A DNA stretch of 64,000 bases from Cellulomonas sp. JH27-2. Its GTDB lineage: Bacteria > Actinomycetota > Actinomycetes > Actinomycetales > Cellulomonadaceae. The notes under the pieces are model-generated. The model was not told the DNA's origin, did not search any database, and saw nothing but the letters and a program-made list of their open reading frames with translations. Position numbers and translations under genes: made by a program. Shown here piece by piece: positions 1-64,000 of the stretch. Each line of letters starts with the position of its first letter. Position 1 is the stretch's first letter. The stretch covers positions 372,001-436,000 of the forward strand of contig NZ_JACYFR010000003.1 in NCBI RefSeq assembly GCF_014837175.1, written 5' to 3'.

Positions 1-935
1 ACCGTGGTCAGGTCGGGCAGCAGCAGCACGGACCGTGGGCCCGTCCCGGCCGACGAGCCGCGCCCGATCTGCGCACCGGAGCGCAGCGCGACCCACCACG
101 TGCCCGGGTCGGTCGACAGGGTGGTCAGCGCGCGGCCGCTGCGGTCCAGCACCGACGCCTGGCCGGCCATCGACGCCAGCACGCGCCCCGACCCGGCGTC
201 GAGGAGCTGCGGCTGCACCTGGCCCGTCCCTCGCTGGCCCCGCGGCAGTCGGTACGACCACCGTGCGCCGCCGTCGCTCGGGTCGACGGACGTGACGTCC
301 CAGTCGCCGTCGACCGTGCCCGAGGTCACCAGCAGCTGGTCGTCCGTCACCAGGATCGTCGAGTTGCCGCGTACGCGGCGGGAGGTCAGCACCGTCCCGG
401 TGGTGGGGTCGACGGTCCAGACGGTGCGCGACGAGAGCGCGATCAGGGCGGCCGGGGCGTCCGGGCCGGCGGTGCACACGGCCAGCGGGGTGCCCGACGA
501 CGACGTCACCGGCCGGCACCACGACCACAACGTCTCGTCGTTCGGGACGTCCACGGGTGTGCGCCACAGCAGGCGCCCGCTTGCCGAGTCGACGCCCTGC
601 AGGTGGAAGCCGTCGGCGCCGGAGCTGCCACCCAGCAGGACGCCCGCCACCGGGCGGCCGTAGACCACCGACGCCTGGTCGGCAGGCAGCGTCCACCGGG
701 CCGCGACGTGCGCATCGAGCGGCGCCAGCACGCCGGGAACCTGCGCCAGGGCGGCCAGGCGGTCCGCCGCGCGCGCGTCACCGCGCTGCTGGACGACGAC
801 GGCCGTCGCGACGATCGCCACCACCAGACCCAGTGCCCACCACCGATACCGGCGCAGCACGGAGGGCCGGTCCGGCGCCAGATCGGTCGCCGCGCCACCG
901 TCCTGCAGGTCGACCTCGGTCATCGAGGTGCGCAT
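1..935 (-). CDS. PQQ-like beta-propeller membrane protein (partial, 3' end outside window)
   Basis: The protein starts at ATG 935 and runs off the left edge of the window. A GGAGG box (953-949) lies 13 bases upstream; an in-frame ATG at 923 is the alternative start. After a short cytoplasmic tail it has one membrane segment at about residues 33-52 (WWALGLVVAIVATAVVV). An outside part follows with repeated blade-like pieces such as VDSASGRLLWRTPV, VDPTTGTVLTSRR and VDPSDGGARWSYRL. These are typical of PQQ-like (WD40-like) propellers, which in most actinobacterial membrane versions bind no cofactor. The function is unknown; a scaffold or sensor outside the membrane is an inference. It lies downstream of the LAETG surface protein gene on the same strand, separated by hairpins. 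Confidence 0.8.
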   Translation of the reverse strand, partial: MRTSMTEVDLQDGGAATDLAPDRPSVLRRYRWWALGLVVAIVATAVVVQQRGDARAADRLAALAQVPGVLAPLDAHVAARWTLPADQASVVYGRPVAGVLLGGSSGADGFHLQGVDSASGRLLWRTPVDVPNDETLWSWCRPVTSSSGTPLAVCTAGPDAPAALIALSSRTVWTVDPTTGTVLTSRRVRGNSTILVTDDQLLVTSGTVDGDWDVTSVDPSDGGARWSYRLPRGQRGTGQVQPQLLDAGSGRVLASMAGQASVLDRSGRALTTLSTDPGTWWVALRSGAQIGRGSSAGTGPRSVLLLPDLTT

Positions 936-951
936 GCGTTCGAAACTACCT

Positions 952-1015
952 CCGCCCCGCGAGGCCGGCAGGCCGCACGGGGCGGAGGAGGGGGTGATCC
1001 GGGGTCGGGCCCCGG
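952..1015 (-). terminator. Pair of GC hairpins between two surface-protein genes
   Basis: Two hairpins follow the stop of the LAETG protein gene on the minus strand. One has arms at 999-1004 and 1010-1015 (CCGGGG/CCCCGG). The other is nested: outer arms at 952-959 and 978-985 (CCGCCCCG/CGGGGCGG) enclose GGCC-ggca-GGCC. No T-tract follows, as is usual for GC-rich actinobacterial terminators. The second hairpin touches the ribosome-binding site of the propeller gene, so it might also affect its translation. Confidence 0.5.
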
Positions 1016-1022
1016 TGGTACG

Positions 1023-2744
1023 TCAGGCCCGGCGGCGCCGCACCAGCACCAGGCCGGCGCCGACGATCAGCAGCAGCGCGCCGCCGATCACGAGCGGGGC
1101 GACGTTCGAGCCCGTCTCCGCGAGCTCGCCGGTCGGGTCGTCCACGGGGACGACGGCCACGAGCGCGACCTTCTCGACGTGCTCGTCGCCCAGCACGTCG
1201 GTGGCCGTCACGACCAGGGTGTGGTCGCCGGCCGTCACGTCCGACGGGATCGTCACGGCCACCGCGGCGATGCCGTCCTCGTCGGCCGTGGCGGTGCCGA
1301 GCGTCGTGGGCGACGAGTGCAGGACGAACGAGACCTTCGTGCCCGGCAGCAGCCCGGCGGCGACGGCCTCGAGCTCCTGCCCGCGGTGGATCTCCGTGAC
1401 CTCGTTGCCGTCCTCGTCGAGCAGCGCCGCGTCGAACGTGCTGGGCGCGACGACGAAGTGGCCGACCTCGGACGCGCTGCGGAAGTCGGGCTCGGTCTCC
1501 TCGAGGACGGCCTGGACGGTGTGGTCGCCCGCCGTGGTCGGCGCCGCGAACGTGACGACGGCGGTCTCGTCGTCGGCCGTCTCGATGTCGACGTCCTTGG
1601 CCTTGAGCGCCTTGCCGTCGACGTAGATCTTCAGCTCTCCGGCGTCGATCATGTCGGCGATGTCCTGGGGCTCGGCGACGAGCGTGAAGCCGATCCACGA
1701 GATGGAGACGCGCACGAGGTTCTCGACACCCTCGCCCGCACGGTACGGGCCCGGGTCGACGGCCAGGTCGATCGGCGCCTTCAGCCCGCCCACCGTCAGG
1801 TCCTTCGACGCGCTCCGCAGGGTCGTGGTCGTGTCGCCGACCTTGAGCTCGGCGACGAGCACCACCGAGAAGGTCTGGTCCTTCGAGATGTCGTCCTCGC
1901 CCATCGTGAGAAGGACCGGGGTGACGATCGGGACGTCGACCGTGCCGTCGGCCGCGACGTCCGCGCTCTCGAGCTCACCCAGCTCGTCGTCGTTGACCCG
2001 CTTCCCGTCCTGGAACACCTCGGCGTGGACGGTCGAACCCGGCAGCTGGCCGGTGGCGTGGCCGTAGACCTCCGGCGAGGAGATCGGGTTCGTGACGGCC
2101 TTGCCGTTCTCGTCGACCAGCGACCACGGCAGGGTCGCCGGCAGGACGGTCAGCGGCTGCGCGTCGGCCGCCGAGTCGATCGAGTCCGGGGTGCCGGTGA
2201 ACGTCGCGGTGAGCTGGTACGCGCCGACCGTGCCGGTCACGCTCGTGGGGACGGGCAGCGTCACGGTGGCGTCGCCCGTTCCGGTGACGTCGACGGCCTT
2301 GCCGACGGCCTTGCCCGCCACGAGCAGCTGGGCCGTGCCGCTCAGGTCCGTGCCGGGGTCGGACGTCACGGTCAGTGTCGCGTCCACGTGGTCACCGGCG
2401 ACGGCCGAGACCGGGACCGCGAGGGTGCTCTTGCTGGTGGGCTGCAGGGCCTCCTGCGACGGGTCGTCGCCGGCGGGCGCCTCGCCCGCGGGCGCGATGC
2501 CGGCGGACCTCGCGGCCGGGCGGTCCGGGGCGGGGGTCGCGGCAGCCGTGGCCGACGGGGTGGCGGTGGCCGACGGGGTTGCGGTGACCGACGGGTCAGC
2601 GGTGGCCGACGCGTTCACGGACGGCGAGACGGACGGGGTCGGCTCGTCGGCGGCGTGCGCGGCGGGGGCGGCCGCGACGAGGGCGAGGACGGTCGCGAGG
2701 GCCGCGACGGGGCGCCGCAGGTGGCGCGTGCGAGAGGCGTTCAC
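1023..2744 (-). CDS. Cell-wall-anchored Ig-like repeat protein (LAETG sorting signal)
   Basis: This 573-residue protein begins with a signal peptide (residues 1-31, ending AAHAA) and a low-complexity Pro/Ser/Thr/Ala linker (about 33-95, VTATPSATATPS type). Several beta-sandwich, Ig-like segments follow, with recurring phrases such as AGDHTLVVTATD and GDHTVQAVLEE. The C-terminus is a complete sorting signal: LAETG, a hydrophobic stretch, then RRRRA. LAxTG is the form recognised by class E sortases of Actinobacteria, so covalent attachment to peptidoglycan is expected; no sortase gene is in this window. GGAG lies 9 bases before ATG 2744. Adhesion or a structural surface role is an inference. 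The ligand cannot be told. Confidence 0.85.
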   Translation of the reverse strand: MNASRTRHLRRPVAALATVLALVAAAPAAHAADEPTPSVSPSVNASATADPSVTATPSATATPSATAAATPAPDRPAARSAGIAPAGEAPAGDDPSQEALQPTSKSTLAVPVSAVAGDHVDATLTVTSDPGTDLSGTAQLLVAGKAVGKAVDVTGTGDATVTLPVPTSVTGTVGAYQLTATFTGTPDSIDSAADAQPLTVLPATLPWSLVDENGKAVTNPISSPEVYGHATGQLPGSTVHAEVFQDGKRVNDDELGELESADVAADGTVDVPIVTPVLLTMGEDDISKDQTFSVVLVAELKVGDTTTTLRSASKDLTVGGLKAPIDLAVDPGPYRAGEGVENLVRVSISWIGFTLVAEPQDIADMIDAGELKIYVDGKALKAKDVDIETADDETAVVTFAAPTTAGDHTVQAVLEETEPDFRSASEVGHFVVAPSTFDAALLDEDGNEVTEIHRGQELEAVAAGLLPGTKVSFVLHSSPTTLGTATADEDGIAAVAVTIPSDVTAGDHTLVVTATDVLGDEHVEKVALVAVVPVDDPTGELAETGSNVAPLVIGGALLLIVGAGLVLVRRRRA

Positions 2745-2833
2745 AGGGGTCTCCGAGGTTCAGCAGGTAGCGCACTATGGCACATTCCGGTGAATTCCGG
2801 GAGAACGCTCTCTCATGTCTTTGGGGCGGAGGA

Positions 2834-3572
2834 TCACAAGAGCGTGATCAAGGCCTCCACGAGCTCGTCGGGACCGTCGACGCGGTACCCGGCTGCGGTG
2901 TCGCCGGCACCCACCTTGATCGCGACGTCGCGTTCGCCGAGCACCGCGAACGCGTGCTCGTCGGTGGTGTCGTCGCCCGCGTAGACGACGGAGGTCGCCC
3001 CCAGCTCGTCGCGCAGCGCGGCCAGCGCCTCGCCCTTGCTCGCGTGCAGCACGGAGATCTCGACGACGTCCTTGCCGTGCAGCACCCCGGAGCCCAGCTC
3101 GGCGCCGAGCTCCAGCGCCGCCTGCTCGCAGGCGCGTGCGTCCTCGTCGGCCGCCAGACGCGTGTGCACGACGACGGCCGTCGGCTTGGTCTCCACCCAT
3201 GCCCCGTCGCGGCCGCGGACGATCGACGCGGCCCGGGCTCCCAGCGCGGCGAGACGGTCGGCCTCGTCGTCGGCCAGCTGGGCGACGTCGCGGTCCAGGC
3301 CGAACCGCGTGACGCGGGCGCGCTCGGCACCGTGGCTGCCGATCAGGAAGGTCCCCTCGGGGACCTCGGCCAGGGCGTGCAGGCTCTGCAGGGCGCGGCC
3401 GGAGACCAGCGCGAGGGACACGTCGGGGCGATCGGCGATCGACGCGAGCACGGGCACGCCGGCGGGGACGATCCGGGACAGCGAGGGGTCGTCCTGCAGC
3501 GGGGCGAGCGTCCCGTCGAAGTCGAGCGCGACGAGCAGGGGGCGACCGGTCTCACGGAGCGCCGTCGTGAGC

Positions 3573-3580
<8 letters not shown>
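2834..3580 (-). CDS. otsB: Trehalose-6-phosphate phosphatase OtsB
   Basis: This 248-residue HAD-superfamily phosphatase removes phosphate from trehalose-6-phosphate, the second step of trehalose synthesis. The HAD motif I is ALDFDGTLAPL near residue 20, with the nucleophile Asp and the general-acid Asp two residues later. Motif II lies in LALVSGRAL, and the late YAGDDTTDEHAF holds the metal-binding acids. Length and motifs match ordinary bacterial OtsB. The start overlaps the end of otsA by 8 bases, so the two are translationally coupled. Trehalose acts as a compatible solute and stress protectant in actinobacteria. Confidence 0.95.
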
Positions 3581-5012
<1,432 letters not shown>

Positions 5013-5112
5013 AGCATCAACTCCTTGGGATCTGCGTCGACCTTAGTCTCCCGACGCCGGCCCTGCCCGGGCTCCCGGGGATTCGCGCCCGGTCCCGCTA
5101 CGGTCAGGGGCC

Positions 5113-6861
5113 ATGGAGCGGATCGGGCTGACGCCGGGGTCGGAGATCGGCGGGTACACCGTCGTGGCTCCGCTGGGCTCGGGCGGCATGGGGACGGTGT
5201 ACCGGGCGGTCGACGGCGGCGGCACGGCCGTCGCGCTCAAGCTGCTCCACCCGCACGTGGGGGCCGACGCGACGGCGCGCGAGCGGCTGCGGCGCGAGGT
5301 CGCCGCCCTGCAGCGGTTGCGGCACCCGGCGGTGGCCGCGGTCCTGGACGCGGAGGCCGACTCGACCGAGGCGTTCATCGTCACCGAGCTGGTGGACGGC
5401 GAGAACCTGGCCGACCACGTGCGCGAGCGCGGGCCGCTGGACGCCGACGACCTCCTGACGCTCGCGACCGGGCTGCTCGACGCGCTCACGGCCGTGCACG
5501 GGGCGGGCGTGGTGCACCGCGACCTCAAGCCGTCGAACGTCCTGGTGACCGACGACGGCCCGGTGCTCATCGACTTCGGCATCGCGCAGGCGGCCGACGA
5601 CCCCGAGATCACGTCGACCGGGCTCGTGGTCGGCTCGCCGGGGTACCTCGCGCCCGAGCTGCTGGACGGCGGCGAACCGTCCGCGGGCAGCGACCTGTGG
5701 GGGTGGGCCGCGGTGCTCGCGTTCGCGGCGACGGGTCGGCCCCCGTTCGGGTCGGGTCGGCTCGAGGGGGTCCTGGCGCGCTCGAGCGCCGGGGAGGTGG
5801 ACGTCGACGGGCTCGGCGTCCTGACCGCCGCGACGCTGCACGGTGCCCTCGCGCCGGACGCCGACGAACGGACGTCGCCCGACGACGTGATCGCCGCGCT
5901 CACCGCCGTCGCGGCCGAGGGTGACCTGCCGCCCGACGAGGACGGCACCGTCGTGATGGACGCGGGGATCGCCGCCGCCGTGCCGCTGGCCGGCGCCACG
6001 ACGGTGATCGCCGCCGAGGACCCGCCGACGGCGGAGGTCGCGCTGCCGGCCGGTGAGACGACGGTGCTCGTCGCCCCGGACACCGCCGACGCGCACGACG
6101 GCCGGACGGTCGCGATGCCGGTGGATCTCACCAAGCCTGACGAGGTCGACGACTTCGACGAGGACGGCGAGGAGGATCCCGACAGCGTCGACTGGATCGA
6201 GGACGACCTCGACGCGAGCGAGGGCCGTGGCCCGGAGGGCTCCGGCTACGTGCGGCCCCCGGCCCGGCGGCGCTGGGGCTCTGTCCTCGCGCTGGGCCTG
6301 CTGGTCGGGACGGCCGCGATGCTCTTCCCGCTCGTCGTCCTGCTCGTCGTCGGCGCGCTGCTGCTCGTCGAACGGGCCATCGGCTCGACGGTCGAGGCGA
6401 TGCACACGCGCCGCGAACGGGCGGGGGTGCGGCGCTCCGACGCCGCACGCGCGGCGGCCGCGAGCCCCTGGCACCTGCTGCGGGCGGCGTTGGGGCTGGT
6501 CCCGGCGCTGCTGGTGGCGGGCAGCGTCCTCGTCATCGTGGTCGGGGTCGTGTGGTGGCTGTTCGACCAGGGCACGTGGGTGCTCGGCGACCTGACGTCG
6601 GGCGACGTCGTGACCGGGCTCGAGGCGTCGATCCTGTGCGGGTCCCTGGTGCTGCTCGCGGTGCTCATCGTGTGGTTCGGGCCGCTGTCGCACATGACGC
6701 GGACCGGCGCGAGGCGGGTCCTGCACGTCGTGGCCCCCGGCCGGCTGGGGGCGGCGGTGCTCGTGCTGGTGTGCCTGATCGGGTCCGCGATCTTCGTCTC
6801 GCTGGCCGTCAACGGCGCCGACATCACGTGGTGGCCGCTCGACGCACCCACCTATCCCTGA
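5113..6861 (+). CDS. Serine/threonine protein kinase with multi-pass membrane tail
   Basis: Residues 1 to about 270 form a Hanks-type kinase. They contain the Gly-rich loop GSGGMGTVY (22-30), the ATP-anchoring Lys43 in VALK, the catalytic loop HRDLKPSN (Asp137) and DFG (154-156). An acidic linker of about 110 residues follows (DDFDEDGEEDPD). The last 190 residues hold about five hydrophobic segments (for example VLALGLLVGTAAMLF and VLIVIVGVVWWLF region). There are no PASTA repeats, unlike PknB. TACGGT lies 8 bases before the ATG, together with a weak AGGGG. A signal-transducing membrane kinase is clear; its signal is unknown. The next two genes on the same strand code for a small membrane protein and a DsbA-like protein. 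Confidence 0.9.
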   Translation: MERIGLTPGSEIGGYTVVAPLGSGGMGTVYRAVDGGGTAVALKLLHPHVGADATARERLRREVAALQRLRHPAVAAVLDAEADSTEAFIVTELVDGENLADHVRERGPLDADDLLTLATGLLDALTAVHGAGVVHRDLKPSNVLVTDDGPVLIDFGIAQAADDPEITSTGLVVGSPGYLAPELLDGGEPSAGSDLWGWAAVLAFAATGRPPFGSGRLEGVLARSSAGEVDVDGLGVLTAATLHGALAPDADERTSPDDVIAALTAVAAEGDLPPDEDGTVVMDAGIAAAVPLAGATTVIAAEDPPTAEVALPAGETTVLVAPDTADAHDGRTVAMPVDLTKPDEVDDFDEDGEEDPDSVDWIEDDLDASEGRGPEGSGYVRPPARRRWGSVLALGLLVGTAAMLFPLVVLLVVGALLLVERAIGSTVEAMHTRRERAGVRRSDAARAAAASPWHLLRAALGLVPALLVAGSVLVIVVGVVWWLFDQGTWVLGDLTSGDVVTGLEASILCGSLVLLAVLIVWFGPLSHMTRTGARRVLHVVAPGRLGAAVLVLVCLIGSAIFVSLAVNGADITWWPLDAPTYP

Positions 6862-6907
6862 CGCCCACGGGTCCCGCCCCTCAAGTCGTACCCCTACGCT
6901 GTCCCCC

Positions 6908-7402
6908 ATGCGCGCGCGACGAGGGCCACGTCTGGCCCCCGCGCGCCCCGTGCTGGCCGGCCTCGTCGGGCTCACCGCGCTGCTGCTCGGGGCCGTCAGC
7001 GTGGTGTCCAGCCGGATCGTGCTGCACAGCTGCGTCGCGGCCGACGGGGCCACCGGCATGCTCGGGATGCGGCTCGCGATCCTGCGCCGCGTCGCCGACT
7101 GCCCCGACGGCTCGCTGGGCCTCGCGCCCACCGGCGCCGGCGCGGTCATGCTCCTCAGCGTCGCCGTCCCGCTCGTCGTCGCGTCCGCCGCGGTCGCGCT
7201 CGCGGGCCTGAGCCTGCTGGCGCTCGTCGGACGCGCCGCCCGCGCGGTCCAGCACCTGCTGCGGCCGCTCGTCGCGCTCGTCGTCGCCACCCTGACCTTC
7301 CCGGCGTGGCGGCCCGCCGCGCCGGCGGCCGTCGTCCACCCGCCGCTGCGGCGGGAGCTGGTGGCGAGCATCGCGCGCCGCGGACCGCCGCTCGCGGTCT
7401 GA
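6908..7402 (+). CDS. Small three-segment membrane protein of unknown function
   Basis: This 164-residue protein has three predicted membrane segments, at about residues 12-32 (VLAGLVGLTALLLGAVSVV), 78-108 and 118-138. Between the first two lies an outside loop with two Cys (LHSCVAAD and VADCPDG) that could pair. I do not recognise the family. TACGCT ends 7 bases before ATG 6908 and no ribosome-binding site is present, so a leaderless transcript is likely. It sits between the kinase and the DsbA-like gene. Its Cys pair could be a target of that neighbour, which is an inference only. Confidence 0.7.
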   Translation: MRARRGPRLAPARPVLAGLVGLTALLLGAVSVVSSRIVLHSCVAADGATGMLGMRLAILRRVADCPDGSLGLAPTGAGAVMLLSVAVPLVVASAAVALAGLSLLALVGRAARAVQHLLRPLVALVVATLTFPAWRPAAPAAVVHPPLRRELVASIARRGPPLAV

Positions 7403-7461
7403 CACCCGCCCGCTCGTCCGCCCTGCCCTCTCAGACCTGCACTTCCAGACCCAGGAGCATC

Positions 7462-8361
7462 ATGCCCACCAACGACCCCAAGCCCAGCAAGAACCAGCGC
7501 CGCGACGAGGCGCGCGAGAAGGCCCGCCAGCTGCGCATCGCGCAGGAGCGCAAGGCCAAGCGCACCCGGATCGCCGTCATCGTCGTCGGCGCCGTCGCTC
7601 TGGTCGCCCTCGGCCTCGTCGTCGCCTTCATCATGAAGCAGAACTCCGACAAGGCGGAGCAGTACGCCAACGTCGCCTACGGCGGCGGCGGGTCCGACGT
7701 CGTCGCGCCCGCGACGGCCGACGTGACCGCACCGTCCACCGCCGACGGCAACTTCATCCCCGTGTCGAAGGACGGCGTCGGCAAGGCCGCAGCCGGCGGC
7801 TCGGCGACGCTGAGCATCTACTTCGACCTGCAGTGCCCCATCTGCGCGCAGTTCGACTCCATCAACGGCGCCGACCTCGACGCGCTGGCGAAGGAGGACG
7901 GGATCACCGTCAAGTACTTCCCGGTCTCGTTCCTCGACAGTGCATCGAACGGCACGCACTACTCCAACCGCGCGGCCAACGCGGCGTCGATCGTCGCCGA
8001 CAAGGACCCGGAGCACTTCTCCCCGTTCATCACCAAGCTCTACGAGCAGCAGCCGGCCGAGAACACGGACGGGCTGACCGACGAGAAGATCGCCGAGATC
8101 GCCACCGAGGCCGGCGTCCCGTCGTCAGTGTCCGACACGTTCACCGACACCGTCGACGGCACGTACAAGGTCGAGGGTTCCGACGCGGAGAAGAAGGGCA
8201 CGTGGCGCACCTTCGCGCCGTGGATCGCCGCGAACACGGGCCTGACCGACAAGATCGACAAGTTCGGCACGCCGTACGTGCTGATCAACGACACCAAGTT
8301 CGAGAACTGGAGCACGCCCGGCGCGCTCAAGACGGCCGTCGAGGCCGCCGCCAAGGGCTGA
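7462..8361 (+). CDS. Membrane-anchored DsbA-like thioredoxin-fold protein
   Basis: This 299-residue protein has a basic N-terminus rich in Lys/Arg (residues 1-33) and a single membrane anchor at about 34-56 (IAVIVVGAVALVALGLVV). Its external thioredoxin-fold domain carries the active site CPIC (Cys125-Cys128) in the context FDLQCPICAQF. The C-terminal part has the cis-Pro region FGTPYVLIN. This is the DsbA/thioredoxin_4 type that makes or exchanges disulfides in exported proteins. The start is ATG 7462 because GGAG lies 5 bases upstream; an upstream extension of the same frame has no support. A strong terminator follows. Confidence 0.9.
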   Translation: MPTNDPKPSKNQRRDEAREKARQLRIAQERKAKRTRIAVIVVGAVALVALGLVVAFIMKQNSDKAEQYANVAYGGGGSDVVAPATADVTAPSTADGNFIPVSKDGVGKAAAGGSATLSIYFDLQCPICAQFDSINGADLDALAKEDGITVKYFPVSFLDSASNGTHYSNRAANAASIVADKDPEHFSPFITKLYEQQPAENTDGLTDEKIAEIATEAGVPSSVSDTFTDTVDGTYKVEGSDAEKKGTWRTFAPWIAANTGLTDKIDKFGTPYVLINDTKFENWSTPGALKTAVEAAAKG

Positions 8362-8370
8362 CGCTCTCCG

Positions 8371-8404
8371 AGGCCCGGCCCCGCTTCGTCGCGGGGCCGG
8401 GCCT
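8371..8404 (+). terminator. Strong hairpin terminator after the DsbA-like gene
   Basis: A perfect 14-bp stem (8371-8384 with 8391-8404, AGGCCCGGCCCCGC and its complement) encloses the loop TTCGTC. It starts 10 bases after the stop codon. No T-tract follows. It separates the upstream genes from tRNA-Thr. Confidence 0.85.
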
Positions 8405-8423
8405 CGGTACGCTTGCCCCGCCC

Positions 8424-8497
8424 GCCTCCTTAGCTCAGTCGGCCAGAGCACCTGTCTTGTAAACAGGGGGTCGTCGGTTCGAATCCGACAGGGGGCT
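8424..8497 (+). tRNA. tRNA-Thr, anticodon UGU
   Basis: The 74-base cloverleaf folds by eye. The acceptor stem is GCCTCCT with AGGGGGC (one G-T pair). The D arm is GCTC/GAGC. The anticodon stem CCTGT/ACAGG carries the loop CTTGTAA, which gives anticodon UGU and reads ACA. The T arm is GTCGG-TTCGAAT-CCGAC. The discriminator base is T and CCA is not encoded, which is common in Actinobacteria. Confidence 0.97.
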
Positions 8498-8524
8498 CCG
8501 ATACGTCTCGCCTACGCGAGCCGA

Positions 8525-10123
8525 TCAGCCCACGCGGCACAGCAGCACGACGACGTCGTCGCGCACGTCGCCCGTGAGCAAGTGATCGAGCAGCCCGTCG
8601 ACCGCGTCGTCGAGACCGGTATCCCGGAGAACGGGGGCGTGCTCGCGCAGTCGGGCGAGGTCGGTTCGCAGGCCGGTGCCACGACGTTCGACCAGGCCGT
8701 CGGTGTAGAGCAGGAGCAGGTCACCCGTCGTGACCGCGGCCGTGGCGTCGACGCGCTCGCCACCGTCCAGCCCGAGCGGGGTGCCGCGTCCGCCCAGCAC
8801 CCACTCGGCCCCGGTGGCGGTGACCAGGACGGGGGGAAGATGTCCCGCGGCGGCGTGCGTGAAGGTGCCGGCGGCCTCGTCGAGGACGCCGACGAAGACG
8901 GTGGTGAACTCCGCTCCGGCCAGCGTGCGGGCGTAGCGGTCCAGCCCGGAGAGCGTGGCCGCGGGTCCGCCGTGCTCGAGGAGCAGGGCGCGTGCCGCGC
9001 TGCGCAGCTGGCCCATGACCGCTGCGGCGGCGAGCCCGTGCCCGACGCAGTCGCCGACCACGAGGCCGCGCCTGCCCCCGGGCAGCTCGACGACGTCGAA
9101 CCAGTCGCCGCCCACCGTGAGTCGACCGTCGGCGGGCCGGTACCGCACCACGGCGCCGGTGAGGTCGCGTGGCGAGGGGAGCATGGCCTCCTGCAGTGCG
9201 CGGCTCACGGTCGAGACCTCGTCGAGCTCGCGCATCCGACGGATGGTCGCGGTCAGCGCGCTGCCGACCGCGGCCGCGACGAGGTGCAGGAACTCACGGT
9301 TGGCGTCGTCGAACGGGCGCCCGGGCGCCGCCTCGAGCACGATCACGCCCGAGGCCTCGGCATCGCGGGCATCCGTGAGCGCGGTGGCGACCGTCGTACC
9401 CACGGTCAAGGCACCCCGGCCGTCCGCGACGGCCGCCAGCTGCGGTCCGGGGATCTCGCGTCGAGGCGTGCCGGTGCTCCCGACCAGCCGGAGGTCGTCG
9501 TCCTCGCGCAGGTGGACCGCCGCGTACGCGACGTCGGGGCTCGCACCCAGGGCCCGCAGGGCTGCGTGCACCTGGTCGTCGGGACCGCCGAGGGTCGCCG
9601 CCAGCGCCGTCGCCATCGTGGTCAGGGTGGACAGCCGCCGCGCCGCCACGACGCGGTCCGTGGTCTCGGTGGCGATGTCCAGGACGCCGCGCACGTGGCC
9701 GAGGTCGTCGAGCAGGGGACTGTAGGAGTAGCTGAAGGCCGTCTCCTCGGTGAAGCCCGAGCGGTCCATCAGCAGCGGCTGGTCGACGACCCACGTGGCG
9801 ACGCCCGTCGTGAGCACCTGGCGGAAGCTGGGCTCGATGTCGTCCCAGATCTCGCCCCACACCTCCTTGGCGGGCGCTCCCATGGCGGCGGGGTGCTTCT
9901 CGGTGCCCAGCATCGGCAGGTAGCCGTCGTTGTAGATCATGGTGAGCTCGTCGCCCCACGCGATCATCACGGGGAACCGGGTGCTGAAGCAGAGATTCAC
10001 AGCCGTGCGCAGCGAGGGCGGCCAGGTGGCGGGAGGGCCGAGGGGCGTGGACTCCCAGGTGACCGCACGCGCGACCGCACCGCTGTCGCTCCCGGCCGTC
10101 GCCGCCTCGAACCAGGCCTCCAC
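8525..10123 (-). CDS. PAS/GAF-SpoIIE (PP2C-type) phosphatase
   Basis: This 532-residue soluble protein has three parts. Residues about 15-160 are PAS-like (WGDELTMIYNDGYLPMLG, DIATETTDR). About 160-300 are GAF-like. About 315-530 are a SpoIIE phosphatase domain with metal-binding signatures GGDWFDVVELPGG, VVGDCVGHGLAAAAVMGQL, LLYTDGLVERRG and a late DDVVVLLCR. Such proteins dephosphorylate anti-anti-sigma factors in partner-switching stress pathways. No partner gene is adjacent, so the target is unknown. The start is GTG 10123, with TACCCT (10135-10130) 6 bases before it and no ribosome-binding site. It ends close to tRNA-Thr, which lies on the other strand. Confidence 0.9.
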   Translation of the reverse strand: MEAWFEAATAGSDSGAVARAVTWESTPLGPPATWPPSLRTAVNLCFSTRFPVMIAWGDELTMIYNDGYLPMLGTEKHPAAMGAPAKEVWGEIWDDIEPSFRQVLTTGVATWVVDQPLLMDRSGFTEETAFSYSYSPLLDDLGHVRGVLDIATETTDRVVAARRLSTLTTMATALAATLGGPDDQVHAALRALGASPDVAYAAVHLREDDDLRLVGSTGTPRREIPGPQLAAVADGRGALTVGTTVATALTDARDAEASGVIVLEAAPGRPFDDANREFLHLVAAAVGSALTATIRRMRELDEVSTVSRALQEAMLPSPRDLTGAVVRYRPADGRLTVGGDWFDVVELPGGRRGLVVGDCVGHGLAAAAVMGQLRSAARALLLEHGGPAATLSGLDRYARTLAGAEFTTVFVGVLDEAAGTFTHAAAGHLPPVLVTATGAEWVLGGRGTPLGLDGGERVDATAAVTTGDLLLLYTDGLVERRGTGLRTDLARLREHAPVLRDTGLDDAVDGLLDHLLTGDVRDDVVVLLCRVG

Positions 10124-10143
10124 CGCCCCAGGGTACGCACCAC

Positions 10144-10184
10144 GAAGGCCCCGACCTACACCCCTCGGGGTGGTCGGGGCCTTC
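10144..10184 (-). terminator. Hairpin terminator after alkaline phosphatase
   Basis: A perfect 13-bp stem (10144-10156 with 10172-10184) closes over an inner ACCCC/GGGGT stem. It begins 9 bases past the alkaline phosphatase stop on the minus strand and ends before the SpoIIE gene start. Confidence 0.85.
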
Positions 10185-10193
10185 GCGGGTGCG

Positions 10194-11912
10194 CTACTTG
10201 TTGGCGATCGTGAAGCCGACGACCTTCTCGGTGGTGCGGCCGTCGATGCCGACCGCGTCGATCTTGATCTGGTACTTCCCGTTCGGGTAGTCCCGGGTGT
10301 CGATGACGAGGGTGGGCTTCTTGCCGGCGTTGGTGCTGCCGGGGGCCTTGGTGTTGTCCGTCAGCCACGTGCCGGCCCGGTTGAGCTCGATGTACGTGTA
10401 CTTCGGGGTCGTGTCGAGCGTGACGCGGACCGTCTGCTTGCCCTTGAGGATCGCGCCGTCCATGACGGACACGTTCTCGATGACCGGGGCGCCGGGGGTG
10501 GGGGCGTCGGGGTTCAGCTTGAGGGCGTCACGGATGGTGAAGAACAGGTCCGTCTGGTCGGTGAGGCCGACGACGTTCGCGGCGCGCGGACCATAGGCGG
10601 CGATGCGCACCTGGGTGCCGGTGTGGTCCTGCGAGCCGCCCGTGTCGGCGGTGCCGTAGGCGACGGTCATCGGCTTGTTGTCGGCCGTGAGCAGGGTGCG
10701 GGTCAGGCCGGGCGTCGTCGTGTTGGGGTAGACGATCTGGCTGGAGTGGCCGTGGTCGGCGGTCAGGACGACGAGGGTGTTGCCGTCCTGCTTCGCGAAG
10801 TTCAGCGCCACCTGGACGGCCTCGTCGAGGTCGACCGTCTCACCGATCTGGCCGCAGGGGTCGGCGGCGTGGTCCTGCTTGTCGATGCTCGCGCCCTCGA
10901 CCTGCAGGAAGAAGCCCTTGCTGCTGCCCGAACGGTTCAGCAGGCTGATCGCCTTGGTGGTCATGGCCTTGAGCGTGGGCGTCGTCGCGACGTACTTCGG
11001 GTTGGCCGTGCAGGTCGCGGGGGCCTCGGTGCCGCCGGTGTGCGTGGCGAGGGGGCCGACCCAGCGGACCGGCATGTTGCCGGGGGCGAACAGGCCGAGG
11101 ACGGGCTTGTTCTGGTCGGCGGACGTCACGCCGTCGAGGCCCGCGGCGTCGGTGACGACCTGGTAGCCGCGCGCGCTGGCCTGCTGCAGGAGGGTCTTGC
11201 CGGACCACTGGCCGGCCGCGGCCTGCTCGTTGAACGACGTCGCACCGCCGCCCAGGGTGACGTCGGCGCGGGCGTCCAGGAGCTGCTCGGTGATGGAACC
11301 GAGGCCGCCGTTCTGCAGCGCGCTGCCCGGGCACTTGGCCAGGGTCGACGACGGGGCGTAGCAGCCGCGGTCGGGGACGTGCGCGACCTGGACGGCGGGG
11401 GTGGCGTCCTGGAGCTCGGCGGTGCTGACGTCGCCGGTGCGCAGGCCGTTGGCGCGAGCGATCTCGAGCAGGGAGCGCTGGGGCACGTTGTTGATGTCGA
11501 CGGAGATGGCGCCGTTGTACGTCTTGGTGCCTGTCGACCAGCCCGACCCGGAGGCGGCCGAGTCGGTCACGTAGTCGGGCAGGCCGTCCTTCTTGTCCAG
11601 CGCGTACGTCGTGTACTGGCCGGTCAGCGGCAGCGCGTCGATCCCGGCGAACCGGCCCGCGGCGCCCTTGGCGTAGTTGCGGGCGACCGTGATCTCGGAG
11701 TCGCCCATGCCGTCGCCGATGAGCAGGATGACGTTCTTGGCGTGGCCGCCCTTGATCTGCGACTTCACGGCCGCGGTCTGGTCGCCGTCCAGGCGGCGGG
11801 CGTCGCCGTGACCCGTGAGCTGGGTGGTGACGGCCCAGCTGGTGGTGGCGCCCAGGACGAGCGCGCCGGCGACGACCGTCGCGGCGAGGGGGCGGACTGC
11901 TCGTGTCCTCAT
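10194..11912 (-). CDS. Secreted alkaline phosphatase (PhoA family)
   Basis: This 572-residue protein starts with a signal peptide (residues 1-27, [15 protein letters not shown]). The alkaline phosphatase core has [11 protein letters not shown] (metal ligand Asp), [10 protein letters not shown] (nucleophile Ser), the metal-binding [11 protein letters not shown] and [17 protein letters not shown]-terminal domain of about 95 residues (from [11 protein letters not shown]) looks like an added beta-sandwich. It releases phosphate from organic monoesters outside the cell. The RBS AAAGGGAA precedes ATG 11912. Upstream, 11-base direct repeats resemble a PHO box, which fits induction by phosphate starvation. 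Confidence 0.95.
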
Positions 11913-11986
11913 CGTGTTCCCTTTCCGGGGGTGCTGGCATTCCGGGGGTGCAAGGCGACGCTCGTCGCCCGGAGCAGTTGACCGGG

Positions 11987-12019
11987 TGAAGGTGACGATC
12001 GGGTGAGAACCGGGCGAAC
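11987..12019 (-). promoter_or_regulatory. Putative PhoP (PHO) box of the alkaline phosphatase gene
   Basis: Read on the minus strand, three consecutive 11-base units are GTTCGCCCGGT, TCTCACCCGAT and CGTCACCTTCA. They share nnTCACC and match the direct-repeat layout of actinomycete PhoP operators (GTTCACC units every 11 bases). The box lies about 75 bases upstream of the alkaline phosphatase start, the expected place for PhoP activation. Confidence 0.7.
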
Positions 12020-12039
12020 AGGACGAGACGGTTCGGCGC

Positions 12040-12711
12040 TCAGTGCGCGGGGCCGGTCTCCTCGAGCAGGCGCAGCGTCGCGCTGACGCGGGGGTTGCGC
12101 TGAGGGTCGGCGTCGATGCCGAGCGTCGCGTACATCGCGTTGACGTGGTTCTGTACAGACTTCTCGGTGATGCCCAGACGCTCGCCGATGCCGGCGTTCG
12201 ACAGGCCTGCGGCCAGCAGCCTCAGCACCTCGTACTGACGGTCAGTGAGCCGGGCGACGTCCGAGCCCGCGCGCGGCGTCATCCGCGCCAGCAGTGCCGG
12301 GTCCAGGACGGTCTCGCCGACGGCAGCCGCGCGCACGGCGCCGACGAGCACCTCCTCCGTCGTCGTCGACGTCTTGGACAGGTACCCCCACCCTGCGGCC
12401 ACGTCCTGCGGGAGGTCGAGGAGCAGGTCCATCGCATCGTGCGCGGACAGCAGCAGGATGCCCAGCGAGGGCTGGCGTCGGCGCAACGAGACGCCGAGCG
12501 CGATGCCGTTGCCGTCCGGCAGGTCGATGTCCAGGACGACGACGTCCGCGAAGCCGGCCCGGAACTGCCGCAGCGCCTCGCTCGTCGTGCCGACGGCCGC
12601 GACCACCTGCATGCCGGCGGTGCCGCCCAGGGTTCGCTCCAGCATGGAGCGGAAGAGCGGCTGGTCCTCGACGACGGCGACACGAAGGTGCCGGGTGCCT
12701 GGGATGCTCAT
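12040..12711 (-). CDS. NarL/LuxR-family response regulator
   Basis: This 223-residue protein has a receiver domain at residues 1 to about 125, with the acidic pocket VVEDQ and phospho-acceptor Asp in [13 protein letters not shown]-terminal LuxR-type helix-turn-helix follows ([21 protein letters not shown], then EKSVQNHV). The start is taken as ATG 12711, with a CATACT -10-like hexamer 7 bases upstream and no ribosome-binding site. The reading frame stays open further upstream without a supported start. It is divergent from the histidine kinase at 12795, and the two probably form a pair. The SipW-type operon begins 270 bases past the kinase. Confidence 0.88.
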
Positions 12712-12794
12712 CGGCACCAGTATGGTCTGCGGCTGGACGACGCAGCGGGACGCGGCGGGTGAGACGCACCGGTGCGTGGCGAGGGGAGCGGGCG

Positions 12795-13949
12795 GTGAAC
12801 GACACGGCGTTGGCGCAGGCGCGACGGGCCCGCGACGTCCGCGGCGACCGCGTGGTGCTGCTGCGCGGGACAGCCATCGTGGCGTTCGGGTACGCGTTCG
12901 GTGCCGCGCTGCAGGCCGCATACGTGTACGGCCAGGCGATCCCGGCGTTCGCGGACGTGTCCGTCTGGCGCAGGCTTGCCGCCAACGCCGTCGGGGTCTG
13001 CGTGCTCGTCGGGGTCATGTGGGTGCTGCGGGTCTACCGGGTGCACTCGCTCGCACGGCTCGTCGCCGGCGCGGTCGCGGCGTCGCTCGCGTGCGCGGTC
13101 GCGCGCTGGGGTGCGCAGATCGCGTTCGACGTCTACCGCGATCCCTCCCCGAGCACCCAGGGTGCCGAGCTCTTCGGTGGACTCGTCGTCGCGCTCGTCT
13201 CCTCCGGCATCGGTGTGTGGTCGCTCATCTCGCGGCGACGAGCGCGAGCCGCGATCCGCGAGTCCGAGCGCCGGACCGTCCACGCCGAGATGGCTGTCTC
13301 CTCGCTGGAGCAGGAGGAGATCCGCGTCCGCCGTGAGGTCGCCGAAGGACTGCACGGGACGCTGCAGAACAAGCTCGTCGTTGTCGACGCGCGCCTGCAG
13401 AGCGTGCTCGAGCACTCCGGCGACCTGTGCGAACGGGACGCCGAGGCGCTGCGCTGGGTGCGCGACGAGCTGCAGGTGGCCCGTGAGATCGACGTGCGTC
13501 AGATGAGCCGCCTGCTCTACCCGGAGCGGCTCGAGCTGGGCCTCGTCCCGGCGGTCCGTGCGCTGCTGGGCCGGCTCCCGTCCACGATCGCGACGCGGCT
13601 GGTCGTCGGCGACGAGGTGCGCGAGGTCGACGACCCCGTCGGGAGCCGTGTCCTGGTCAGCGAGCGCCTGCTCGCCGTGCGCGTCGTCGAGGAGGGCATC
13701 ACCAACGCGCTCAAGCACGGTCCGGCGACGATCGTCCAGGTCCACCTCCAGGTGGCGGGATCTGCCCTCATGGTGCGTGTCGAGAACGACGGCGAGCTGT
13801 ACGACCCCGCGTCGGCAGGGTCGGCCTCCGGGACGGCGCGTCTGCGCGAGCGTCTCGAGCTCGTCGGCGGGACGGTCCAGATCGCTCCTGGAGACGAGAT
13901 CGGCGCCGTTCTCGACGCCCGGATCCCCTTGTCCGCACTGACTGAGTGA
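12795..13949 (+). CDS. Membrane histidine kinase (NarX/DegS-like)
   Basis: This 384-residue protein has four membrane segments in its first 160 residues and a coiled stretch of about 25 residues (ESERRTVHAEMAVSSLEQEE). The dimerisation box RREVAEGLHGTLQNKLV holds the likely phospho-acceptor His. The C-terminal ATPase domain has an N-box EEGITNALKHG. The start is GTG 12795, with GGGAG upstream. Its partner is most likely the divergently encoded NarL-type regulator. It is the nearest upstream gene to the SipW-type operon, so it may control that operon; this is an inference from position only. Confidence 0.88.
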   Translation: MNDTALAQARRARDVRGDRVVLLRGTAIVAFGYAFGAALQAAYVYGQAIPAFADVSVWRRLAANAVGVCVLVGVMWVLRVYRVHSLARLVAGAVAASLACAVARWGAQIAFDVYRDPSPSTQGAELFGGLVVALVSSGIGVWSLISRRRARAAIRESERRTVHAEMAVSSLEQEEIRVRREVAEGLHGTLQNKLVVVDARLQSVLEHSGDLCERDAEALRWVRDELQVAREIDVRQMSRLLYPERLELGLVPAVRALLGRLPSTIATRLVVGDEVREVDDPVGSRVLVSERLLAVRVVEEGITNALKHGPATIVQVHLQVAGSALMVRVENDGELYDPASAGSASGTARLRERLELVGGTVQIAPGDEIGAVLDARIPLSALTE

Positions 13950-14219
13950 ATGCTTCACCCGTTCGGCGGAGGGACGTCGCCCACAGGGTGCGCATAGGCT
14001 CTGACCTGCTTGTCCGTTCCGTGCGTATACCGGGCGGGTGAAAGAAACCGGCGATTCCGGCGGTGTAGGTGCCAGCACCCAGTCGGACGGTCGTCCAGTA
14101 GCCGATAACTCTTACGTTCGCACCTCGTAGCAACGCTGCTCACGAGCTCGAACGGGTTCTCGGCAAGGCGTCGGGGACTCCAACGTCCCGTCGGTTCATC
14201 GCCTCTCCAGGAGTTCCCC

Positions 14220-14780
14220 ATGGCAACCTCGACCCCCGCTACGCAGTCGGCCGACGAGCGCAAGAAGCGCAAGCGCGGCGCCATCCTCAAGTTCTCGCTC
14301 GCCGGCGGCGCGCTGCTGGGCATCGCGGCCGCCGCGACGTCCGCAGCCTGGACCGACAACGCGTGGTTCACCGCCACCGCCACGGGTGCGACGTTCGAGC
14401 TTCAGGGCCTGAACTTCGCGTCCACCCCTTCCTACGAGGACGCCGACGCGGACGGTACGACCGCCGCGATCGTCATCCCCGACGAGAAGCTCAAGAACCT
14501 CGTGCCGGGTTCCACGCGCACGTTCACGCTGAACATCAAGAACGCCGGCACGGTCGACCAGACGATCGCCAAGAACTACGAGTGGCGGTCCGCCAGCCCC
14601 GCGAACGACTTCGCCGCGGCACCCACGGTGGCCATCACGGGCACGCCGAACGACCTGCACGCCGGCACCAACGCGGACATCACGGTCACGGTCACGACTC
14701 CGTCGGACTGGTCGTCCGCCAACCAGGGCAAGTCGGAGAGCCTCGCGATCGTGTTCACGGGCACCAGCGTCGCCAACTGA
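14220..14780 (+). CDS. SipW-type signal peptide protein 1 (TasA/CalY-like)
   Basis: This 186-residue protein has a basic N-terminus (ADERKKRKRG), a hydrophobic segment and the hallmark AATSAAWTD at about residues 39-47. These features define the alternate, SipW-dependent signal peptides of TasA- and camelysin-type proteins. The mature part is a predicted beta-sandwich with VPGSTRTFTLNIKNAG and a C-terminal LAIVFTGTS. AGGAG lies 6 bases before ATG 14220. The SipW-like peptidase is encoded 31 bases downstream and is the natural processing enzyme. In Firmicutes such proteins build biofilm fibres; the role here is unproven. Confidence 0.9.
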   Translation: MATSTPATQSADERKKRKRGAILKFSLAGGALLGIAAAATSAAWTDNAWFTATATGATFELQGLNFASTPSYEDADADGTTAAIVIPDEKLKNLVPGSTRTFTLNIKNAGTVDQTIAKNYEWRSASPANDFAAAPTVAITGTPNDLHAGTNADITVTVTTPSDWSSANQGKSESLAIVFTGTSVAN

Positions 14781-14811
14781 CACCCGAGAATGCCCTGACT
14801 GAGGATCCCCG

Positions 14812-15354
14812 ATGCGTGCGCTGAGATTCGTGGGTAACGCCGTCCTGACCCTGCTTGCGGTCGTCGGCGTCCTGAGCGTGCTCGTTTGGGGGGCCTCGCA
14901 GCTCGAATACATCAAGCCGCTGGTCGTGATCTCGGGCTCCATGGAGCCCGGGATCATGACCGGCGACCTGCTGGTCGACGTGAAGACCCCGACCGGTGAG
15001 CTCGAGGTCGGCGACGTCGCGTCGATCTACAACCCGTTGACGCAGAACCTGGTCTCCCATCGCATCGTCGGGATCGAGAAGGTCGGCGACGAGCGCTGGG
15101 AGATCCGGCTCAAGGGTGACGCGAACGACGGTGAGGACGCCGCGCCGTACGAGGTCGGTGCGGAGGTCTGGACCCCCAAGGTCCAGATCGCGGGCGGTGG
15201 CACCTTCGTCACCAAGCTGACGCAGCGTTCCGTCGTCGTGCCGCTCGGGATCACGCTCCTGTGCCTCGTCGGGCTGACCCTGCTGCCCTCGTCCCGTGGG
15301 GACGAGCTCACCGAAGAGGTCGTTGAGCCCGAGAAGGAACACGTCGGCACATGA
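14812..15354 (+). CDS. SipW-like signal peptidase I (ER type)
   Basis: This 180-residue membrane protein of the S26B family has an N-terminal membrane segment (about 8-28), SGSMEP with nucleophile Ser43, and SHRIVGI with His83. The His in place of the bacterial general-base Lys is the mark of the ER-type and SipW peptidases. A second C-terminal membrane segment follows (VVVPLGITLLCLVGLTLL), then an acidic tail. It removes the alternate signal peptides of dedicated substrates, here most likely the three proteins of this operon. It overlaps the next gene by 4 bases. Confidence 0.93.
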   Translation: MRALRFVGNAVLTLLAVVGVLSVLVWGASQLEYIKPLVVISGSMEPGIMTGDLLVDVKTPTGELEVGDVASIYNPLTQNLVSHRIVGIEKVGDERWEIRLKGDANDGEDAAPYEVGAEVWTPKVQIAGGGTFVTKLTQRSVVVPLGITLLCLVGLTLLPSSRGDELTEEVVEPEKEHVGT

Positions 15355-15908
15355 CGCACCGGCTGCGCACCGCCGTCACGGCGAGCCTGACCCTCGCGGT
15401 CGTGCTTGCCGTGCTCGGCGCGCTCGCGTGGCCGACGGGCGCCACGGCAGCACCCGGCGAGATGCCTCTGTCGTACTCCTTCGCCGGCCTGATGCCCGGT
15501 GATGCACGGGCGAGGTCGTTGCCCTACCACCTCGCCCGGGACGCCACGGTCGAGCGGGCGGCAGTGACCACCGCTTCGACCAGCGTGACGTGGCGGGCGA
15601 GCCTGTGCGGCTCGGCCGGCTCGTGCGTCGACCTCTTGCACGTCCGAGCCGGCGACGAGATCGCCGCCGGCGACTACACCCTCACCGTCGGCGTGACCGC
15701 CGGTGCCATCCGACCCGACGAACGTCATTCGCTCGCCGGTCGCATCGTGTTCGTGGAACGCCCCTCAGGTGCCCTCGCACACACCGGGAGCGCCGTGCTG
15801 CCCCTCGTGACCTCCGCGGTCGCCTTGGGTCTGCTCGGGCTCCTGATGGTCCTCGCGGCGCGCCGCCGCGAACGTGACGCCACGAGCAGCCTGGAGATCC
15901 GCGCATGA
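15351..15908 (+). CDS. LAHTG-anchored surface protein in the SipW operon
   Basis: This 185-residue protein has an ordinary signal peptide (residues 1-35, LGALAWPTGATAA), a small beta-rich domain of about 100 residues with a likely disulfide (SLCGSAGSCVD), and a C-terminal sorting signal: LAHTG, hydrophobic segment, RRRERD. It would be fixed to the wall by a class E sortase encoded elsewhere. It overlaps both neighbours by 4 bases. It could be the wall anchor for fibres formed by the SipW-type proteins, by analogy with TapA; there is no sequence similarity that I can see. Confidence 0.8.
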   Translation: MTHRLRTAVTASLTLAVVLAVLGALAWPTGATAAPGEMPLSYSFAGLMPGDARARSLPYHLARDATVERAAVTTASTSVTWRASLCGSAGSCVDLLHVRAGDEIAAGDYTLTVGVTAGAIRPDERHSLAGRIVFVERPSGALAHTGSAVLPLVTSAVALGLLGLLMVLAARRRERDATSSLEIRA

Positions 15909-16549
15909 CCCCCGACGAGTCCCCCACGACGACCGCTGCCCGCGCCGCGCGTCCCGCCGCCACGACGTCGTGGCTCCGCGGTCGCCGTTCCGGTGTGCTC
16001 AAGCTGGTTCTGGCAGGTCTGGCACTTCTCGGGATCGGCGCGGCAGCCACGTCGGCCGCATGGACGGATCCCGCCTACTTCGTCGCCAGTGCCGGGAGCG
16101 CCTCCGTCGGGCTGCAGGGCTCGCTGAACGGCACGTCGTGGTCGGACGCGAACACGTCGAGCACCTCGACGACAGTGACCGCGGACCTCGCGATCTCGAT
16201 CCCGGCGGCGACGTTCTCCGGCCTGGTCCCCAACCCCGACAACACGTCGCAGGTCACGAAGTCCGTGACGTTGTACCTCAAGAACACGGGATCGTCGGCC
16301 ATCACGGTCACCACGGCGTGCACGGCGAGCGGGGACCTCTTCGCCGGCAGCACGCCGCTCATCGTGACGTTCGACGCGACCGCGACGACGGCGACCAACT
16401 GCGCCAAGACCCTGACGTTCGCCGCGGGCAGCACCACGGCGCAGACCACCGTGCTCAAGGTGACGGTCCCCGCTGCCTGGCCGTCGAGCTACGCCAACAA
16501 GGCCGGGTCGCTCATCGTCACCTTTACGGGCACGGCGCAGGTCTCGTGA
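15905..16549 (+). CDS. SipW-type signal peptide protein 2
   Basis: This 214-residue protein resembles protein 1 in layout. A long basic N-terminus (WLRGRRSGVLK) is followed by a hydrophobic core and AATSAAWTDPAYF at about residues 48-60. The mature Thr/Ser-rich beta-sandwich contains KSVTLYLKNTGSSAITV and the closing LIVTFTGTAQ. Two Cys (TTACTAS and ATNCAKT) may form a disulfide. The start and stop overlap the neighbours by 4 bases each, showing one operon with the signal peptidase. Confidence 0.88.
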   Translation: MTPDESPTTTAARAARPAATTSWLRGRRSGVLKLVLAGLALLGIGAAATSAAWTDPAYFVASAGSASVGLQGSLNGTSWSDANTSSTSTTVTADLAISIPAATFSGLVPNPDNTSQVTKSVTLYLKNTGSSAITVTTACTASGDLFAGSTPLIVTFDATATTATNCAKTLTFAAGSTTAQTTVLKVTVPAAWPSSYANKAGSLIVTFTGTAQVS

Positions 16550-17397
16550 ATTCCGTGACGACCGCCGGCCGGCCTCCCGGGAGGGAGCGCCGGCTGCGCC
16601 GGCTGTCGGGGCTCGTCGCCCTGCTGCTCGTCGTCGCCGGCGTCGTCGCGACGCGTGCCACGGCCCCGACCTCCGCGGCCTGGACCGACCCCGCGGTCGT
16701 GGTGGCCATGGCGAGCTCCACCTCGTGGACCTCGACGACCGGCAACCCGGTCGTACCCGGGAACAGCTCCACGTCGGTCAGCAACATCGCCTGGACGCAG
16801 AACAACTACACGTCGTCGATCAGCGTGTGCTTCAGTGCCCAGGTCACGACGGCCTCGGCTACGCCAGTGGCGTGGGCCATCGTCATCGACACGTCGCAGC
16901 CGCCGTGGAACGGCGTGACCACGGGTTACAGCCAGCAGGGTGACGGCTACAGCTGGGCGGACAACACGCCCTCGGCAGGCAAGATCCAGATCTCCGGCGG
17001 CTACACGGACAACATGGGAGCATCGGCGACTCAGCCGCGAACCGTGTCGGTGTGCAACTCGTCGCTGCAGCCGATCGCTGCATCCAAGGCCACGGCCGCG
17101 TTCACGACGGCATCCGAGCACGGTACCTGGACCGATTCGCAGGCGTGCATCGTCACGACGGTGACGGGCAACGGCTCCCAGCCCTTCTACTTCAACTGGG
17201 CGGCGTCGGTCGACATGCAGCCGGCGATCGCGAGACTGGTCGGTGGCGTCAGCCAGATCCGTGCGGACGGCGTGCCCCTCGCCTTCAGCCCCGCACTGTC
17301 GGGGGCGGTGAGCTCCTATACGGCGTCGAGCCAGACGGCCTCGGCGATCAAGGGGTCTAGTGCGTACTCCTTCACGGTCTGCGCGTACCACTACTGA
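16546..17397 (+). CDS. SipW-type signal peptide protein 3
   Basis: This 283-residue protein starts at GTG 16546, inside the GTGA overlap with the previous gene; GTG 16555 is a possible alternative. The N-terminus is basic (RERRLRRL), then hydrophobic, then ends in APTSAAWTDPAV, a diverged SipW-type cleavage region. The mature part is longer than in proteins 1 and 2, rich in Ser, Thr, Ala and Trp, with several Cys (SVCFSA, SVCNSS, QACIVT, FTVCAYHY) spaced for disulfides. It ends 4 bases before the convergent SGNH hydrolase gene. It probably is a distinct minor subunit or tip-like component; this is an inference. Confidence 0.8.
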   Translation: MNSVTTAGRPPGRERRLRRLSGLVALLLVVAGVVATRATAPTSAAWTDPAVVVAMASSTSWTSTTGNPVVPGNSSTSVSNIAWTQNNYTSSISVCFSAQVTTASATPVAWAIVIDTSQPPWNGVTTGYSQQGDGYSWADNTPSAGKIQISGGYTDNMGASATQPRTVSVCNSSLQPIAASKATAAFTTASEHGTWTDSQACIVTTVTGNGSQPFYFNWAASVDMQPAIARLVGGVSQIRADGVPLAFSPALSGAVSSYTASSQTASAIKGSSAYSFTVCAYHY

Positions 17398-17401
17398 CGG
17401 G

Positions 17402-18220
17402 TCACTCCACCGGCGTGAGGTCCGGGCGCTTCGGGACGCGAAGGTCGCCGGACGACCGGCCGCGCAGGCGGCGGGTCGCCCACGGGTAGACGTGCTCGCG
17501 GACCCAGGCGGCGTCCTCGCGCATCTTCTGCGTGCGGGGCGTCGGGGGCAGGGGCGTCAGCGGGTCGTCCCAGGCCTCGTCGTCGGGCGTCAGGCCCAGG
17601 CCGACGAGCGCGGCCTGCGCGACGCGCGCGTGGCCCTCGGTGGTGAGATGGATGCGGTCCTCGGCCCACATCCGCCAGTCCAGCAGCGAACGCATGCCCC
17701 ACAGGTCGACGACGTAGGCACCGTGCCGACGGGCCATCGACCAGATGTGCGCGTTGTAGATGCCGACGCGTGAGCGCGTCGCGCGGACCAGGGGGCTTCC
17801 TGCCGCGTCGACCCCGGTGCCCAGCAGCACGTCGATACCGGCTTCGCGCAGCCGGACGACGGCGTGCTCGAGATTGCGGGCCAGGCGGTCGATGTCGGCG
17901 GCCGGGCGCAGGATGTCGTTCCCGCCGCCGACCAAGCTGACGAGGTCGGGCGTCATCTCGATCGCGGCCGGGACCTGGTCGACGACGATCGACTTCAGGA
18001 GCCGGCCACGGATCGCCGTGTTGGCGTAGCTGAGCGGGCTCTGGCCGGCGGCGACGCGGCGCTCGGAGAGGCGTGCAGCGAGCACGTCGGCCCAGCCGCG
18101 GGTCGGGGCGTCCGGGCCGTCGGGTGAGTCCCAGAGGCCTTCCGTGAACGAGTCGCCGATGGCGACGTAGCGGGACCAGCGGGGGGACTCGGGCGTCGAA
18201 CTCACCTCGTCATTGTGCAC
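17402..18220 (-). CDS. SGNH/GDSL-family hydrolase
   Basis: This 272-residue soluble enzyme has block I YVAIGDSFTEG with the nucleophile Ser, block III LVGGGNDILRP, and the late block V region DRIHLTTEGH with the catalytic Asp-His. There is no signal peptide. Family members hydrolyse esters, often acyl or acetyl groups of lipids or polysaccharides; the substrate cannot be told. The start is taken as GTG 18220; GTG 18205 is an alternative and neither has a convincing ribosome-binding site. It shares an upstream region with the HNH gene. Confidence 0.85.
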   Translation of the reverse strand: MHNDEVSSTPESPRWSRYVAIGDSFTEGLWDSPDGPDAPTRGWADVLAARLSERRVAAGQSPLSYANTAIRGRLLKSIVVDQVPAAIEMTPDLVSLVGGGNDILRPAADIDRLARNLEHAVVRLREAGIDVLLGTGVDAAGSPLVRATRSRVGIYNAHIWSMARRHGAYVVDLWGMRSLLDWRMWAEDRIHLTTEGHARVAQAALVGLGLTPDDEAWDDPLTPLPPTPRTQKMREDAAWVREHVYPWATRRLRGRSSGDLRVPKRPDLTPVE

Positions 18221-18256
18221 TCCGGGTCGGCTCGCGGTCGTCGTGTCGGTGGTCGG

Positions 18257-18272
18257 TCGTACAGTTGTTCGA
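18257..18272. promoter_or_regulatory. SOS (LexA) box upstream of the HNH gene
   Basis: TCGTAC-AGTT-GTTCGA matches the actinobacterial LexA operator TCGAAC-N4-GTTCGA at 11 of 12 positions. It lies 58 bases before the chosen HNH start and 37 bases before the divergent hydrolase start. In mycobacteria several 13E12-repeat HNH genes carry SOS boxes, which supports the call. Confidence 0.75.
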
Positions 18273-18329
18273 GTGGTTGGGTCCTTTCCCGACGACGACG
18301 ACCGCGATGATCGAGAGGGGGTGGTGAGC

Positions 18330-19748
18330 GTGACCGGCGCGTTGAGCGTGAAGCCTGGCGGCTACGTGACCGTCACCCGGCCCGGTGCGCCCCTCGCGGC
18401 GTTGGTGCCCGAGTACGACGGGCGCGAGCTGCCGACCTTCCCCGTGCCGACGTCCCCCGGTGGTGCCTCGATCGCAGAGATTGCCGGCCGGTTGGCGGAG
18501 CTCGAGGTCGCGGACCTCGGTGCGTTCGACCTCGTCGAGGTGGCGGCCGGCTGGGCGCAGGTCATGGCGATGGCGGCGGCGTACCAGGCGCGGGCCGTCG
18601 GCGAGATGCTCAACCGGGACACGGGCGTGGGTGAGGCGGTCGTCGACGAGATCGCGTGCGCGCTGGTCACCACGGGCCGCGCGGCAGGGGTCGTCGTCGG
18701 TCGTGCGGCGGGTCTGGCGACGTCGCCCGTGCTCGAGGACGCGCTCCTGGCAGGGACCTTGGACGCCCGCAAGGTGGACGTGATCCTCGACGAGACGTTG
18801 GTGCTGCACGACCGCACCTGCCGGGAGTCCGTGGTGGCCGATGCGGCCGCAGCCGGTGCCGGGATGACGGCCCCGCAGCTCGCCCGGTACGTCCGCAAGC
18901 TGGTGCTGATCAACGACCCGGCGAACGGCAAGGAGCGCGCGCAGCGGGCCCGCAAGGATCGCGACGTCCGGCTGCGTTGGATCAACGACAACATGGCCAG
19001 CCTCTCGGCCTTCCTGCCGGCGGCCGACGCCGTCGCGGCCATGACGGCGATCGACGCCCTCGCCGCGGGCGCGAAGTCCGCGACCGACGACCGCACGATC
19101 GACCAGCGCCGCGCGGACGCCTTCGCGGACGTCTTCAAGGGCATCCTCGACTCCGGCACGACGCCGGACGGCACGCTGGTTCCGACGCGGCACGGCAAGC
19201 GGACCTCGTTGCAGGTGACCGTCGGAGCCAACACGCTGCTGGGTCTCGACGACCTACCCGGCGACCTGGCCGGCTACGGCCCCATCCCGGCCTACGTCGC
19301 GCGGGAGCTCGCCCAGGACGCGACGTGGACCCGGATCCTCACCGACCCGGCCGACGGCGCATTCGTCGAACGGGGACGGGTCAGGTACCGCCCGGGTGCG
19401 GACCTCACGGGAACCGTCCTGGCGCGGGACGTGACGTGCACGTTCCCTGGCTGCCAGCAGCCGTCGGCCCGGTGCGAGCTCGACCACGTCGCCCCCTTCG
19501 ACGACACCCGCCCCGCCGACACCCAGACCACCGTGGACAACCTTCAGGCCTTGTGCAAGCACCACCATCAGCAGAAGACCCGGAAGCGTTGGCACGCGAC
19601 GCGCGATCCGGTGACGGGCAACTGCGTCTGGACCAGCCCGGCGGGGATCACGTACTCGCGCTCGCCGATGGTGTTCGAGATGGCGCCCTCCGGGTTGGTC
19701 CACCGACCGCCGCCGCCCGCACCCGAGGACGACTCGCCCCCCTTCTGA
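18330..19748 (+). CDS. HNH endonuclease domain protein (DUF222, 13E12 repeat family)
   Basis: This 472-residue protein has an N-terminal DUF222 region (about 30-310, mostly helical). Its C-terminal HNH nuclease domain shows CTFPGCQQP, the core ELDHVAPF and the metal-binding end LCKHHHQQKTRKRW. GTG 18330 is chosen because GAGAGGGG lies 9 bases upstream; GTG 18321 and 18324 are alternatives. The family is abundant and often repeated in actinobacterial genomes. Its biological role is not settled. The LexA box indicates DNA-damage induction. A tandem repeat follows the stop directly. Confidence 0.85.
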   Translation: MTGALSVKPGGYVTVTRPGAPLAALVPEYDGRELPTFPVPTSPGGASIAEIAGRLAELEVADLGAFDLVEVAAGWAQVMAMAAAYQARAVGEMLNRDTGVGEAVVDEIACALVTTGRAAGVVVGRAAGLATSPVLEDALLAGTLDARKVDVILDETLVLHDRTCRESVVADAAAAGAGMTAPQLARYVRKLVLINDPANGKERAQRARKDRDVRLRWINDNMASLSAFLPAADAVAAMTAIDALAAGAKSATDDRTIDQRRADAFADVFKGILDSGTTPDGTLVPTRHGKRTSLQVTVGANTLLGLDDLPGDLAGYGPIPAYVARELAQDATWTRILTDPADGAFVERGRVRYRPGADLTGTVLARDVTCTFPGCQQPSARCELDHVAPFDDTRPADTQTTVDNLQALCKHHHQQKTRKRWHATRDPVTGNCVWTSPAGITYSRSPMVFEMAPSGLVHRPPPPAPEDDSPPF

Positions 19749-19756
19749 GCCCGCTC

Positions 19757-19864
19757 GCCCGACGCCGCCGCCCGACGCCGCCTGCCCGACGCCGCTGCCC
19801 GACGCCGCCTGCCCGACGCCGCTGCCCGACGCCGCTGCCCGACGCCGCCTGCCCGACGCCGCCT
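19757..19864. repeat. Minisatellite of eight 13/14-base units
   Basis: Eight head-to-tail copies of GCCCGACGCCGC plus C, T or CT fill the space between the HNH gene and ung, starting 9 bases after the HNH stop. Units of 13 and 14 bases alternate irregularly. A degenerate continuation (GCCTGACC) extends to about 19885. The period is not a multiple of three, so the repeats do not encode a regular peptide repeat. Confidence 0.95.
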
Positions 19865-19933
19865 GCCTGACCCTGCCCGCCGTTCCGTCCGGTGCGCATT
19901 CTCGACGTTCGGTGTGGCCGACGCGGGCGTGGG

Positions 19934-20635
19934 CTACGGGAGCGTCCAGTCGATCGGGTCGGCGCCCTGCTGCACCAGGAGCTCGTTGACCCGGGAGAAC
20001 GGCCGCGACCCGAAGAACCCGCGCGACGCCGACAGCGGGCTCGGGTGCGCGCTCGCGACGATCGGCACCGACCCGAGTGCGGGCGTCAGGCTCTGGGCGT
20101 CGCGCCCCCAGAGCAGCGCGACCAGCGGACCACCACGTTCGACGAGCGCAGCGATCGCCCGGTCGGTCACGGCCTCCCAGCCGCGTCCACGGTGGGACGC
20201 CGGCTCGCCGGGGCGCACGGTGAGCACCCTGTTGAGCAGCATGACGCCGCGGTCGGCCCAGGGGGACAGGTCGCCCGACGTCGGCATCGGGGCTCCGACG
20301 TCCGTGCCGAGCTCGCGGTAGATGTTCGCGAGCGAGCGGGGAACGGGACGGACGTCGGGCTGGACGGAGAACGACAGCCCCATCGGGTGGCCGGGGGTGG
20401 GGTACGGGTCCTGGCCGACGACGAGCACGCGCACGTCGGCCATCGGCCGGGCGAAGGCGCGCAGGATCGCGTCGGCCGCCGGGAGGTACGTACGACCGGA
20501 TGCGACCTCGGCGCGCAGGAATGCTCCCGCGGCGTGGATCTGCGGTTCGACGGGCGCGAGAGCTCGGGCCCAGTCGGCGGCCATGACCTCCTCGAGAGGT
20601 CGGGTGGCACCTGGGCTCGACGGTGTGGACGTCAC
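19934..20635 (-). CDS. ung: Uracil-DNA glycosylase (family 1)
   Basis: This 233-residue enzyme removes uracil from DNA at the start of base excision repair. The water-activating loop [12 protein letters not shown] contains the catalytic Asp. The uracil-binding region is [10 protein letters not shown] and the Leu-intercalation loop is [10 protein letters not shown] with catalytic His. Length matches the family. The start is GTG 20635, with TAGCGT (20647-20642) 6 bases upstream and no ribosome-binding site, so a leaderless mRNA is likely. It is convergent with the HNH gene across the minisatellite. Confidence 0.96.
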
Positions 20636-20807
20636 CCGGGAACGCTATCGACCTCCGTGGCGACCGTCTCGCCCGGCTGACGAGAGGGTGCGTGCGAGGG
20701 CGGCGCCCACCAGGTCGCGAGGATCGCCCGTCCGGCGAATGACATGGATGTCGTTCGGGTCGTACGATGGCGCGAGCACGGACGGCAGGACGATCACGGG
20801 AGGTTCG

Positions 20808-21107
20808 ATGGACGGCGCGACGATGCGGCTCGAGTCGCTGCCTACCCTCACGGAACCCGGGCTGACCGAGCGTGACGAGCAGATCCTCGCGTTCGAGCGG
20901 CAGTGGTGGAAGTATGCCGGCGCCAAGGAGCAGGCGGTCCGTGAGCTGTTCGACATGTCGGCCACGCGGTACTACCAGGTGCTCAACGCGCTGATCGACG
21001 ACCCGGCAGCGCTCGCGCACGACCCGATGCTCGTCAAGCGCCTGCGCCGGATGCGCTCGTCGCGCCAGCGGGCCCGCACCGCGCGTCGCCTGGGCTCGCA
21101 GGGCTGA
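20808..21107 (+). CDS. DUF3263 family protein
   Basis: This 99-residue basic protein has the typical family core ERDEQILAFERQWWKYAGAKEQAVRELF followed by SATRYYQVLNALID and an Arg-rich tail. The core looks like a helix-turn-helix fold, and the conserved actinobacterial family is predicted to bind DNA. Its function is unknown. GGGAGG lies 5 bases before ATG 20808. It is followed by a LytR C-terminal-domain protein on the same strand. Confidence 0.85.
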   Translation: MDGATMRLESLPTLTEPGLTERDEQILAFERQWWKYAGAKEQAVRELFDMSATRYYQVLNALIDDPAALAHDPMLVKRLRRMRSSRQRARTARRLGSQG

Positions 21108-21203
21108 AGCGAGCCCCTGCGGACGTGCCACGCGGACACGCCACGCGGGCGCTGCGGCCTGCGCTGACACGAGCTCACGGGTGCAGCAAGTAACCTTGCG
21201 GCC

Positions 21204-21839
21204 GTGAGCAAGGCCGACTACCCCTACGCCGACGACGAGTTCGACGCACCCACGGGGCCGGATGTCCCCCGAGGTGTCCATCGTGCACCCCGCTCGGCGT
21301 GGAGCAGGTGGTGGCCGTTCGTCGCGGTCATCGTCATCGTCCCCCTCGTCGCCTACGCGCTCGTGACGTACGCGTCGCGGGACAACGGGACGGACGACGA
21401 CACGACCACGACCGGGACCACGACGTCCGCGACGCCGAAGGCGACGACCCCGTCGGCCGGCTCGTCCGTCAAGGTGACGGACAAGGCGACGGACGACGCG
21501 ACGGACGATGCGACCGAGCCGAGCGACGAGCCCACGGACGACACGGCGACCGCCGAGGTCCAGCTCGACACGCCGGTCGTCGTGCTGAACGCTGCGGGCA
21601 TCAACGGCCTGGCCGCCAAGACGGTGACGGCCTTGAAGGGCGACGGGTTCACCGCGGCCAAGGCCGAGAACTTCTCGGGGACCAAGCCGGACGCGTCGGT
21701 CGTCTACTACGCGAGCGACGACCTCAAGCCCACCGCGGACAAGGTCGCGTCGTCGCTCGGGATCGACGACGTCCAGCAGTCGGCGACCGACGCAGGCGCC
21801 GGCATCAGCGTCGTCCTGCGGACGGCTCCGCAGGGCTGA
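21204..21839 (+). CDS. Membrane protein with LytR C-terminal domain
   Basis: This 211-residue protein has a cytoplasmic start, one membrane segment (about residues 36-55, [18 protein letters not shown]) and a Thr/Asp-rich linker (about 60-115). Its LytR_C domain (about 118-208) contains [16 protein letters not shown] and a closing ISVVLRTAP. The domain is found at the end of LytR-CpsA-Psr wall-polymer transferases and as a stand-alone protein in actinobacteria, where its role is unclear. TAACCT ends 7 bases before GTG 21204 and there is no ribosome-binding site. Confidence 0.85.
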
Positions 21840-21954
21840 CCGCCCGGCAGTCGCAGGATCTGCATCGACCCTGGTCAGGCGGACGCACCGCGCACTAGGC
21901 TCGCCGCACCAGGGTGCCGGGGAGCCCCTGCGCAGCACTCGTCGAGGAGACCCG

Positions 21955-22158
21955 ATGGCACAGGGCACCGTGAAGTGGTTCAACGCCGAGAAGGGGTACG
22001 GCTTCATCACCCCGGACAACGGCGGCGCTGACCTGTTCGTCCACTTCAGCTCCATCCAGGTGGACGGCTACCGCACCCTCGAGGAGGGGCAGGCCGTCGA
22101 GTTCGAGGTGGGGCAGGGCGCCAAGGGCCCGCAGGCGGAGCAGGTCCGCCCGGCCTGA
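21955..22158 (+). CDS. cspA: Cold-shock protein (CspA family)
   Basis: This 67-residue single OB-fold protein binds single-stranded RNA and DNA. RNP1 is KGYGFITPD and RNP2 is DLFVHFSSI; the start [14 protein letters not shown] is typical. GAGGAG precedes ATG 21955 by 6 bases, and a TAGGCT hexamer near 21895 could be the -10, giving a leader of about 50 bases. Length and motifs match the short actinobacterial CspA. Confidence 0.95.
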
Positions 22159-22216
22159 CGCCGGCCCGACGCCGGCATCGCCGCGCGGTCCGATCCTCCG
22201 CGCGGAGCGAACGCGT

Positions 22217-22243
22217 CTTGCACTCTCGTGGGTCGAGTGCTAA
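22217..22243. promoter_or_regulatory. CIRCE operator 1 (HrcA site)
   Basis: CTTGCACTC, nine bases, GAGTGCTAA matches CIRCE (TTAGCACTC-N9-GAGTGCTAA) with two mismatches in the left arm and a perfect right arm. It lies 150 bases upstream of groEL. HrcA is expected to repress here and to release on heat shock. Confidence 0.9.
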
Positions 22244-22251
22244 CCATTGAC

Positions 22252-24019
<1,768 letters not shown>

Positions 24020-24058
24020 GCCACCCGCTCGCGGCCTGACGGCCGCACGCAGTTCCAC

Positions 24059-24094
24059 GGACGGGCCGGCCACCTTCGGGTGGCCGGCCCGTCC
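24059..24094 (+). terminator. Strong hairpin terminator after groEL
   Basis: A perfect 16-bp stem (24059-24074 with 24079-24094, GGACGGGCCGGCCACC and its complement) is capped by the stable tetraloop TTCG. It starts 40 bases after the groEL stop. Confidence 0.9.
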
Positions 24095-24141
24095 GGCTGT
24101 CCGAGGCGTCCTGGGCGATCGTGCGCGGTGTCCCGGCGATC

Positions 24142-24327
24142 TCAGGAGGCGTGGCGCAGGAGGAAGTCCGTGTCGGTGTCGCGGCCGCCCTCGGGGTCGC
24201 GGGCGACGGTCGTGTCGACGAGCGCGACGGTGTCGGCGACCCGGATCGGTGCGGGCAGGACGCGGTACTGCGCTGCCGGGTCCGGGGAGGTCGGCGACGT
24301 CGGCTCTGCGGCGTCGGGCTCGGGCAT
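24142..24327 (-). CDS. Small protein of unknown function (61 residues)
   Basis: The frame MPEPDAAEPTSPTSP onward encodes an acidic, Pro-rich start and then a short segment RVLPAPIRVADTVALVD. I recognise no family. It is called real because a full AGGAGG box lies 5 bases before ATG 24327 and the frame fits between the groEL terminator and the MFS gene. No membrane segment is visible. Confidence 0.6.
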   Translation of the reverse strand: MPEPDAAEPTSPTSPDPAAQYRVLPAPIRVADTVALVDTTVARDPEGGRDTDTDFLLRHAS

Positions 24328-24483
24328 CGCGACCTCCTGGTGGTGCGGTTGCTCCCACTATGCACCAGGTTCGACCCGGTGATGGTGAGACGCGGTTGCC
24401 GCGACGAGCGGGTGGGCGTTCAGTGGTGACGTGAACGTGCTGCTCTGGATCCTGCGCTGAGCGCCCAGGTCGACCGGGCCGAC

Positions 24484-25872
24484 GTGGGCTTCCGGTCCGA
24501 GCGTGGGCCTGTGCTCGTCGCCCTCATGGTGACGACGGGCCTCGTCGCGATCGACTCGACGATCCTCGCCACCGCGGTCCCGACGATCGTGCGCGAGCTG
24601 GGCGGGTTCTCGTCGTTCCCCTGGCTCTTCTCGCTGTACCTGCTGACGCAGGCCGTGTCGGTGCCGATCTACTCCAAGCTCGCCGACACGTGGGGCCGCA
24701 AGCCGGTGGTCCTGATCGGGATCGCACTGTTCGGGCTGGGGTCGCTGCTGTGCGGCTTCGCATGGTCGATGCCCGCCCTCATCGCGTTCCGCGCCGTGCA
24801 GGGCCTGGGCGCCGGGGCGGTGCAGCCGATGGCCGTCACGATCGCCGGTGACATCTACACCGTCGCCGAGCGCGCCAAGGTGCAGGGCTACATCGCGAGC
24901 GTGTGGGGGATCTCGTCGGTCGTCGGCCCGACGCTCGGCGGCGTCTTCAGCCTGTTCTCGTGGCGGTGGATCTTCTTCGTCAACATCCCGCTGTGCCTGC
25001 TGGCGGCATGGCTGCTGTGGCGCCGCCTGCACGAGGACATCGAGCGGCGCCAGCACCGGATCGACTGGGCGGGCGGCGCGCTGCTCACCGCGTCCGTGAG
25101 CCTGCTGATCCTCGGCATCCTCGAGGGCGGCAACGAGTGGGCGTGGGTCTCGGTGCCGAGCGTCGCCGTCCTGGGCGTCGGCCTCGTGCTGCTGGGCGTG
25201 TTCCTGGTGGTCGAGCAGCGGGCCGACGAGCCCGTACTGCCGCTGCGCCTGCTGTCCCGCCGGCTGCTGGCGACGACGGCCGCGATCTCGGTCGGCGTGG
25301 GCGTCGTGCTCATCGGCCTGACCTCCTACATCCCGTCGTTCCTCGAGGCGATCCTGGGTGTGACCCCGCTCCAGTCCGGCCTAACCCTGGCCCTGCTGAC
25401 GATCGGCTGGCCGATCGCCGCCTCGCAGTCGGGCAGGCTCTACCTGCGTCGCGGGTTCCGCTTCACCGCGCTGCTCGGCACGGCGATCGTCGTCGTCGGC
25501 TGCGTCGCGCTCCTCGTGGCTGCGAAGCACCCGTCGCTGTGGGCGGTCGGCGGCGCGTGCCTCGTGGTCGGGCTGGGGATGGGCCTGACGGCGTCGCCCA
25601 CCCTCATCGCCGCGCAGTCCAGCGTCGAGTGGGGCGAGCGCGGCGTCGTCACCGGCGCCAACATGTTCGCCCGGTCGATGGGCTCCGCGGTGGGCGTGGC
25701 GGTCATGGGCGCGATCGTCAACGCCGCGCTGCGCGGGGTGGACGGCGACACGCACCCGGCCGCGCTGCAGGTCGCCGTCCGCGACGCACTCGTCGCGGTG
25801 CTCGTCGTCGCGGTCCTCATGATCGTCGCCGCGCTGGCGATGCCCCGTGACCACGCCCAGTCCGCAGCCTGA
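24484..25872 (+). CDS. MFS drug exporter (DHA2-like)
   Basis: This 462-residue transporter has many hydrophobic segments. Family signatures are LVAIDSTILATAVPTI in the first helix, the loop KLADTWGRKPV (motif A) and the antiporter motif region GLGAGAVQPMAVTIAGDI. The length and the second-half pattern suggest 14 segments of the DHA2 (EmrB/QacA) type, which export drugs or metabolites against protons. GTG 24484 is the first possible start in frame; no good ribosome-binding site is seen. It is convergent with alaA, 24 bases apart. Confidence 0.88.
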   Translation: MGFRSERGPVLVALMVTTGLVAIDSTILATAVPTIVRELGGFSSFPWLFSLYLLTQAVSVPIYSKLADTWGRKPVVLIGIALFGLGSLLCGFAWSMPALIAFRAVQGLGAGAVQPMAVTIAGDIYTVAERAKVQGYIASVWGISSVVGPTLGGVFSLFSWRWIFFVNIPLCLLAAWLLWRRLHEDIERRQHRIDWAGGALLTASVSLLILGILEGGNEWAWVSVPSVAVLGVGLVLLGVFLVVEQRADEPVLPLRLLSRRLLATTAAISVGVGVVLIGLTSYIPSFLEAILGVTPLQSGLTLALLTIGWPIAASQSGRLYLRRGFRFTALLGTAIVVVGCVALLVAAKHPSLWAVGGACLVVGLGMGLTASPTLIAAQSSVEWGERGVVTGANMFARSMGSAVGVAVMGAIVNAALRGVDGDTHPAALQVAVRDALVAVLVVAVLMIVAALAMPRDHAQSAA

Positions 25873-25896
25873 CGAGGCCGCACCGGCCGGCAGCGC

Positions 25897-27120
25897 CTAC
25901 TGGCGGTACGACGACAGGAAGTTGCCCAGCCGCTCGACCGCCTCGGCCAGCACGCGGGCCTCGGGCAGCGTGACGATGCGCAGGTGGTCCGGGTCGGGCC
26001 AGTTGAAGCCCGTGCCCTGCACCAGCAGGATGTGCTCGCTCACCAGCAGGTCGTAGACCAGGCGGGCGTCGTCGTGGATCTCGTGCACCTCAGGGTCCAG
26101 GCGCGGGAACAGGTACAGGGCGCCGTCGGGGCGCACGCACGTCACGCCCGGGATGGTCGTCAGGCCCTTCCAGGCGATCTCTCGCTGCTCGTGCAGGCGT
26201 CCGCCGGGGGCGATGAGTCCGTCGATCGACTGCACGCCGCCGAGCGCGGCCTGCACGGCGTGCTGGGCGGGGACGTTCGGGCACAACCGCGTCGAGGCCA
26301 GCAGCGTGATGCCCTCGAGGAAGCCGGTGGCGTGGTCGCGGGGGCCGGTGATGACGAGCCAGCCCGAGCGGTAGCCGGCCACGCGGTAGGTCTTGGACAG
26401 GCCGTTGAACGTGAGGCAGAGCAGGTCGGGCGCGACCGTCGCCATGGGCGTGTGGACGGCGCCGTCGAACAGGATCCGGTCGTAGATCTCGTCGGACAGC
26501 AGGAGCAGGCTGTGCTCGCGCGCGATGGCGGCGATGCCCTCCAGGACCTCTCGCGAGTAGACCGCGCCGGTGGGGTTGTTGGGGTTGATGACGACGAGGG
26601 CCTTGGTGCGCGGCGTGATGAGCTCGCGGATGTGGTCCAGGTCGGGGGCCCAGCCGTTGCTCTCGTCGCACCGGTAGTGCACCGGCCTGCCGTCGGACAG
26701 CGACGTCATCGCCGTCCACAGCGGGTAGTCGGGCGAGGGGATGAGCACCTCGTCGCCCTCGTCGAGCAGCGCCTGCATGACCATGGTGATGAGCTCGGAG
26801 ACCCCGTTGCCCAGGTAGACGTCGTCGACGTCGATCTCCGGGAAGCCGGGCTCGGTCTCGTAGCGCGTGACGATGGCCCGACGAGCCGACAGGATGCCCC
26901 GGCTGTCGGTGTAGCCGTGCGCCTGGGGGATCGCGGCGACGACGTCGCGGACGATCTGGTGCGGCGCCTGGAACCCGAACGCCGCCGGGTTGCCGGTGTT
27001 GAGCTTGAGCACCTCGTAGCCGTCAGCCTCCAGGCGCGCGACCTCCTCCAACGCCTTGCCGCGGATCTCGTAGAGGACGTTCTTCAGCTTGGAGGACTGG
27101 TCCAGCGCGCGCAGGGGCAT
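25897..27120 (-). CDS. alaA: Alanine aminotransferase AlaA (PLP, class I)
   Basis: This 407-residue class I/II aminotransferase closely follows E. coli AlaA along its length. Matching blocks include [48 protein letters not shown] and the PLP-binding Lys in [15 protein letters not shown]. It makes alanine from pyruvate and glutamate. The start is ATG 27120 (MPLRALDQ). A much longer upstream frame has no homology and is not used. It is divergent from the urea transporter genes, whose nitrogen-type promoter lies between them. Confidence 0.92.
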
Positions 27121-27173
27121 GCCTCGAAGGGTAGTCCGGGCTCTCGTGGCCGTCGCCGAATCGGGATCGGGTC

Positions 27174-27212
27174 GAAACGCGGCGTTTACCGGACCGCTCC
27201 TTTGTCCGAAAC
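27174..27212. promoter_or_regulatory. GlnR-like half-sites in the urtA promoter
   Basis: GAAAC (27174-27178), six bases, TTTAC (27185-27189), 18 bases, GAAAC (27208-27212). The first pair has the AC-N9-AC spacing of actinobacterial GlnR sites; the last half-site is one base further than the ideal 17. Ten bases after it comes TAGCGT, a likely -10. The same arrangement with TAACGT stands before the urea carboxylase gene. Confidence 0.45.
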
Positions 27213-27249
27213 ACCCGGTCCCTAGCGTTCTCAGGCATGGGCACAGGGA

Positions 27250-27257
27250 TGTATACA
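27250..27257. promoter_or_regulatory. TGTATACA palindrome, candidate GntR operator of urt operon
   Basis: The perfect palindrome TGTATACA lies 84 bases before urtA and just past the inferred -10. The core TGTATAC recurs before the urea carboxylase gene at 33088. FadR-type GntR proteins commonly bind palindromes with GT-N2-AC cores, and such a regulator gene lies between the two operons. Confidence 0.5.
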
Positions 27258-27340
27258 GCGCGGGACACAGCGCGGTGCGCGTGCTGCCTGAGCCACGAAG
27301 TCCGGATCTGCTCCGCTCCTCCCCAGCGAAAGGCACCCCG

Positions 27341-28603
27341 TTGACCAGAACCTCCACGCGCGCACTCGCACTGACTGCCGCGCTCGCCACCACCGTCGGG
27401 CTCGCCGGCTGCGGCGCCAAGACCGACGCCTCGGCCGGATCCAGCGGTTCCGCCGCCGCCACCGGCTCGTCGTGCGTCGACACGTCGGGCGACAGCATCA
27501 AGATCGGCTTCCTCAACTCGCTGTCCGGCACCATGGCCATCTCCGAGCAGACGGTCCGCGACTCCCTGGACATGGCGGCCGACGAGATCAACGCGGCCGG
27601 CGGCGTGATGGGCAAGCAGCTCAAGGTCGTCGCGGAGGACGGGGCGTCCGAGCCCACGGTCTTCGCTGAGAAGGCCGAGAAGCTCATCACCTCCGACTGT
27701 GTCGCGGCAGTCTTCGGCGGCTGGACGTCGTCGTCGCGCAAGGCCATGCTCCCCGTCTTCGAGAGCAACGACGCGCTGCTGTTCTACCCCGTGCAGTACG
27801 AGGGCCTCGAGGCGTCGAAGAACATCTTCTACACCGGTGCGACCACGAACCAGCAGATCATCCCCGCGATGGACTACCTCAAGGAGCAGGGTAAGAAGAA
27901 GGTCTTCCTCGTCGGCTCCGACTACGTCTTCCCGCGGACCGCCAACAAGGAGATCGACGCCTACGCCAAGGCCAACGGCATCGAGATCGTGGGCGAGGAG
28001 TACGCGCCGCTCGGCCACACGGACTTCTCGACGATCGTGAACAAACTCAAGGGCTCGGGCGCCGACGCGGTGTTCAACACCCTCAACGGCGACTCCAACG
28101 TGGCGTTCTTCAAGGAGTACAAGAACGCCGGGCTCAAGGCGGACTCATTGCCCGTCGTCTCGGTGTCCATCGCCGAGGAGGAGGTGGGCGGCATCGGCGT
28201 CGACAACGTCGAGGGCCAGCTCACCGCATGGAACTACTACGAGACGGTCGACAGCCCCGAGAACAAGAAGTTCGTCGCGGACTTCAAGGCCAAGTACGGC
28301 GACGACCGCGTCACGTCCGACCCGATGGAGGCGGCGTACACGTCGCTCTACCTCTGGAAGGGCATGGTCGAGAAGGCCAAGTCGTTCGCGGTGCCGGACA
28401 TCCAGGCGGCTGCCGGTGGTGTCTCGTTCGACGCGCCGGAGGGGAAGGTCACCGTCAACGGCGAGAACCACCACATCGCCAAGACTGCGCTGATCGGCAA
28501 GATCGCGAAGGACGGCCTGATCTACACGGAGTGGAAGTCCGACGGGCCCATCGAGCCGGACCCGTTCCTCAAGGGCTACGACTGGGCCGCCGGCCTGTCC
28601 TGA
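27341..28603 (+). CDS. urtA: Urea ABC transporter substrate-binding lipoprotein UrtA
   Basis: This 420-residue protein has a lipoprotein signal with lipobox LAGCG, so it is anchored outside the membrane. The mature part is a typical Urt[54 protein letters not shown] (shown in parts) and [14 protein letters not shown]. The start is TTG 27341 with AAGG 8 bases upstream. It captures urea for UrtBCDE. An intercistronic hairpin follows, which may keep its mRNA level above that of the membrane subunits. Confidence 0.95.
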
Positions 28604-28611
28604 TCCGCGGT

Positions 28612-28645
28612 GCGGTGGCCCGACGAGCACTCGTCGGGCCACCGC
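28612..28645 (+). terminator. Intercistronic hairpin between urtA and urtB
   Basis: A perfect 15-bp stem (28612-28626 with 28631-28645) with loop GCAC starts 8 bases after the urtA stop and ends 22 bases before urtB. No T-tract is present. It probably acts as a partial terminator or as an RNA-stabilising end that favours high urtA expression, as in many operons of binding-protein transporters. Confidence 0.7.
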
Positions 28646-28667
28646 CGGTCACGAAAGGGGACGGCGC

Positions 28668-29552
28668 GTGGATGCCGTGATCTCCCAGACGTTCGCCGGG
28701 CTGAGCCTCGGGTCGGTGCTGCTGCTCGCGGCGCTCGGCCTGGCGCTCACGTTCGGCCAGATGGGCGTCATCAACATGGCGCACGGCGAGTTCATGATGG
28801 CCGGTGCGTACACCGCCTTCGCCGTGCAGAAGGTCGTCTCCGACGCGGGGCTCTCGCTGCTCGTCTCCCTGCTGATCGGGTTCCTCGTCGGCGGCCTGCT
28901 GGGCCTGCTGCTCGAGGTCACGCTGATCTCGCGGATGTACACCCGGCCGCTGGACACACTGCTCGTGACGTTCGGCGTCGCGCTCGTGCTCCAGCAGCTG
29001 GCCCGCGACATCTTCGGCGCCCCCAACGTCGACGTCCGCGCTCCCGCCTGGCTGTCGGGTGCGGTGCCGATCCTCGGGGTCGACGTCCCCAAGACCCGCG
29101 TCTTCATCCTCGGCCTGTCGATCGCCTGCGTGGTCGCGCTGTCCCTGGTCCTCAAGCTCACGCCGCTCGGCCGCCGCATCCGGGCCACGGTCCAGAACCG
29201 CGACCTGGCCGAGACATCGGGCATCTCGACGCGGGCCACCGACCGGCTCACGTTCTTCATCGGCTCCGGCGTCGCCGGCATCGCGGGCGTCGCGTTGACG
29301 CTGCTCGGGTCCATCGGCCCGACGCTCGGCACCAACTACATCGTCGACGCGTTCCTCGTGGTCGTCGTCGGCGGCATCGGCCAGCTCAAGGGCGCGGTCA
29401 TCGCGGCCTTCGCGCTCGGGCTGCTGCAGGCGACGATCGAGTACTCGTCCACGGCGAGCATCGCCAAGGTGCTCGTCTTCGTCGTCATCGTCGCGTTCCT
29501 GCAGGTCCGGCCGCAGGGCATCGTCTCCGTGCGCACGCGGAGCCTCGCATGA
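28668..29552 (+). CDS. urtB: Urea ABC transporter permease UrtB
   Basis: This 294-residue permease of the branched-chain amino acid/urea family has about eight hydrophobic segments. Characteristic parts are LALTFGQMGVINMAHGEFMM and VVVVGGIGQLKGAV. The start is GTG 28668, with AAGGGG 7 bases upstream. It overlaps urtC by 4 bases. It forms the membrane channel with UrtC. Confidence 0.95.
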   Translation: MDAVISQTFAGLSLGSVLLLAALGLALTFGQMGVINMAHGEFMMAGAYTAFAVQKVVSDAGLSLLVSLLIGFLVGGLLGLLLEVTLISRMYTRPLDTLLVTFGVALVLQQLARDIFGAPNVDVRAPAWLSGAVPILGVDVPKTRVFILGLSIACVVALSLVLKLTPLGRRIRATVQNRDLAETSGISTRATDRLTFFIGSGVAGIAGVALTLLGSIGPTLGTNYIVDAFLVVVVGGIGQLKGAVIAAFALGLLQATIEYSSTASIAKVLVFVVIVAFLQVRPQGIVSVRTRSLA

Positions 29553-30676
29553 GCGGGCTGTGGCGCAACCCCACGGCGCGTCTGTGGGTCGGGGTCGCGA
29601 TCGCGGCGGTCGTGCTGTTCGTCGTCGCGCCGGGGACGCTGTCCGTGTTCCGGCTCAACCTGCTGGCCAAGTTCCTGTGCCTGGCCATGGTCGCCGTCGG
29701 CATCGGGCTGGCGTGGGGCCGCGGCGGCATGCTGACGCTCGGCCAGGGCGTGTTCTTCGGTCTCGGCGGCTACATGATGGCGATGCACCTCAAGCTCGCC
29801 GACGCCGGTCCGGGCGGCGTTCCGGACTTCATGTCCCTGTACGGCGACGGCACCGTCCCCGGCTGGTGGGAGCCGTTCCGCAGCCCGGTGTTCACGATCG
29901 TCGCGATCGTCGTGCTGCCGACGCTGATCGCCGCGCTGCTGGGGCTGGCGGTGTTTACTCGGCGCGTGCGCGGCGCGTACTTCGCCATCCTGTCCCAGGC
30001 GCTCGCGGCCGCGTTCGCGATCCTGCTCATCGGGCAGCAGAAGGTCACCGGCGGCACCAACGGCCTCAACGGCTTCCAGGGCTTCTTCGGGTTCGCGCTG
30101 TCCGACCCCGCCAACAAGCAGATGCTCTACTTCATCGCCGCCGGGACCCTGCTGGTGATGGTGCTGCTGGTCCGGCTGCTGTACCGCTCCCGCTACGGCG
30201 AGCTGCTGGTGGCCGTCCGTGACCAGGAGAACCGCGTGCGATTCCTGGGCTACAACCCCGCGCTGGTCAAGGCGGCGGCGTTCGCGGTTGCCGCGTGCTT
30301 CGCGTCGATCGGCGGCGCGCTGTTCGTGCCGATCGTCGGCATCATCTCGCCTGCCGACGTGGGCGTCGTGCCGTCCATCGTCTTCCTGGTGGGCGTCGCG
30401 ATCGGTGGCCGGGCCACGCTGCTCGGGCCGGTGCTGGGGGCGATCGCCGTCTCCTGGGCCGAGTCGTCCCTGTCCGAGTCGTTCCCCTCGTTCTGGACCT
30501 ACTTCCAGGGCGGCCTGTTCATCGTCGTCGTCGCGTTCCTGCCCGGCGGTCTCGCGTCGCTGGGTCAGGTGTGGCGCAAGCGTCGGGCGGTCGAGGCACC
30601 GCCCGACGACGAGGCCGACGACCCGGCCGCAGTCGTCGCCGAGCCCGAGCCCAGCACCTCCGGGAGGTCCGCATGA
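29549..30676 (+). CDS. urtC: Urea ABC transporter permease UrtC
   Basis: This 375-residue permease is of the LivM/UrtC type. Typical parts are GRGGMLTLGQGVFFGLGGY, the cytoplasmic EAA-like loop around VAVRDQENRVRFLGYN, and VGVAIGGRATLLGP. The C-terminal 40 residues are acidic and Pro-rich (ADDPAAVVAEPEPS). ATG 29549 overlaps the urtB stop (ATGA), and its own stop overlaps urtD in the same way. Confidence 0.95.
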   Translation: MSGLWRNPTARLWVGVAIAAVVLFVVAPGTLSVFRLNLLAKFLCLAMVAVGIGLAWGRGGMLTLGQGVFFGLGGYMMAMHLKLADAGPGGVPDFMSLYGDGTVPGWWEPFRSPVFTIVAIVVLPTLIAALLGLAVFTRRVRGAYFAILSQALAAAFAILLIGQQKVTGGTNGLNGFQGFFGFALSDPANKQMLYFIAAGTLLVMVLLVRLLYRSRYGELLVAVRDQENRVRFLGYNPALVKAAAFAVAACFASIGGALFVPIVGIISPADVGVVPSIVFLVGVAIGGRATLLGPVLGAIAVSWAESSLSESFPSFWTYFQGGLFIVVVAFLPGGLASLGQVWRKRRAVEAPPDDEADDPAAVVAEPEPSTSGRSA

Positions 30677-31545
30677 ACGCCGAGAAGACGCCGGGGTCGC
30701 CAGCCGCGATCCTCGGCGAGGGCCAGCTCGACCCCGACGCGCTCGAGACCGTGCTCGCCGCGCCGGAGTCCCGGTTCCGCCACGACTACCTGGAGATCCG
30801 CGACCTGCGCGTCTCGTTCGACGGGTTCGTCGCCGTCGACGGGGTCGACCTGACGGTCACGCAGGGCGACCTGCGCTTCCTCATCGGGCCCAACGGCGCG
30901 GGCAAGACGACGATCGTCGACGCGATCACGGGGCTCGCTGCCGCCACCGGCTCGGTGCGGTTCGGCGGCGTCGACCTGCTCGGCAAGCCGTCGCACCGCA
31001 TCGCGCGCGCCGGCGTCGGCCGAACGTTCCAGACCGCGAGCGTGTTCGACGAGCTCACGGTCCTGCAGAACCTCGACATCGCCGCCGGCGCGGGGCGGGG
31101 GATGCGGACGCTGCTGCGGCGGCGGTCGGGCGTGCCCGACGACGTGGCCGCGGCGATGGAGACGGTCGGCCTGACCCACCTGGCCGCCACTCCCGCCGGG
31201 ATCCTGGCGCACGGGCAGAAGCAGTGGCTCGAGATCGGGATGCTGCTGGTGCAGGACGCCCACCTGCTGCTGCTCGACGAGCCTGTCGCCGGGATGAGCC
31301 AGGCCGAGCGCGAGGAGACCGGGCAGCTGCTGCAGCGCATCGGCGAGCAGCGCACGGTCGTCGTCGTCGAGCACGACATGGAGTTCCTGCGCTCGTTCGC
31401 CTCGTCGGTCACCGTGCTCCACCAGGGGCGCGTGCTGTCCGAGGGGACCGTCGCGGAGGTCCAGGCGGACCCACGGGTGGTCGAGGTGTACCTGGGGTCG
31501 GGTTCGGCGCGTGCCGGCTCGTCGGGTTCGTCGAAGGAGGCATGA
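30673..31545 (+). CDS. urtD: Urea ABC transporter ATPase UrtD
   Basis: This 290-residue ATPase has Walker A GPNGAGKTT, Walker B LLLLDEPVAGM and a switch His in VVVEHDME. The signature is AHGQKQWLEIGM instead of LSGGQ, as is normal for UrtD. An N-terminal extension of about 40 residues precedes the nucleotide-binding fold, and a Gly/Ser-rich tail ends it. The ATGA overlap couples it to urtC. Start 30673 has GGGAGG upstream. Confidence 0.95.
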   Translation: MNAEKTPGSPAAILGEGQLDPDALETVLAAPESRFRHDYLEIRDLRVSFDGFVAVDGVDLTVTQGDLRFLIGPNGAGKTTIVDAITGLAAATGSVRFGGVDLLGKPSHRIARAGVGRTFQTASVFDELTVLQNLDIAAGAGRGMRTLLRRRSGVPDDVAAAMETVGLTHLAATPAGILAHGQKQWLEIGMLLVQDAHLLLLDEPVAGMSQAEREETGQLLQRIGEQRTVVVVEHDMEFLRSFASSVTVLHQGRVLSEGTVAEVQADPRVVEVYLGSGSARAGSSGSSKEA

Positions 31546-32240
31546 TGCTGACTCTCACCGGGGTGCACGTCGGCTACGGGCGCACGTCCGTGGTGCACGG
31601 GGTCGACGTCGAGGTGGGTGCCGGGTCCGTCACCGCGGTGATGGGGCACAACGGCGCCGGCAAGACGACGCTGCTGCGCGCCGCCGTCGGTCTGCTGCCG
31701 GTGCGCAGCGGGAAGGTGACGCTGGACGGAGCCGACGTGACCCGCATGCGCCCTCACCAGCGGGTGCGGCGCGGGCTCGCCTACGTGCCACAGGGTCAGC
31801 AGTCGTTCGGGCAGCTCACCGCGCGCGAGAACCTGCAGCTCGTCGTCGACGGCGCCGGTCCCGCCGGCGCCGGGCGGATGGACGAGGCGCTGGACCTGTT
31901 CCCCGCCCTGCGGGGGCTGCTCGGCCGGCGCGCCGGGCTGCTCTCGGGCGGCCAGCGCCAGCAGCTCGCGATCGCCCGCGCGCTCATCACAGGGCCGCGC
32001 GTCATGGTGCTCGACGAGCCCACCGAGGGGATCCAGCCGTCGGTCGTCGCCGAGATCGAGGACGCGATCGTCACGCTCGCCGCCTCCAAGGGGCTGTCGG
32101 TGCTGCTCGTCGAGCAGCACGTCGGCTTCGCCCTGGGCGCCGCCGAGCGGTACTACGTGCTCGAGTCGGGGCGCGTCACGTCGCAGGGCGACGGGGGTGC
32201 GGCGTCCGAGGAGGACGTCCGCGCGGCGATGGCACTGTAG
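31542..32240 (+). CDS. urtE: Urea ABC transporter ATPase UrtE
   Basis: This 232-residue ATPase has Walker A GHNGAGKTT, signature LLSGGQRQQLAIARAL, Walker B VMVLDEPTEGIQPS and switch His in LLVEQHVGFAL. These match UrtE, and TEGIQPS is a family mark. ATG 31542 follows GAAGGAGG and overlaps the urtD stop; ATG 31545 is also possible. It is the last gene of urtABCDE; the GntR regulator starts 45 bases later. Confidence 0.95.
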   Translation: MMLTLTGVHVGYGRTSVVHGVDVEVGAGSVTAVMGHNGAGKTTLLRAAVGLLPVRSGKVTLDGADVTRMRPHQRVRRGLAYVPQGQQSFGQLTARENLQLVVDGAGPAGAGRMDEALDLFPALRGLLGRRAGLLSGGQRQQLAIARALITGPRVMVLDEPTEGIQPSVVAEIEDAIVTLAASKGLSVLLVEQHVGFALGAAERYYVLESGRVTSQGDGGAASEEDVRAAMAL

Positions 32241-32284
32241 GCCGGTTCGTTGAACGGCTCGGACCGACGAGAGGACTACGCTTC

Positions 32285-32998
32285 GTGACCATGAGCACGG
32301 GCCTGACCGAGGGGCTCACCCCCGCCGACAGCTCGTCGCTGCGTGAGATGGTCTACCACCGGCTGCGGGACGAGATCCTCAACGGTCGGATCTCCCCGCG
32401 CGAGCGCCTCACGGAGCCCAAGCTCGGCAAGGCCTACGAGGTGTCGCGGACCCCCGTGCGCGAGGCGCTGTCCCGGCTCCTGTCCGACGGACTGGTGGAG
32501 CGCACCGACTTCGGGTATGCCGTCGTCGTGCCGAGCCTGGAGGACCTGCGCAACCTCTACGAGCTGCGCATCACGCTCGAGCTGCGGGGCATCGGCCGCG
32601 CCATCGAGAACCCGCAGGTGCGGCACGACGAGGCCGCGCTGGCCGCCGAGCTCGAGCGCTGGCAGGAGATGCGGGACACGCCGCCCGAGCCGGACCCGTC
32701 GTTCGTCGTGAAGGACGAGGGCTTTCACCAGGTCCTGTCGCGCTCGTCGGGCAACGCCCAGCTCACCGACGCCCTGGTGACCGTGAACCAGAAGATCCGG
32801 GCCGTGCGGATGCACGACTTCGTCGAGGAGGGGCGCGTGACGGCCACCATCGACGAGCACATGGAGATCCTGCGCCTGGTGATCGCCCGCGAGCTGCCGG
32901 AGGCGCTGACCGCGCTGCACAAGCACGTCGGCGAGTCGCTCGAGGTGGTCATGGAGCGGGCGACGCAGGCCATGACGCGGATGGCGCTCGCGGGCTGA
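32285..32998 (+). CDS. GntR-family regulator with FCD domain
   Basis: This 237-residue protein has an N-terminal winged helix (about residues 22-85) with LREMVYHRLRDEILNG and VSRTPVREALSRLLSDG. A C-terminal FCD effector domain has metal-binding-type positions in KDEGFHQVL and TIDEHMEILRLV. GTG 32285 is preferred because GAGAGG lies 10 bases upstream; ATG 32291 is an alternative. It sits between the transporter operon and the urea carboxylase gene, whose promoters share TGTATAC. It is very likely the local regulator; urea or allophanate as ligand is a guess. Confidence 0.9.
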   Translation: MTMSTGLTEGLTPADSSSLREMVYHRLRDEILNGRISPRERLTEPKLGKAYEVSRTPVREALSRLLSDGLVERTDFGYAVVVPSLEDLRNLYELRITLELRGIGRAIENPQVRHDEAALAAELERWQEMRDTPPEPDPSFVVKDEGFHQVLSRSSGNAQLTDALVTVNQKIRAVRMHDFVEEGRVTATIDEHMEILRLVIARELPEALTALHKHVGESLEVVMERATQAMTRMALAG

Positions 32999-33019
32999 GG
33001 CCCGCCTCCTCTCGCGCCC

Positions 33020-33057
33020 GTAACGCACCGTTTACGCCCGGACGGCGGACGGGAAAC
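33020..33057. promoter_or_regulatory. GlnR-like site in the urea carboxylase promoter
   Basis: GTAAC (33020-33024), six bases, TTTAC (33031-33035), 17 bases, GAAAC (33053-33057). The AC pairs fall 11 and 22 bases apart, the spacing of GlnR operators with one of four half-sites missing. TAACGT, the likely -10, begins 10 bases after the last half-site, exactly as before urtA. Confidence 0.5.
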
Positions 33058-33087
33058 ACGACCCTCCTAACGTGCTGGATACCGGGG

Positions 33088-33094
33088 TGTATAC
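33088..33094. promoter_or_regulatory. TGTATAC site, candidate GntR operator of urea carboxylase
   Basis: The palindrome core GTATAC, preceded by T, lies 33 bases before the chosen start and just past the inferred -10, a position that would block transcription. The surrounding GGG(N)TGTATAC and a following CGGGAC also occur at the urtA site. Confidence 0.5.
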
Positions 33095-33126
33095 GCCCGG
33101 GACCCAGCAACCGTCCGGGAGTGATC

Positions 33127-36100
33127 GTGTTCGACACCCTGCTCGTGGCCAACCGTGGCGAGATCGCCGTCCGCATCCTGCGCAGCGCCACCGCCCTCGG
33201 CCTGCGGACCGTCGCCGTCTACTCGGACGCGGACGCCGCCGCCCCGCACGTCCGCCTCGCCGACGTCGCCGTCCGCCTGGGCCCCGCACCCGCCGCCGAG
33301 AGCTACCTGCGTCCCGAGCTGGTCCTCGCGGCGGCCGCGGAGACGGGCGCCGGCGCCATCCACCCCGGGTACGGGTTCCTGTCGGAGAACGCGACGTTCG
33401 CCGCCGAGGTCGAGGCCGCCGGGATCGCGTTCGTCGGGCCGACGCCCGCGCACCTGTCCGTGTTCGGCGACAAGCACCAGGCCCGCGAGGCCGCGCGGGC
33501 CGCGGGTGTTCCCCTGGTCGCCGGGTCCGGACTGCTGGGGTCGGTCGACGAGGCGCTCGCGGCGGCCGCCGCCGTCGGCTACCCGGTCATGGTCAAGGCC
33601 GTCGGCGGCGGTGGCGGCATCGGGATGCAGGCGTGCGCCGACGACGACGAGCTGGTGGCCGCCTTCGACCGCGTGCAGCGGCTCGCCGCCGCCAGCTTCG
33701 GCAGCGCCGGAGTGTTCCTGGAGCGGTTCGTCGCCCGGGCCCGGCACCTGGAGGTGCAGGTGTTCGGCGACGGTGCCGGGCGCGTCGTGAGCCTGGCCGA
33801 CCGCGACTGCTCGCTGCAGCGACGCAACCAGAAGGTGGTCGAGGAGGCGCCCGCGCCCGGGCTGTCCGACGACATCCGCGCGCGGCTGCACGCCTCCGCG
33901 CGGGACCTGACGGCCTCGGTGGCGTACCGGTCCGCCGGGACGGTCGAGTACGTGTACGACGTGGAGCGCGACGAGATCTCGTTCCTCGAGGTGAACACGC
34001 GGCTTCAGGTCGAGCACCCGGTGACCGAGGCCGTCACCGGCGTCGACCTGGTGGAGTGGATGATCCGCCTCGCGCAGGGGTCGTCGGACTTCCTGGACGC
34101 CGTGCCGGACACCGGGCCCGTCGTGTCCGGCCACGCCGTCGAGGCGCGTGTCTACGCCGAGGACCCGCGCAAGGACTACCAGCCCAGCGCTGGTCTGCTC
34201 ACCGAGGTCGTCTACCCGTCCGGCGCCCGCGTCGATGCCTGGGCCGAGACGGGCCAGGAGGTCAGCAGCCACTACGACCCGATGCTGGCCAAGGTCATCA
34301 CGCACGCGCCCACACGGACCGAGGCGTTCGCGGCGTTGTCGACCGCGCTCGGCGAGACCCGGATGAGCGGGTTGCAGACGAACCTGCCGCTGCTGCGGAC
34401 GATCGTCGAGCTGGAGACCGTGCTGGACGCGACGCACACGACGGGCACGCTCGCGCACGTCCGGGACGACGAGCCGTACGTCGAGGTGCTGCGTGGAGGC
34501 GTCATGACCACGATCCAGGACTGGCCCGGGCGCCTCGGGCACTGGGACGTCGGCATCTCCCCGTCGGGCCCGATGGACGACCTGTCGTTCCGGCTCGGCA
34601 ACCTCGCGCTCGGCAACCCCGAGGGCGTGCCCGGCCTGGAATGCACGCTGGCCGGGCCGCGGCTGCGGTTCAGCCACGCGGCCGTCGTCTGCGTGACCGG
34701 CGCCGACGCGCCCGTGACCGTGGACGGCGAGCCCGTGCCGCAGTGGGAGCCGGTCGACGTGCCGGCCGGGTCGGTGCTGGACGTCGGCGCGCCCGCCGGT
34801 GCCGGGCTGCGGACGTACGTGCTGATCCGGGGCGGCCTCGACGTGCCCACGTACCTGGGCTCGGCGTCGACCTTCTCGCTCGGCGGCTTCGGTGGCTACA
34901 CCGGCCGCGCGCTCGTCGTCGGCGACACGCTTGTCCCCGCGGCCGTGCCGGACTCCGCGCCGGCCGTCGCCGCGGTGCCGCTCGACGTCCGACCGCAGCT
35001 CGTGCACGACTGGGAGATCGCCGTCCAGGAGGGGCCGCAGCCGGCCCCGTCGTACTTCACGCACGACGACATGGCGATGCTGTACTCCGCCACCTGGCAC
35101 GTGCAGACCCACGCCAACCGCACCGGCATCCGGCTGTCCGGGCCCAAGCCCCAGTGGGCGCGACCCGACGGCGGCGAGGCGGGCCTGCACCCGTCCAACC
35201 TGCACGACAACCCGTACTCCGTGGGCGCGCTCAACGTCTCCGGCGACACCCCGATCCTGCTGGGCCCGGACGGGCCGTCGCTCGGCGGGTTCGCCTGCCC
35301 CGTGACCGTCGTCGTCGGGCACCGCTGGAAGATGGGCCAGATCCGGCCCGGTGACACCGTGCGGCTGCTGCCGGTGCCCGACGAGACGGCCGCCGAGCTG
35401 CGCTCGTCGAACGCGCTGCGCGCAGCCGCCTACCTGGGCGCCGACGTCCCCACCGGGACCGACGGCGACGACGGCGTGCTGGCGCGCGTGCCCGGCGACC
35501 CCGACGACCCGCTGGGCGTGCCCGAGGTCGTCTACCTGCGTGGCGGCGACGACAACGTGCTGGTCGAGTACGGGCCCATGGTGCTGGATCTCGGGCTGCG
35601 GATGCGCGTGCACGCGCTGGGTGAGGCGCTGCGGTCGGCCGGGGTCCCGGGCGTCGTCGACATCACGCCCGGTGTCCGGTCGCTGCACGTGCACGTCGAC
35701 CCGGGCGTGCTGTCGGTGCGGGGGCTCGTCGACGTCCTCGTCGGGCTCGAGGCCGCCCTCCCGGCGACCGCCGACCTCACCGTGCCGAGCCGTCGCATCC
35801 ACCTGCCGTTCTCGTACGACGACCCGGTCATCGCCGAGGCGGTGGCCCGCTACCAGGCGGGCGTGCGGCCGGAGGCGCCGTGGCTGCCGTCGAACATCGA
35901 GTTCATCCGGCGCGTCAACGGGCTGGGCTCGACCGACGACGTCCTGGCCACCATGCTGCGCGCCGAGTACCTGGTCCTGGGCCTGGGCGACGTCTACCTG
36001 GGCGCGCCGCTGGCCGTGCCGCTGGACCCGCGCGACCGCCTGATGACCACCAAGTACAACCCGGCTCGCACCTGGACCGCCGCCGACACCGTCGGGCTGG

Positions 36101-36753
36101 GCGGACAGTACCTGTGCGTCTACGGGATGGACTCGCCGGGCGGGTACCAGCTGGTCGGGCGGACCGTGCCGATCTGGTCCGGGCACCGCCAGCGCGGCGT
36201 GTTCGAGCCCGGCAAGCCGTGGTTGCTGCGGTTCTTCGACCGGGTGGTGTGGCATCCCGTGTCCGCCGCGGAGCTGCTGGAGCAGCGTGCGGCCTTCGCC
36301 GCCGGGCGGTTGGACGTCGAGGTCGAGCACGGGACCTTCTCCTACGCCGAGCACCTGGAGCTGCTGGCTTCGCACGCCGACGACATCGCGGCCTTCCAGT
36401 CGCGGCAGGCGGCGGCGTTCGCGGCGGAGCGGGACGCCTGGGCGGCGGCGGGGGAGTTCGACGCGCCCGACGAGGCGGCGCCGGCGGTCGACGCGGGCGC
36501 GGGGCCGGGCCAGATCGAGCTGCTGGACGGGCACGTGCTCGTCGAGGCGCCGATGGTCGGCAGCGTGTGGCGGGTCGAGGCGCGGGCCGGCGAGCAGGTG
36601 CGCGAGGGCGACCTGCTGGTGGCGCTGGAGGCGATGAAGCTGGAGCTCGGCGTCACGGCGCCGTCCGACGGCCGGGTGCTGCGGGTGCTCGTCGCGCCCG
36701 GCGAGCTCGTCAAGCCCGGCGCCGCGCTGGCGATCCTGGAGGTGGGTGCGTGA
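33127..36753 (+). CDS. uca: Urea carboxylase (biotin-dependent)
   Basis: This 1208-residue enzyme carboxylates urea to allophanate using ATP, bicarbonate and biotin. The order is biotin carboxylase (1 to about 450: VANRGEIAVRIL, the ATP-binding GGGGGIGMQ, EVNTRLQVEHPV), then the carboxyltransferase made of KipA- and KipI-like parts (TTIQDWPGRLGHWDVG; YGMDSPGGYQLVGRT). The C-terminal biotinyl domain has EAMKLE, with the biotin Lys near 1171. GTG 33127 is chosen because GGGAG lies 5 bases upstream; GTG 33121 is possible. It overlaps the allophanate hydrolase gene by 4 bases. Some relatives prefer guanidine, but the urea transporter here supports urea. Confidence 0.93.
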   Translation: MFDTLLVANRGEIAVRILRSATALGLRTVAVYSDADAAAPHVRLADVAVRLGPAPAAESYLRPELVLAAAAETGAGAIHPGYGFLSENATFAAEVEAAGIAFVGPTPAHLSVFGDKHQAREAARAAGVPLVAGSGLLGSVDEALAAAAAVGYPVMVKAVGGGGGIGMQACADDDELVAAFDRVQRLAAASFGSAGVFLERFVARARHLEVQVFGDGAGRVVSLADRDCSLQRRNQKVVEEAPAPGLSDDIRARLHASARDLTASVAYRSAGTVEYVYDVERDEISFLEVNTRLQVEHPVTEAVTGVDLVEWMIRLAQGSSDFLDAVPDTGPVVSGHAVEARVYAEDPRKDYQPSAGLLTEVVYPSGARVDAWAETGQEVSSHYDPMLAKVITHAPTRTEAFAALSTALGETRMSGLQTNLPLLRTIVELETVLDATHTTGTLAHVRDDEPYVEVLRGGVMTTIQDWPGRLGHWDVGISPSGPMDDLSFRLGNLALGNPEGVPGLECTLAGPRLRFSHAAVVCVTGADAPVTVDGEPVPQWEPVDVPAGSVLDVGAPAGAGLRTYVLIRGGLDVPTYLGSASTFSLGGFGGYTGRALVVGDTLVPAAVPDSAPAVAAVPLDVRPQLVHDWEIAVQEGPQPAPSYFTHDDMAMLYSATWHVQTHANRTGIRLSGPKPQWARPDGGEAGLHPSNLHDNPYSVGALNVSGDTPILLGPDGPSLGGFACPVTVVVGHRWKMGQIRPGDTVRLLPVPDETAAELRSSNALRAAAYLGADVPTGTDGDDGVLARVPGDPDDPLGVPEVVYLRGGDDNVLVEYGPMVLDLGLRMRVHALGEALRSAGVPGVVDITPGVRSLHVHVDPGVLSVRGLVDVLVGLEAALPATADLTVPSRRIHLPFSYDDPVIAEAVARYQAGVRPEAPWLPSNIEFIRRVNGLGSTDDVLATMLRAEYLVLGLGDVYLGAPLAVPLDPRDRLMTTKYNPARTWTAADTVGLGGQYLCVYGMDSPGGYQLVGRTVPIWSGHRQRGVFEPGKPWLLRFFDRVVWHPVSAAELLEQRAAFAAGRLDVEVEHGTFSYAEHLELLASHADDIAAFQSRQAAAFAAERDAWAAAGEFDAPDEAAPAVDAGAGPGQIELLDGHVLVEAPMVGSVWRVEARAGEQVREGDLLVALEAMKLELGVTAPSDGRVLRVLVAPGELVKPGAALAILEVGA

Positions 36754-38549
36754 GGCGATCAGCGGTGGACGAGGCGCTGGGGTTGGAGACGATGGGGGCG
36801 GAGACGGCCGCGTCGGGCCCGGATGGGGCTGCGGGTGCGCGCAGTGCGGTCGCGCGGGTCGAGGCGGCGTACGCGCGCATCGCCGAGGTGGATCGGGCCG
36901 AGGTGTGGATCGCGCTGGTGCCGCGGGACGTCGCGCTCGCGGCGGCGTGCGACGTCGACGCGCGTCTCGCCGCCGGCGACGACCTGCCGCTCGCGGGCAC
37001 GGTCGTCGCGGTCAAGGACAACGTCGACGTCGTCGGTCTGCCGACGACCGCCGGTTGCCCCTCGTACGCGACGTCGCCGCTGGGCCGTCCGGGCCCCGCC
37101 GCTGTGTCGGCACCGGCCGTCGCGCGGCTCGTCGCCGCCGGTGCCGTGGTGATCGGGAAGACGAACCTGGACCAGTTCGCCACGGGCCTCGTCGGGACCC
37201 GGTCCCCGTACGGCGCGGTGCGGCACGCGACGCTGCCCGACCGCGTCTCCGGCGGCTCCAGCTCCGGCTCGGCCGTCGCGGTCGCGCTCGGCATCGCGGA
37301 CATCGGCATTGGGACGGACACGGCTGGGTCGGGCCGCGTGCCAGCGGCCTTCAACGGGCTCGTCGGGATCAAGACGACCGTCGGACTGGTGCCGACGTCG
37401 GGCGTCGTGCCCGCCTGCCGCTCCTACGACGTCGTCACGACGTTCACGCGCGACCTGGCGCTGGGCGCGCTCGCGACGCGGCTCATGGTCGGGCCCTCGG
37501 AGACCGATCCGTCCGGGCGCGCGTGGCCCGCCGACGTGCCGCTCGCGCTGCGGGCCGCGCCGGTCGTCGCGATCCCTCGCGACGAGGACCTCGCTCCGCT
37601 GTCGCCGTCGTGGCGTGACGCCTTCGCCGCCGCCGTCGAGGCGGTGCGGGCCACCGGCGCCCGGACCGTCGAGGTGGACGTCTCGCCGATGCTGACCGCC
37701 GCTCGGCTGCTGTACGAGGGTGCGATCGTCGCCGAGCGGTACGAGGCGGTGGGCGAGTTCCTGGCCTCGTCGCCGCCCGACGCCGACCCGACCGTCGCCG
37801 CGATCATCGCCGCCGGACGCGACGTCAGCGCCGCGGACTACGTGGCCGACCGCGCGACCCTGGCGGCGGCGACGGCAGAGACGCTCGAGATCCTCGACGG
37901 TGCCGACCTGCTGCTGCTGCCCACCACCACCGAGCACCCGACCATCGCCGCGGTCCAGGCCGATCCGGTGGCCATCAACCGGCGGCTCGGGACCTACACG
38001 AACTTCGTCAACATGCTCGACCTCGCGGCGGTCGCGATCCCGGCGGGTGAGGTGGACGGTGGACCGTTCGGGGTCACCGTGCTGGCGCGCGCGTTCGAGG
38101 ACCAGCGCGCGATCGATCTCGCGGCGCGTCTGCTCGGGTCCGGCGATGCATCCATCGTCGACGGCGGCGTCGACCTGCTCGTCGTCGGCGCCCACCTGCG
38201 CGGGCAGCCGCTGAACCCGGAGCTGGAGGCGCTGGGCGCCCGCTTCGTCGACTCCGTCCGCACCAGCGCCGCGTACCGGTTGGTCGCGCTCGACACGACA
38301 CCCCGCAAGCCCGGCCTGGTCCGGACCGGCGACGGAGCGCCGATCGTCGGCGAGGTGTGGCGGGTCTCGTCGGGCGCGCTGGGCAGATTCCTCGCAGCGC
38401 TGCCGGCCCCCATGGCGCTGGGGCGCGTCGAGCTCGAGGACGGGACCTGGGTGGTCGGGTTCGGCTGCGCGGCCGACGCCGGTGCGGGCGGGATCGACCT
38501 CACCGCGCACGGCGGCTGGGTCGCCGCGCTGGCTGCCGGCCTTCAGTGA
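36750..38549 (+). CDS. atzF: Allophanate hydrolase
   Basis: This 599-residue amidase-signature enzyme splits allophanate into ammonia and carbon dioxide, completing ATP-driven urea use. The triad Lys is in VVAVKDNVD. The two Ser lie in RVSGGSSSGSAVAV and GTDTAGSGRVPAAF. The C-terminal 130 residues (from VDLLVVGAHLRGQPLN) match the second domain of AtzF-type enzymes. The GTG start at 36750 overlaps the urea carboxylase stop (GTGA) and has GGAGG upstream. Its end overlaps the convergent DUF4031 gene by 7 bases. Confidence 0.94.
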   Translation: MRRSAVDEALGLETMGAETAASGPDGAAGARSAVARVEAAYARIAEVDRAEVWIALVPRDVALAAACDVDARLAAGDDLPLAGTVVAVKDNVDVVGLPTTAGCPSYATSPLGRPGPAAVSAPAVARLVAAGAVVIGKTNLDQFATGLVGTRSPYGAVRHATLPDRVSGGSSSGSAVAVALGIADIGIGTDTAGSGRVPAAFNGLVGIKTTVGLVPTSGVVPACRSYDVVTTFTRDLALGALATRLMVGPSETDPSGRAWPADVPLALRAAPVVAIPRDEDLAPLSPSWRDAFAAAVEAVRATGARTVEVDVSPMLTAARLLYEGAIVAERYEAVGEFLASSPPDADPTVAAIIAAGRDVSAADYVADRATLAAATAETLEILDGADLLLLPTTTEHPTIAAVQADPVAINRRLGTYTNFVNMLDLAAVAIPAGEVDGGPFGVTVLARAFEDQRAIDLAARLLGSGDASIVDGGVDLLVVGAHLRGQPLNPELEALGARFVDSVRTSAAYRLVALDTTPRKPGLVRTGDGAPIVGEVWRVSSGALGRFLAALPAPMALGRVELEDGTWVVGFGCAADAGAGGIDLTAHGGWVAALAAGLQ

Positions 38550-38824
38550 CGGGTGTGCGCCGGGCGATCCCGGGCCGGGACCCGCAGGCCCGACGCGCGC
38601 AGGCGCCGGATCAGGTCGCCCGCGCTGACCCGTTCCGCGCCGAGCCGGACGAGCTCGTCGATGCGCTCGTCGGGCACGTCGTAGTGGTCGAGGTCGAACC
38701 CGCGCCGCGGGATGCCTGCTCGCTCCGCGAACGCGTGCAGCTCGTCGAGCGAGGAGTCGCTGACCAGGTGCGCCCACAGTCGCCCGTGGTTGGGCCACAT
38801 CGGCGTATCCACCAGCACACTCAC
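38543..38824 (-). CDS. DUF4031 family protein
   Basis: This 93-residue protein carries the family pattern MSVLVDTPMWPNHGRLWAHLVSD, with DELHAFAERAGIPRRGFD and HYDVP following. The small actinobacterial family has unknown function; conserved Asp and His suggest metal or nucleotide binding. The start is GTG 38824, with TAAGGT (38836-38831) 6 bases upstream and no ribosome-binding site. It ends inside the last codons of allophanate hydrolase on the other strand. Confidence 0.85.
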   Translation of the reverse strand: MSVLVDTPMWPNHGRLWAHLVSDSSLDELHAFAERAGIPRRGFDLDHYDVPDERIDELVRLGAERVSAGDLIRRLRASGLRVPARDRPAHTRH

Positions 38825-38912
38825 CCGGCCACCTTAGGCGCCGCACAGACACGCTGACGGCTTGGTGGCCGCGTCGGTGAATCGAATCCGGCGCTGCCGG
38901 ACACTGTCAGGT

Positions 38913-39473
38913 GTGAGGACCGAGATCGGCGTCGACGAGGCTGTCGCCTGGCCTGCCGCCGTGGCAGGAGACGGGTCCGCGTTCGCGCTGGTCTACGACC
39001 TGCACGCGGACCGGGTCTTCCGGCACGCCTCCCGGCTCGTGGCGACCGTGCACGACGCCGAGGACGTGACGGCCGCCGCCTTCTTCGAGCTCTGGCGGCG
39101 CCGGGCGGACGTGCGAGTCGTCGGCGGGTCCGTGCTGCCGTGGACGCTGGTCACCGCGACGAACGTCGCCCGCAACGTGCGGCGCGGGACGCAGCGCTAC
39201 CGTCGCCTGATCGACGCGCTCCCGAGGCCGGTCGACGCGGCCGTGCCCGTCGAGAGCGACCTGTCCCCCGCGATGCACGACGCGTTGACGGCGCTGCGTG
39301 CCTCCGACCTGGAGATCCTGGTGCTCGTCGACATCGAGGGCTACGCCGTCGTCGAGGCAGCGGCCGTCCTGGGGCTGAGCCTCGCGGCGGCGAAGTCGCG
39401 GCTGCTGCGGGCCCGCGCGAAGGTGCGTGCCGGACTCGTGCGAGACACGGCCGAGGGAGGGGGCTTCGCATGA
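38913..39473 (+). CDS. ECF-type RNA polymerase sigma factor
   Basis: This 186-residue sigma-70 family protein has region 2 (FALVYDLHADRVFRHASRL, then DAEDVTAAAFFELWRRR) and region 4 (LEILVLVDIEGYAVVEAAAVLGLS, shown in part, with AAAKSRLLRARAKV). It has no region 3 and so is of the ECF group. GTG 38913 is chosen because the sequence before it lacks family similarity. The stop overlaps the next gene by 4 bases; that membrane protein may be its regulator. Confidence 0.88.
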   Translation: MRTEIGVDEAVAWPAAVAGDGSAFALVYDLHADRVFRHASRLVATVHDAEDVTAAAFFELWRRRADVRVVGGSVLPWTLVTATNVARNVRRGTQRYRRLIDALPRPVDAAVPVESDLSPAMHDALTALRASDLEILVLVDIEGYAVVEAAAVLGLSLAAAKSRLLRARAKVRAGLVRDTAEGGGFA

Positions 39474-40228
39474 CGGCCACGATCGATCCTGAGTTCGCGG
39501 CGGCGCTACGCCGTTCGTTGGTGGCCGAGTCGCTCCGTGCGCCGAGGCGGCCGTGGTGGCGACGTCGGGCGACGACCGTGCTGGCCGTGGTCGCCGGCCT
39601 GTCGATCGCCGGAGGTGCCGCCGCCGTCGGCGGTACTGGCCTGCTGCCCGGAGGGACGGCCGTCACGCAGAAGGCGGCACCCGTGACCGTGACCCGGACG
39701 GGACCGGCGACGCTCGACCTGGGGCCGCACGTCGACGGCGCGAACGCCGTCGACGTGCAGATCACCTGCCTCGACGCCGGGACGGTCCGGTTCCCCGACG
39801 GCGCCTGGAGCGAGTGCTCGGCGGCCGACGTCGGTACGACGAGCGCGTGGACGGGTTACCAGCTGCCGCTCGGACCCGACGACACGACGATCACCATCGA
39901 CGCCAGCGCCGGGATGCGCTGGCGCGCGGTGACCCAGTACGTCGAGGCTCACGCCACCGCGTGGGCGACCAACGCCGACGGGTACACGTACGGCGTCGCC
40001 AACGACGCCGGGATGCCCGACCTCGTCTCGGTGATGGCCACGAACGGACGAGCCGGCTACGCCTGGAACCGCGACCTTCGCTGGGCCGAGAACGGCGGGG
40101 GAGGTGAACCCACGTCCCCCGCCGACGCGGTTGCACGCCAGAAGGCCCGCGAGGGTCAGCCACCCGTCAGCATCCCGGTGTACGAGTCCGACGGTGTCAC
40201 GGTCGTCGGCGAGTTCACGATGAGTTGA
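39470..40228 (+). CDS. Membrane protein, possible anti-sigma partner
   Basis: This 252-residue protein has a short cytoplasmic part (residues 1-35, with EFAAALRRSLVAESLRAP), one membrane segment (about 37-62, ATTVLAVVAGLSIAGGAAAV) and an external beta-rich domain of about 190 residues with two Cys (ITCLDAG and WSECSAA). No zinc-binding anti-sigma motif (HxxxCxxC) is present. The ATGA overlap with the sigma factor gene suggests it senses or restrains that factor; this is inferred from position and topology only. Confidence 0.75.
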   Translation: MTATIDPEFAAALRRSLVAESLRAPRRPWWRRRATTVLAVVAGLSIAGGAAAVGGTGLLPGGTAVTQKAAPVTVTRTGPATLDLGPHVDGANAVDVQITCLDAGTVRFPDGAWSECSAADVGTTSAWTGYQLPLGPDDTTITIDASAGMRWRAVTQYVEAHATAWATNADGYTYGVANDAGMPDLVSVMATNGRAGYAWNRDLRWAENGGGGEPTSPADAVARQKAREGQPPVSIPVYESDGVTVVGEFTMS

Positions 40229-40232
40229 GCCG

Positions 40233-40526
40233 TCACGAGGGTGTGAAGAGGCGGGCCGCCTGGGTCTCGGCCTCGGCGTAGGTGTGGCCGGCGGTGCTCA
40301 TCGCGTGGCTGATCTGGCCCAGGGCGTGGTCCAGACGCGTCGACGCGGTGGTCCACTCGTGCAGCACGGCCGCGAACTGTGTGGCTGCCGACCCTCGCCA
40401 CGAGTCCTGCAGCGCCGTGAGCTGGCGCTGCATCGCCGCCACCTCGGACCGGATGCTCGCGGCGCGCGTCTGGACCGCTCCCGCCGCCGCTGTGACCGCC
40501 GCGCTGTCGACCTCGTACCTGCTCAT
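40233..40526 (-). CDS. WXG100-family (ESAT-6-like) protein
   Basis: This 97-residue helical protein has the central WRG turn (residues 43-45, DSWRGSAA) between two helices and a C-terminal YAEAE region, the usual YxxxE-type export signal of WXG100 proteins. GGAGG lies 5 bases before ATG 40526. Such proteins are secreted as dimers by type VII (ESX) systems. No ESX component is encoded nearby, so its exporter must lie elsewhere. Confidence 0.88.
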   Translation of the reverse strand: MSRYEVDSAAVTAAAGAVQTRAASIRSEVAAMQRQLTALQDSWRGSAATQFAAVLHEWTTASTRLDHALGQISHAMSTAGHTYAEAETQAARLFTPS

Positions 40527-40679
40527 GTCCGCCTCCCGCGTCGCGGCGCCCGCGTGGCGCCGACCGGGTCGACCGTACGAGCCGTCGGACGCGCGGCGGT
40601 GGCGGCGGAACGAATCTGTGGACGACCGTGCGCGGACGCGTGGCTGCGGTCGGCTCGGCGACCGACCTGCGACGGCGGC

Positions 40680-41501
40680 TCAGCTCGCTGCGGTGTCCGG
40701 CTGTGAGGTCTGACCGTCGACGACCGGACCTGCGGGGGCGTCCTCGGTCGGCGCAGCATCGTCGGACGCGCGCTCGTCGGCCGAAGCCTCGTCGGAGGCC
40801 GCCGCTTCAGCCAGCAGCTTCGCCTGCTCCTTCTCCAACCGCTGCAGCTCGGCGGACACGTTCTGGCGCGCGGGCTCCTCCCACGCGGCGCCCAGCGGCG
40901 ACGAGAACAGCGCCGGCCGGGCCAGGAGCTTCTTGAGGATCCGGATGCGGGCCCGGACGTAGTCCTCGACCGGCAGGTGCGCGTACTCGGCGCGCACATC
41001 GTGCAGGTACGCCTTGTAGCGCTGCGGCTCGGCGGCGAGCATCGCGAGGTCCGCGTCGCACAAGACCGCGCAGTCGAAGTCGGTGGGGTCGGGCGAGTGC
41101 CGGACCAGCGCGACGACGAGGTCGTGCACCCGCTCGGCCGCGGCGTCCGGCACCCCGAGCGCAGTCAGCTGCTCCCGGGCCAGCACCGCGCTCGCGGCCT
41201 CGTCCTCGCCACCCTTGTTGGCGTACGCCTTGCCGTCCGCGGAGTCGAACACGACGCCGTGGTACCAGGCCGCCAGGCGGACCAGGTCGGTCTCGTGGGT
41301 CTCCTCGGCGAGCTCGTCGACGCGGACCAGCACGTCGACCAGGTGCTTGAGGTTGTGGAACTCGCGCCCCGGCCCCGACCACTGGTCCACCAGCGCCTGG
41401 CCGACCTCGCGCACCTCGTCGTCGGGCGCGCTGGCACCCGCGCGTCGAGCACTGCGGTAGAACGCGGACAGCAACCACTGTGGTGCGTCATGGACGCCCA
41501 T
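40680..41501 (-). CDS. HD-domain metal-dependent phosphohydrolase-like protein
   Basis: This 273-residue protein has an HD-type pattern: YHNLKH-like EFHNLKHLVDVL, then AAWYHGVVFD, then VALVRHS and CDADLAML. The first 210 residues match the predicted metal-dependent HD phosphohydrolases. The last 60 are acidic and of low complexity (SDEASADERASDDAAP). GAGG lies 7 bases before ATG 41501. It starts 9 bases after the histidine kinase stop and thus belongs to the two-component operon. The substrate is unknown; nucleotides are a common choice. Confidence 0.82.
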   Translation of the reverse strand: MGVHDAPQWLLSAFYRSARRAGASAPDDEVREVGQALVDQWSGPGREFHNLKHLVDVLVRVDELAEETHETDLVRLAAWYHGVVFDSADGKAYANKGGEDEAASAVLAREQLTALGVPDAAAERVHDLVVALVRHSPDPTDFDCAVLCDADLAMLAAEPQRYKAYLHDVRAEYAHLPVEDYVRARIRILKKLLARPALFSSPLGAAWEEPARQNVSAELQRLEKEQAKLLAEAAASDEASADERASDDAAPTEDAPAGPVVDGQTSQPDTAAS

Positions 41502-41510
41502 GGATGAACC

Positions 41511-43202
41511 TCACGACGGTGACTCGGACGCGCCATCGTAGCCCCGGACGGCGTCCGTCGCGGGCGGTCCGGTCGGGCGAGCGAACAGCGGCGCCGACGG
41601 CGGTCGGGGCGTCGACCCCGCCGCTGGTGCTGGTGCCTGTGCCGGCGTCGACGGCGGCACCGCTGCCGGTGCCTGCTCGGCCGCCGGCTCGGGCACGGGC
41701 TCCTTCGCGGTCGCCGCAGGGGACGCCGACGTCGGCGGGACGGACGTTCCGTCGACCGGGACCGTGACGCGCACGGTCGTGCCGCCGCCGGGCGTCTGCG
41801 TCAGCTCGACGGACCCGCGGTGCGCCTCGACGATCGCCGCGACGATCGCGAGCCCCAGCCCGGACCCGCCCGACGTGCGCCCGCGCGACGCGTCGACGCG
41901 GTAGAACCGCTCGAACACCCGCGCCGCGTGCTCGGGATCGATGCCCGGGCCGTGGTCGCGCACCTCGAGCACGCCCGACGAGCCCACGATCCCGACCGCG
42001 ATCTCGACGGCCGTGCCCGGTGGGGTGTGGCGGGCGGCGTTCCCGACGAGGTTCACGACGACCTGCCGCAGCCGCGCCTCGTCGCCCGTCACGACGCACG
42101 GTCCGGTCGGTGCGCCCGGGGCGATCGGCACGAGGCGCGGGCTGCGGCTCGGGTCCAGGGCGTGCAGGTCGTTGACGGCGTCGGCGGCCAGCACCGTGAG
42201 GTCGACGGGCCCGGCCTGCATCGGCCGACCCTCGTCGATCCGGGCCAGCGACAGCAGGTCCTCGACCAGTGCGCCCATGCGGGTCGCGGAGTCCTCGATG
42301 CGCCGCATCGTGTCGTCGAGCTGCTCGGTCTCCTTGACCGCGCCCATCCGGTACAGCTCGCCGTACCCGCGGATCGCCGCGAGCGGCGTGCGCAGCTCGT
42401 GGGACGCGTCGGAGACGAACCTGCGCATCCGCGCCTCGGAGGCGGCCTGCGCGTCGAACGCCTTCTCGATCTGGGTGAGCATCCCGTTCAGGGCGTCGCC
42501 GAGGCGCCCCACCTCGGTGGACGGCGGCGCCGTCGGCACGCGCTGGGACATGTCGCCGGCGGCGATCGCGGCGGCCGTCGTCTCGATCTCCCGCAGCGGG
42601 CGCAGCGACCGCCGGACCGCCCACCGTCCCGCGAGCACGCCCGCCAGGACGATGACGAGCCCGCTGAGCACCAGGACCAGCACGAGGTCGTGGACGGTGT
42701 CCCGGACGCCGCTCAACGGCAGGGCGATGGCCACGGAGCCGACGTACTGCCCGTCGACGGTGACCGGGCCGGTCACGACGCGCCACGGGGCGCCGGACTT
42801 GGAGGACGGGACCGTGAACGGCTGACCGGTGCGGTCGATGACCTGCTGCGCGGACAGCTTCGGCAGCTCGGGTGTGCCGTTGTCCTGCTGCACCGTGCGA
42901 CGCACGTAGTCGTGCGAGACGCCGTTCGCGGCCGTCAGCTGGATGAAGTAGTCGGTGGGGATCTGCGAGCCGTCGCCGCCCCACCCCGAGAACTCCGACC
43001 TGGTCAAGGACTGGGCCGCGGCCGCGCCCTCCGTCTCCAGCTTGTGGTCGATCTGGGCGACCAGGCTGCGCTCGAGCAGCGTCGTGGTGACGACTCCGGC
43101 GACGGTCAGGCCGACGGCGAGCAGCAACGTGGTGATCGCGACGAGCCGTCCGACGAGCGGGACCCTGGCCCATCGGGCACGCAGCGCGAGTCGGCCCGTC
43201 AC
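41511..43202 (-). CDS. OmpR-type sensor histidine kinase
   Basis: This 563-residue kinase has two membrane segments (about 18-38 and 170-195) around an external sensor domain, then HAMP, the phospho-acceptor box SDASHELRTPLAAIRGY, and an ATPase domain with N-box VVNLVGNAARHT, DHGPGID and GGSGLGLAIV. The start is GTG 43202, overlapping the regulator's stop (GTGA). After the ATPase domain comes an unusual tail of about 80 residues, rich in Pro and Ala (PSTPAQAPAPAAG). The signal is unknown. Confidence 0.92.
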   Translation of the reverse strand: MTGRLALRARWARVPLVGRLVAITTLLLAVGLTVAGVVTTTLLERSLVAQIDHKLETEGAAAAQSLTRSEFSGWGGDGSQIPTDYFIQLTAANGVSHDYVRRTVQQDNGTPELPKLSAQQVIDRTGQPFTVPSSKSGAPWRVVTGPVTVDGQYVGSVAIALPLSGVRDTVHDLVLVLVLSGLVIVLAGVLAGRWAVRRSLRPLREIETTAAAIAAGDMSQRVPTAPPSTEVGRLGDALNGMLTQIEKAFDAQAASEARMRRFVSDASHELRTPLAAIRGYGELYRMGAVKETEQLDDTMRRIEDSATRMGALVEDLLSLARIDEGRPMQAGPVDLTVLAADAVNDLHALDPSRSPRLVPIAPGAPTGPCVVTGDEARLRQVVVNLVGNAARHTPPGTAVEIAVGIVGSSGVLEVRDHGPGIDPEHAARVFERFYRVDASRGRTSGGSGLGLAIVAAIVEAHRGSVELTQTPGGGTTVRVTVPVDGTSVPPTSASPAATAKEPVPEPAAEQAPAAVPPSTPAQAPAPAAGSTPRPPSAPLFARPTGPPATDAVRGYDGASESPS

Positions 43203-43921
43203 GGCGTCGCGCGCAGCAGGTACCCGACCCCGCGCTTGGTGTGGATGAGCGGGGGCAGGCGATTGCCGTCCGCGTCGTCGAGCTGGTCGACCTTGCGACG
43301 CAGGTAGGAGATGTAGGACTCGACGATGTTGGCGTCGCCGCCCCAGTCGTACTGCCACACGTGGTCGAGGATCTGCGCCTTGGACAGCACCCGGCCCGGG
43401 TTGAGCATCAGGTAGCGCAGCAGCTTGAACTCGGTGGGGGACAGGTCGATGTCGTGCCCGGCACGGCGGACCTCGTGCGAGTCGTCGTCGAGCTCGAGGT
43501 CCGCGTACCGCAGGACGGGCGCGTCGTCGTCGCGCTCGGCGCCCGTGCGCCGCAGGATCGCGCGGATGCGCGCGACGACCTCCTCGAGGCTGAACGGCTT
43601 GGTCACGTAGTCGTCGCCGCCGACCGTCAGGCCCTGCACCTTGTCCGCGGTGTCGTCGCGCGCGGTGAGGAACAGCACGGGCGTGTGCTGCCCCTTCTCG
43701 CGCAGGCGCCGCGTGACGGTGAACCCGTCCATGTCGGGGAGCATGACGTCGAGCACCAGCAGGTCGGGCTCGACGTCGCGCGCCAGCCGCAGCGCCTGAC
43801 CACCGTCGGCCGCCGCGTGGACCTCGAAGCCCGCGAACCGCAGGGACGTGGCCAGCAGCTCGCGGATGTTGGGCTCGTCGTCGACGACCAGCAGCGTCGC
43901 CTCGGGCTCGTGCGCACTCAT
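43199..43921 (-). CDS. OmpR-family response regulator
   Basis: This 240-residue regulator has a receiver domain with acidic pair VVDDEP, phospho-Asp in LLVLDVMLPDMDG and the conserved Lys in DDYVTKPFS. A C-terminal winged helix follows (LSPTEFKLLRYLMLNPGRVLSK, shown in part, with SYISYLRRKVD and HTKRGVGYLLR). The start is ATG 43921. It is the first gene of a minus-strand operon with the sensor kinase and the HD protein. It resembles the TrcR/MtrA class; a precise orthologue cannot be assigned by eye. Confidence 0.93.
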   Translation of the reverse strand: MSAHEPEATLLVVDDEPNIRELLATSLRFAGFEVHAAADGGQALRLARDVEPDLLVLDVMLPDMDGFTVTRRLREKGQHTPVLFLTARDDTADKVQGLTVGGDDYVTKPFSLEEVVARIRAILRRTGAERDDDAPVLRYADLELDDDSHEVRRAGHDIDLSPTEFKLLRYLMLNPGRVLSKAQILDHVWQYDWGGDANIVESYISYLRRKVDQLDDADGNRLPPLIHTKRGVGYLLRATP

Positions 43922-44047
43922 CCGCCGATCATCGCGCCGAACCCTGGGAGTTCGCTGAACGTGAGCCGAGCGCGTGTCACGGGCGTCCGCGAGCGCGAGG
44001 ATCGTGGAGATTTCGGGCCTCGGCGGGAGCGGTTGTACCGTCCTGCC

Positions 44048-44809
44048 GTGACTCTCGTGCTGACCCTGGTGCAGAACGCGTCCGACGTGCCGCTCGACCT
44101 GCTGGCCGACGACTTCGCCGACGCCACACTTCGGGTGGTCCGCCCCGACCTCGGCGAGCCGCTGCCCGCCGTCGACGAGCTCGGCGACGGCCTCGTCGTG
44201 CTGGGTGGCCACATGAACGCGTACGACGACGAGCTCGCGCCCTGGCTCCCCGCGCTGCGCACGCTGCTCGCCGACGCCTCCCGCGTCGGCATCCCCACGC
44301 TCGGCATCTGCCTGGGCGCTCAGCTTCTCGCCGCCGCCCGCGGCGGACGCGTCCAGGTGGCCGCGCCTCCCGGCCCCGAGTCCGGCGTCGTGCCGATCTT
44401 CTGGCGCCGCGAGGCCGTGTCCGACGCGGTCTTCGGCCCGCTCGTCGCCGGCCTGTCCGACCGCCGGGTCACGCTGCAGCCCACGTCGCACGCCGACGCG
44501 GTCGTCGACCTGCCCGCCGGCGCCGTGTGGCTCGCGTCGTCCAACCAGTACCCGTACCAGGCGTTCCGCATCGGCTCCGCGTGGGGCGTGCAGTTCCACC
44601 CCGAGGCGTCGTCGGCCACCCTGCGGACCTGGATGGAGCACGACGGCGTCGAGGACGTCGACGCCGAGCTGGCGTCCTACGCCGAGCACGAGACCGAGCT
44701 GATCGGCATCCGCACGACCATCGCCGCCGGCTTCGTCGACCACGTCCGCACGGTCGCGACGCAGCGCGCGTCGTCCGAGCAGCGCGCCGACGAGCGCGTC
44801 GACGCCTGA
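44048..44809 (+). CDS. Class I glutamine amidotransferase domain protein
   Basis: This 253-residue stand-alone GATase1 protein has the nucleophile elbow GICLGAQLLAAA with catalytic Cys, and the His-Glu pair in GVQFHPEAS. These are the features of GMP-synthase-like amidotransferases, which cut glutamine to deliver ammonia or act on gamma-glutamyl compounds. No partner synthase is adjacent, so the acceptor is unknown. The start is GTG 44048, with TACCGT 6 bases upstream and no ribosome-binding site. Confidence 0.88.
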   Translation: MTLVLTLVQNASDVPLDLLADDFADATLRVVRPDLGEPLPAVDELGDGLVVLGGHMNAYDDELAPWLPALRTLLADASRVGIPTLGICLGAQLLAAARGGRVQVAAPPGPESGVVPIFWRREAVSDAVFGPLVAGLSDRRVTLQPTSHADAVVDLPAGAVWLASSNQYPYQAFRIGSAWGVQFHPEASSATLRTWMEHDGVEDVDAELASYAEHETELIGIRTTIAAGFVDHVRTVATQRASSEQRADERVDA

Positions 44810-44938
44810 CCGCTCCGGCGATTCGCGGCTGGCCGGCCGCTCCACCGGTCGACTACCGGGGCATGGCAACCGACGACCGGGAGCGGTGGTGCGTCTTGGG
44901 CGTCCCACGGACCCCGGTCTTCCGGGTCGCGACGGGTC

Positions 44939-45331
44939 CTAGCTGACGAGAAGGACCGATACGCCGCCGATCCTGGCGCGGGCGAGCCGCGCGTCGGCGG
45001 TGAGCAGCGGGACGCCGTACGCCTGCGCGACGGCGACGTAGTGCGCGTCGGCCACCCGGATCGCGTGCCGCAACGACCACACCTGCTCGATGAGCGCCGA
45101 CGACGGCACGCGCTCGCACGGCAGGTCCCGCCACGCGGCGACCGCCGCACCGGCCTCGTCGGCCGTGATCTGTCCCGCACGCTCCAGCCGCGCCAGCGCG
45201 GACAGCACCTCGGTGTCGATCAGGCTCGGCGCCACCAGGTCGTGCCCGCGCAGGTGCGCGCGCGTCGGCGCTCGCAACGGAGTCGCCAGCAGCGCATGGA
45301 CCGCCGTGCTGGCGTCGAGGACCAGGGTCAC
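44939..45331 (-). CDS. vapC: VapC-type toxin (PIN domain ribonuclease)
   Basis: This 130-residue PIN protein keeps all four acidic catalytic positions: Asp6 (VLDAST), Glu41 (DTEVLSA), Asp95 (VADAHYVA) and Asp113 (LTADARLA). Such toxins cut tRNA or other RNA in a metal-dependent way until bound by the antitoxin. It overlaps the upstream antitoxin gene by 4 bases. The complete active site indicates a working toxin. Confidence 0.92.
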   Translation of the reverse strand: MTLVLDASTAVHALLATPLRAPTRAHLRGHDLVAPSLIDTEVLSALARLERAGQITADEAGAAVAAWRDLPCERVPSSALIEQVWSLRHAIRVADAHYVAVAQAYGVPLLTADARLARARIGGVSVLLVS

Positions 45332-45624
45332 GAGCCGGAGCGACCCGCGCCGCCCGATGGGCTCGCCGCGGTCGCGGCGCGCGCTGGAGCGTCGTCGGGC
45401 GCGTACTCCACGCGGACCTCATCGAGCGCATGCGCCACGTCGAGGGGCCGCGTTGTGCCTGCCGCTGGGTGTCGGCGGTCCCACTCGTCGAACGTCGGGC
45501 GCGACAGCTCTCGGCGCAGCAGGCGCGTGACCAGCTCGGACATGGTCGTCGACTCGTCGCGCGCGCGCTTCGCGAGCGCGGCGTGAACGTCGTCGGGCAG
45601 GTTCTTGACCTGCAGCGTGCTCAT
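45328..45624 (-). CDS. vapB: VapB/FitA-like ribbon-helix-helix antitoxin
   Basis: This 98-residue protein has an N-terminal ribbon-helix-helix domain (LQVKNLPDDVHAALAKRA, then MSELVTRLLRRELS). Its disordered C-terminal half is rich in Ala, Pro and Ser and would wrap the toxin (core around EWDRRHPAA). It binds VapC and its own promoter. The start is ATG 45624, with TACGGT (45636-45631) 6 bases upstream and no ribosome-binding site. Confidence 0.88.
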   Translation of the reverse strand: MSTLQVKNLPDDVHAALAKRARDESTTMSELVTRLLRRELSRPTFDEWDRRHPAAGTTRPLDVAHALDEVRVEYAPDDAPARAATAASPSGGAGRSGS

Positions 45625-45630
45625 GTCAGG

Positions 45631-45654
45631 ACCGTAGCATGACAAGAGCATGCT
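45631..45654 (-). promoter_or_regulatory. vapBC promoter and inverted-repeat operator
   Basis: AGCATG (45636-45641), seven bases, CATGCT (45649-45654) form an inverted repeat that touches the -10 hexamer TACGGT (45636-45631, minus strand). This is a fitting place for autorepression by the VapB/VapC complex. Confidence 0.5.
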
Positions 45655-45710
45655 GGCGCGGAACCTGGAGTGGCGAGGTGAGCGACACGGAGCCGTACGG
45701 TGTTCATGAA

Positions 45711-45771
45711 TGCATCGATGGTTGCGGACGATGTGCCCGTGGAGGGCGCGTCTGCTGCAACCATCGGTGCA
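45711..45771. repeat. 15-base inverted repeat with structured loop
   Basis: The arms at 45711-45725 (TGCATCGATGGTTGC) and 45757-45771 are complementary at 14 of 15 positions. The 31-base loop contains a GCCC/GGGC stem. It lies in the 270-base space between vapB and the XPB helicase gene, which has no convincing gene. It could be the remnant of a small mobile element or a structured RNA. Confidence 0.6.
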
Positions 45772-45859
45772 GCCATGCTGGATGGGTGAGCTGTGGGCGC
45801 GTTGCGTCGTCGGCTGGCGGAGATCCGCTGTTCTTGTGGTCGGACTTGGCCTGCGCGTC

Positions 45860-45896
45860 GCGAAAGGCGGGTCCGCTTCGCGGCCCCACCTTTCGC
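45860..45896 (-). terminator. Hairpin terminator at the end of the XPB helicase gene
   Basis: The arms GCGAAAGG (45860-45867) and CCTTTCGC (45889-45896) extend inward through GGG/CCC and CCGC/GCGG with two mismatches, closing on loop TTC. The hairpin begins at the last base of the helicase stop codon on the minus strand. Confidence 0.75.
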
Positions 45897-47539
45897 TACG
45901 CTCCGGCCAAGTCCTCCGCGTCGACGATGGAGTAGGCGTACCCCTGCTCCGCCAGGAAGCGCTGGCGGTGGGCCGCGAACTCCTGGTCGACCGTGTCGCG
46001 GGCGACGACCGTGTAGAAGTGCGCGGTGCGGCCGTCGCCCTTGGGGCGCATGATCCGGCCCAGGCGCTGCGCCTCCTCCTGGCGGGAGCCGAACGAGCCC
46101 GACACCTGGATCGCGACCGACGCCTCGGGCAGGTCGATCGAGAAGTTCGCGACCTTCGAGACCACCAGCTTGTGGATCTCACCGGCCCGGAACGCGTCGA
46201 AGAGTCGCTGCCGCTCGTGCACGGTCGTCTCGCCGGTGATGAGGTCGGCCTGCAGGTGGTCGGCGAGCTCGTGGAGCTGGTCCAGGTACTGCCCGATCAC
46301 CAGCACCTGGTCGTCGGGGTGCTGCGCGACCAGCTGCTCGACCACCCGGTTCTTGCCCGGTGCGGTCGCCGCCAGGCGGTACTTGTCCTCCGGCTCGGCC
46401 GTCGCGTAGAGCATGCGGTCGCGGTCGGGGAGCGTCAGGCGCACCTCGACGCAGTCGGCGGGCGCGATGTAGCCCTGCGCCTCGATGTCCTTCCACGGGG
46501 CGTCGAACCGCTTGGGCCCGATGAGGGAGAACACCTCGTCCTCGCGACCGTCCTCGCGGACCAGGGTCGCGGTCAGGCCCAGGCGCCGACGAGCCTGCAG
46601 GTCCGCCGTCATCCGGAAGATGGGCGCCGGCAGGAGGTGGACCTCGTCGTAGACGACCAGGCCCCAGTCGCGCGCGTCCAGCAGCTCCAGGTGCGAGTAG
46701 ACGCCCTTCCGGCGCGTGGTCAGCACCTGGTAGGTGGCGATGGTGACCGGGCGGATCTCCTTGCGGGCACCGGAGTACTCGCCGATCTCGTCCTCGGTCA
46801 GCGACGTGCGCTTGACCAGCTCGTCGCGCCACTGCCGCGCGGACACGGTGTTGGTCACCAGGATCAACGTGGTGGTCGACGACTTCGCCATGGCACCGGC
46901 GCCGACGATCGTCTTGCCCGCCCCACAGGGCAGCACGACGACGCCCGAGCCGCCGTGCCAGAACCCGTCGACCGCCTGCTGCTGGTAAGGCCGCATCGAC
47001 CAGCCGTCCTGGTCGAGCGCAATCGCGTGCGCCTCGCCGTCCACGTACCCGGCCAGGTCCTCGGCCGGCCAGCCGAGCTTGAGCAGCACCTGCTTGAGGT
47101 GCCCTCGCTCGGACGGGTGGACGATCACGTCGGTGTCGTCGAGCCGCTCACCCAGCAGCCCCGCGGTCCGCTTGGATCGCGTCACCTCGGCGAGCACCGC
47201 GGGGTCGAGCGAGTGCAGCACCAGGCCGTGCACGGGGTCCTTGATCAGCTGCAGGCGCCCGTAGCGGGACATGGTGTCCGCGACGTCGACGAGCAGCGCG
47301 TGCGGGACCGGGTAGCGGCTGTACTCGAGCAGCACGTCGACGACCTGCTCGGCGTCGTGCCCGGCGGCGCGCGCGTTCCACAGCCCGAGCGGCGTCAGCC
47401 GGTAGGTGTGCACGTGCTCGGGCGCGCGCTCGAGCTCGGCGAACGGGGCGATCGCCCGACGGCAGGCCTCGGCCTGGTCGTGGTCGACCTCCAGCAGCAG
47501 GGTCTTGTCGCTCTGGACGATCAGGGGACCGTTGGTCAC
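45896..47539 (-). CDS. XPB-type DNA repair helicase
   Basis: This 547-residue superfamily 2 helicase has an N-terminal damage-recognition-like region (1-180). Helicase motifs follow: Walker A LPCGAGKTIVGAG, motif II VVYDEVHLLPAP, motif III GLTATLVREDG, then the RED-type region and motif VI GSRQEEAQRLGRIMRPKG. XPB homologues unwind DNA in repair and are widespread in Actinobacteria. The start is GTG 47539, with AGGAG upstream, overlapping the stop of the next gene upstream (GTGA), so the two proteins are made together. Confidence 0.94.
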   Translation of the reverse strand: MTNGPLIVQSDKTLLLEVDHDQAEACRRAIAPFAELERAPEHVHTYRLTPLGLWNARAAGHDAEQVVDVLLEYSRYPVPHALLVDVADTMSRYGRLQLIKDPVHGLVLHSLDPAVLAEVTRSKRTAGLLGERLDDTDVIVHPSERGHLKQVLLKLGWPAEDLAGYVDGEAHAIALDQDGWSMRPYQQQAVDGFWHGGSGVVVLPCGAGKTIVGAGAMAKSSTTTLILVTNTVSARQWRDELVKRTSLTEDEIGEYSGARKEIRPVTIATYQVLTTRRKGVYSHLELLDARDWGLVVYDEVHLLPAPIFRMTADLQARRRLGLTATLVREDGREDEVFSLIGPKRFDAPWKDIEAQGYIAPADCVEVRLTLPDRDRMLYATAEPEDKYRLAATAPGKNRVVEQLVAQHPDDQVLVIGQYLDQLHELADHLQADLITGETTVHERQRLFDAFRAGEIHKLVVSKVANFSIDLPEASVAIQVSGSFGSRQEEAQRLGRIMRPKGDGRTAHFYTVVARDTVDQEFAAHRQRFLAEQGYAYSIVDAEDLAGA

Positions 47540-49857
47540 GCACTCTCCTCGTCGGTCACCGGGCGGACCCGGCGTACGGATGCGATGCGGTGCACCGCGA
47601 CGGTCAGCTCGGACTCGCGCTGGACGTCGGCGGCACGCAACCGCCCGCCGTCGACGCGCAGCGGGCGCAGCAGCCGACGTTCGGGACGGCCCGTGGGGCC
47701 GACCAGGTCGACCCACACGTTCGCCTTGTCGGCGACCGCCTCTCGCAGGACCAGCAACGCGTCGCCCGGGTCGTCTGTTCCGTGCTCGGACAGGTCGTCG
47801 GGTGTCGGGTCCAGCGGGCCGTCCGGCTCGCGGTTCGCGCGTTCGCGTCCGCCCGACGAAGAGCCCGCCGACCCGGGCGCGGGCTCCGGCGCCCGCAACC
47901 GGCGGATGACGGCGGCGACGTCCGCGTCGGTCGTGGGCGTCGCGACCTCCCGGCGTCCGGCGCTGCCCCGCCCGCGGCGGCCCGCGCGGCGCACCTCGCG
48001 CGCCAGGTGCAGGACGTGCCCGTCCGGGGTCTCGGCGGCGGGCGCGAGCCCGTGCGCGCGCAGGGTGTCGACGAGCTCGCGCGTCGGGGCCTGCGCCACC
48101 AGCACGGTGGGGGCCAGCGCGAACAGACCCAGCCCGGCCAGGCGCGGGTCGTCGACGAGCCCGGCCAGCAGCGCGGGGTCGTCGCTGCGCAGGTAGCTCG
48201 ACGCGGCACCGGCGCGGAGCTGGCCGTGGCGGCGGGCGGCGTCGCGCACCAGGTACTCGAGCGCCTGGGGGACGGGCGTGAGCGAGAACCGGGTCAGGTC
48301 GGCGAGCAGGCCGTCGGCCGTCGCGCCGGCGTCGAACGCGGCCCGCACCGACTCGGCCGTGAACCGGACCGTCACCGCGCCGCCGCGCGACTCGACGCGG
48401 GCCGCCCGGTCGAGCAGGTCCTCGAGCTCGTCGCTCGGCCGGCCCGGGACGATGCCCGTCAGGTCGCCCTGCAGCAGCATCTCGTCGACGGCGGCGGGCA
48501 CGTCGGCGGCGAGGGCGGCGGCCGCGGGGTCGGGGCCGTCGTCGGGCGCCTCCAGCAGCGCGCGCCCGGCGGCGGACAGCGCGCCCGCACCCAGGGCACC
48601 CACCGCGGCGGCCTCGGCCAGGACCGCGGACACCGCCGACGCGGGTGGCACCGCCCGAGGGGTCCGCCACGCGAGCAGCTCCATGACCGTGGACTCATCG
48701 GGCGCCGCCAGCCCGGGCAGGTCAGCCAGCGTGCTCAGGACGGAGCGGCGCAGGCGCGGCGCCCAGGACCGCGCGACGTCGGGGCCCAGGGCGGAGCGCA
48801 CGGTCCCCGAGTCGTCCCGGCCGCCGACCAGCCAGGGTGTGCGCGTCGTCGCCGTCCAGGTGCGGGCGAGCGTCAGCCAGCGCTGCTCGAGGGGCTGGCC
48901 GCTCCACTCGTCGAACGAGACCGTGGGGACGAACGAGGGCGCCTCCTCGCCGTCGTCGGCCACCAGCCCGGCGGACGCGGCGAGCTCGACGACCAGCGCG
49001 GCGGTCCGCTCGTCGACCTCCAGCTCGGCGGTGAGCCGCCGCAGCTCGCGCACGCCCAGCCCGCCCGAGCGCAGCACGCCCGCAGGGCTGCGCTCCCAGG
49101 TCCGGGCCAGGCGCGTGACCAGGCGGACCAGCCGCTCGCCGGCGTCGGCGGACTCCGCGGCGACCGTCGCGGCGGCGCGTGTCGGGAAGGTCGGTGCGGG
49201 TGGCAGGGCGGCCGACCGGTGGGTGCGCCCGCCACGCAGCGCCAGCGCGACCGTGCGCGGCAGGATCACGTGCCGCCCCTCGCCGCGCACCAGCAGGCCG
49301 CGGCGCAGCATCCACTCGACCGCCGCCGCGGTGGCGGTCGAGTGCGACGGGGCCAGGCCGACGGGCGGCCCCCACGTCAGCGCGTCGAGCACGGGCTGCA
49401 CGCCTGCGGGAGCGGCCGGCAGCTCGTCGACGACGGCCACGTCCGGGTCGTGCGACGACGCAGGCGCCAGCCCCGCGGGGTAGGGGCCCAGCAGCTCCGC
49501 GACGCCGGGGGCGGCGCGCAGGGGGTCCGGGGAGTCGGCCGAGTCGAAGAGCAGGGCGAGAGCGACGGCCCGATCGGCCGACGCGTCGACGAGCGCGAAC
49601 CCGGTCTCGTCGTCGGCGATCGCGGTCCGCAGACGATCGCGCGTCGCACCGCCCAGCGCGACCACGGCCTCGACCACCTGCAGCACGCCCGCGTCCACGG
49701 ACGCCAGCGCCCGCTCCAGGCTGCCGCGGCTCGTGGCCCGCACGGCCAGCGAGGACATGGTCGTCGGGGACGGTGCGGCCAGGTCCGGGCGCCCGCGCAG
49801 CAGCGCGACGAGGTCGTCGTCGGCGCGTGTGCGCAGGAAGCCGGTGAAGGTGGACAT
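47536..49857 (-). CDS. Helicase-associated domain protein, XPB partner
   Basis: This 773-residue protein is rich in Ala, Leu and Arg and has the actinobacterial helicase-associated (XPB/Ssl2-like) region toward the C-terminus (SLTPVPQALEYLVRDAARRHG, shown in part, with GAASSYLRSDDPALLAGLV). No Walker motifs are seen. The first 600 residues look like repeated winged-helix units. It is translationally coupled to the XPB helicase and is the usual partner gene in this phylum; direct binding is an inference. TATTGT (49870-49865) lies 7 bases before ATG 49857 and no ribosome-binding site is present. Confidence 0.85.
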   Translation of the reverse strand: MSTFTGFLRTRADDDLVALLRGRPDLAAPSPTTMSSLAVRATSRGSLERALASVDAGVLQVVEAVVALGGATRDRLRTAIADDETGFALVDASADRAVALALLFDSADSPDPLRAAPGVAELLGPYPAGLAPASSHDPDVAVVDELPAAPAGVQPVLDALTWGPPVGLAPSHSTATAAAVEWMLRRGLLVRGEGRHVILPRTVALALRGGRTHRSAALPPAPTFPTRAAATVAAESADAGERLVRLVTRLARTWERSPAGVLRSGGLGVRELRRLTAELEVDERTAALVVELAASAGLVADDGEEAPSFVPTVSFDEWSGQPLEQRWLTLARTWTATTRTPWLVGGRDDSGTVRSALGPDVARSWAPRLRRSVLSTLADLPGLAAPDESTVMELLAWRTPRAVPPASAVSAVLAEAAAVGALGAGALSAAGRALLEAPDDGPDPAAAALAADVPAAVDEMLLQGDLTGIVPGRPSDELEDLLDRAARVESRGGAVTVRFTAESVRAAFDAGATADGLLADLTRFSLTPVPQALEYLVRDAARRHGQLRAGAASSYLRSDDPALLAGLVDDPRLAGLGLFALAPTVLVAQAPTRELVDTLRAHGLAPAAETPDGHVLHLAREVRRAGRRGRGSAGRREVATPTTDADVAAVIRRLRAPEPAPGSAGSSSGGRERANREPDGPLDPTPDDLSEHGTDDPGDALLVLREAVADKANVWVDLVGPTGRPERRLLRPLRVDGGRLRAADVQRESELTVAVHRIASVRRVRPVTDEESA

Positions 49858-49947
49858 CCGCACCACAATACGTGCGAGGCGCCGAGGGTGGCGCGGGCCC
49901 GGTAGCCTAGGGGGTTGACGTGGTCTTCCTATAGAACGAGGTGTGCC

Positions 49948-50328
49948 GTGCCCACCGGCAAGGTCAAGTGGTTCGACGCCGAGCGCGGGTTCGGGTTCAT
50001 CGCCGGCGACGACGGCGGCGAGGTCTTCCTGCACGCCTCCGCACTCCCGCAGGGCGTGACGCCCGCCGTCGGCAGCAAGGTCGACTACGGGGTCGCCGAC
50101 GGCCGCCGCGGCCCGCAGGCGCTGTCCGTCAAGCTCCTCGACCCGCTGCCCTCGGTCGCGAAGGCCGCGCGCAAGCCGGCCGACGACATGGCCGTGATCA
50201 TCGAGGACCTCATCAAGGTGCTGGACCGCGTGGGCAACGACCTGCGCCGCGGCCGCTACCCCGAGAAGGCCCGCGCCACCCAGTACGCGACCCTGCTGCG
50301 CGCTGTCGCCGGCGACCTCGAGGCCTGA
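49948..50328 (+). CDS. Cold-shock domain protein with C-terminal extension
   Basis: This 126-residue protein has a cold-shock domain at residues 1-66 (GKVKWFDAERGFGFIAGDD with RNP1 GFGFI, and RNP2 EVFLHAS). A helical extension of about 60 residues follows (MAVIIEDLIKVLDRVGNDL, GRYPEKARATQYATLLRAV). The extension is absent from the 67-residue CspA at 21955. The start is GTG 49948 with GAGG upstream. It is the first gene of a plus-strand operon with DUF3027 and the sacsin-like ATPase, divergent from the XPB pair. Confidence 0.9.
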   Translation: MPTGKVKWFDAERGFGFIAGDDGGEVFLHASALPQGVTPAVGSKVDYGVADGRRGPQALSVKLLDPLPSVAKAARKPADDMAVIIEDLIKVLDRVGNDLRRGRYPEKARATQYATLLRAVAGDLEA

Positions 50329-50329
50329 C

Positions 50330-51139
50330 GTGGCGACCGCGACGAAGGACGCCGTGCTCGGCTCCGCCGTGGACCTAGCGCGCGAGGTGGCAGTCGAGCT
50401 GGCCGGCAACGCCTCCGACGTGGGTGAGCACCTGGGCGTCGTCGTCGAGGGTGAGCGCCTGGTCTCGCACCGGTTCGCGTCCGCCGCGCGGGGTTACCGC
50501 GGCTGGGAGTGGACCGTCACGGTCTCGCGCGTGCCGCGCGGTCGCATCGCGACGGTCTGCGAGGCCGAGCTGCTGCCCGGGTCCGACGCGATCCTGGGCA
50601 CCGAGTGGGTGCCGTGGTCGGAGCGGCTGCGCCCCGGCGACGTGGGCCCCGGCGACGTGCTGCCGTTCCGCGCCGACGACCCGCGCCTCGAGCCCGGCTG
50701 GACGCCGTCCGGCGACCCCGAGCTCGACGAGGTCGCGATCGACGAGCTGGCCCTGGCCCGCGTGCGCGTGCTCTCGCCGCAGGGGCGCGACGAGGCCGCG
50801 GACCGCTGGTACCGCGGGTCGCGCGGCCCGACGAGCGCCGGTGCCGTCGCATCCGCCGGCGCGTGCACCACGTGCGGCTTCCTGGTCCCGTTGCAGGGCG
50901 CGCTGGGCACGGTCTTCGGCGTCTGCGCCAACGAGTGGTCGCCCGACGACGGCAAGGTGGTCAGCCTCGACCACGGCTGCGGCGCCCACTCCGAGACGGG
51001 CAACGAGCCCGTGCCGACCGAGTGGCCCGAGCCCGCGCCGCTGATCGACGAGCTGCGCATCGACGTGCTGCCTGATCTGGGCGGGCCCGCCTCGGAGCCC
51101 GTTGCCCTCGAGTCGACGTCGGAGTCTTCGGCCGAGTGA
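50330..51139 (+). CDS. DUF3027 family protein
   Basis: This 269-residue protein belongs to an actinobacterial family of unknown function. The N-terminal 150 residues contain FASAARGYRGWEWTVTVSR and GTEWVPWSERLRPGD. The centre has a possible zinc site: CTTCG, then GVCANEWSPDDG, then DHGCGAHSE. GTG 50330 starts one base after the previous stop, and its own end overlaps the next gene, so it is coupled to both. The CSD protein, DUF3027 and ATPase probably share one task linked to nucleic acids. Confidence 0.85.
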   Translation: MATATKDAVLGSAVDLAREVAVELAGNASDVGEHLGVVVEGERLVSHRFASAARGYRGWEWTVTVSRVPRGRIATVCEAELLPGSDAILGTEWVPWSERLRPGDVGPGDVLPFRADDPRLEPGWTPSGDPELDEVAIDELALARVRVLSPQGRDEAADRWYRGSRGPTSAGAVASAGACTTCGFLVPLQGALGTVFGVCANEWSPDDGKVVSLDHGCGAHSETGNEPVPTEWPEPAPLIDELRIDVLPDLGGPASEPVALESTSESSAE

Positions 51140-54100
51140 CCACCGACCCCTTCGGCACGGCCGCGCTGCGCGCTGCTGCCGTCGGGGCCTGGCAGGCGTC
51201 TCCTGCGCGGTTGCGTGAGGACGCGAACGTCGAGGAGGACCACGCCCGCGGGTACTACCGCGACCGCGTGCTGGTGGAGCTGGCGCAGAACGCGGCGGAC
51301 GCCGCCGTGCGTGCAGGCGTCCCGGGCCGGCTGCTGCTGCGGCTGGCTGCGACGCCCGACGGCACCACGCTCGTGGCCGCCAACACCGGCGCGCCGCTCG
51401 ACGAGCCGGGCGTCGTGGCGCTCGCGTCGATGCGGGCGTCGGCCAAACGGTCCGACGCCGGCGGCGTGGTCGGCCGGTTCGGGGTCGGGTTCGCGGCCGT
51501 GCGGGCCGTGGCCGACGAGGTGAGCGTCCTGTCCACGACCGGCGGGGTCCGGTTCAGCGTGCGCGACACCGCCGAACTGCTCGCGCAGGCGGGGACACCG
51601 GCGCTGGACGACGAGGTGCGGCGTCGCGACGGGTCCCTGCCCGCGCTGCGGCTGCCGTTCCCGGCGGAGGGTCGCCCGCCCGTCGGGTACGACACGGCCG
51701 TGGTCGCGACGTTGCGCGACGAGGTCGCGGCCGACGAGGTCCGCGCGCTGCTGGCCGGGATCGACGACGCGCTGCTGCTGGCGCTGCCCGCGCTCGTGGA
51801 GGTCCTGGTCGAGGACGACGACGCGGCGCCCCGCCGGATCGCGGACGTGGGCTCGCGCTGGACGGTGGCGTCCGACGAGGGCGAGCTGCCGCTGGCCCTG
51901 CTCGCCGGCCGGCCCGTGGAGGAGCGGTCCGCCCGTGCCTGGCGCGTGACGTGGGCGGTGCCGCGAGGCGACGCGGGGTTGCGCCCGCTGCCGTCGTCGG
52001 CGCGTGCGGTCCACGCCCCGACGCCCACCGACGATCCGCTCGACCTGCCCGCGATGCTCGTCGCGACCTTGCCGCTCGACGCGACCCGCCGGCACGTGGC
52101 CTCCGGTCCCCTCACCGACGCCGTGCTGGATCACGCCGCCCGGGTCTACGCCGACCTGGCGCAGACCGTGGCCCGCGCCGGCGGCGACGCCCTCGCGCTG
52201 GTGCCAACCGGGTGGGGCGCCGGACCGATCGATGCGGCCCTGCGGCCGAGGATCATCGACGCGCTGGCGCACCGGCCGCTGCTGGTCCCCGCAGACGGGG
52301 ACGACCACCTGGTCCCGGCGGGCGTCGCCATCGCCGTCGCCGGGTCGTTCCCGCCCGCCGCGCTGGCCGCGCTCGGCCGCCGCGTCGCCTCGCTCGTCGT
52401 GCTCCCGCCCGGCCGTGAGACGCAGGCGCGAGCGTTGGGCGTCGACGTGCGACGCCTCGCCGACCTCGTCGACGACCTCCCGGCCGCGGAGCCCGGCCGC
52501 TGGAGCGAGCTGTACGACGCGCTGGACCAGCTCACGCAGGACGCGGGCGCGCGCGAGGCGCTCGGTGCGCTGCCCGTGCCGCTCGCCGACGGGCGCGTGG
52601 TCCGAGGTGCCCGCGGGGTCGCGGTGCTCGACGAGGTCGCGCTGCCGGACGACGTTCTCCGCACGCTGTCGGCGTGGGGCGTGCGGCTCGTCGCGCCGGA
52701 CGATGCGCACCCGCTGCTGGTCCGGCTCGGCGCCGAGCCCGCGGACGCGGTCGCGCTGCTGCGGCGGCAGGAGGTGCGGCGGGCGGCGCTCGACGAGCCG
52801 GAGGAAGCGGCACCGATCGTCCTGACGCTCGTCACCGCGGCGTTGGCGGCGGGCGCAGACGCACTGCCCGACGACGTCCGCGCCTGGACCGGGCTCGTCG
52901 AGCTGTCGGCCGCGGACGGGGAACCGACCCCGGCCGACGGTCTGGTCCTGCCCGGATCCGCCGCCGCGGGCCTGCTCGACGACCGCGTCGTCGCGCCGGT
53001 CGCGCTCGCGGAGATCGACCGCTGGGGCGCGGACGTGCTGGTCGCGCTCGGGGTGCGGCGCGACCTGGTGGTGGTGCGCGTCGACGACGTGCTGGCAGGT
53101 GGCGGGCTGCTCGACGACGGGGACGACCCCGCGACGCTCGCCGCGCAGTCGCTGGACGGCTGGCCCGACTACCTCGAGCACCTCGCCGACGTGCTGGGCG
53201 ACGACGCGTTCGTCGGCCAGGTCGCGGCCGTCGCCGACCTGGACGCCGTGGCCGACGGGCGCTGGCCCGATGTCCTGGCGCGCATCGCGGATCGGACCGA
53301 CCTGCGCCGCGCCCTGCTCGACCCCGTGCGCGCGGGCGCCGCCGTCGGGCCGTCGTACACGGCCTGGTGGCTGCGGGAGCGGGCCGAGCTCGGCCTTGCC
53401 GAGCCGTTCGCCGTCGAAGGCCCGGACCGGCTGCTGCGCGGCGCCCCGGACGTCGTCGTCGGGCTGGACGCCGCCGTGAAACGCGCGCTCGGCGGCGTGG
53501 ACGGCCCCGGCGACCTCGACGGCCCGGCGTGGTCGCGGCTGCTGGACGCCTGGCCGGTCGGCACCGTCGTCGAGCCGTCGACGGCCGTCGACGTCTGGCG
53601 GCTCCTGGCACCCGACGAGCCGCCCGAGCGGCTCCCGGCCCTGGCCGCGCACGATCGGCTCGAGGTTGTCGTCGCCGCCGAGGCAGCCGTCGCGCCCGCG
53701 CCGATGTGGTGGCAGCGCACCGACCTGGCCGCGATGGTGCCGTCGTCGGACCCGGACCGCACCGCGCACCTGCTCGACCTGCCGCGCGCCGACGAGCTGG
53801 CCGCAGGACGCGTGGACGACGACGGGCGTCCGGTACCGGTGCCCGCCGCGGCCGTCGGGCTCTACCCCGGCCTGCCGGAGACCTGGATCGAGCACGACGA
53901 GCTCACGGTCGACGGTGTCGAGGTGGACTGGTGGGTCGCCGACGGGGTGCCGCACGCGGTGCACCTGGCAGGGCTGGCGGCGGCGCTCGCGCAGGTCGCC
54001 GACCGCTGGCCGGCGCGGCACGCGATCGAGGCCGTTCTCCTCGACCCGTCGCGGGCTGCGGAGGTGGTGCTGGCGGACGTCCTCAGGCCGTCGGAGCAGC

Positions 54101-54150
54101 GTCCGTCGGGACCGGCTCCGCGCGCGGACGGTGGCGCTGGGCCCAGTTGA
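51136..54150 (+). CDS. Large sacsin/HSP90-like GHKL ATPase
   Basis: This 1004-residue protein has an N-terminal GHKL ATP-binding domain: N-box VELAQNAADAAVRAG, G1-like VVAANTGAPLDE and G2 box VGRFGVGFAAVRAVADEV. This resembles the sacsin repeat and HSP90 nucleotide site. The remaining 750 residues are Ala/Asp/Leu-rich with no recognisable domain. It may be a chaperone-like ATPase. The start is GTG 51136 inside the GTGA overlap with DUF3027. The last 68 bases overlap the convergent DUF2530 gene. Confidence 0.85.
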   Translation: MTTDPFGTAALRAAAVGAWQASPARLREDANVEEDHARGYYRDRVLVELAQNAADAAVRAGVPGRLLLRLAATPDGTTLVAANTGAPLDEPGVVALASMRASAKRSDAGGVVGRFGVGFAAVRAVADEVSVLSTTGGVRFSVRDTAELLAQAGTPALDDEVRRRDGSLPALRLPFPAEGRPPVGYDTAVVATLRDEVAADEVRALLAGIDDALLLALPALVEVLVEDDDAAPRRIADVGSRWTVASDEGELPLALLAGRPVEERSARAWRVTWAVPRGDAGLRPLPSSARAVHAPTPTDDPLDLPAMLVATLPLDATRRHVASGPLTDAVLDHAARVYADLAQTVARAGGDALALVPTGWGAGPIDAALRPRIIDALAHRPLLVPADGDDHLVPAGVAIAVAGSFPPAALAALGRRVASLVVLPPGRETQARALGVDVRRLADLVDDLPAAEPGRWSELYDALDQLTQDAGAREALGALPVPLADGRVVRGARGVAVLDEVALPDDVLRTLSAWGVRLVAPDDAHPLLVRLGAEPADAVALLRRQEVRRAALDEPEEAAPIVLTLVTAALAAGADALPDDVRAWTGLVELSAADGEPTPADGLVLPGSAAAGLLDDRVVAPVALAEIDRWGADVLVALGVRRDLVVVRVDDVLAGGGLLDDGDDPATLAAQSLDGWPDYLEHLADVLGDDAFVGQVAAVADLDAVADGRWPDVLARIADRTDLRRALLDPVRAGAAVGPSYTAWWLRERAELGLAEPFAVEGPDRLLRGAPDVVVGLDAAVKRALGGVDGPGDLDGPAWSRLLDAWPVGTVVEPSTAVDVWRLLAPDEPPERLPALAAHDRLEVVVAAEAAVAPAPMWWQRTDLAAMVPSSDPDRTAHLLDLPRADELAAGRVDDDGRPVPVPAAAVGLYPGLPETWIEHDELTVDGVEVDWWVADGVPHAVHLAGLAAALAQVADRWPARHAIEAVLLDPSRAAEVVLADVLRPSEQRPSGPAPRADGGAGPS

Positions 54151-54340
54151 TGCCGACGAGGCCGAGCGCGGCGCCCGTCGCGCACACCGCGGTCGGCAGC
54201 CAGCCCGTCGCACCCGTCGCGCCCAGCACGACCGCGACCAGCGCGGCTACCGCCCACACGAGCGTGCCGACGACCATCACGCGCACGAAGTCCACCTGGA
54301 CGGGCTCGGGCGCGGGCTTGGTGACGCGGAACAGGGGCAC
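54083..54340 (-). CDS. DUF2530 family small membrane protein
   Basis: This 85-residue protein has two hydrophobic segments (VMVVGTLVWAVAALVAVVLG and WLPTAVCATGAALGLVGI) and a charged end. It matches the small actinobacterial DUF2530 membrane family of unknown function. The start is GTG 54340, with TACGCT (54352-54347) 6 bases upstream and no ribosome-binding site. Its 3' end lies antisense within the ATPase gene. Confidence 0.8.
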   Translation of the reverse strand: MPLFRVTKPAPEPVQVDFVRVMVVGTLVWAVAALVAVVLGATGATGWLPTAVCATGAALGLVGINWAQRHRPRAEPVPTDAAPTA

Positions 54341-54354
54341 GCGAGCAGCGTAGT

Positions 54355-54972
54355 TCAGGGCCGCACCAGGTCGACGATCTGCTGCACGGCCGGGCGCAGC
54401 TGCGCGAAGGCACGCGCGTAGACGCCCGCGCTCTGGCGGTACGGGTCGACGACGTCGTCGTCCTCCGGCTTGGCCGGGCGCACGGTGCCGCGCCGCGCCG
54501 GAGCGAGCGCGACGAGCGCCGCGAGCCGGTCGGCCGTGGTGGCGCCGGCGCCGGGCAGGTCGGACGGCTCGACGGTCCCGGCCAGGCGCGCCAGCTCGCG
54601 GAGCGTGAACGTGCGGCGCACGGCCGCGGGGACCAGCTCGACGACAGCTGTGCGGTGCCGCCGGGTCGCGGCCAGCACCAGGTCGGCGTCGGCGATCAGC
54701 TGCGGCGTCAGCTGGCGGGCCGTGAAGCCGCTCGGGTCGGCGCCGGCGTCGGCGACCAGTCGCGCCATCTCCTCGGTCATCGGCGCTCCGGCGACCGCAC
54801 CCGCCCCGGCCGACGCCACCTCGATCGCGGGCGCGAGACCCCCGACGGACTGCCCGCGGTACGTGGCCCCCAGTCCCGCCGCCAGCAGGCGCTCCACCGC
54901 CGGCGAGCGGCAGATGTTGCCCGTGCACACGACGAGCACGCGCAGGGGAGCGGGGGTGGCCATGGGGGTCAT
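54355..54972 (-). CDS. Low-molecular-weight protein-tyrosine phosphatase
   Basis: This 205-residue phosphatase has the P-loop VVCTGNICRSPAVE near the N-terminus with catalytic Cys and Arg, and a general-acid Asp in VVDPYRQS near the end. ATG 54972 (MTPMATP) is used; ATG 54963 is an alternative. In actinobacteria such enzymes often act on tyrosine kinases of exopolysaccharide export, on protein-arginine phosphate, or on host proteins; the target here is unknown. Confidence 0.92.
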   Translation of the reverse strand: MTPMATPAPLRVLVVCTGNICRSPAVERLLAAGLGATYRGQSVGGLAPAIEVASAGAGAVAGAPMTEEMARLVADAGADPSGFTARQLTPQLIADADLVLAATRRHRTAVVELVPAAVRRTFTLRELARLAGTVEPSDLPGAGATTADRLAALVALAPARRGTVRPAKPEDDDVVDPYRQSAGVYARAFAQLRPAVQQIVDLVRP

Positions 54973-55052
54973 TGTGCCGAAGCCGTAGGTCGGCCGCGGG
55001 CGGGCGACCCGATCGGGGGACCGCACGGGGGCAGGTGTCACCCGTCCGCGAC

Positions 55053-55120
55053 GTGGCAGGCCGATCGTGTGGTGATCGACACCCGGACCGGGCTACACAG
55101 TCCGATCACCCGCCTGCCAC
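55053..55120 (+). promoter_or_regulatory. Nested inverted repeats upstream of the purine permease
   Basis: The outer arms are GTGGCAGG (55053-55060) and CCTGCCAC (55113-55120). The inner arms are GTGATCG (55072-55078) and CGATCAC (55103-55109). All pairs are perfect and the structure ends 9 bases before the permease ATG, with no ribosome-binding site between. It may be a structured leader or a double operator. It lacks the conserved core of purine riboswitches. Confidence 0.5.
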
Positions 55121-55129
55121 ACTTCGCCC

Positions 55130-56608
55130 ATGGCTTCGACCTCGAAGGTGCCCCCCGAACCCGCGCGCGAATCGCGCCCCACCAACGGCCTGGACCGCTT
55201 CTTCAAGATCACCGAGCGCGGCTCGACGGTCGGTACGGAGATCCGCGGCGGGCTCGTCACGTTCTTCACGATGAGCTACATCATCGTGCTCAACCCGATC
55301 ATCCTGAGCGGCAAGGACGGCACAGGCGACATCCTGGCGCCGCAGCCGACGATCGCCGCAACGACCGCCCTGGTCGCAGGCGTCCTGACCATCCTCATGG
55401 GCATGGTCGCGAACTTCCCGCTCGCGCTCGCGGCCGGCCTCGGCATCAACGCCGTCGTCGCGTTCTCGATCGCCGCGCTTCCGGACATGACGTGGGCCGA
55501 CGCCATGGGCATCGTGGTCATGGAGGGCGTCATCATCCTGATCCTGGTGCTCACCGGGTTCCGGCAGGCCGTGTTCAACGCGGTCCCGGTGTGGCTGAAG
55601 ACGGCGATCTCGGTCGGCATCGGCCTCTTCATCGCCTTCATCGGCCTGGTCGACTCCGGCTTCATCCGCAGCACCGGCGCGGACAGCCCGCCCGTCCAGC
55701 TCGGCCCCGACGGGTCCATCTCGACCTGGCCGCTGCTCGTGTTCGTCGTCGGCCTGGTCCTGATGGTCATCCTCATGGCCAAGAAGGTCCGCGGCGCCAT
55801 CCTCATCTCGATCGTCGCGACGACCATCGTGGGGATCATCGTCGAGCAGATCGCGAAGGTCGGCGGCTCGTTCAACGCGGACGGCTCGCCGAACGCTGGC
55901 GGCTTCCGGCTCAACGTGCCCGACTGGCCCAGCAAGATCGTCGACACCCCCGACTTCAGCGTGCTCGGCCACTTCTCCCTGCTGGGCTCGTTCCGGACGC
56001 TCGGGATCGTCGCCGTCGTCCTGCTCGTCTTCTCGCTGCTGCTGGCGGACTTCTTCGACACGATGGGCACGATGGTCGCCGTCGGCTCCGAGGCCGGCCT
56101 GCTCGACGAGAAGGGCAACCCGCCCCGCACGCAGCAGATCCTGATCGTCGACTCGGTGGCCGCCGCGGCCGGTGGTGCCGCGGGCATCTCCAGCAACACG
56201 AGCTACATCGAGTCGGCTGCGGGCGTCGGTGAGGGGGCGCGCACCGGCCTGGCGTCCGTCGTGACGGGCATCGCCTTCCTGCTCGCGACGTTCCTGGCGC
56301 CGCTCGTCGCGATCATCCCGTCGGAGGCGGCCGCCCCGGCGCTCGTCGTCGTCGGTTACCTCATGGTCACGCAGGTCTCCGGCATCGACTGGAAGAGCTA
56401 CGAGATCGCCGTGCCGGCGTTCTTCACGATCGTGCTCATGCCGTTCACGTACTCGATCACCGCGGGCATCGGCGCGGGCGTGATCTTCTACGTGATCCTG
56501 CAGGTGGTCGTGGGCAAGGCGCGCAAGCTGCACCCCCTCATGTGGCTCATCGCCGTCATGTTCGTCCTGTACTTCATCCGCGGGCCGCTCAACACCTGGC
56601 TCACCTGA
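55130..56608 (+). CDS. NCS2-family purine permease (AzgA-like)
   Basis: This 492-residue membrane protein has about 12 hydrophobic segments. Family marks are FFTMSYIIVLNPIIL, FPLALAAGLGINAVVAF, LADFFDTMGTMVAVG and ISSNTSYIESAAGVGEGARTG (shown in part). These fit the AzgA/PbuG group, which takes up adenine, guanine or hypoxanthine with protons. The precise purine cannot be told. A strong terminator follows. Confidence 0.92.
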   Translation: MASTSKVPPEPARESRPTNGLDRFFKITERGSTVGTEIRGGLVTFFTMSYIIVLNPIILSGKDGTGDILAPQPTIAATTALVAGVLTILMGMVANFPLALAAGLGINAVVAFSIAALPDMTWADAMGIVVMEGVIILILVLTGFRQAVFNAVPVWLKTAISVGIGLFIAFIGLVDSGFIRSTGADSPPVQLGPDGSISTWPLLVFVVGLVLMVILMAKKVRGAILISIVATTIVGIIVEQIAKVGGSFNADGSPNAGGFRLNVPDWPSKIVDTPDFSVLGHFSLLGSFRTLGIVAVVLLVFSLLLADFFDTMGTMVAVGSEAGLLDEKGNPPRTQQILIVDSVAAAAGGAAGISSNTSYIESAAGVGEGARTGLASVVTGIAFLLATFLAPLVAIIPSEAAAPALVVVGYLMVTQVSGIDWKSYEIAVPAFFTIVLMPFTYSITAGIGAGVIFYVILQVVVGKARKLHPLMWLIAVMFVLYFIRGPLNTWLT

Positions 56609-56620
56609 CGTACCCGACTG

Positions 56621-56662
56621 CGCAGGGCCGGATCCACCCGCTCGGGAGGGTCCGGCCCTGCG
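56621..56662 (+). terminator. Hairpin terminator after the purine permease
   Basis: A 12-bp perfect stem (56621-56632 with 56651-56662, CGCAGGGCCGGA and its complement) extends inward by three more pairs. It starts 12 bases after the permease stop. Confidence 0.85.
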
Positions 56663-56705
56663 TCGTCCCCCGATAGGCTCGTCGTCCCGACCGACTGGAG
56701 GAACC

Positions 56706-58028
56706 GTGCGGATCAGCGTCATCGGCTGTGGCTACCTGGGAGCGGTGCACGCGGCCGCCATGGCGTCGCTGGGGCACGAGGTCGTCGGTATCGACGTCGA
56801 CGAGGCGAAGGTCGAGGCACTGCGCTCGGCGAAGGCGCCGTTCTTCGAGCCGGGGCTGCCGGAGCTGCTGTCGTCGGCCTCCGCGACGGGGCGGCTGAGC
56901 TTCAGCACCGACATGGCCGACGCCGCGGGCGCGACCGTCCACTTCCTGTGCGTCGGGACGCCGCAGAAGCGCGGCGAGTTCCGCGCCGACCTCGCGTACG
57001 TCGAGGCCGCCTTCACCGCGCTGCTGCCGCACCTGCGCCCCGGCGACGTGGTGGCCGGCAAGTCGACCGTGCCCGTCGGTACGGCCGAGGACCTGGCCGA
57101 GCGCCTCGCCGGCACGGGGGCGAGCCTGGTGTGGAACCCCGAGTTCCTGCGCGAGGGCTTCGCGGTGCAGGACACGCTGCACCCGGACCGGCTGGTCTAC
57201 GGGCTGGAGTCGGCCGACGGCGAGCCCACGGTCGACGGCGCGCGCGCCCGGGCCCTGCTCGACGAGGTCTACGCCGAGCCGCTGTCCGAGGGCATCCCGC
57301 TCGTCGTGACGGACTACGCGACCGCCCAGCTCGTCAAGGTGGCCGCCAACTCGTTCCTCGCCACCAAGATCTCCTTCATCAACGCGATGGCCGAGCTGTG
57401 CGAGGCGACCGGCGCCGACGTCACCAGGCTGGCCGACGCGATCGGCTACGACGCGCGCATCGGCCGCCGCTTCCTCAACGCCGGACTCGGCTTCGGCGGT
57501 GGCTGCCTGCCCAAGGACATCCGCGCCTTCATGGCGCGCGCCGGCGAGCTGGGCGTGAGTGATGCGCTCGGCTTCCTCAAGGAGGTCGACTCCGTCAACA
57601 TGCGCCGCCGGGTCCGCGTCGTCGACCTGGCGCGCGAGGTGTGCGACGGCTCGATCGTCGGGCGCCGCGTGGCCGTGCTGGGCGCGGCGTTCAAGCCCAA
57701 CTCCGACGACGTGCGCGACTCGCCGGCCCTGTCCGTGGCCGCGCAGATGCAGCTCCAGGGCGCCCACGTCACGGTGACCGACCCCGAAGCCGTCGCGAAC
57801 GCCGCCGCCAAGTGGCCCGACCTGCGTTTCGCCGCGTCCCCGCTCGAGGCCGCCCGCGACGCCGACGTCGTCCTGCTCGCCACCGAGTGGGACGAGTACC
57901 GCGCGCTCGACCCCGACGCGCTCGCCGGCGTCGTCGCGCACAAGCGCATCCTCGACGGCCGCAACGTCCTGGACCCGGTCCGGTGGCGCGCGGCGGGCTG
58001 GACGTACCGAGCCCTGGGCCGCCCGTAA
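56706..58028 (+). CDS. ugd: UDP-glucose 6-dehydrogenase
   Basis: This 440-residue enzyme oxidises UDP-glucose to UDP-glucuronate with NAD. It has a Rossmann start ISVIGCGYLGAVHAAAMA, the substrate motif NPEFLREGFAVQD, the catalytic Cys in GFGGGCLPKD, and a second Rossmann half (VAVLGAAFKPNSDDVRDSPA). The start is GTG 56706 with GGAGG 5-6 bases upstream. UDP-glucuronate feeds exopolysaccharide or wall glycan synthesis, which fits the surface genes downstream. Confidence 0.95.
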   Translation: MRISVIGCGYLGAVHAAAMASLGHEVVGIDVDEAKVEALRSAKAPFFEPGLPELLSSASATGRLSFSTDMADAAGATVHFLCVGTPQKRGEFRADLAYVEAAFTALLPHLRPGDVVAGKSTVPVGTAEDLAERLAGTGASLVWNPEFLREGFAVQDTLHPDRLVYGLESADGEPTVDGARARALLDEVYAEPLSEGIPLVVTDYATAQLVKVAANSFLATKISFINAMAELCEATGADVTRLADAIGYDARIGRRFLNAGLGFGGGCLPKDIRAFMARAGELGVSDALGFLKEVDSVNMRRRVRVVDLAREVCDGSIVGRRVAVLGAAFKPNSDDVRDSPALSVAAQMQLQGAHVTVTDPEAVANAAAKWPDLRFAASPLEAARDADVVLLATEWDEYRALDPDALAGVVAHKRILDGRNVLDPVRWRAAGWTYRALGRP

Positions 58029-58035
58029 CCCGCGC

Positions 58036-58053
58036 GACCGCGGGTGCGCGGTC
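58036..58053 (+). terminator. Small hairpin after ugd
   Basis: GACCGCG (58036-58042) and CGCGGTC (58047-58053) pair perfectly around GGTG, 7 bases after the ugd stop. More GACCGCGGGTG-like repeats follow to about 58115. Confidence 0.45.
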
Positions 58054-58214
58054 CCGACCGCGGGTGGTGGGCGACCCGCGCTCGCGCCGTTCCACCCGCG
58101 GTGGCTGGCGAGGTGCGCTGGCGAACGCCTGTCCGAGGGTGTCCAGAGCGTGAGACGTCCGGACGGCCGCGGGTGAATGTTGACCCGGCGAACCGTGCCA
58201 GGTCGGACGGATGG

Positions 58215-58226
58215 GTTCGGCCGAAC
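58215..58226. promoter_or_regulatory. GTTCGGCCGAAC palindrome upstream of the secreted Ig-repeat gene
   Basis: A perfect 12-base palindrome stands 89 bases before the secreted protein start, in a 286-base space without genes. It is a candidate operator. The half-sites are in the opposite orientation to a LexA box. Confidence 0.35.
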
Positions 58227-58314
58227 GGGTGACGTGTCATCTGGCGTGCGTCGGCTCGGAGGATCCTCGCGCGTGCGGGGTCGGATGCCCTGCGGTCCCC
58301 ACCGGAGGAGCATG

Positions 58315-59904
58315 ATGAACGTCACCCGCACACGTCGCCGGGCGCTGGTCGCCACGACGGCGACCCTGGCGCTGTCCGCGACCGCCCTGCTCGGGGCCGT
58401 CGCGCCGGCCTCGGCCGTCGACCCCGCCATCGTCGGCACGGTCACGGCGCCTGCGGGCGTCGACATCTCGGGCACGATGGTCGTGGCGTTCCTGCCCGAT
58501 GAGCACGGCTTCGCCCCGAAGGGCGTCTCGCCGGTCCAGCCTGACGGTTCGTTCGCGATCACAGGCATCACGCCAGACGTGGGCTACCAGGTGTTCGTCA
58601 TGAACAACGGCTTCAACCCCGGCGCGATCGCCACGGGGTACTACAAGGCTGGGGCGACCGAGGTCGCTCTCCCGTCTGCGGCGACGCTGGTCCACGCCGG
58701 TGCTGCGCCGATCACGGTGAAGGCAGTCGGGTCCACCTCAATCTCCGGTGGCATCGTCCCTCCGGCGGAGGGCGAGGAGTACTCCTGGGAGCCGGCGGAC
58801 CCCGTCGTCTACCTGCTGGACCCTGAGCTCGGCCGGCCCGCGGGCGCGGGGGAGCTTGCGTTCGACGACCTCGTCACCTACTCGGCGTCCGGCGCGTTGC
58901 CCGGTGCGAGTTACGACGTGGCTATCCCGACCAACGACGACTTCACCGAGTTCGCGTACCACGCCGGTCAGGGCTTCGCGATGGCCACGCTGCATTCCGG
59001 GTCCGTCCGCGTCAAGGCGGGCACGACCGGCCTGAAGAGCTTCGTCTCCGGCCCGACCGCCAAGAACGCCGCCACGGTGAGCGGGACCGCGAAGGTGGGC
59101 TCCAAGCTCACCGCCGGTGCCGTGAGCTGGTCGGCGACGAGCACCTCGTCGTACCAGTGGCTGCGCAACGGCGTGGCGATCAGCGGGGCGACGTCGTCGT
59201 CGTACACGCAGGTCGCGGCAGACCTCGGCAAGAAGGTCTCCGTCCGCGTGACGGCGCACCCGTCCAGCCCCACGCTCGGCCTCGTCGCAGTGACCTCGGC
59301 GCAGACGGCCACCGTCGCCGCCGGGCCGTCGGCGTCGGTGAAGTCGGCACCGAAGATCTCGGGCACCGTGGCCGTCGGCCACACGCTCAAGACGTCGGCA
59401 GGTTCGTGGTCGCTGCCGGGCGTCTCGGCGAGCTACCAGTGGCTGCGCGGCGGCAAGGCGATCGCGGGTGCGACGTCGTCGTCCTACACGGTCTCGACGA
59501 AGGACGTGGGCGCGAAGCTGTCGGTCCGCGTGACCGCGAAGGTGGCGGGTCACCTCTCGGCGTCGGCGACGTCGGCCTCCACGAAGACGGTCGCGAAGGT
59601 CAAGCCGTCGGTGTCGGCGAAGCTGTCGAAGTCGTCGGCGAAGCGGACCTCGACGGTCAAGGTGACGGTCATCGTGAAGGCGACGGGCGTCTCCAAGCCC
59701 ACCGGCAAGGTGACCGTGAAGGTCGGCTCGAAGACCGTCACCAAGACGGTGTCGTCGTCGGCCAAGGGCAAGGTCGTCGTGACGCTGCCGAAGCAGGCGA
59801 AGAAGGGCACCTACAAGGTGTCGGTCACGTACACGCCGTCGGGTTCGACGGCCAAGGTCGTGACGAAGGGGTCGGCGAGCTCGCACAAGCTCACGCTGTC
59901 CTGA
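58315..59904 (+). CDS. Secreted protein with two Ig-like repeats and a basic tail
   Basis: This 529-residue protein has a signal peptide (residues 1-34, ending APASA) and an N-terminal region of about 200 residues with carboxypeptidase-regulatory-like folds (GSFAITGITPDVGYQVFV). Two repeats follow with the same core: SYQWLRNGVAISGATSSSYT and SYQWLRGGKAIAGATSSSYT. The C-terminal Ig-like domain is Lys/Ser/Thr-rich (GKVTVKVGSKTVTKTV). No sorting signal is present, so it is released or held by its basic tail. ATG 58315 is used (GGAGG 6 bases upstream); ATG 58312 is next to it. Confidence 0.85.
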   Translation: MNVTRTRRRALVATTATLALSATALLGAVAPASAVDPAIVGTVTAPAGVDISGTMVVAFLPDEHGFAPKGVSPVQPDGSFAITGITPDVGYQVFVMNNGFNPGAIATGYYKAGATEVALPSAATLVHAGAAPITVKAVGSTSISGGIVPPAEGEEYSWEPADPVVYLLDPELGRPAGAGELAFDDLVTYSASGALPGASYDVAIPTNDDFTEFAYHAGQGFAMATLHSGSVRVKAGTTGLKSFVSGPTAKNAATVSGTAKVGSKLTAGAVSWSATSTSSYQWLRNGVAISGATSSSYTQVAADLGKKVSVRVTAHPSSPTLGLVAVTSAQTATVAAGPSASVKSAPKISGTVAVGHTLKTSAGSWSLPGVSASYQWLRGGKAIAGATSSSYTVSTKDVGAKLSVRVTAKVAGHLSASATSASTKTVAKVKPSVSAKLSKSSAKRTSTVKVTVIVKATGVSKPTGKVTVKVGSKTVTKTVSSSAKGKVVVTLPKQAKKGTYKVSVTYTPSGSTAKVVTKGSASSHKLTLS

Positions 59905-59911
59905 TCTGACG

Positions 59912-59952
59912 GACGAGGCCCCGGCGACCAGCACGGTCGCCGGGGCCTCGTC
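59912..59952 (+). terminator. Very strong hairpin terminator after the Ig-repeat gene
   Basis: A perfect 18-bp stem (59912-59929 with 59935-59952) with loop AGCAC starts 7 bases after the stop codon and ends before the MarR promoter. Confidence 0.92.
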
Positions 59953-59973
59953 GTTCGCTGAGGCCGTTTCTCC

Positions 59974-60001
59974 TTACCCAAGGTAATGAGTTAAGGTAAC
60001 T
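59974..60001 (+). promoter_or_regulatory. MarR-type operator and leaderless promoter
   Basis: Two adjacent palindromes, TTACC-CAA-GGTAA (59974-59986) and AGTTA-AGG-TAACT (59989-60001), share the repeat AAGGTAA. The second contains the -10 TAAGGT (59992-59997), which ends 7 bases before ATG 60005. Binding here would block the promoter, so autorepression by the encoded MarR protein is likely. Confidence 0.65.
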
Positions 60002-60004
60002 GTC

Positions 60005-60433
60005 ATGCCCAACGATCCCGCCCCCGAGCTCGCGTCCGAGCTGCGCGTCGCCGTCGGGCAGGCGTCCCGCAGGATCCGCGCCCAGCGTGGCGAGGCTGGG
60101 CTGACCGACCCGCAGTTCACCGTCCTGGCCTGGCTCAACAAGAACGGCCCCATGACGCCCGGCCAGCTGGCCGAGGCCGAGCGCATCCAGCCGCCGTCCA
60201 TGACTCGAACCGTCAACTGCCTGGCTGATGACGGCCTGGTCAGCAAGGAGCCGCACCCCACTGACGGGCGGCTGGTCATGGTGAGCCTCACCGACGCCGG
60301 CCGGCACGAGGTCGTCGAGACCCGCCGCCGCCGGGCGGTCTGGCTCGACGGCGTCCTGGAGCTGATGACGCCCGACGAACGCGCCACGCTGGCCGACGCG
60401 GCCGCGCTGCTGCGCAGGATCGCGGCCTCGTGA
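60005..60433 (+). CDS. MarR-family transcriptional regulator
   Basis: This 142-residue winged-helix protein has LTDPQFTVLAWLNKNGPMTPG, the recognition helix IQPPSMTRTVNCLADDGLV, and the wing PHPTDGRLVMVSLTDAG (each shown in part). It probably represses itself and the MFS gene, whose GTG start overlaps its stop by 4 bases. Palindromes that fit MarR binding cover its promoter. The ligand is unknown. Confidence 0.92.
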   Translation: MPNDPAPELASELRVAVGQASRRIRAQRGEAGLTDPQFTVLAWLNKNGPMTPGQLAEAERIQPPSMTRTVNCLADDGLVSKEPHPTDGRLVMVSLTDAGRHEVVETRRRRAVWLDGVLELMTPDERATLADAAALLRRIAAS

Positions 60434-61758
60434 GCACGTTCGACTCCCTCAAGTTCCGCAACTACCGGCTGTGGTTCGCGGGTGCCCTCGTCGCGAACGT
60501 CGGCACGTGGATGCAGCGCGTCGCGCAGGACTGGCTGGTCCTGACGCAGCTGTCCGACGAGTCCGGCGTCGCGGTCGGCATCACCACGGCGCTGCAGTTC
60601 GCGCCCGTGCTGCTGCTGTCCGCGTACGCCGGCCTCCTCGCCGACCGTGTCGACCGCCGCAAGCTGCTGATGATCACCCAGGCCGCGCAGGGCGTGCTCG
60701 CGCTCGGGCTCGGCCTCCTGGTGCTGCTGGGCGACCCGCAGCTGTGGCAGGTCTACGTCTTCGCCGGGTTGCTCGGCTGCGTCTCGGCCATCGACGGCCC
60801 CGTGCGCCAGACGTTCGTCGCCGAGCTGGTGCCGGCCGGCAAGCTGTCCAACGCCGTCGGCCTGAACAGCGCGAGCTTCAACGCCGCCCGGCTCATCGGC
60901 CCCGGCATCGCCGGCCTGGCGATCGCCGGCGTCGGCACGGGCTGGGTGTTCGTCATCAACGCGGCCACGTTCGCGGCGACCATCTTCTCCCTCACGCAGA
61001 TGCGCGTCTCGGAGCTGCACAGGATGCCGAACGCGCCGCGCAGCAAGGGCCAGATCCGCGAGGGCATCGCCTACGTCCGGGGCCGCAGCGACATCATCGT
61101 CATCATGGTCGTCATCGGGGTGGTCTCGACCTTCGGCCTCAACTTCCAGCTCACCAGCGCCATGATGGCGCGCACCGAGTTCGGCAAGGGGGCCGGGCAG
61201 TACGGGATCCTCGGGTCGGTGCTCGCGATCGGCTCGCTCACCGGTGCCCTGCTCGCCGCGCGCCGTGACCGGCCGCGCGTGCGCCTCGTGATCGGGGCCG
61301 CCTTCGGCTTCGGCGTCGCGACCGGCGTCATGGCACTCATGCCGACCTATCCGTCATACGCGATCGCGAGCATCCCCGTCGGCCTCGCGTCGCTCACCAT
61401 GATGACTGCGGCGAACGCGACCATCCAGATGAGCGTCGAGCCGGCCATGCGAGGCCGCGTCATGTCGCTGTACATGGTGGTCTTCCTCGGGGCGACGCCC
61501 ATCGGCTCACCCATCGTCGGCTGGATCGGCCAGCAGTTCGGCCCGCGCTGGGCCATCGGCATCGGCTCGATCACCGCGCTGCTCGTCTCCGCCGGGGCCG
61601 CCCTGTGGGCGCGGCGCGCCTGGAACCTGCGCGTCCGCTATCACCTGCGCAGCCCGCACCTCGACGTCGCCTACCTGCCCGTCCGTGCGAGGCGCGACGA
61701 GGCGGCGGTCGCGCAGGTGGGTGCCCGCGAGCTGGCCGACGAGCAGAGCGCGGCCTGA
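60430..61758 (+). CDS. MFS exporter (enterobactin-exporter-like group)
   Basis: This 442-residue transporter has about 12 hydrophobic segments. It starts with FRNYRLWFAGALVANVGTWMQ, typical of the MFS_3 group. Motif A is AGLLADRVDRRKLL, and the second half has RGRVMSLYMVVFLGATPIGS. The C-terminal tail of about 40 residues is charged. Start GTG 60430 overlaps marR (GTGA). The pair forms a classic regulator-efflux unit; the substrate is probably a drug or small metabolite. Confidence 0.9.
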   Translation: MSTFDSLKFRNYRLWFAGALVANVGTWMQRVAQDWLVLTQLSDESGVAVGITTALQFAPVLLLSAYAGLLADRVDRRKLLMITQAAQGVLALGLGLLVLLGDPQLWQVYVFAGLLGCVSAIDGPVRQTFVAELVPAGKLSNAVGLNSASFNAARLIGPGIAGLAIAGVGTGWVFVINAATFAATIFSLTQMRVSELHRMPNAPRSKGQIREGIAYVRGRSDIIVIMVVIGVVSTFGLNFQLTSAMMARTEFGKGAGQYGILGSVLAIGSLTGALLAARRDRPRVRLVIGAAFGFGVATGVMALMPTYPSYAIASIPVGLASLTMMTAANATIQMSVEPAMRGRVMSLYMVVFLGATPIGSPIVGWIGQQFGPRWAIGIGSITALLVSAGAALWARRAWNLRVRYHLRSPHLDVAYLPVRARRDEAAVAQVGARELADEQSAA

Positions 61759-61825
61759 CGCGGCGGTCGGGTGAATCCTCGGCTCGGCCGGCTGTACGCG
61801 GTGTCCGGTATGTGACGATCGACCG

Positions 61826-63652
61826 GTGAGCACGCAGGTGGGCGGCCCGACGGGCGCGGGGGCGACGGACGCGCAGCCGCCGGACGCGCCGACGACCGGG
61901 CGCCGGCCGCGCCGGCTCGGGCGCCGGGTCGCGCTCGTCGCGGTGCTCGTGGCGCTCGCCGCCGCGTGGGTCGCGTTCCGCGCCGTGCAGGCCGCCGGCG
62001 CGCTGATGGACGCGCGGGACGTGGTGACCACGGTCGACGGGGTCGTCGGCGGTGTTGCGCTCGACGACGCCGACGTCGCCGCCCTGACCGCCGCCGTCCC
62101 GCAGGCGCAGGACGCGACGGAGCGGGCGCGGCGTGCCGCGTCGGACCCCGTGTGGCGCGTCGCCGAGCACGTGCCGTGGGTGGGGCGGCAGCTCCACGCG
62201 GTGCGCACCGTGTCGACGTCGCTCGACGACGTCACGCACGACGCGATGCCCGCGGTCGTCGAGATCGGCAACCTGCTGGGCTCCGGCGACCTGCGGCGCG
62301 ACGACGGCTCGATCGACGTCCAGGCCCTCGCGGCCGCCGCCCCCAAGCTCACGGCGGCGGCGGCCGTCGCCGCGCGGGCGGACCGCGAGGTCGCGGGCAT
62401 CGACACCGTGACGCTCGCCGGCCCGCTCGTCGACCCCGTCCGGACGACGTCGGACGGCCTCGACCGGATCTCCGGCACCCTGACGGGCGTGAGCCGGGCG
62501 GCCGCCCTCGTGCCGCCCATGCTCGGAGCGGACGGCAAGCGCACCTACCTGGTGCTGGCCCTGAACTCCGCGGAGCTGCGCAGCGCCGGTGGCATCGTCG
62601 GGAGCATCCTGCAGGTCACGGCCGACGACGGGCACCTGAAGCTCGGGAAGCAGGTCACGACGGCGCAGCTGGGCCGGCTCGACGAGCCCGTGGTCCCGCT
62701 GACCGACGCCGAGACCGCGCTGCACGGCACGGCGCTCGGCCGGTGGATCCAGAACGCGGCGTCGACGCCCGACTTCCCGCGGACGGCGGAGCTCATCACG
62801 GCCCGGTGGACCAAGGACGTCGGCGGCCAGGTCGACGGCGTCATCGCGACCGACCCCGTCGCGGTCAAGGACGTCCTCGAGGCGACCGGCCCGGTGAAGA
62901 CGTCGGCAGGAGCCACGCTGCGTGCCGACACGCTGCTCACCTATCTCCTGCGCGACACCTACCGCACCTCGGCGACAGGGGCGGAGGCCGACGCGGTGTT
63001 CTCCTCGGCCGCGGGAGCGGTCTTCGGCGCCCTGACCGACGGTGCCGGCTCGTCGCAGGCGCTGCTCGACGCCGTCTCGGGCGCGACCTCGCAGGGCCGG
63101 TTCCGGGTCTGGTCCGCGCACGCCGACGAGCAGGACGTGATCGCCGGTGCCCAGCTGGGCGGCGCGTTCCTGTCCGGCGACCACCCCGACGCCGTCGGCG
63201 TGTTCTTCAACGACGCGACCGAGGGCAAGCTCGACTACTACCTGCACACCGACGTCACGGTCCAGAACCTGGTGTGCACCGGTGCGGCCCCGACCGCGAC
63301 CGTGCGGGTGAGGCTCACGTACGACCCGCCGAAGAAGGTGACGGACCTGCCCGAGTACGTCGTCGGGGCGCGCGGCGACGCGATCACCCCCGGGTCGGTC
63401 GCCACCGGCGTGCTCGTGTACGCGCCCGTGGGGGCGATCCTGGACGCGCTGCGCCAGGACGGCACCCTGGTGGCGGGTGCGCAGGCCGACGAGGACGGGC
63501 GGCGGGCCGTCGTCGCGACGTCCGTGCTGGCACCGGGCGGCACGACGACCTACGAGGCGACCGTCCCGGTGCGTCACGGCGCCGTCGAGGTGTGGACGAC
63601 GCCGACGATCCACAGCGGCGGATTCGTGCGGGCGGAGTGCCCTGCCGGGTGA
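61826..63652 (+). CDS. DUF4012 domain membrane-anchored protein
   Basis: This 608-residue protein has a cytoplasmic basic start (RRPRRLGRR), one membrane segment (about 35-55, VALVAVLVALAAAWVAF) and a large external part containing DUF4012 (YLVLALNSAELRSAGGIVGS, VDGVIATDPVAVKDVLEATG). The family occurs in actinobacterial exopolysaccharide and wall clusters; its reaction is unknown. The frame starts at GTG 61826, preceded by GACGAT 6 bases upstream and no ribosome-binding site. The stop lies inside a 16-base palindrome. Confidence 0.88.
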   Translation: MSTQVGGPTGAGATDAQPPDAPTTGRRPRRLGRRVALVAVLVALAAAWVAFRAVQAAGALMDARDVVTTVDGVVGGVALDDADVAALTAAVPQAQDATERARRAASDPVWRVAEHVPWVGRQLHAVRTVSTSLDDVTHDAMPAVVEIGNLLGSGDLRRDDGSIDVQALAAAAPKLTAAAAVAARADREVAGIDTVTLAGPLVDPVRTTSDGLDRISGTLTGVSRAAALVPPMLGADGKRTYLVLALNSAELRSAGGIVGSILQVTADDGHLKLGKQVTTAQLGRLDEPVVPLTDAETALHGTALGRWIQNAASTPDFPRTAELITARWTKDVGGQVDGVIATDPVAVKDVLEATGPVKTSAGATLRADTLLTYLLRDTYRTSATGAEADAVFSSAAGAVFGALTDGAGSSQALLDAVSGATSQGRFRVWSAHADEQDVIAGAQLGGAFLSGDHPDAVGVFFNDATEGKLDYYLHTDVTVQNLVCTGAAPTATVRVRLTYDPPKKVTDLPEYVVGARGDAITPGSVATGVLVYAPVGAILDALRQDGTLVAGAQADEDGRRAVVATSVLAPGGTTTYEATVPVRHGAVEVWTTPTIHSGGFVRAECPAG

Positions 63653-63661
63653 ATTCACCCG
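63646..63661. promoter_or_regulatory. 16-base perfect palindrome CGGGTGAATTCACCCG
   Basis: The palindrome covers the DUF4012 stop codon and stands 111 bases before the next secreted protein start. A further TCACCCGA follows 29 bases after the first one. It is a candidate operator for the gene at 63772. Confidence 0.45.
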
Positions 63662-63771
63662 AATGGGACCTTCTTGTCCGAAATCACCCGATCTGCCGCT
63701 AGGGTGGCGAGGCTCGCGGGGTGAGGATGAGGACGAACCACCGCAATCCGACACCCTCAGGGGGAACCGAC

Positions 63772-64000
63772 ATGTCTCGTCATCTGCGCGCCGCGCTGGC
63801 CGCGCTGGCTGCGTGCCTCCTGGTGCTCATGGTGCCCGCGGCCGCCACCGCCGCATCGCCGTCCCGTCTCGCAGCCGCATCCGCGTCGCCGAGCCCGAGC
63901 CCGACCGTGTACGGGTGCCTCGTGGGTGAGGACGAGTACGGCGCACCGCTGCCGTGCGAGCTCAAGGTCGACATCCTCACGCCCATCTGCGACAACGACG
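63772..64000 (+). CDS. Secreted protein, N-terminal part only
   Basis: The first 76 residues are seen. They form a signal peptide (LAALAACLLVLMVPAAATAA), a Ser/Ala/Pro linker (ASASPSPSPT) and the start of a mature domain with Cys residues (VYGCLVGED, LPCELKVD, TPICDND). AGGGGGAA lies 6 bases before ATG 63772. The rest lies beyond the right edge, so no function can be given. An LPxTG-type anchor at the missing end would not be surprising. Confidence 0.75.
   Translation, partial: MSRHLRAALAALAACLLVLMVPAAATAASPSRLAAASASPSPSPTVYGCLVGEDEYGAPLPCELKVDILTPICDND

Follow-up and report, generated by a model that had tools for sequence, protein, structure and literature searches.

The operon at positions 14220–17397 of the window (the whole stretch of 64,000 nt that was analyzed, from a Cellulomonas-type soil bacterium), with open reading frames A to E all called on the plus strand, is one of two alternative modules predicted to be encoded behind a conserved two-component system and a promoter-like element (table 1). 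Comparison of genome sequences within the genus shows that the module differs whereas this platform and the right flank, which encodes what we take from its motif to be an SGNH hydrolase, stay, and the locus has the look of a conserved switch to which an exchangeable surface cassette is attached. The original prediction had described an operon of a signal peptidase, signal-bearing proteins, and an LAHTG protein, and the open reading frames place it where it was claimed; the genes were also said to overlap by 4 bases, which holds for B/C, C/D, and D/E, but A and B are instead separated by a 31-bp gap. The apparent genus-wide exchange of the cassette was unexpected. In relatives the switch is kept, but the genes behind it are often others, a pattern suggesting that this part of the cell surface is exchanged as a ready-made unit. 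The same kinase and element combined with two surface modules, each with its own signal peptidase, amount to a natural experiment in an actinobacterial genus, one in which the coevolution of signal and peptidase, the covalent fixing of a TasA-like fiber to the wall by a sortase, and the swapping of a locus under selection, for example by phages, could all be tested.

Table 1. Features of the locus, with coordinates in the window
Feature	Coordinates	Strand	Basis or remark
NarL/FixJ-type response regulator (receiver and LuxR HTH)	12040..12711	−	PF00072, 61.7 bits; PF00196, 45.7 bits
Sensor histidine kinase	12795..13949	+	PF02518, 24 bits (cut-off 26.4); NCBIfam sensor-kinase models under cut-off
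Promoter-like element, 52 bp	14034..14085	+	k-mer enrichment, profile matches, cross-locus comparison
TACGTT, −10-like TAnnnT hexamer	14113..14118	+	Conserved spacing from inverted repeat
A, leading small exported protein, 186 aa, presumed major fiber subunit	14220..14780	+	Signal AAATSAAWTD, remote TasA relative
B, ER-type (SipW-like) signal peptidase I	14812..15354	+	TIGR02228, SEC11A match, invariant residues
C, exported protein, one beta-sandwich domain, presumed wall anchor	15351..15908	+	LAHTG, 19-sequence alignment, model
D, paralog of A, 214 aa	15905..16549	+	Signal AAATSAAWTD
E, 283 aa, GTG start	16546..17397	+	Signal TSAAWTD; mature part related to some type II third proteins
SGNH hydrolase (presumed), convergent neighbor	17402..18220	−	3′ end is the right border of the exchanged segment

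The type I module consists of A, B, mostly C, D, and E. The type II module comprises, first, a small exported protein (signal like GVAGLSLASASQL), then an ER-type peptidase and, in most cases, a third protein. Among 35 genomes of the genus, the genes after the kinase form a type I module in nine, a type II module in 25, and neither in one; with seven further named loci (42 in total) these counts become 15, 26, and 1, the classes being assigned with a simple gene finder whose start sites and calls of very small genes are uncertain and for which an uncalled regulator does not mean absence. C is found in 12 of the 15 type I modules. The type II peptidase is related to B (hhalign 99.0%; 55.4 bits against TIGR02228 in locus L057), and a third protein of the L057 kind is encoded in 18 of 25 type II modules; the type II locus of G034, at a contig end, has two genes only. 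The first type II protein is not identified as a TasA relative by hhalign, which gives 30% against a TasA-like family and 66% against the A/D family, the latter over 96 columns that include the signal. Other arrangements also occur: G015 has neither module nor element, a clean loss of both, G018 has a leftover type II peptidase between the kinase and a type I module, and two modules surround the SGNH gene in G024 (I and I), G032 and L069 (II and I), L072 (I and II), and G019 (II and II).

Two genomes with type I modules, G023 and C. terrae, lie close on the kinase tree to two with type II modules, G017 and G021. In the three pairs compared (G023/G021, G023/G017, and C. terrae/G017), an identity of ∼86% extends through the kinase and the element up to a point 91–114 bp before A, disappears over the module, and returns in the final bases of its last gene, continuing at 86–88% through the SGNH hydrolase. 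The kinase tree of 42 rows, in which four end branches are flagged as long, implies ten changes of module type, at least six of them forced by starred (strong) branches; shuffled labels gave a mean of 13.1 changes, and 28 of 500 shuffles were as low. We hypothesize that modules are exchanged whole, probably by recombination in the conserved flanks, which would change the surface structure while keeping its control. With modest confidence we favor a reading in which the genus keeps a single surface locus where a dedicated two-component system and one conserved promoter drive one of at least two unrelated fiber or surface modules, each equipped with its own ER-type peptidase and matching signal; recombination in the flanks would exchange whole modules and alter the surface structure under constant control, much as at antigen or phage-receptor loci. 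The modules might instead differ through duplication and differential loss from tandem arrays, with no exchange between strains. Several genomes do have two modules around the SGNH gene, and loss from such an array can leave either type, so that for part of the module changes tandem arrays with loss compete seriously with transfer; this explanation is weakened by borders that are sharp in close relatives whose flanks are 86–88% identical (type I in G023 and C. terrae, type II in G017 and G021), and we regard it as possible but doubtful.

B had been predicted to be an ER-type signal peptidase with Ser43 and His83, and this assignment stands: B scores 56.6 bits against TIGR02228, above the curated cut-off of 51.85, Ser43, His83, Asp103, and Asp109 do not vary among 14 aligned sequences, and the profile of the B family matches human SEC11A (4.8e-14). 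B falls just below the gathering cut-off of the Pfam S26 model PF10502 (19.1 bits, cut-off 22.9) and below that of the Bacillus SipW equivalog NF046067 (44.1 bits, cut-off 190). Searching the GTDB species genomes with the B profile yielded 58 loci, of which 42 (L063–L104) are actinobacterial by name, including Cellulomonas, Cellulosimicrobium, Microbacterium, Leifsonia, Rarobacter, Demequina, Tessaracoccus, Arthrobacter, Actinomyces, Propionicicella, and others, and the remainder are mostly from Firmicutes and archaea. Gene adjacency was counted in these 42 loci with a simple gene finder, which called a B gene in 39 (none in L101–L103, and with L105–L120 outside the annotated set); an A/D-family gene (E ≤ 1e-3) lies directly 5′ of B in 36 of the 39, and one of the three exceptions is cut by a contig end. 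The arrangement is therefore not due to chance, and family models and gene adjacency together make a dedicated SipW-type secretion well supported. None of 27 pattern-matching stretches in viral contigs encodes a relative of B. The types of signal and peptidase are those of TIGR04088 and TIGR02228. Three different substrates with the alternate signal were expected, and the signals are indeed present in A, D, and E (read as APTSAAWTD in E), but the substrates represent only two families, D being a paralog of A with 37% identity.

The original prediction also held the secreted proteins to be TasA-like, a view that finds support in profile–profile comparison but not in any curated TasA model. Neither the Pfam TasA/camelysin model PF12389 nor the NCBI TasA model NF046066 reports A or D at E ≤ 1, and TIGR04088, the SipW-dependent-type signal family, does not report A of the window and matches 14 of 39 aligned A/D sequences at E ≤ 0.1; sequence searches of the PDB with the A/D and C profiles returned no meaningful match. 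With hhalign, the A/D family aligns with a TasA-like family over nearly its whole length, scoring 97.7% for the whole length and 82–86% for the mature parts (93 columns, E 6e-6 to 1.1e-5). Control comparisons reach at most 20.4% (C, 4.5%; mature C, 15.3%; mature A against mature C, 20.4%; reversed, 0.8%; three column shuffles, 0.1% each), and the TasA-like family used here itself matches TasA (8aur) at 6.6e-8 over 55 residues. A remote relationship of the A/D family to TasA is thus supported by comparison of profiles. The predicted model of A points weakly in the same direction: VIA-align places residues 43..186 of A on residues 28..235 of TasA, both from the mature N-terminus, with 123 residues aligned at 20% identity, a kind of match that Ig-like sandwiches give in general.

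C ends as predicted with a sorting signal composed of LAHTG, a hydrophobic stretch, and RRR. The 19 aligned C sequences have a domain of ∼100 residues in common, and the alignment contains an LAxTG end in 16 sequences, including that of the window, LSQTG in one, and no such signal in two; C scores below the cut-offs of two sorting-signal models (TIGR01167, 11.8, cut-off 15.9; NF058583, 24.1, cut-off 65). The predicted model of C is a plain beta-sandwich (mean pLDDT 84) with no clear match among structural relatives, and its profile does not identify C as a relative of TasA. The genome encodes four sortases above the Pfam cut-off, one of which is clearly of class E, the LAXTG type (NF033747, 247.1 bits, cut-off 160). 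LAXTG is the substrate signal of actinobacterial class E sortases (PMC5148588), and the combination of LAxTG in C with a class E sortase in the genome resembles anchoring by SrtE1 of Streptomyces coelicolor. Given this combination, the covalent wall anchoring through C that had been proposed is plausible, and we infer that C may also hold the fiber.

The third type II protein of G007 and G012 is 42–44% identical to E over most of the length of E (phmmer 2e-38), and the alignment shows that its leader differs and that it has additional sequence in the N-terminal region. This would represent one mature domain with two leaders, each leader in the module whose peptidase should read it. An hhalign score of 100% between type II third proteins and the E alignment was discarded as circular, since the alignment includes three of these proteins.

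We posit that B cuts A, D, and E after a signal of the ATSA|AWTD type and that the freed aromatic N-terminal strand of A would then, as in TasA, insert into the adjoining subunit; D would be a minor subunit and E an accessory or tip protein. C, which has an ordinary signal, would be fixed to peptidoglycan by the class E sortase via LAHTG and would hold the base of the fiber. A putative wall-anchored TasA-like fiber is the best reading of this locus, and we judge the full scheme, in which a conserved regulatory platform carries a type I surface module, with fiber, anchoring, and exchange, to be somewhat better than evenly probable. A, D, and E might also be separate secreted or surface proteins, such as binding proteins or adhesins, that have signal and peptidase in common and form no polymer. 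Such a role would be consistent with the generic fold match of A and with the properties of E, which by profile is unrelated to the TasA-like family (hhalign 0.2%, with an E profile that includes type II proteins), matches no Pfam model above cut-off, and has a profile with no PDB match at E 5. It accords poorly with the nearly whole-length alignment of the A/D family to the TasA-like family and with the makeup of the operon, which parallels the SipW filament operons of Bacillus and Clostridium perfringens (PMC10151520; PMC7395162), and we consider separate proteins rather unlikely.

Control of the predicted fiber operon would fall to the two-component pair. A divergent NarL-type pair was predicted to lie upstream; the pair is there, but the regulator alone is divergent, and the kinase is codirectional with the operon, its 3′ end lying 270 bp before A. 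The regulator matches both of its Pfam models (PF00072 and PF00196) above their cut-offs, and the N-terminal half of the kinase is hydrophobic when read by eye from the sequence. Of the 36 genus genomes, 35 have the kinase, as does one of 22 genomes of the same order (E ≤ 1e-20). The promoter-like element is composed of a GGGTGAAAGAA box from position 14036 and an inverted repeat, GGTGCCAGCACC, at 14068–14079. GGGTGAAA occurs in the upstream regions of nine of 12 kinase-linked loci, compared with five for the best 8-mer in 30 shuffle sets. A profile and a sequence model of the element were made from ten type I loci among these 12 (L078 and L086 were omitted for their poor match), and a scan of 58 genomes with the sequence model, under stricter filters that may lose weak matches, found one match (E ≤ 1e-4) in each of 23 of the 36 genus genomes and none in the 22 same-order genomes. 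All 23 matches lie 50–226 bp past the end of the kinase match. Twelve genomes with the kinase have no strong match, and four of them have a weak one at the same place (G001, G006, G016, and G034; E 0.01–0.05). Five of the 23 element-bearing genomes belong to the training set, and 17 of the 18 outside it carry a type II module; the element therefore goes with the regulator pair and not with the module.

Spacing was analyzed in 24 of 27 element sequences (G033, G035, and G006 were omitted, the first two being near copies of G026), and the inverted repeat pattern was found in 23. The two boxes of the element are 31–34 bp apart in the 21 loci that have both, a count uncorrected for the relatedness of the loci. 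TAnnnT follows the repeat by 31–34 bp in 19 of the 23 loci, and the distance is identical in ten loci as opposed to at most three in 2000 shuffles, again with relatedness uncorrected. We read this stretch as the predicted binding region of the regulator together with a promoter, and the linkage of element and kinase lends indirect support to control of the promoter by the regulator. The phosphorylated regulator would bind the inverted repeat and activate the TAnnnT promoter. The locus offers a specific promoter element and a regulator whose target, it seems, is one site only. That the element is a structured, riboswitch-like leader RNA and not a regulator-bound promoter strikes us as improbable: RNAalifold draws two short hairpins with nine pairs, three of them with changes on both sides, but the covariation term is only −0.08, the leader has no unusual stability (z 0.34), an Rfam scan gave only two subthreshold matches to unrelated families (E 1.7 and 3.6), and the −10-like hexamer at conserved spacing after the element would place the element upstream of the transcript. 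A riboswitch in the leader, considered as a candidate, is unsupported by the Rfam scan and by RNA folding.

To our knowledge, most work on bacterial SipW/TasA systems has concerned Firmicutes. The literature searched, in which few subscription papers were covered, contains no description of a SipW operon of Cellulomonas or of its proposed cassette exchange, and no link of class E sortase/LAXTG anchoring to a SipW operon. The sipW-bsaABCRSD locus of C. perfringens is, like that of Cellulomonas, a SipW operon with a two-component system; it makes extracellular filaments, and its own two-component system is needed for expression (PMC7395162). Its regulators are encoded inside the operon, whereas the Cellulomonas pair lies upstream as a platform common to two modules, and BsaA has no predicted LPXTG-like sequence, unlike C with its LAHTG (PMC7395162). 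The operon also resembles tapA-sipW-tasA of Bacillus subtilis and sipW-calY of B. cereus, in which a SipW-like peptidase is encoded beside small beta-sandwich proteins with alternate signals and a helper protein is encoded in the operon (PMC10151520). In Bacillus, helper proteins initiate or direct TasA-type filaments (PMC10151520; PMC13082335), and the presumed helper C has a sortase signal, whereas the CapP system of B. cereus is described as sortase-independent (PMC13082335). Unlike Bacillus TasA, A and D of the window fall below the curated TasA models, and unlike the Bacillus operons, the window operon is seemingly controlled by a neighboring two-component pair. What would distinguish this locus from known SipW systems is its presumed covalent anchor, together with the platform common to alternative modules. 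In the literature searched, the one paper in which the words SipW and Cellulomonas both appear concerns B. subtilis.

The type II module comprises a small exported protein, its own ER-type peptidase and, usually, a third protein of the type found in L057, one of the extracted loci. The small exported protein carries a GVAGLSLASASQL-type signal, and a search for a family with its L057 copy found none. In genome G015, which retains the NarL-type regulator and histidine kinase of the platform and lacks the module and promoter-like element, the state of the locus is a natural deletion; the absence of both is clean.

A further SipW-type locus lies elsewhere in the window's own genome (G000), and its TasA/camelysin relative scores 45.1 bits against PF12389. 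Matches to the TasA model at E ≤ 0.001 occur in 14 of the 58 genomes.

Within the window, the position of a gene whose product we take to be HNH-like is empty in most compared relatives and is occupied in G030 by a gene of similar size. A tandem repeat directly follows the HNH-like gene. The sole RNA gene detected across the 64-kb window encodes tRNA-Thr (tgt).

Coordinates of the features described
Feature	Location	Details
Type II module	L057:4483-6615	Also most loci among L139-L160
Deletion in G015	L148, near 6749, minus strand
Second SipW-type locus	L045:1687-5565 (G000:C1:226686-230564)	TasA/camelysin relative, ER-type peptidase, 98-aa protein; GGDEF/EAL protein upstream
tRNA-Thr (tgt)	Window 8424-8499
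HNH-like gene	Window 18321-19748	Between SGNH hydrolase and uracil-DNA glycosylase
Tandem repeat	Window 19751-19871	40-bp unit, 3 copies, 93% matches
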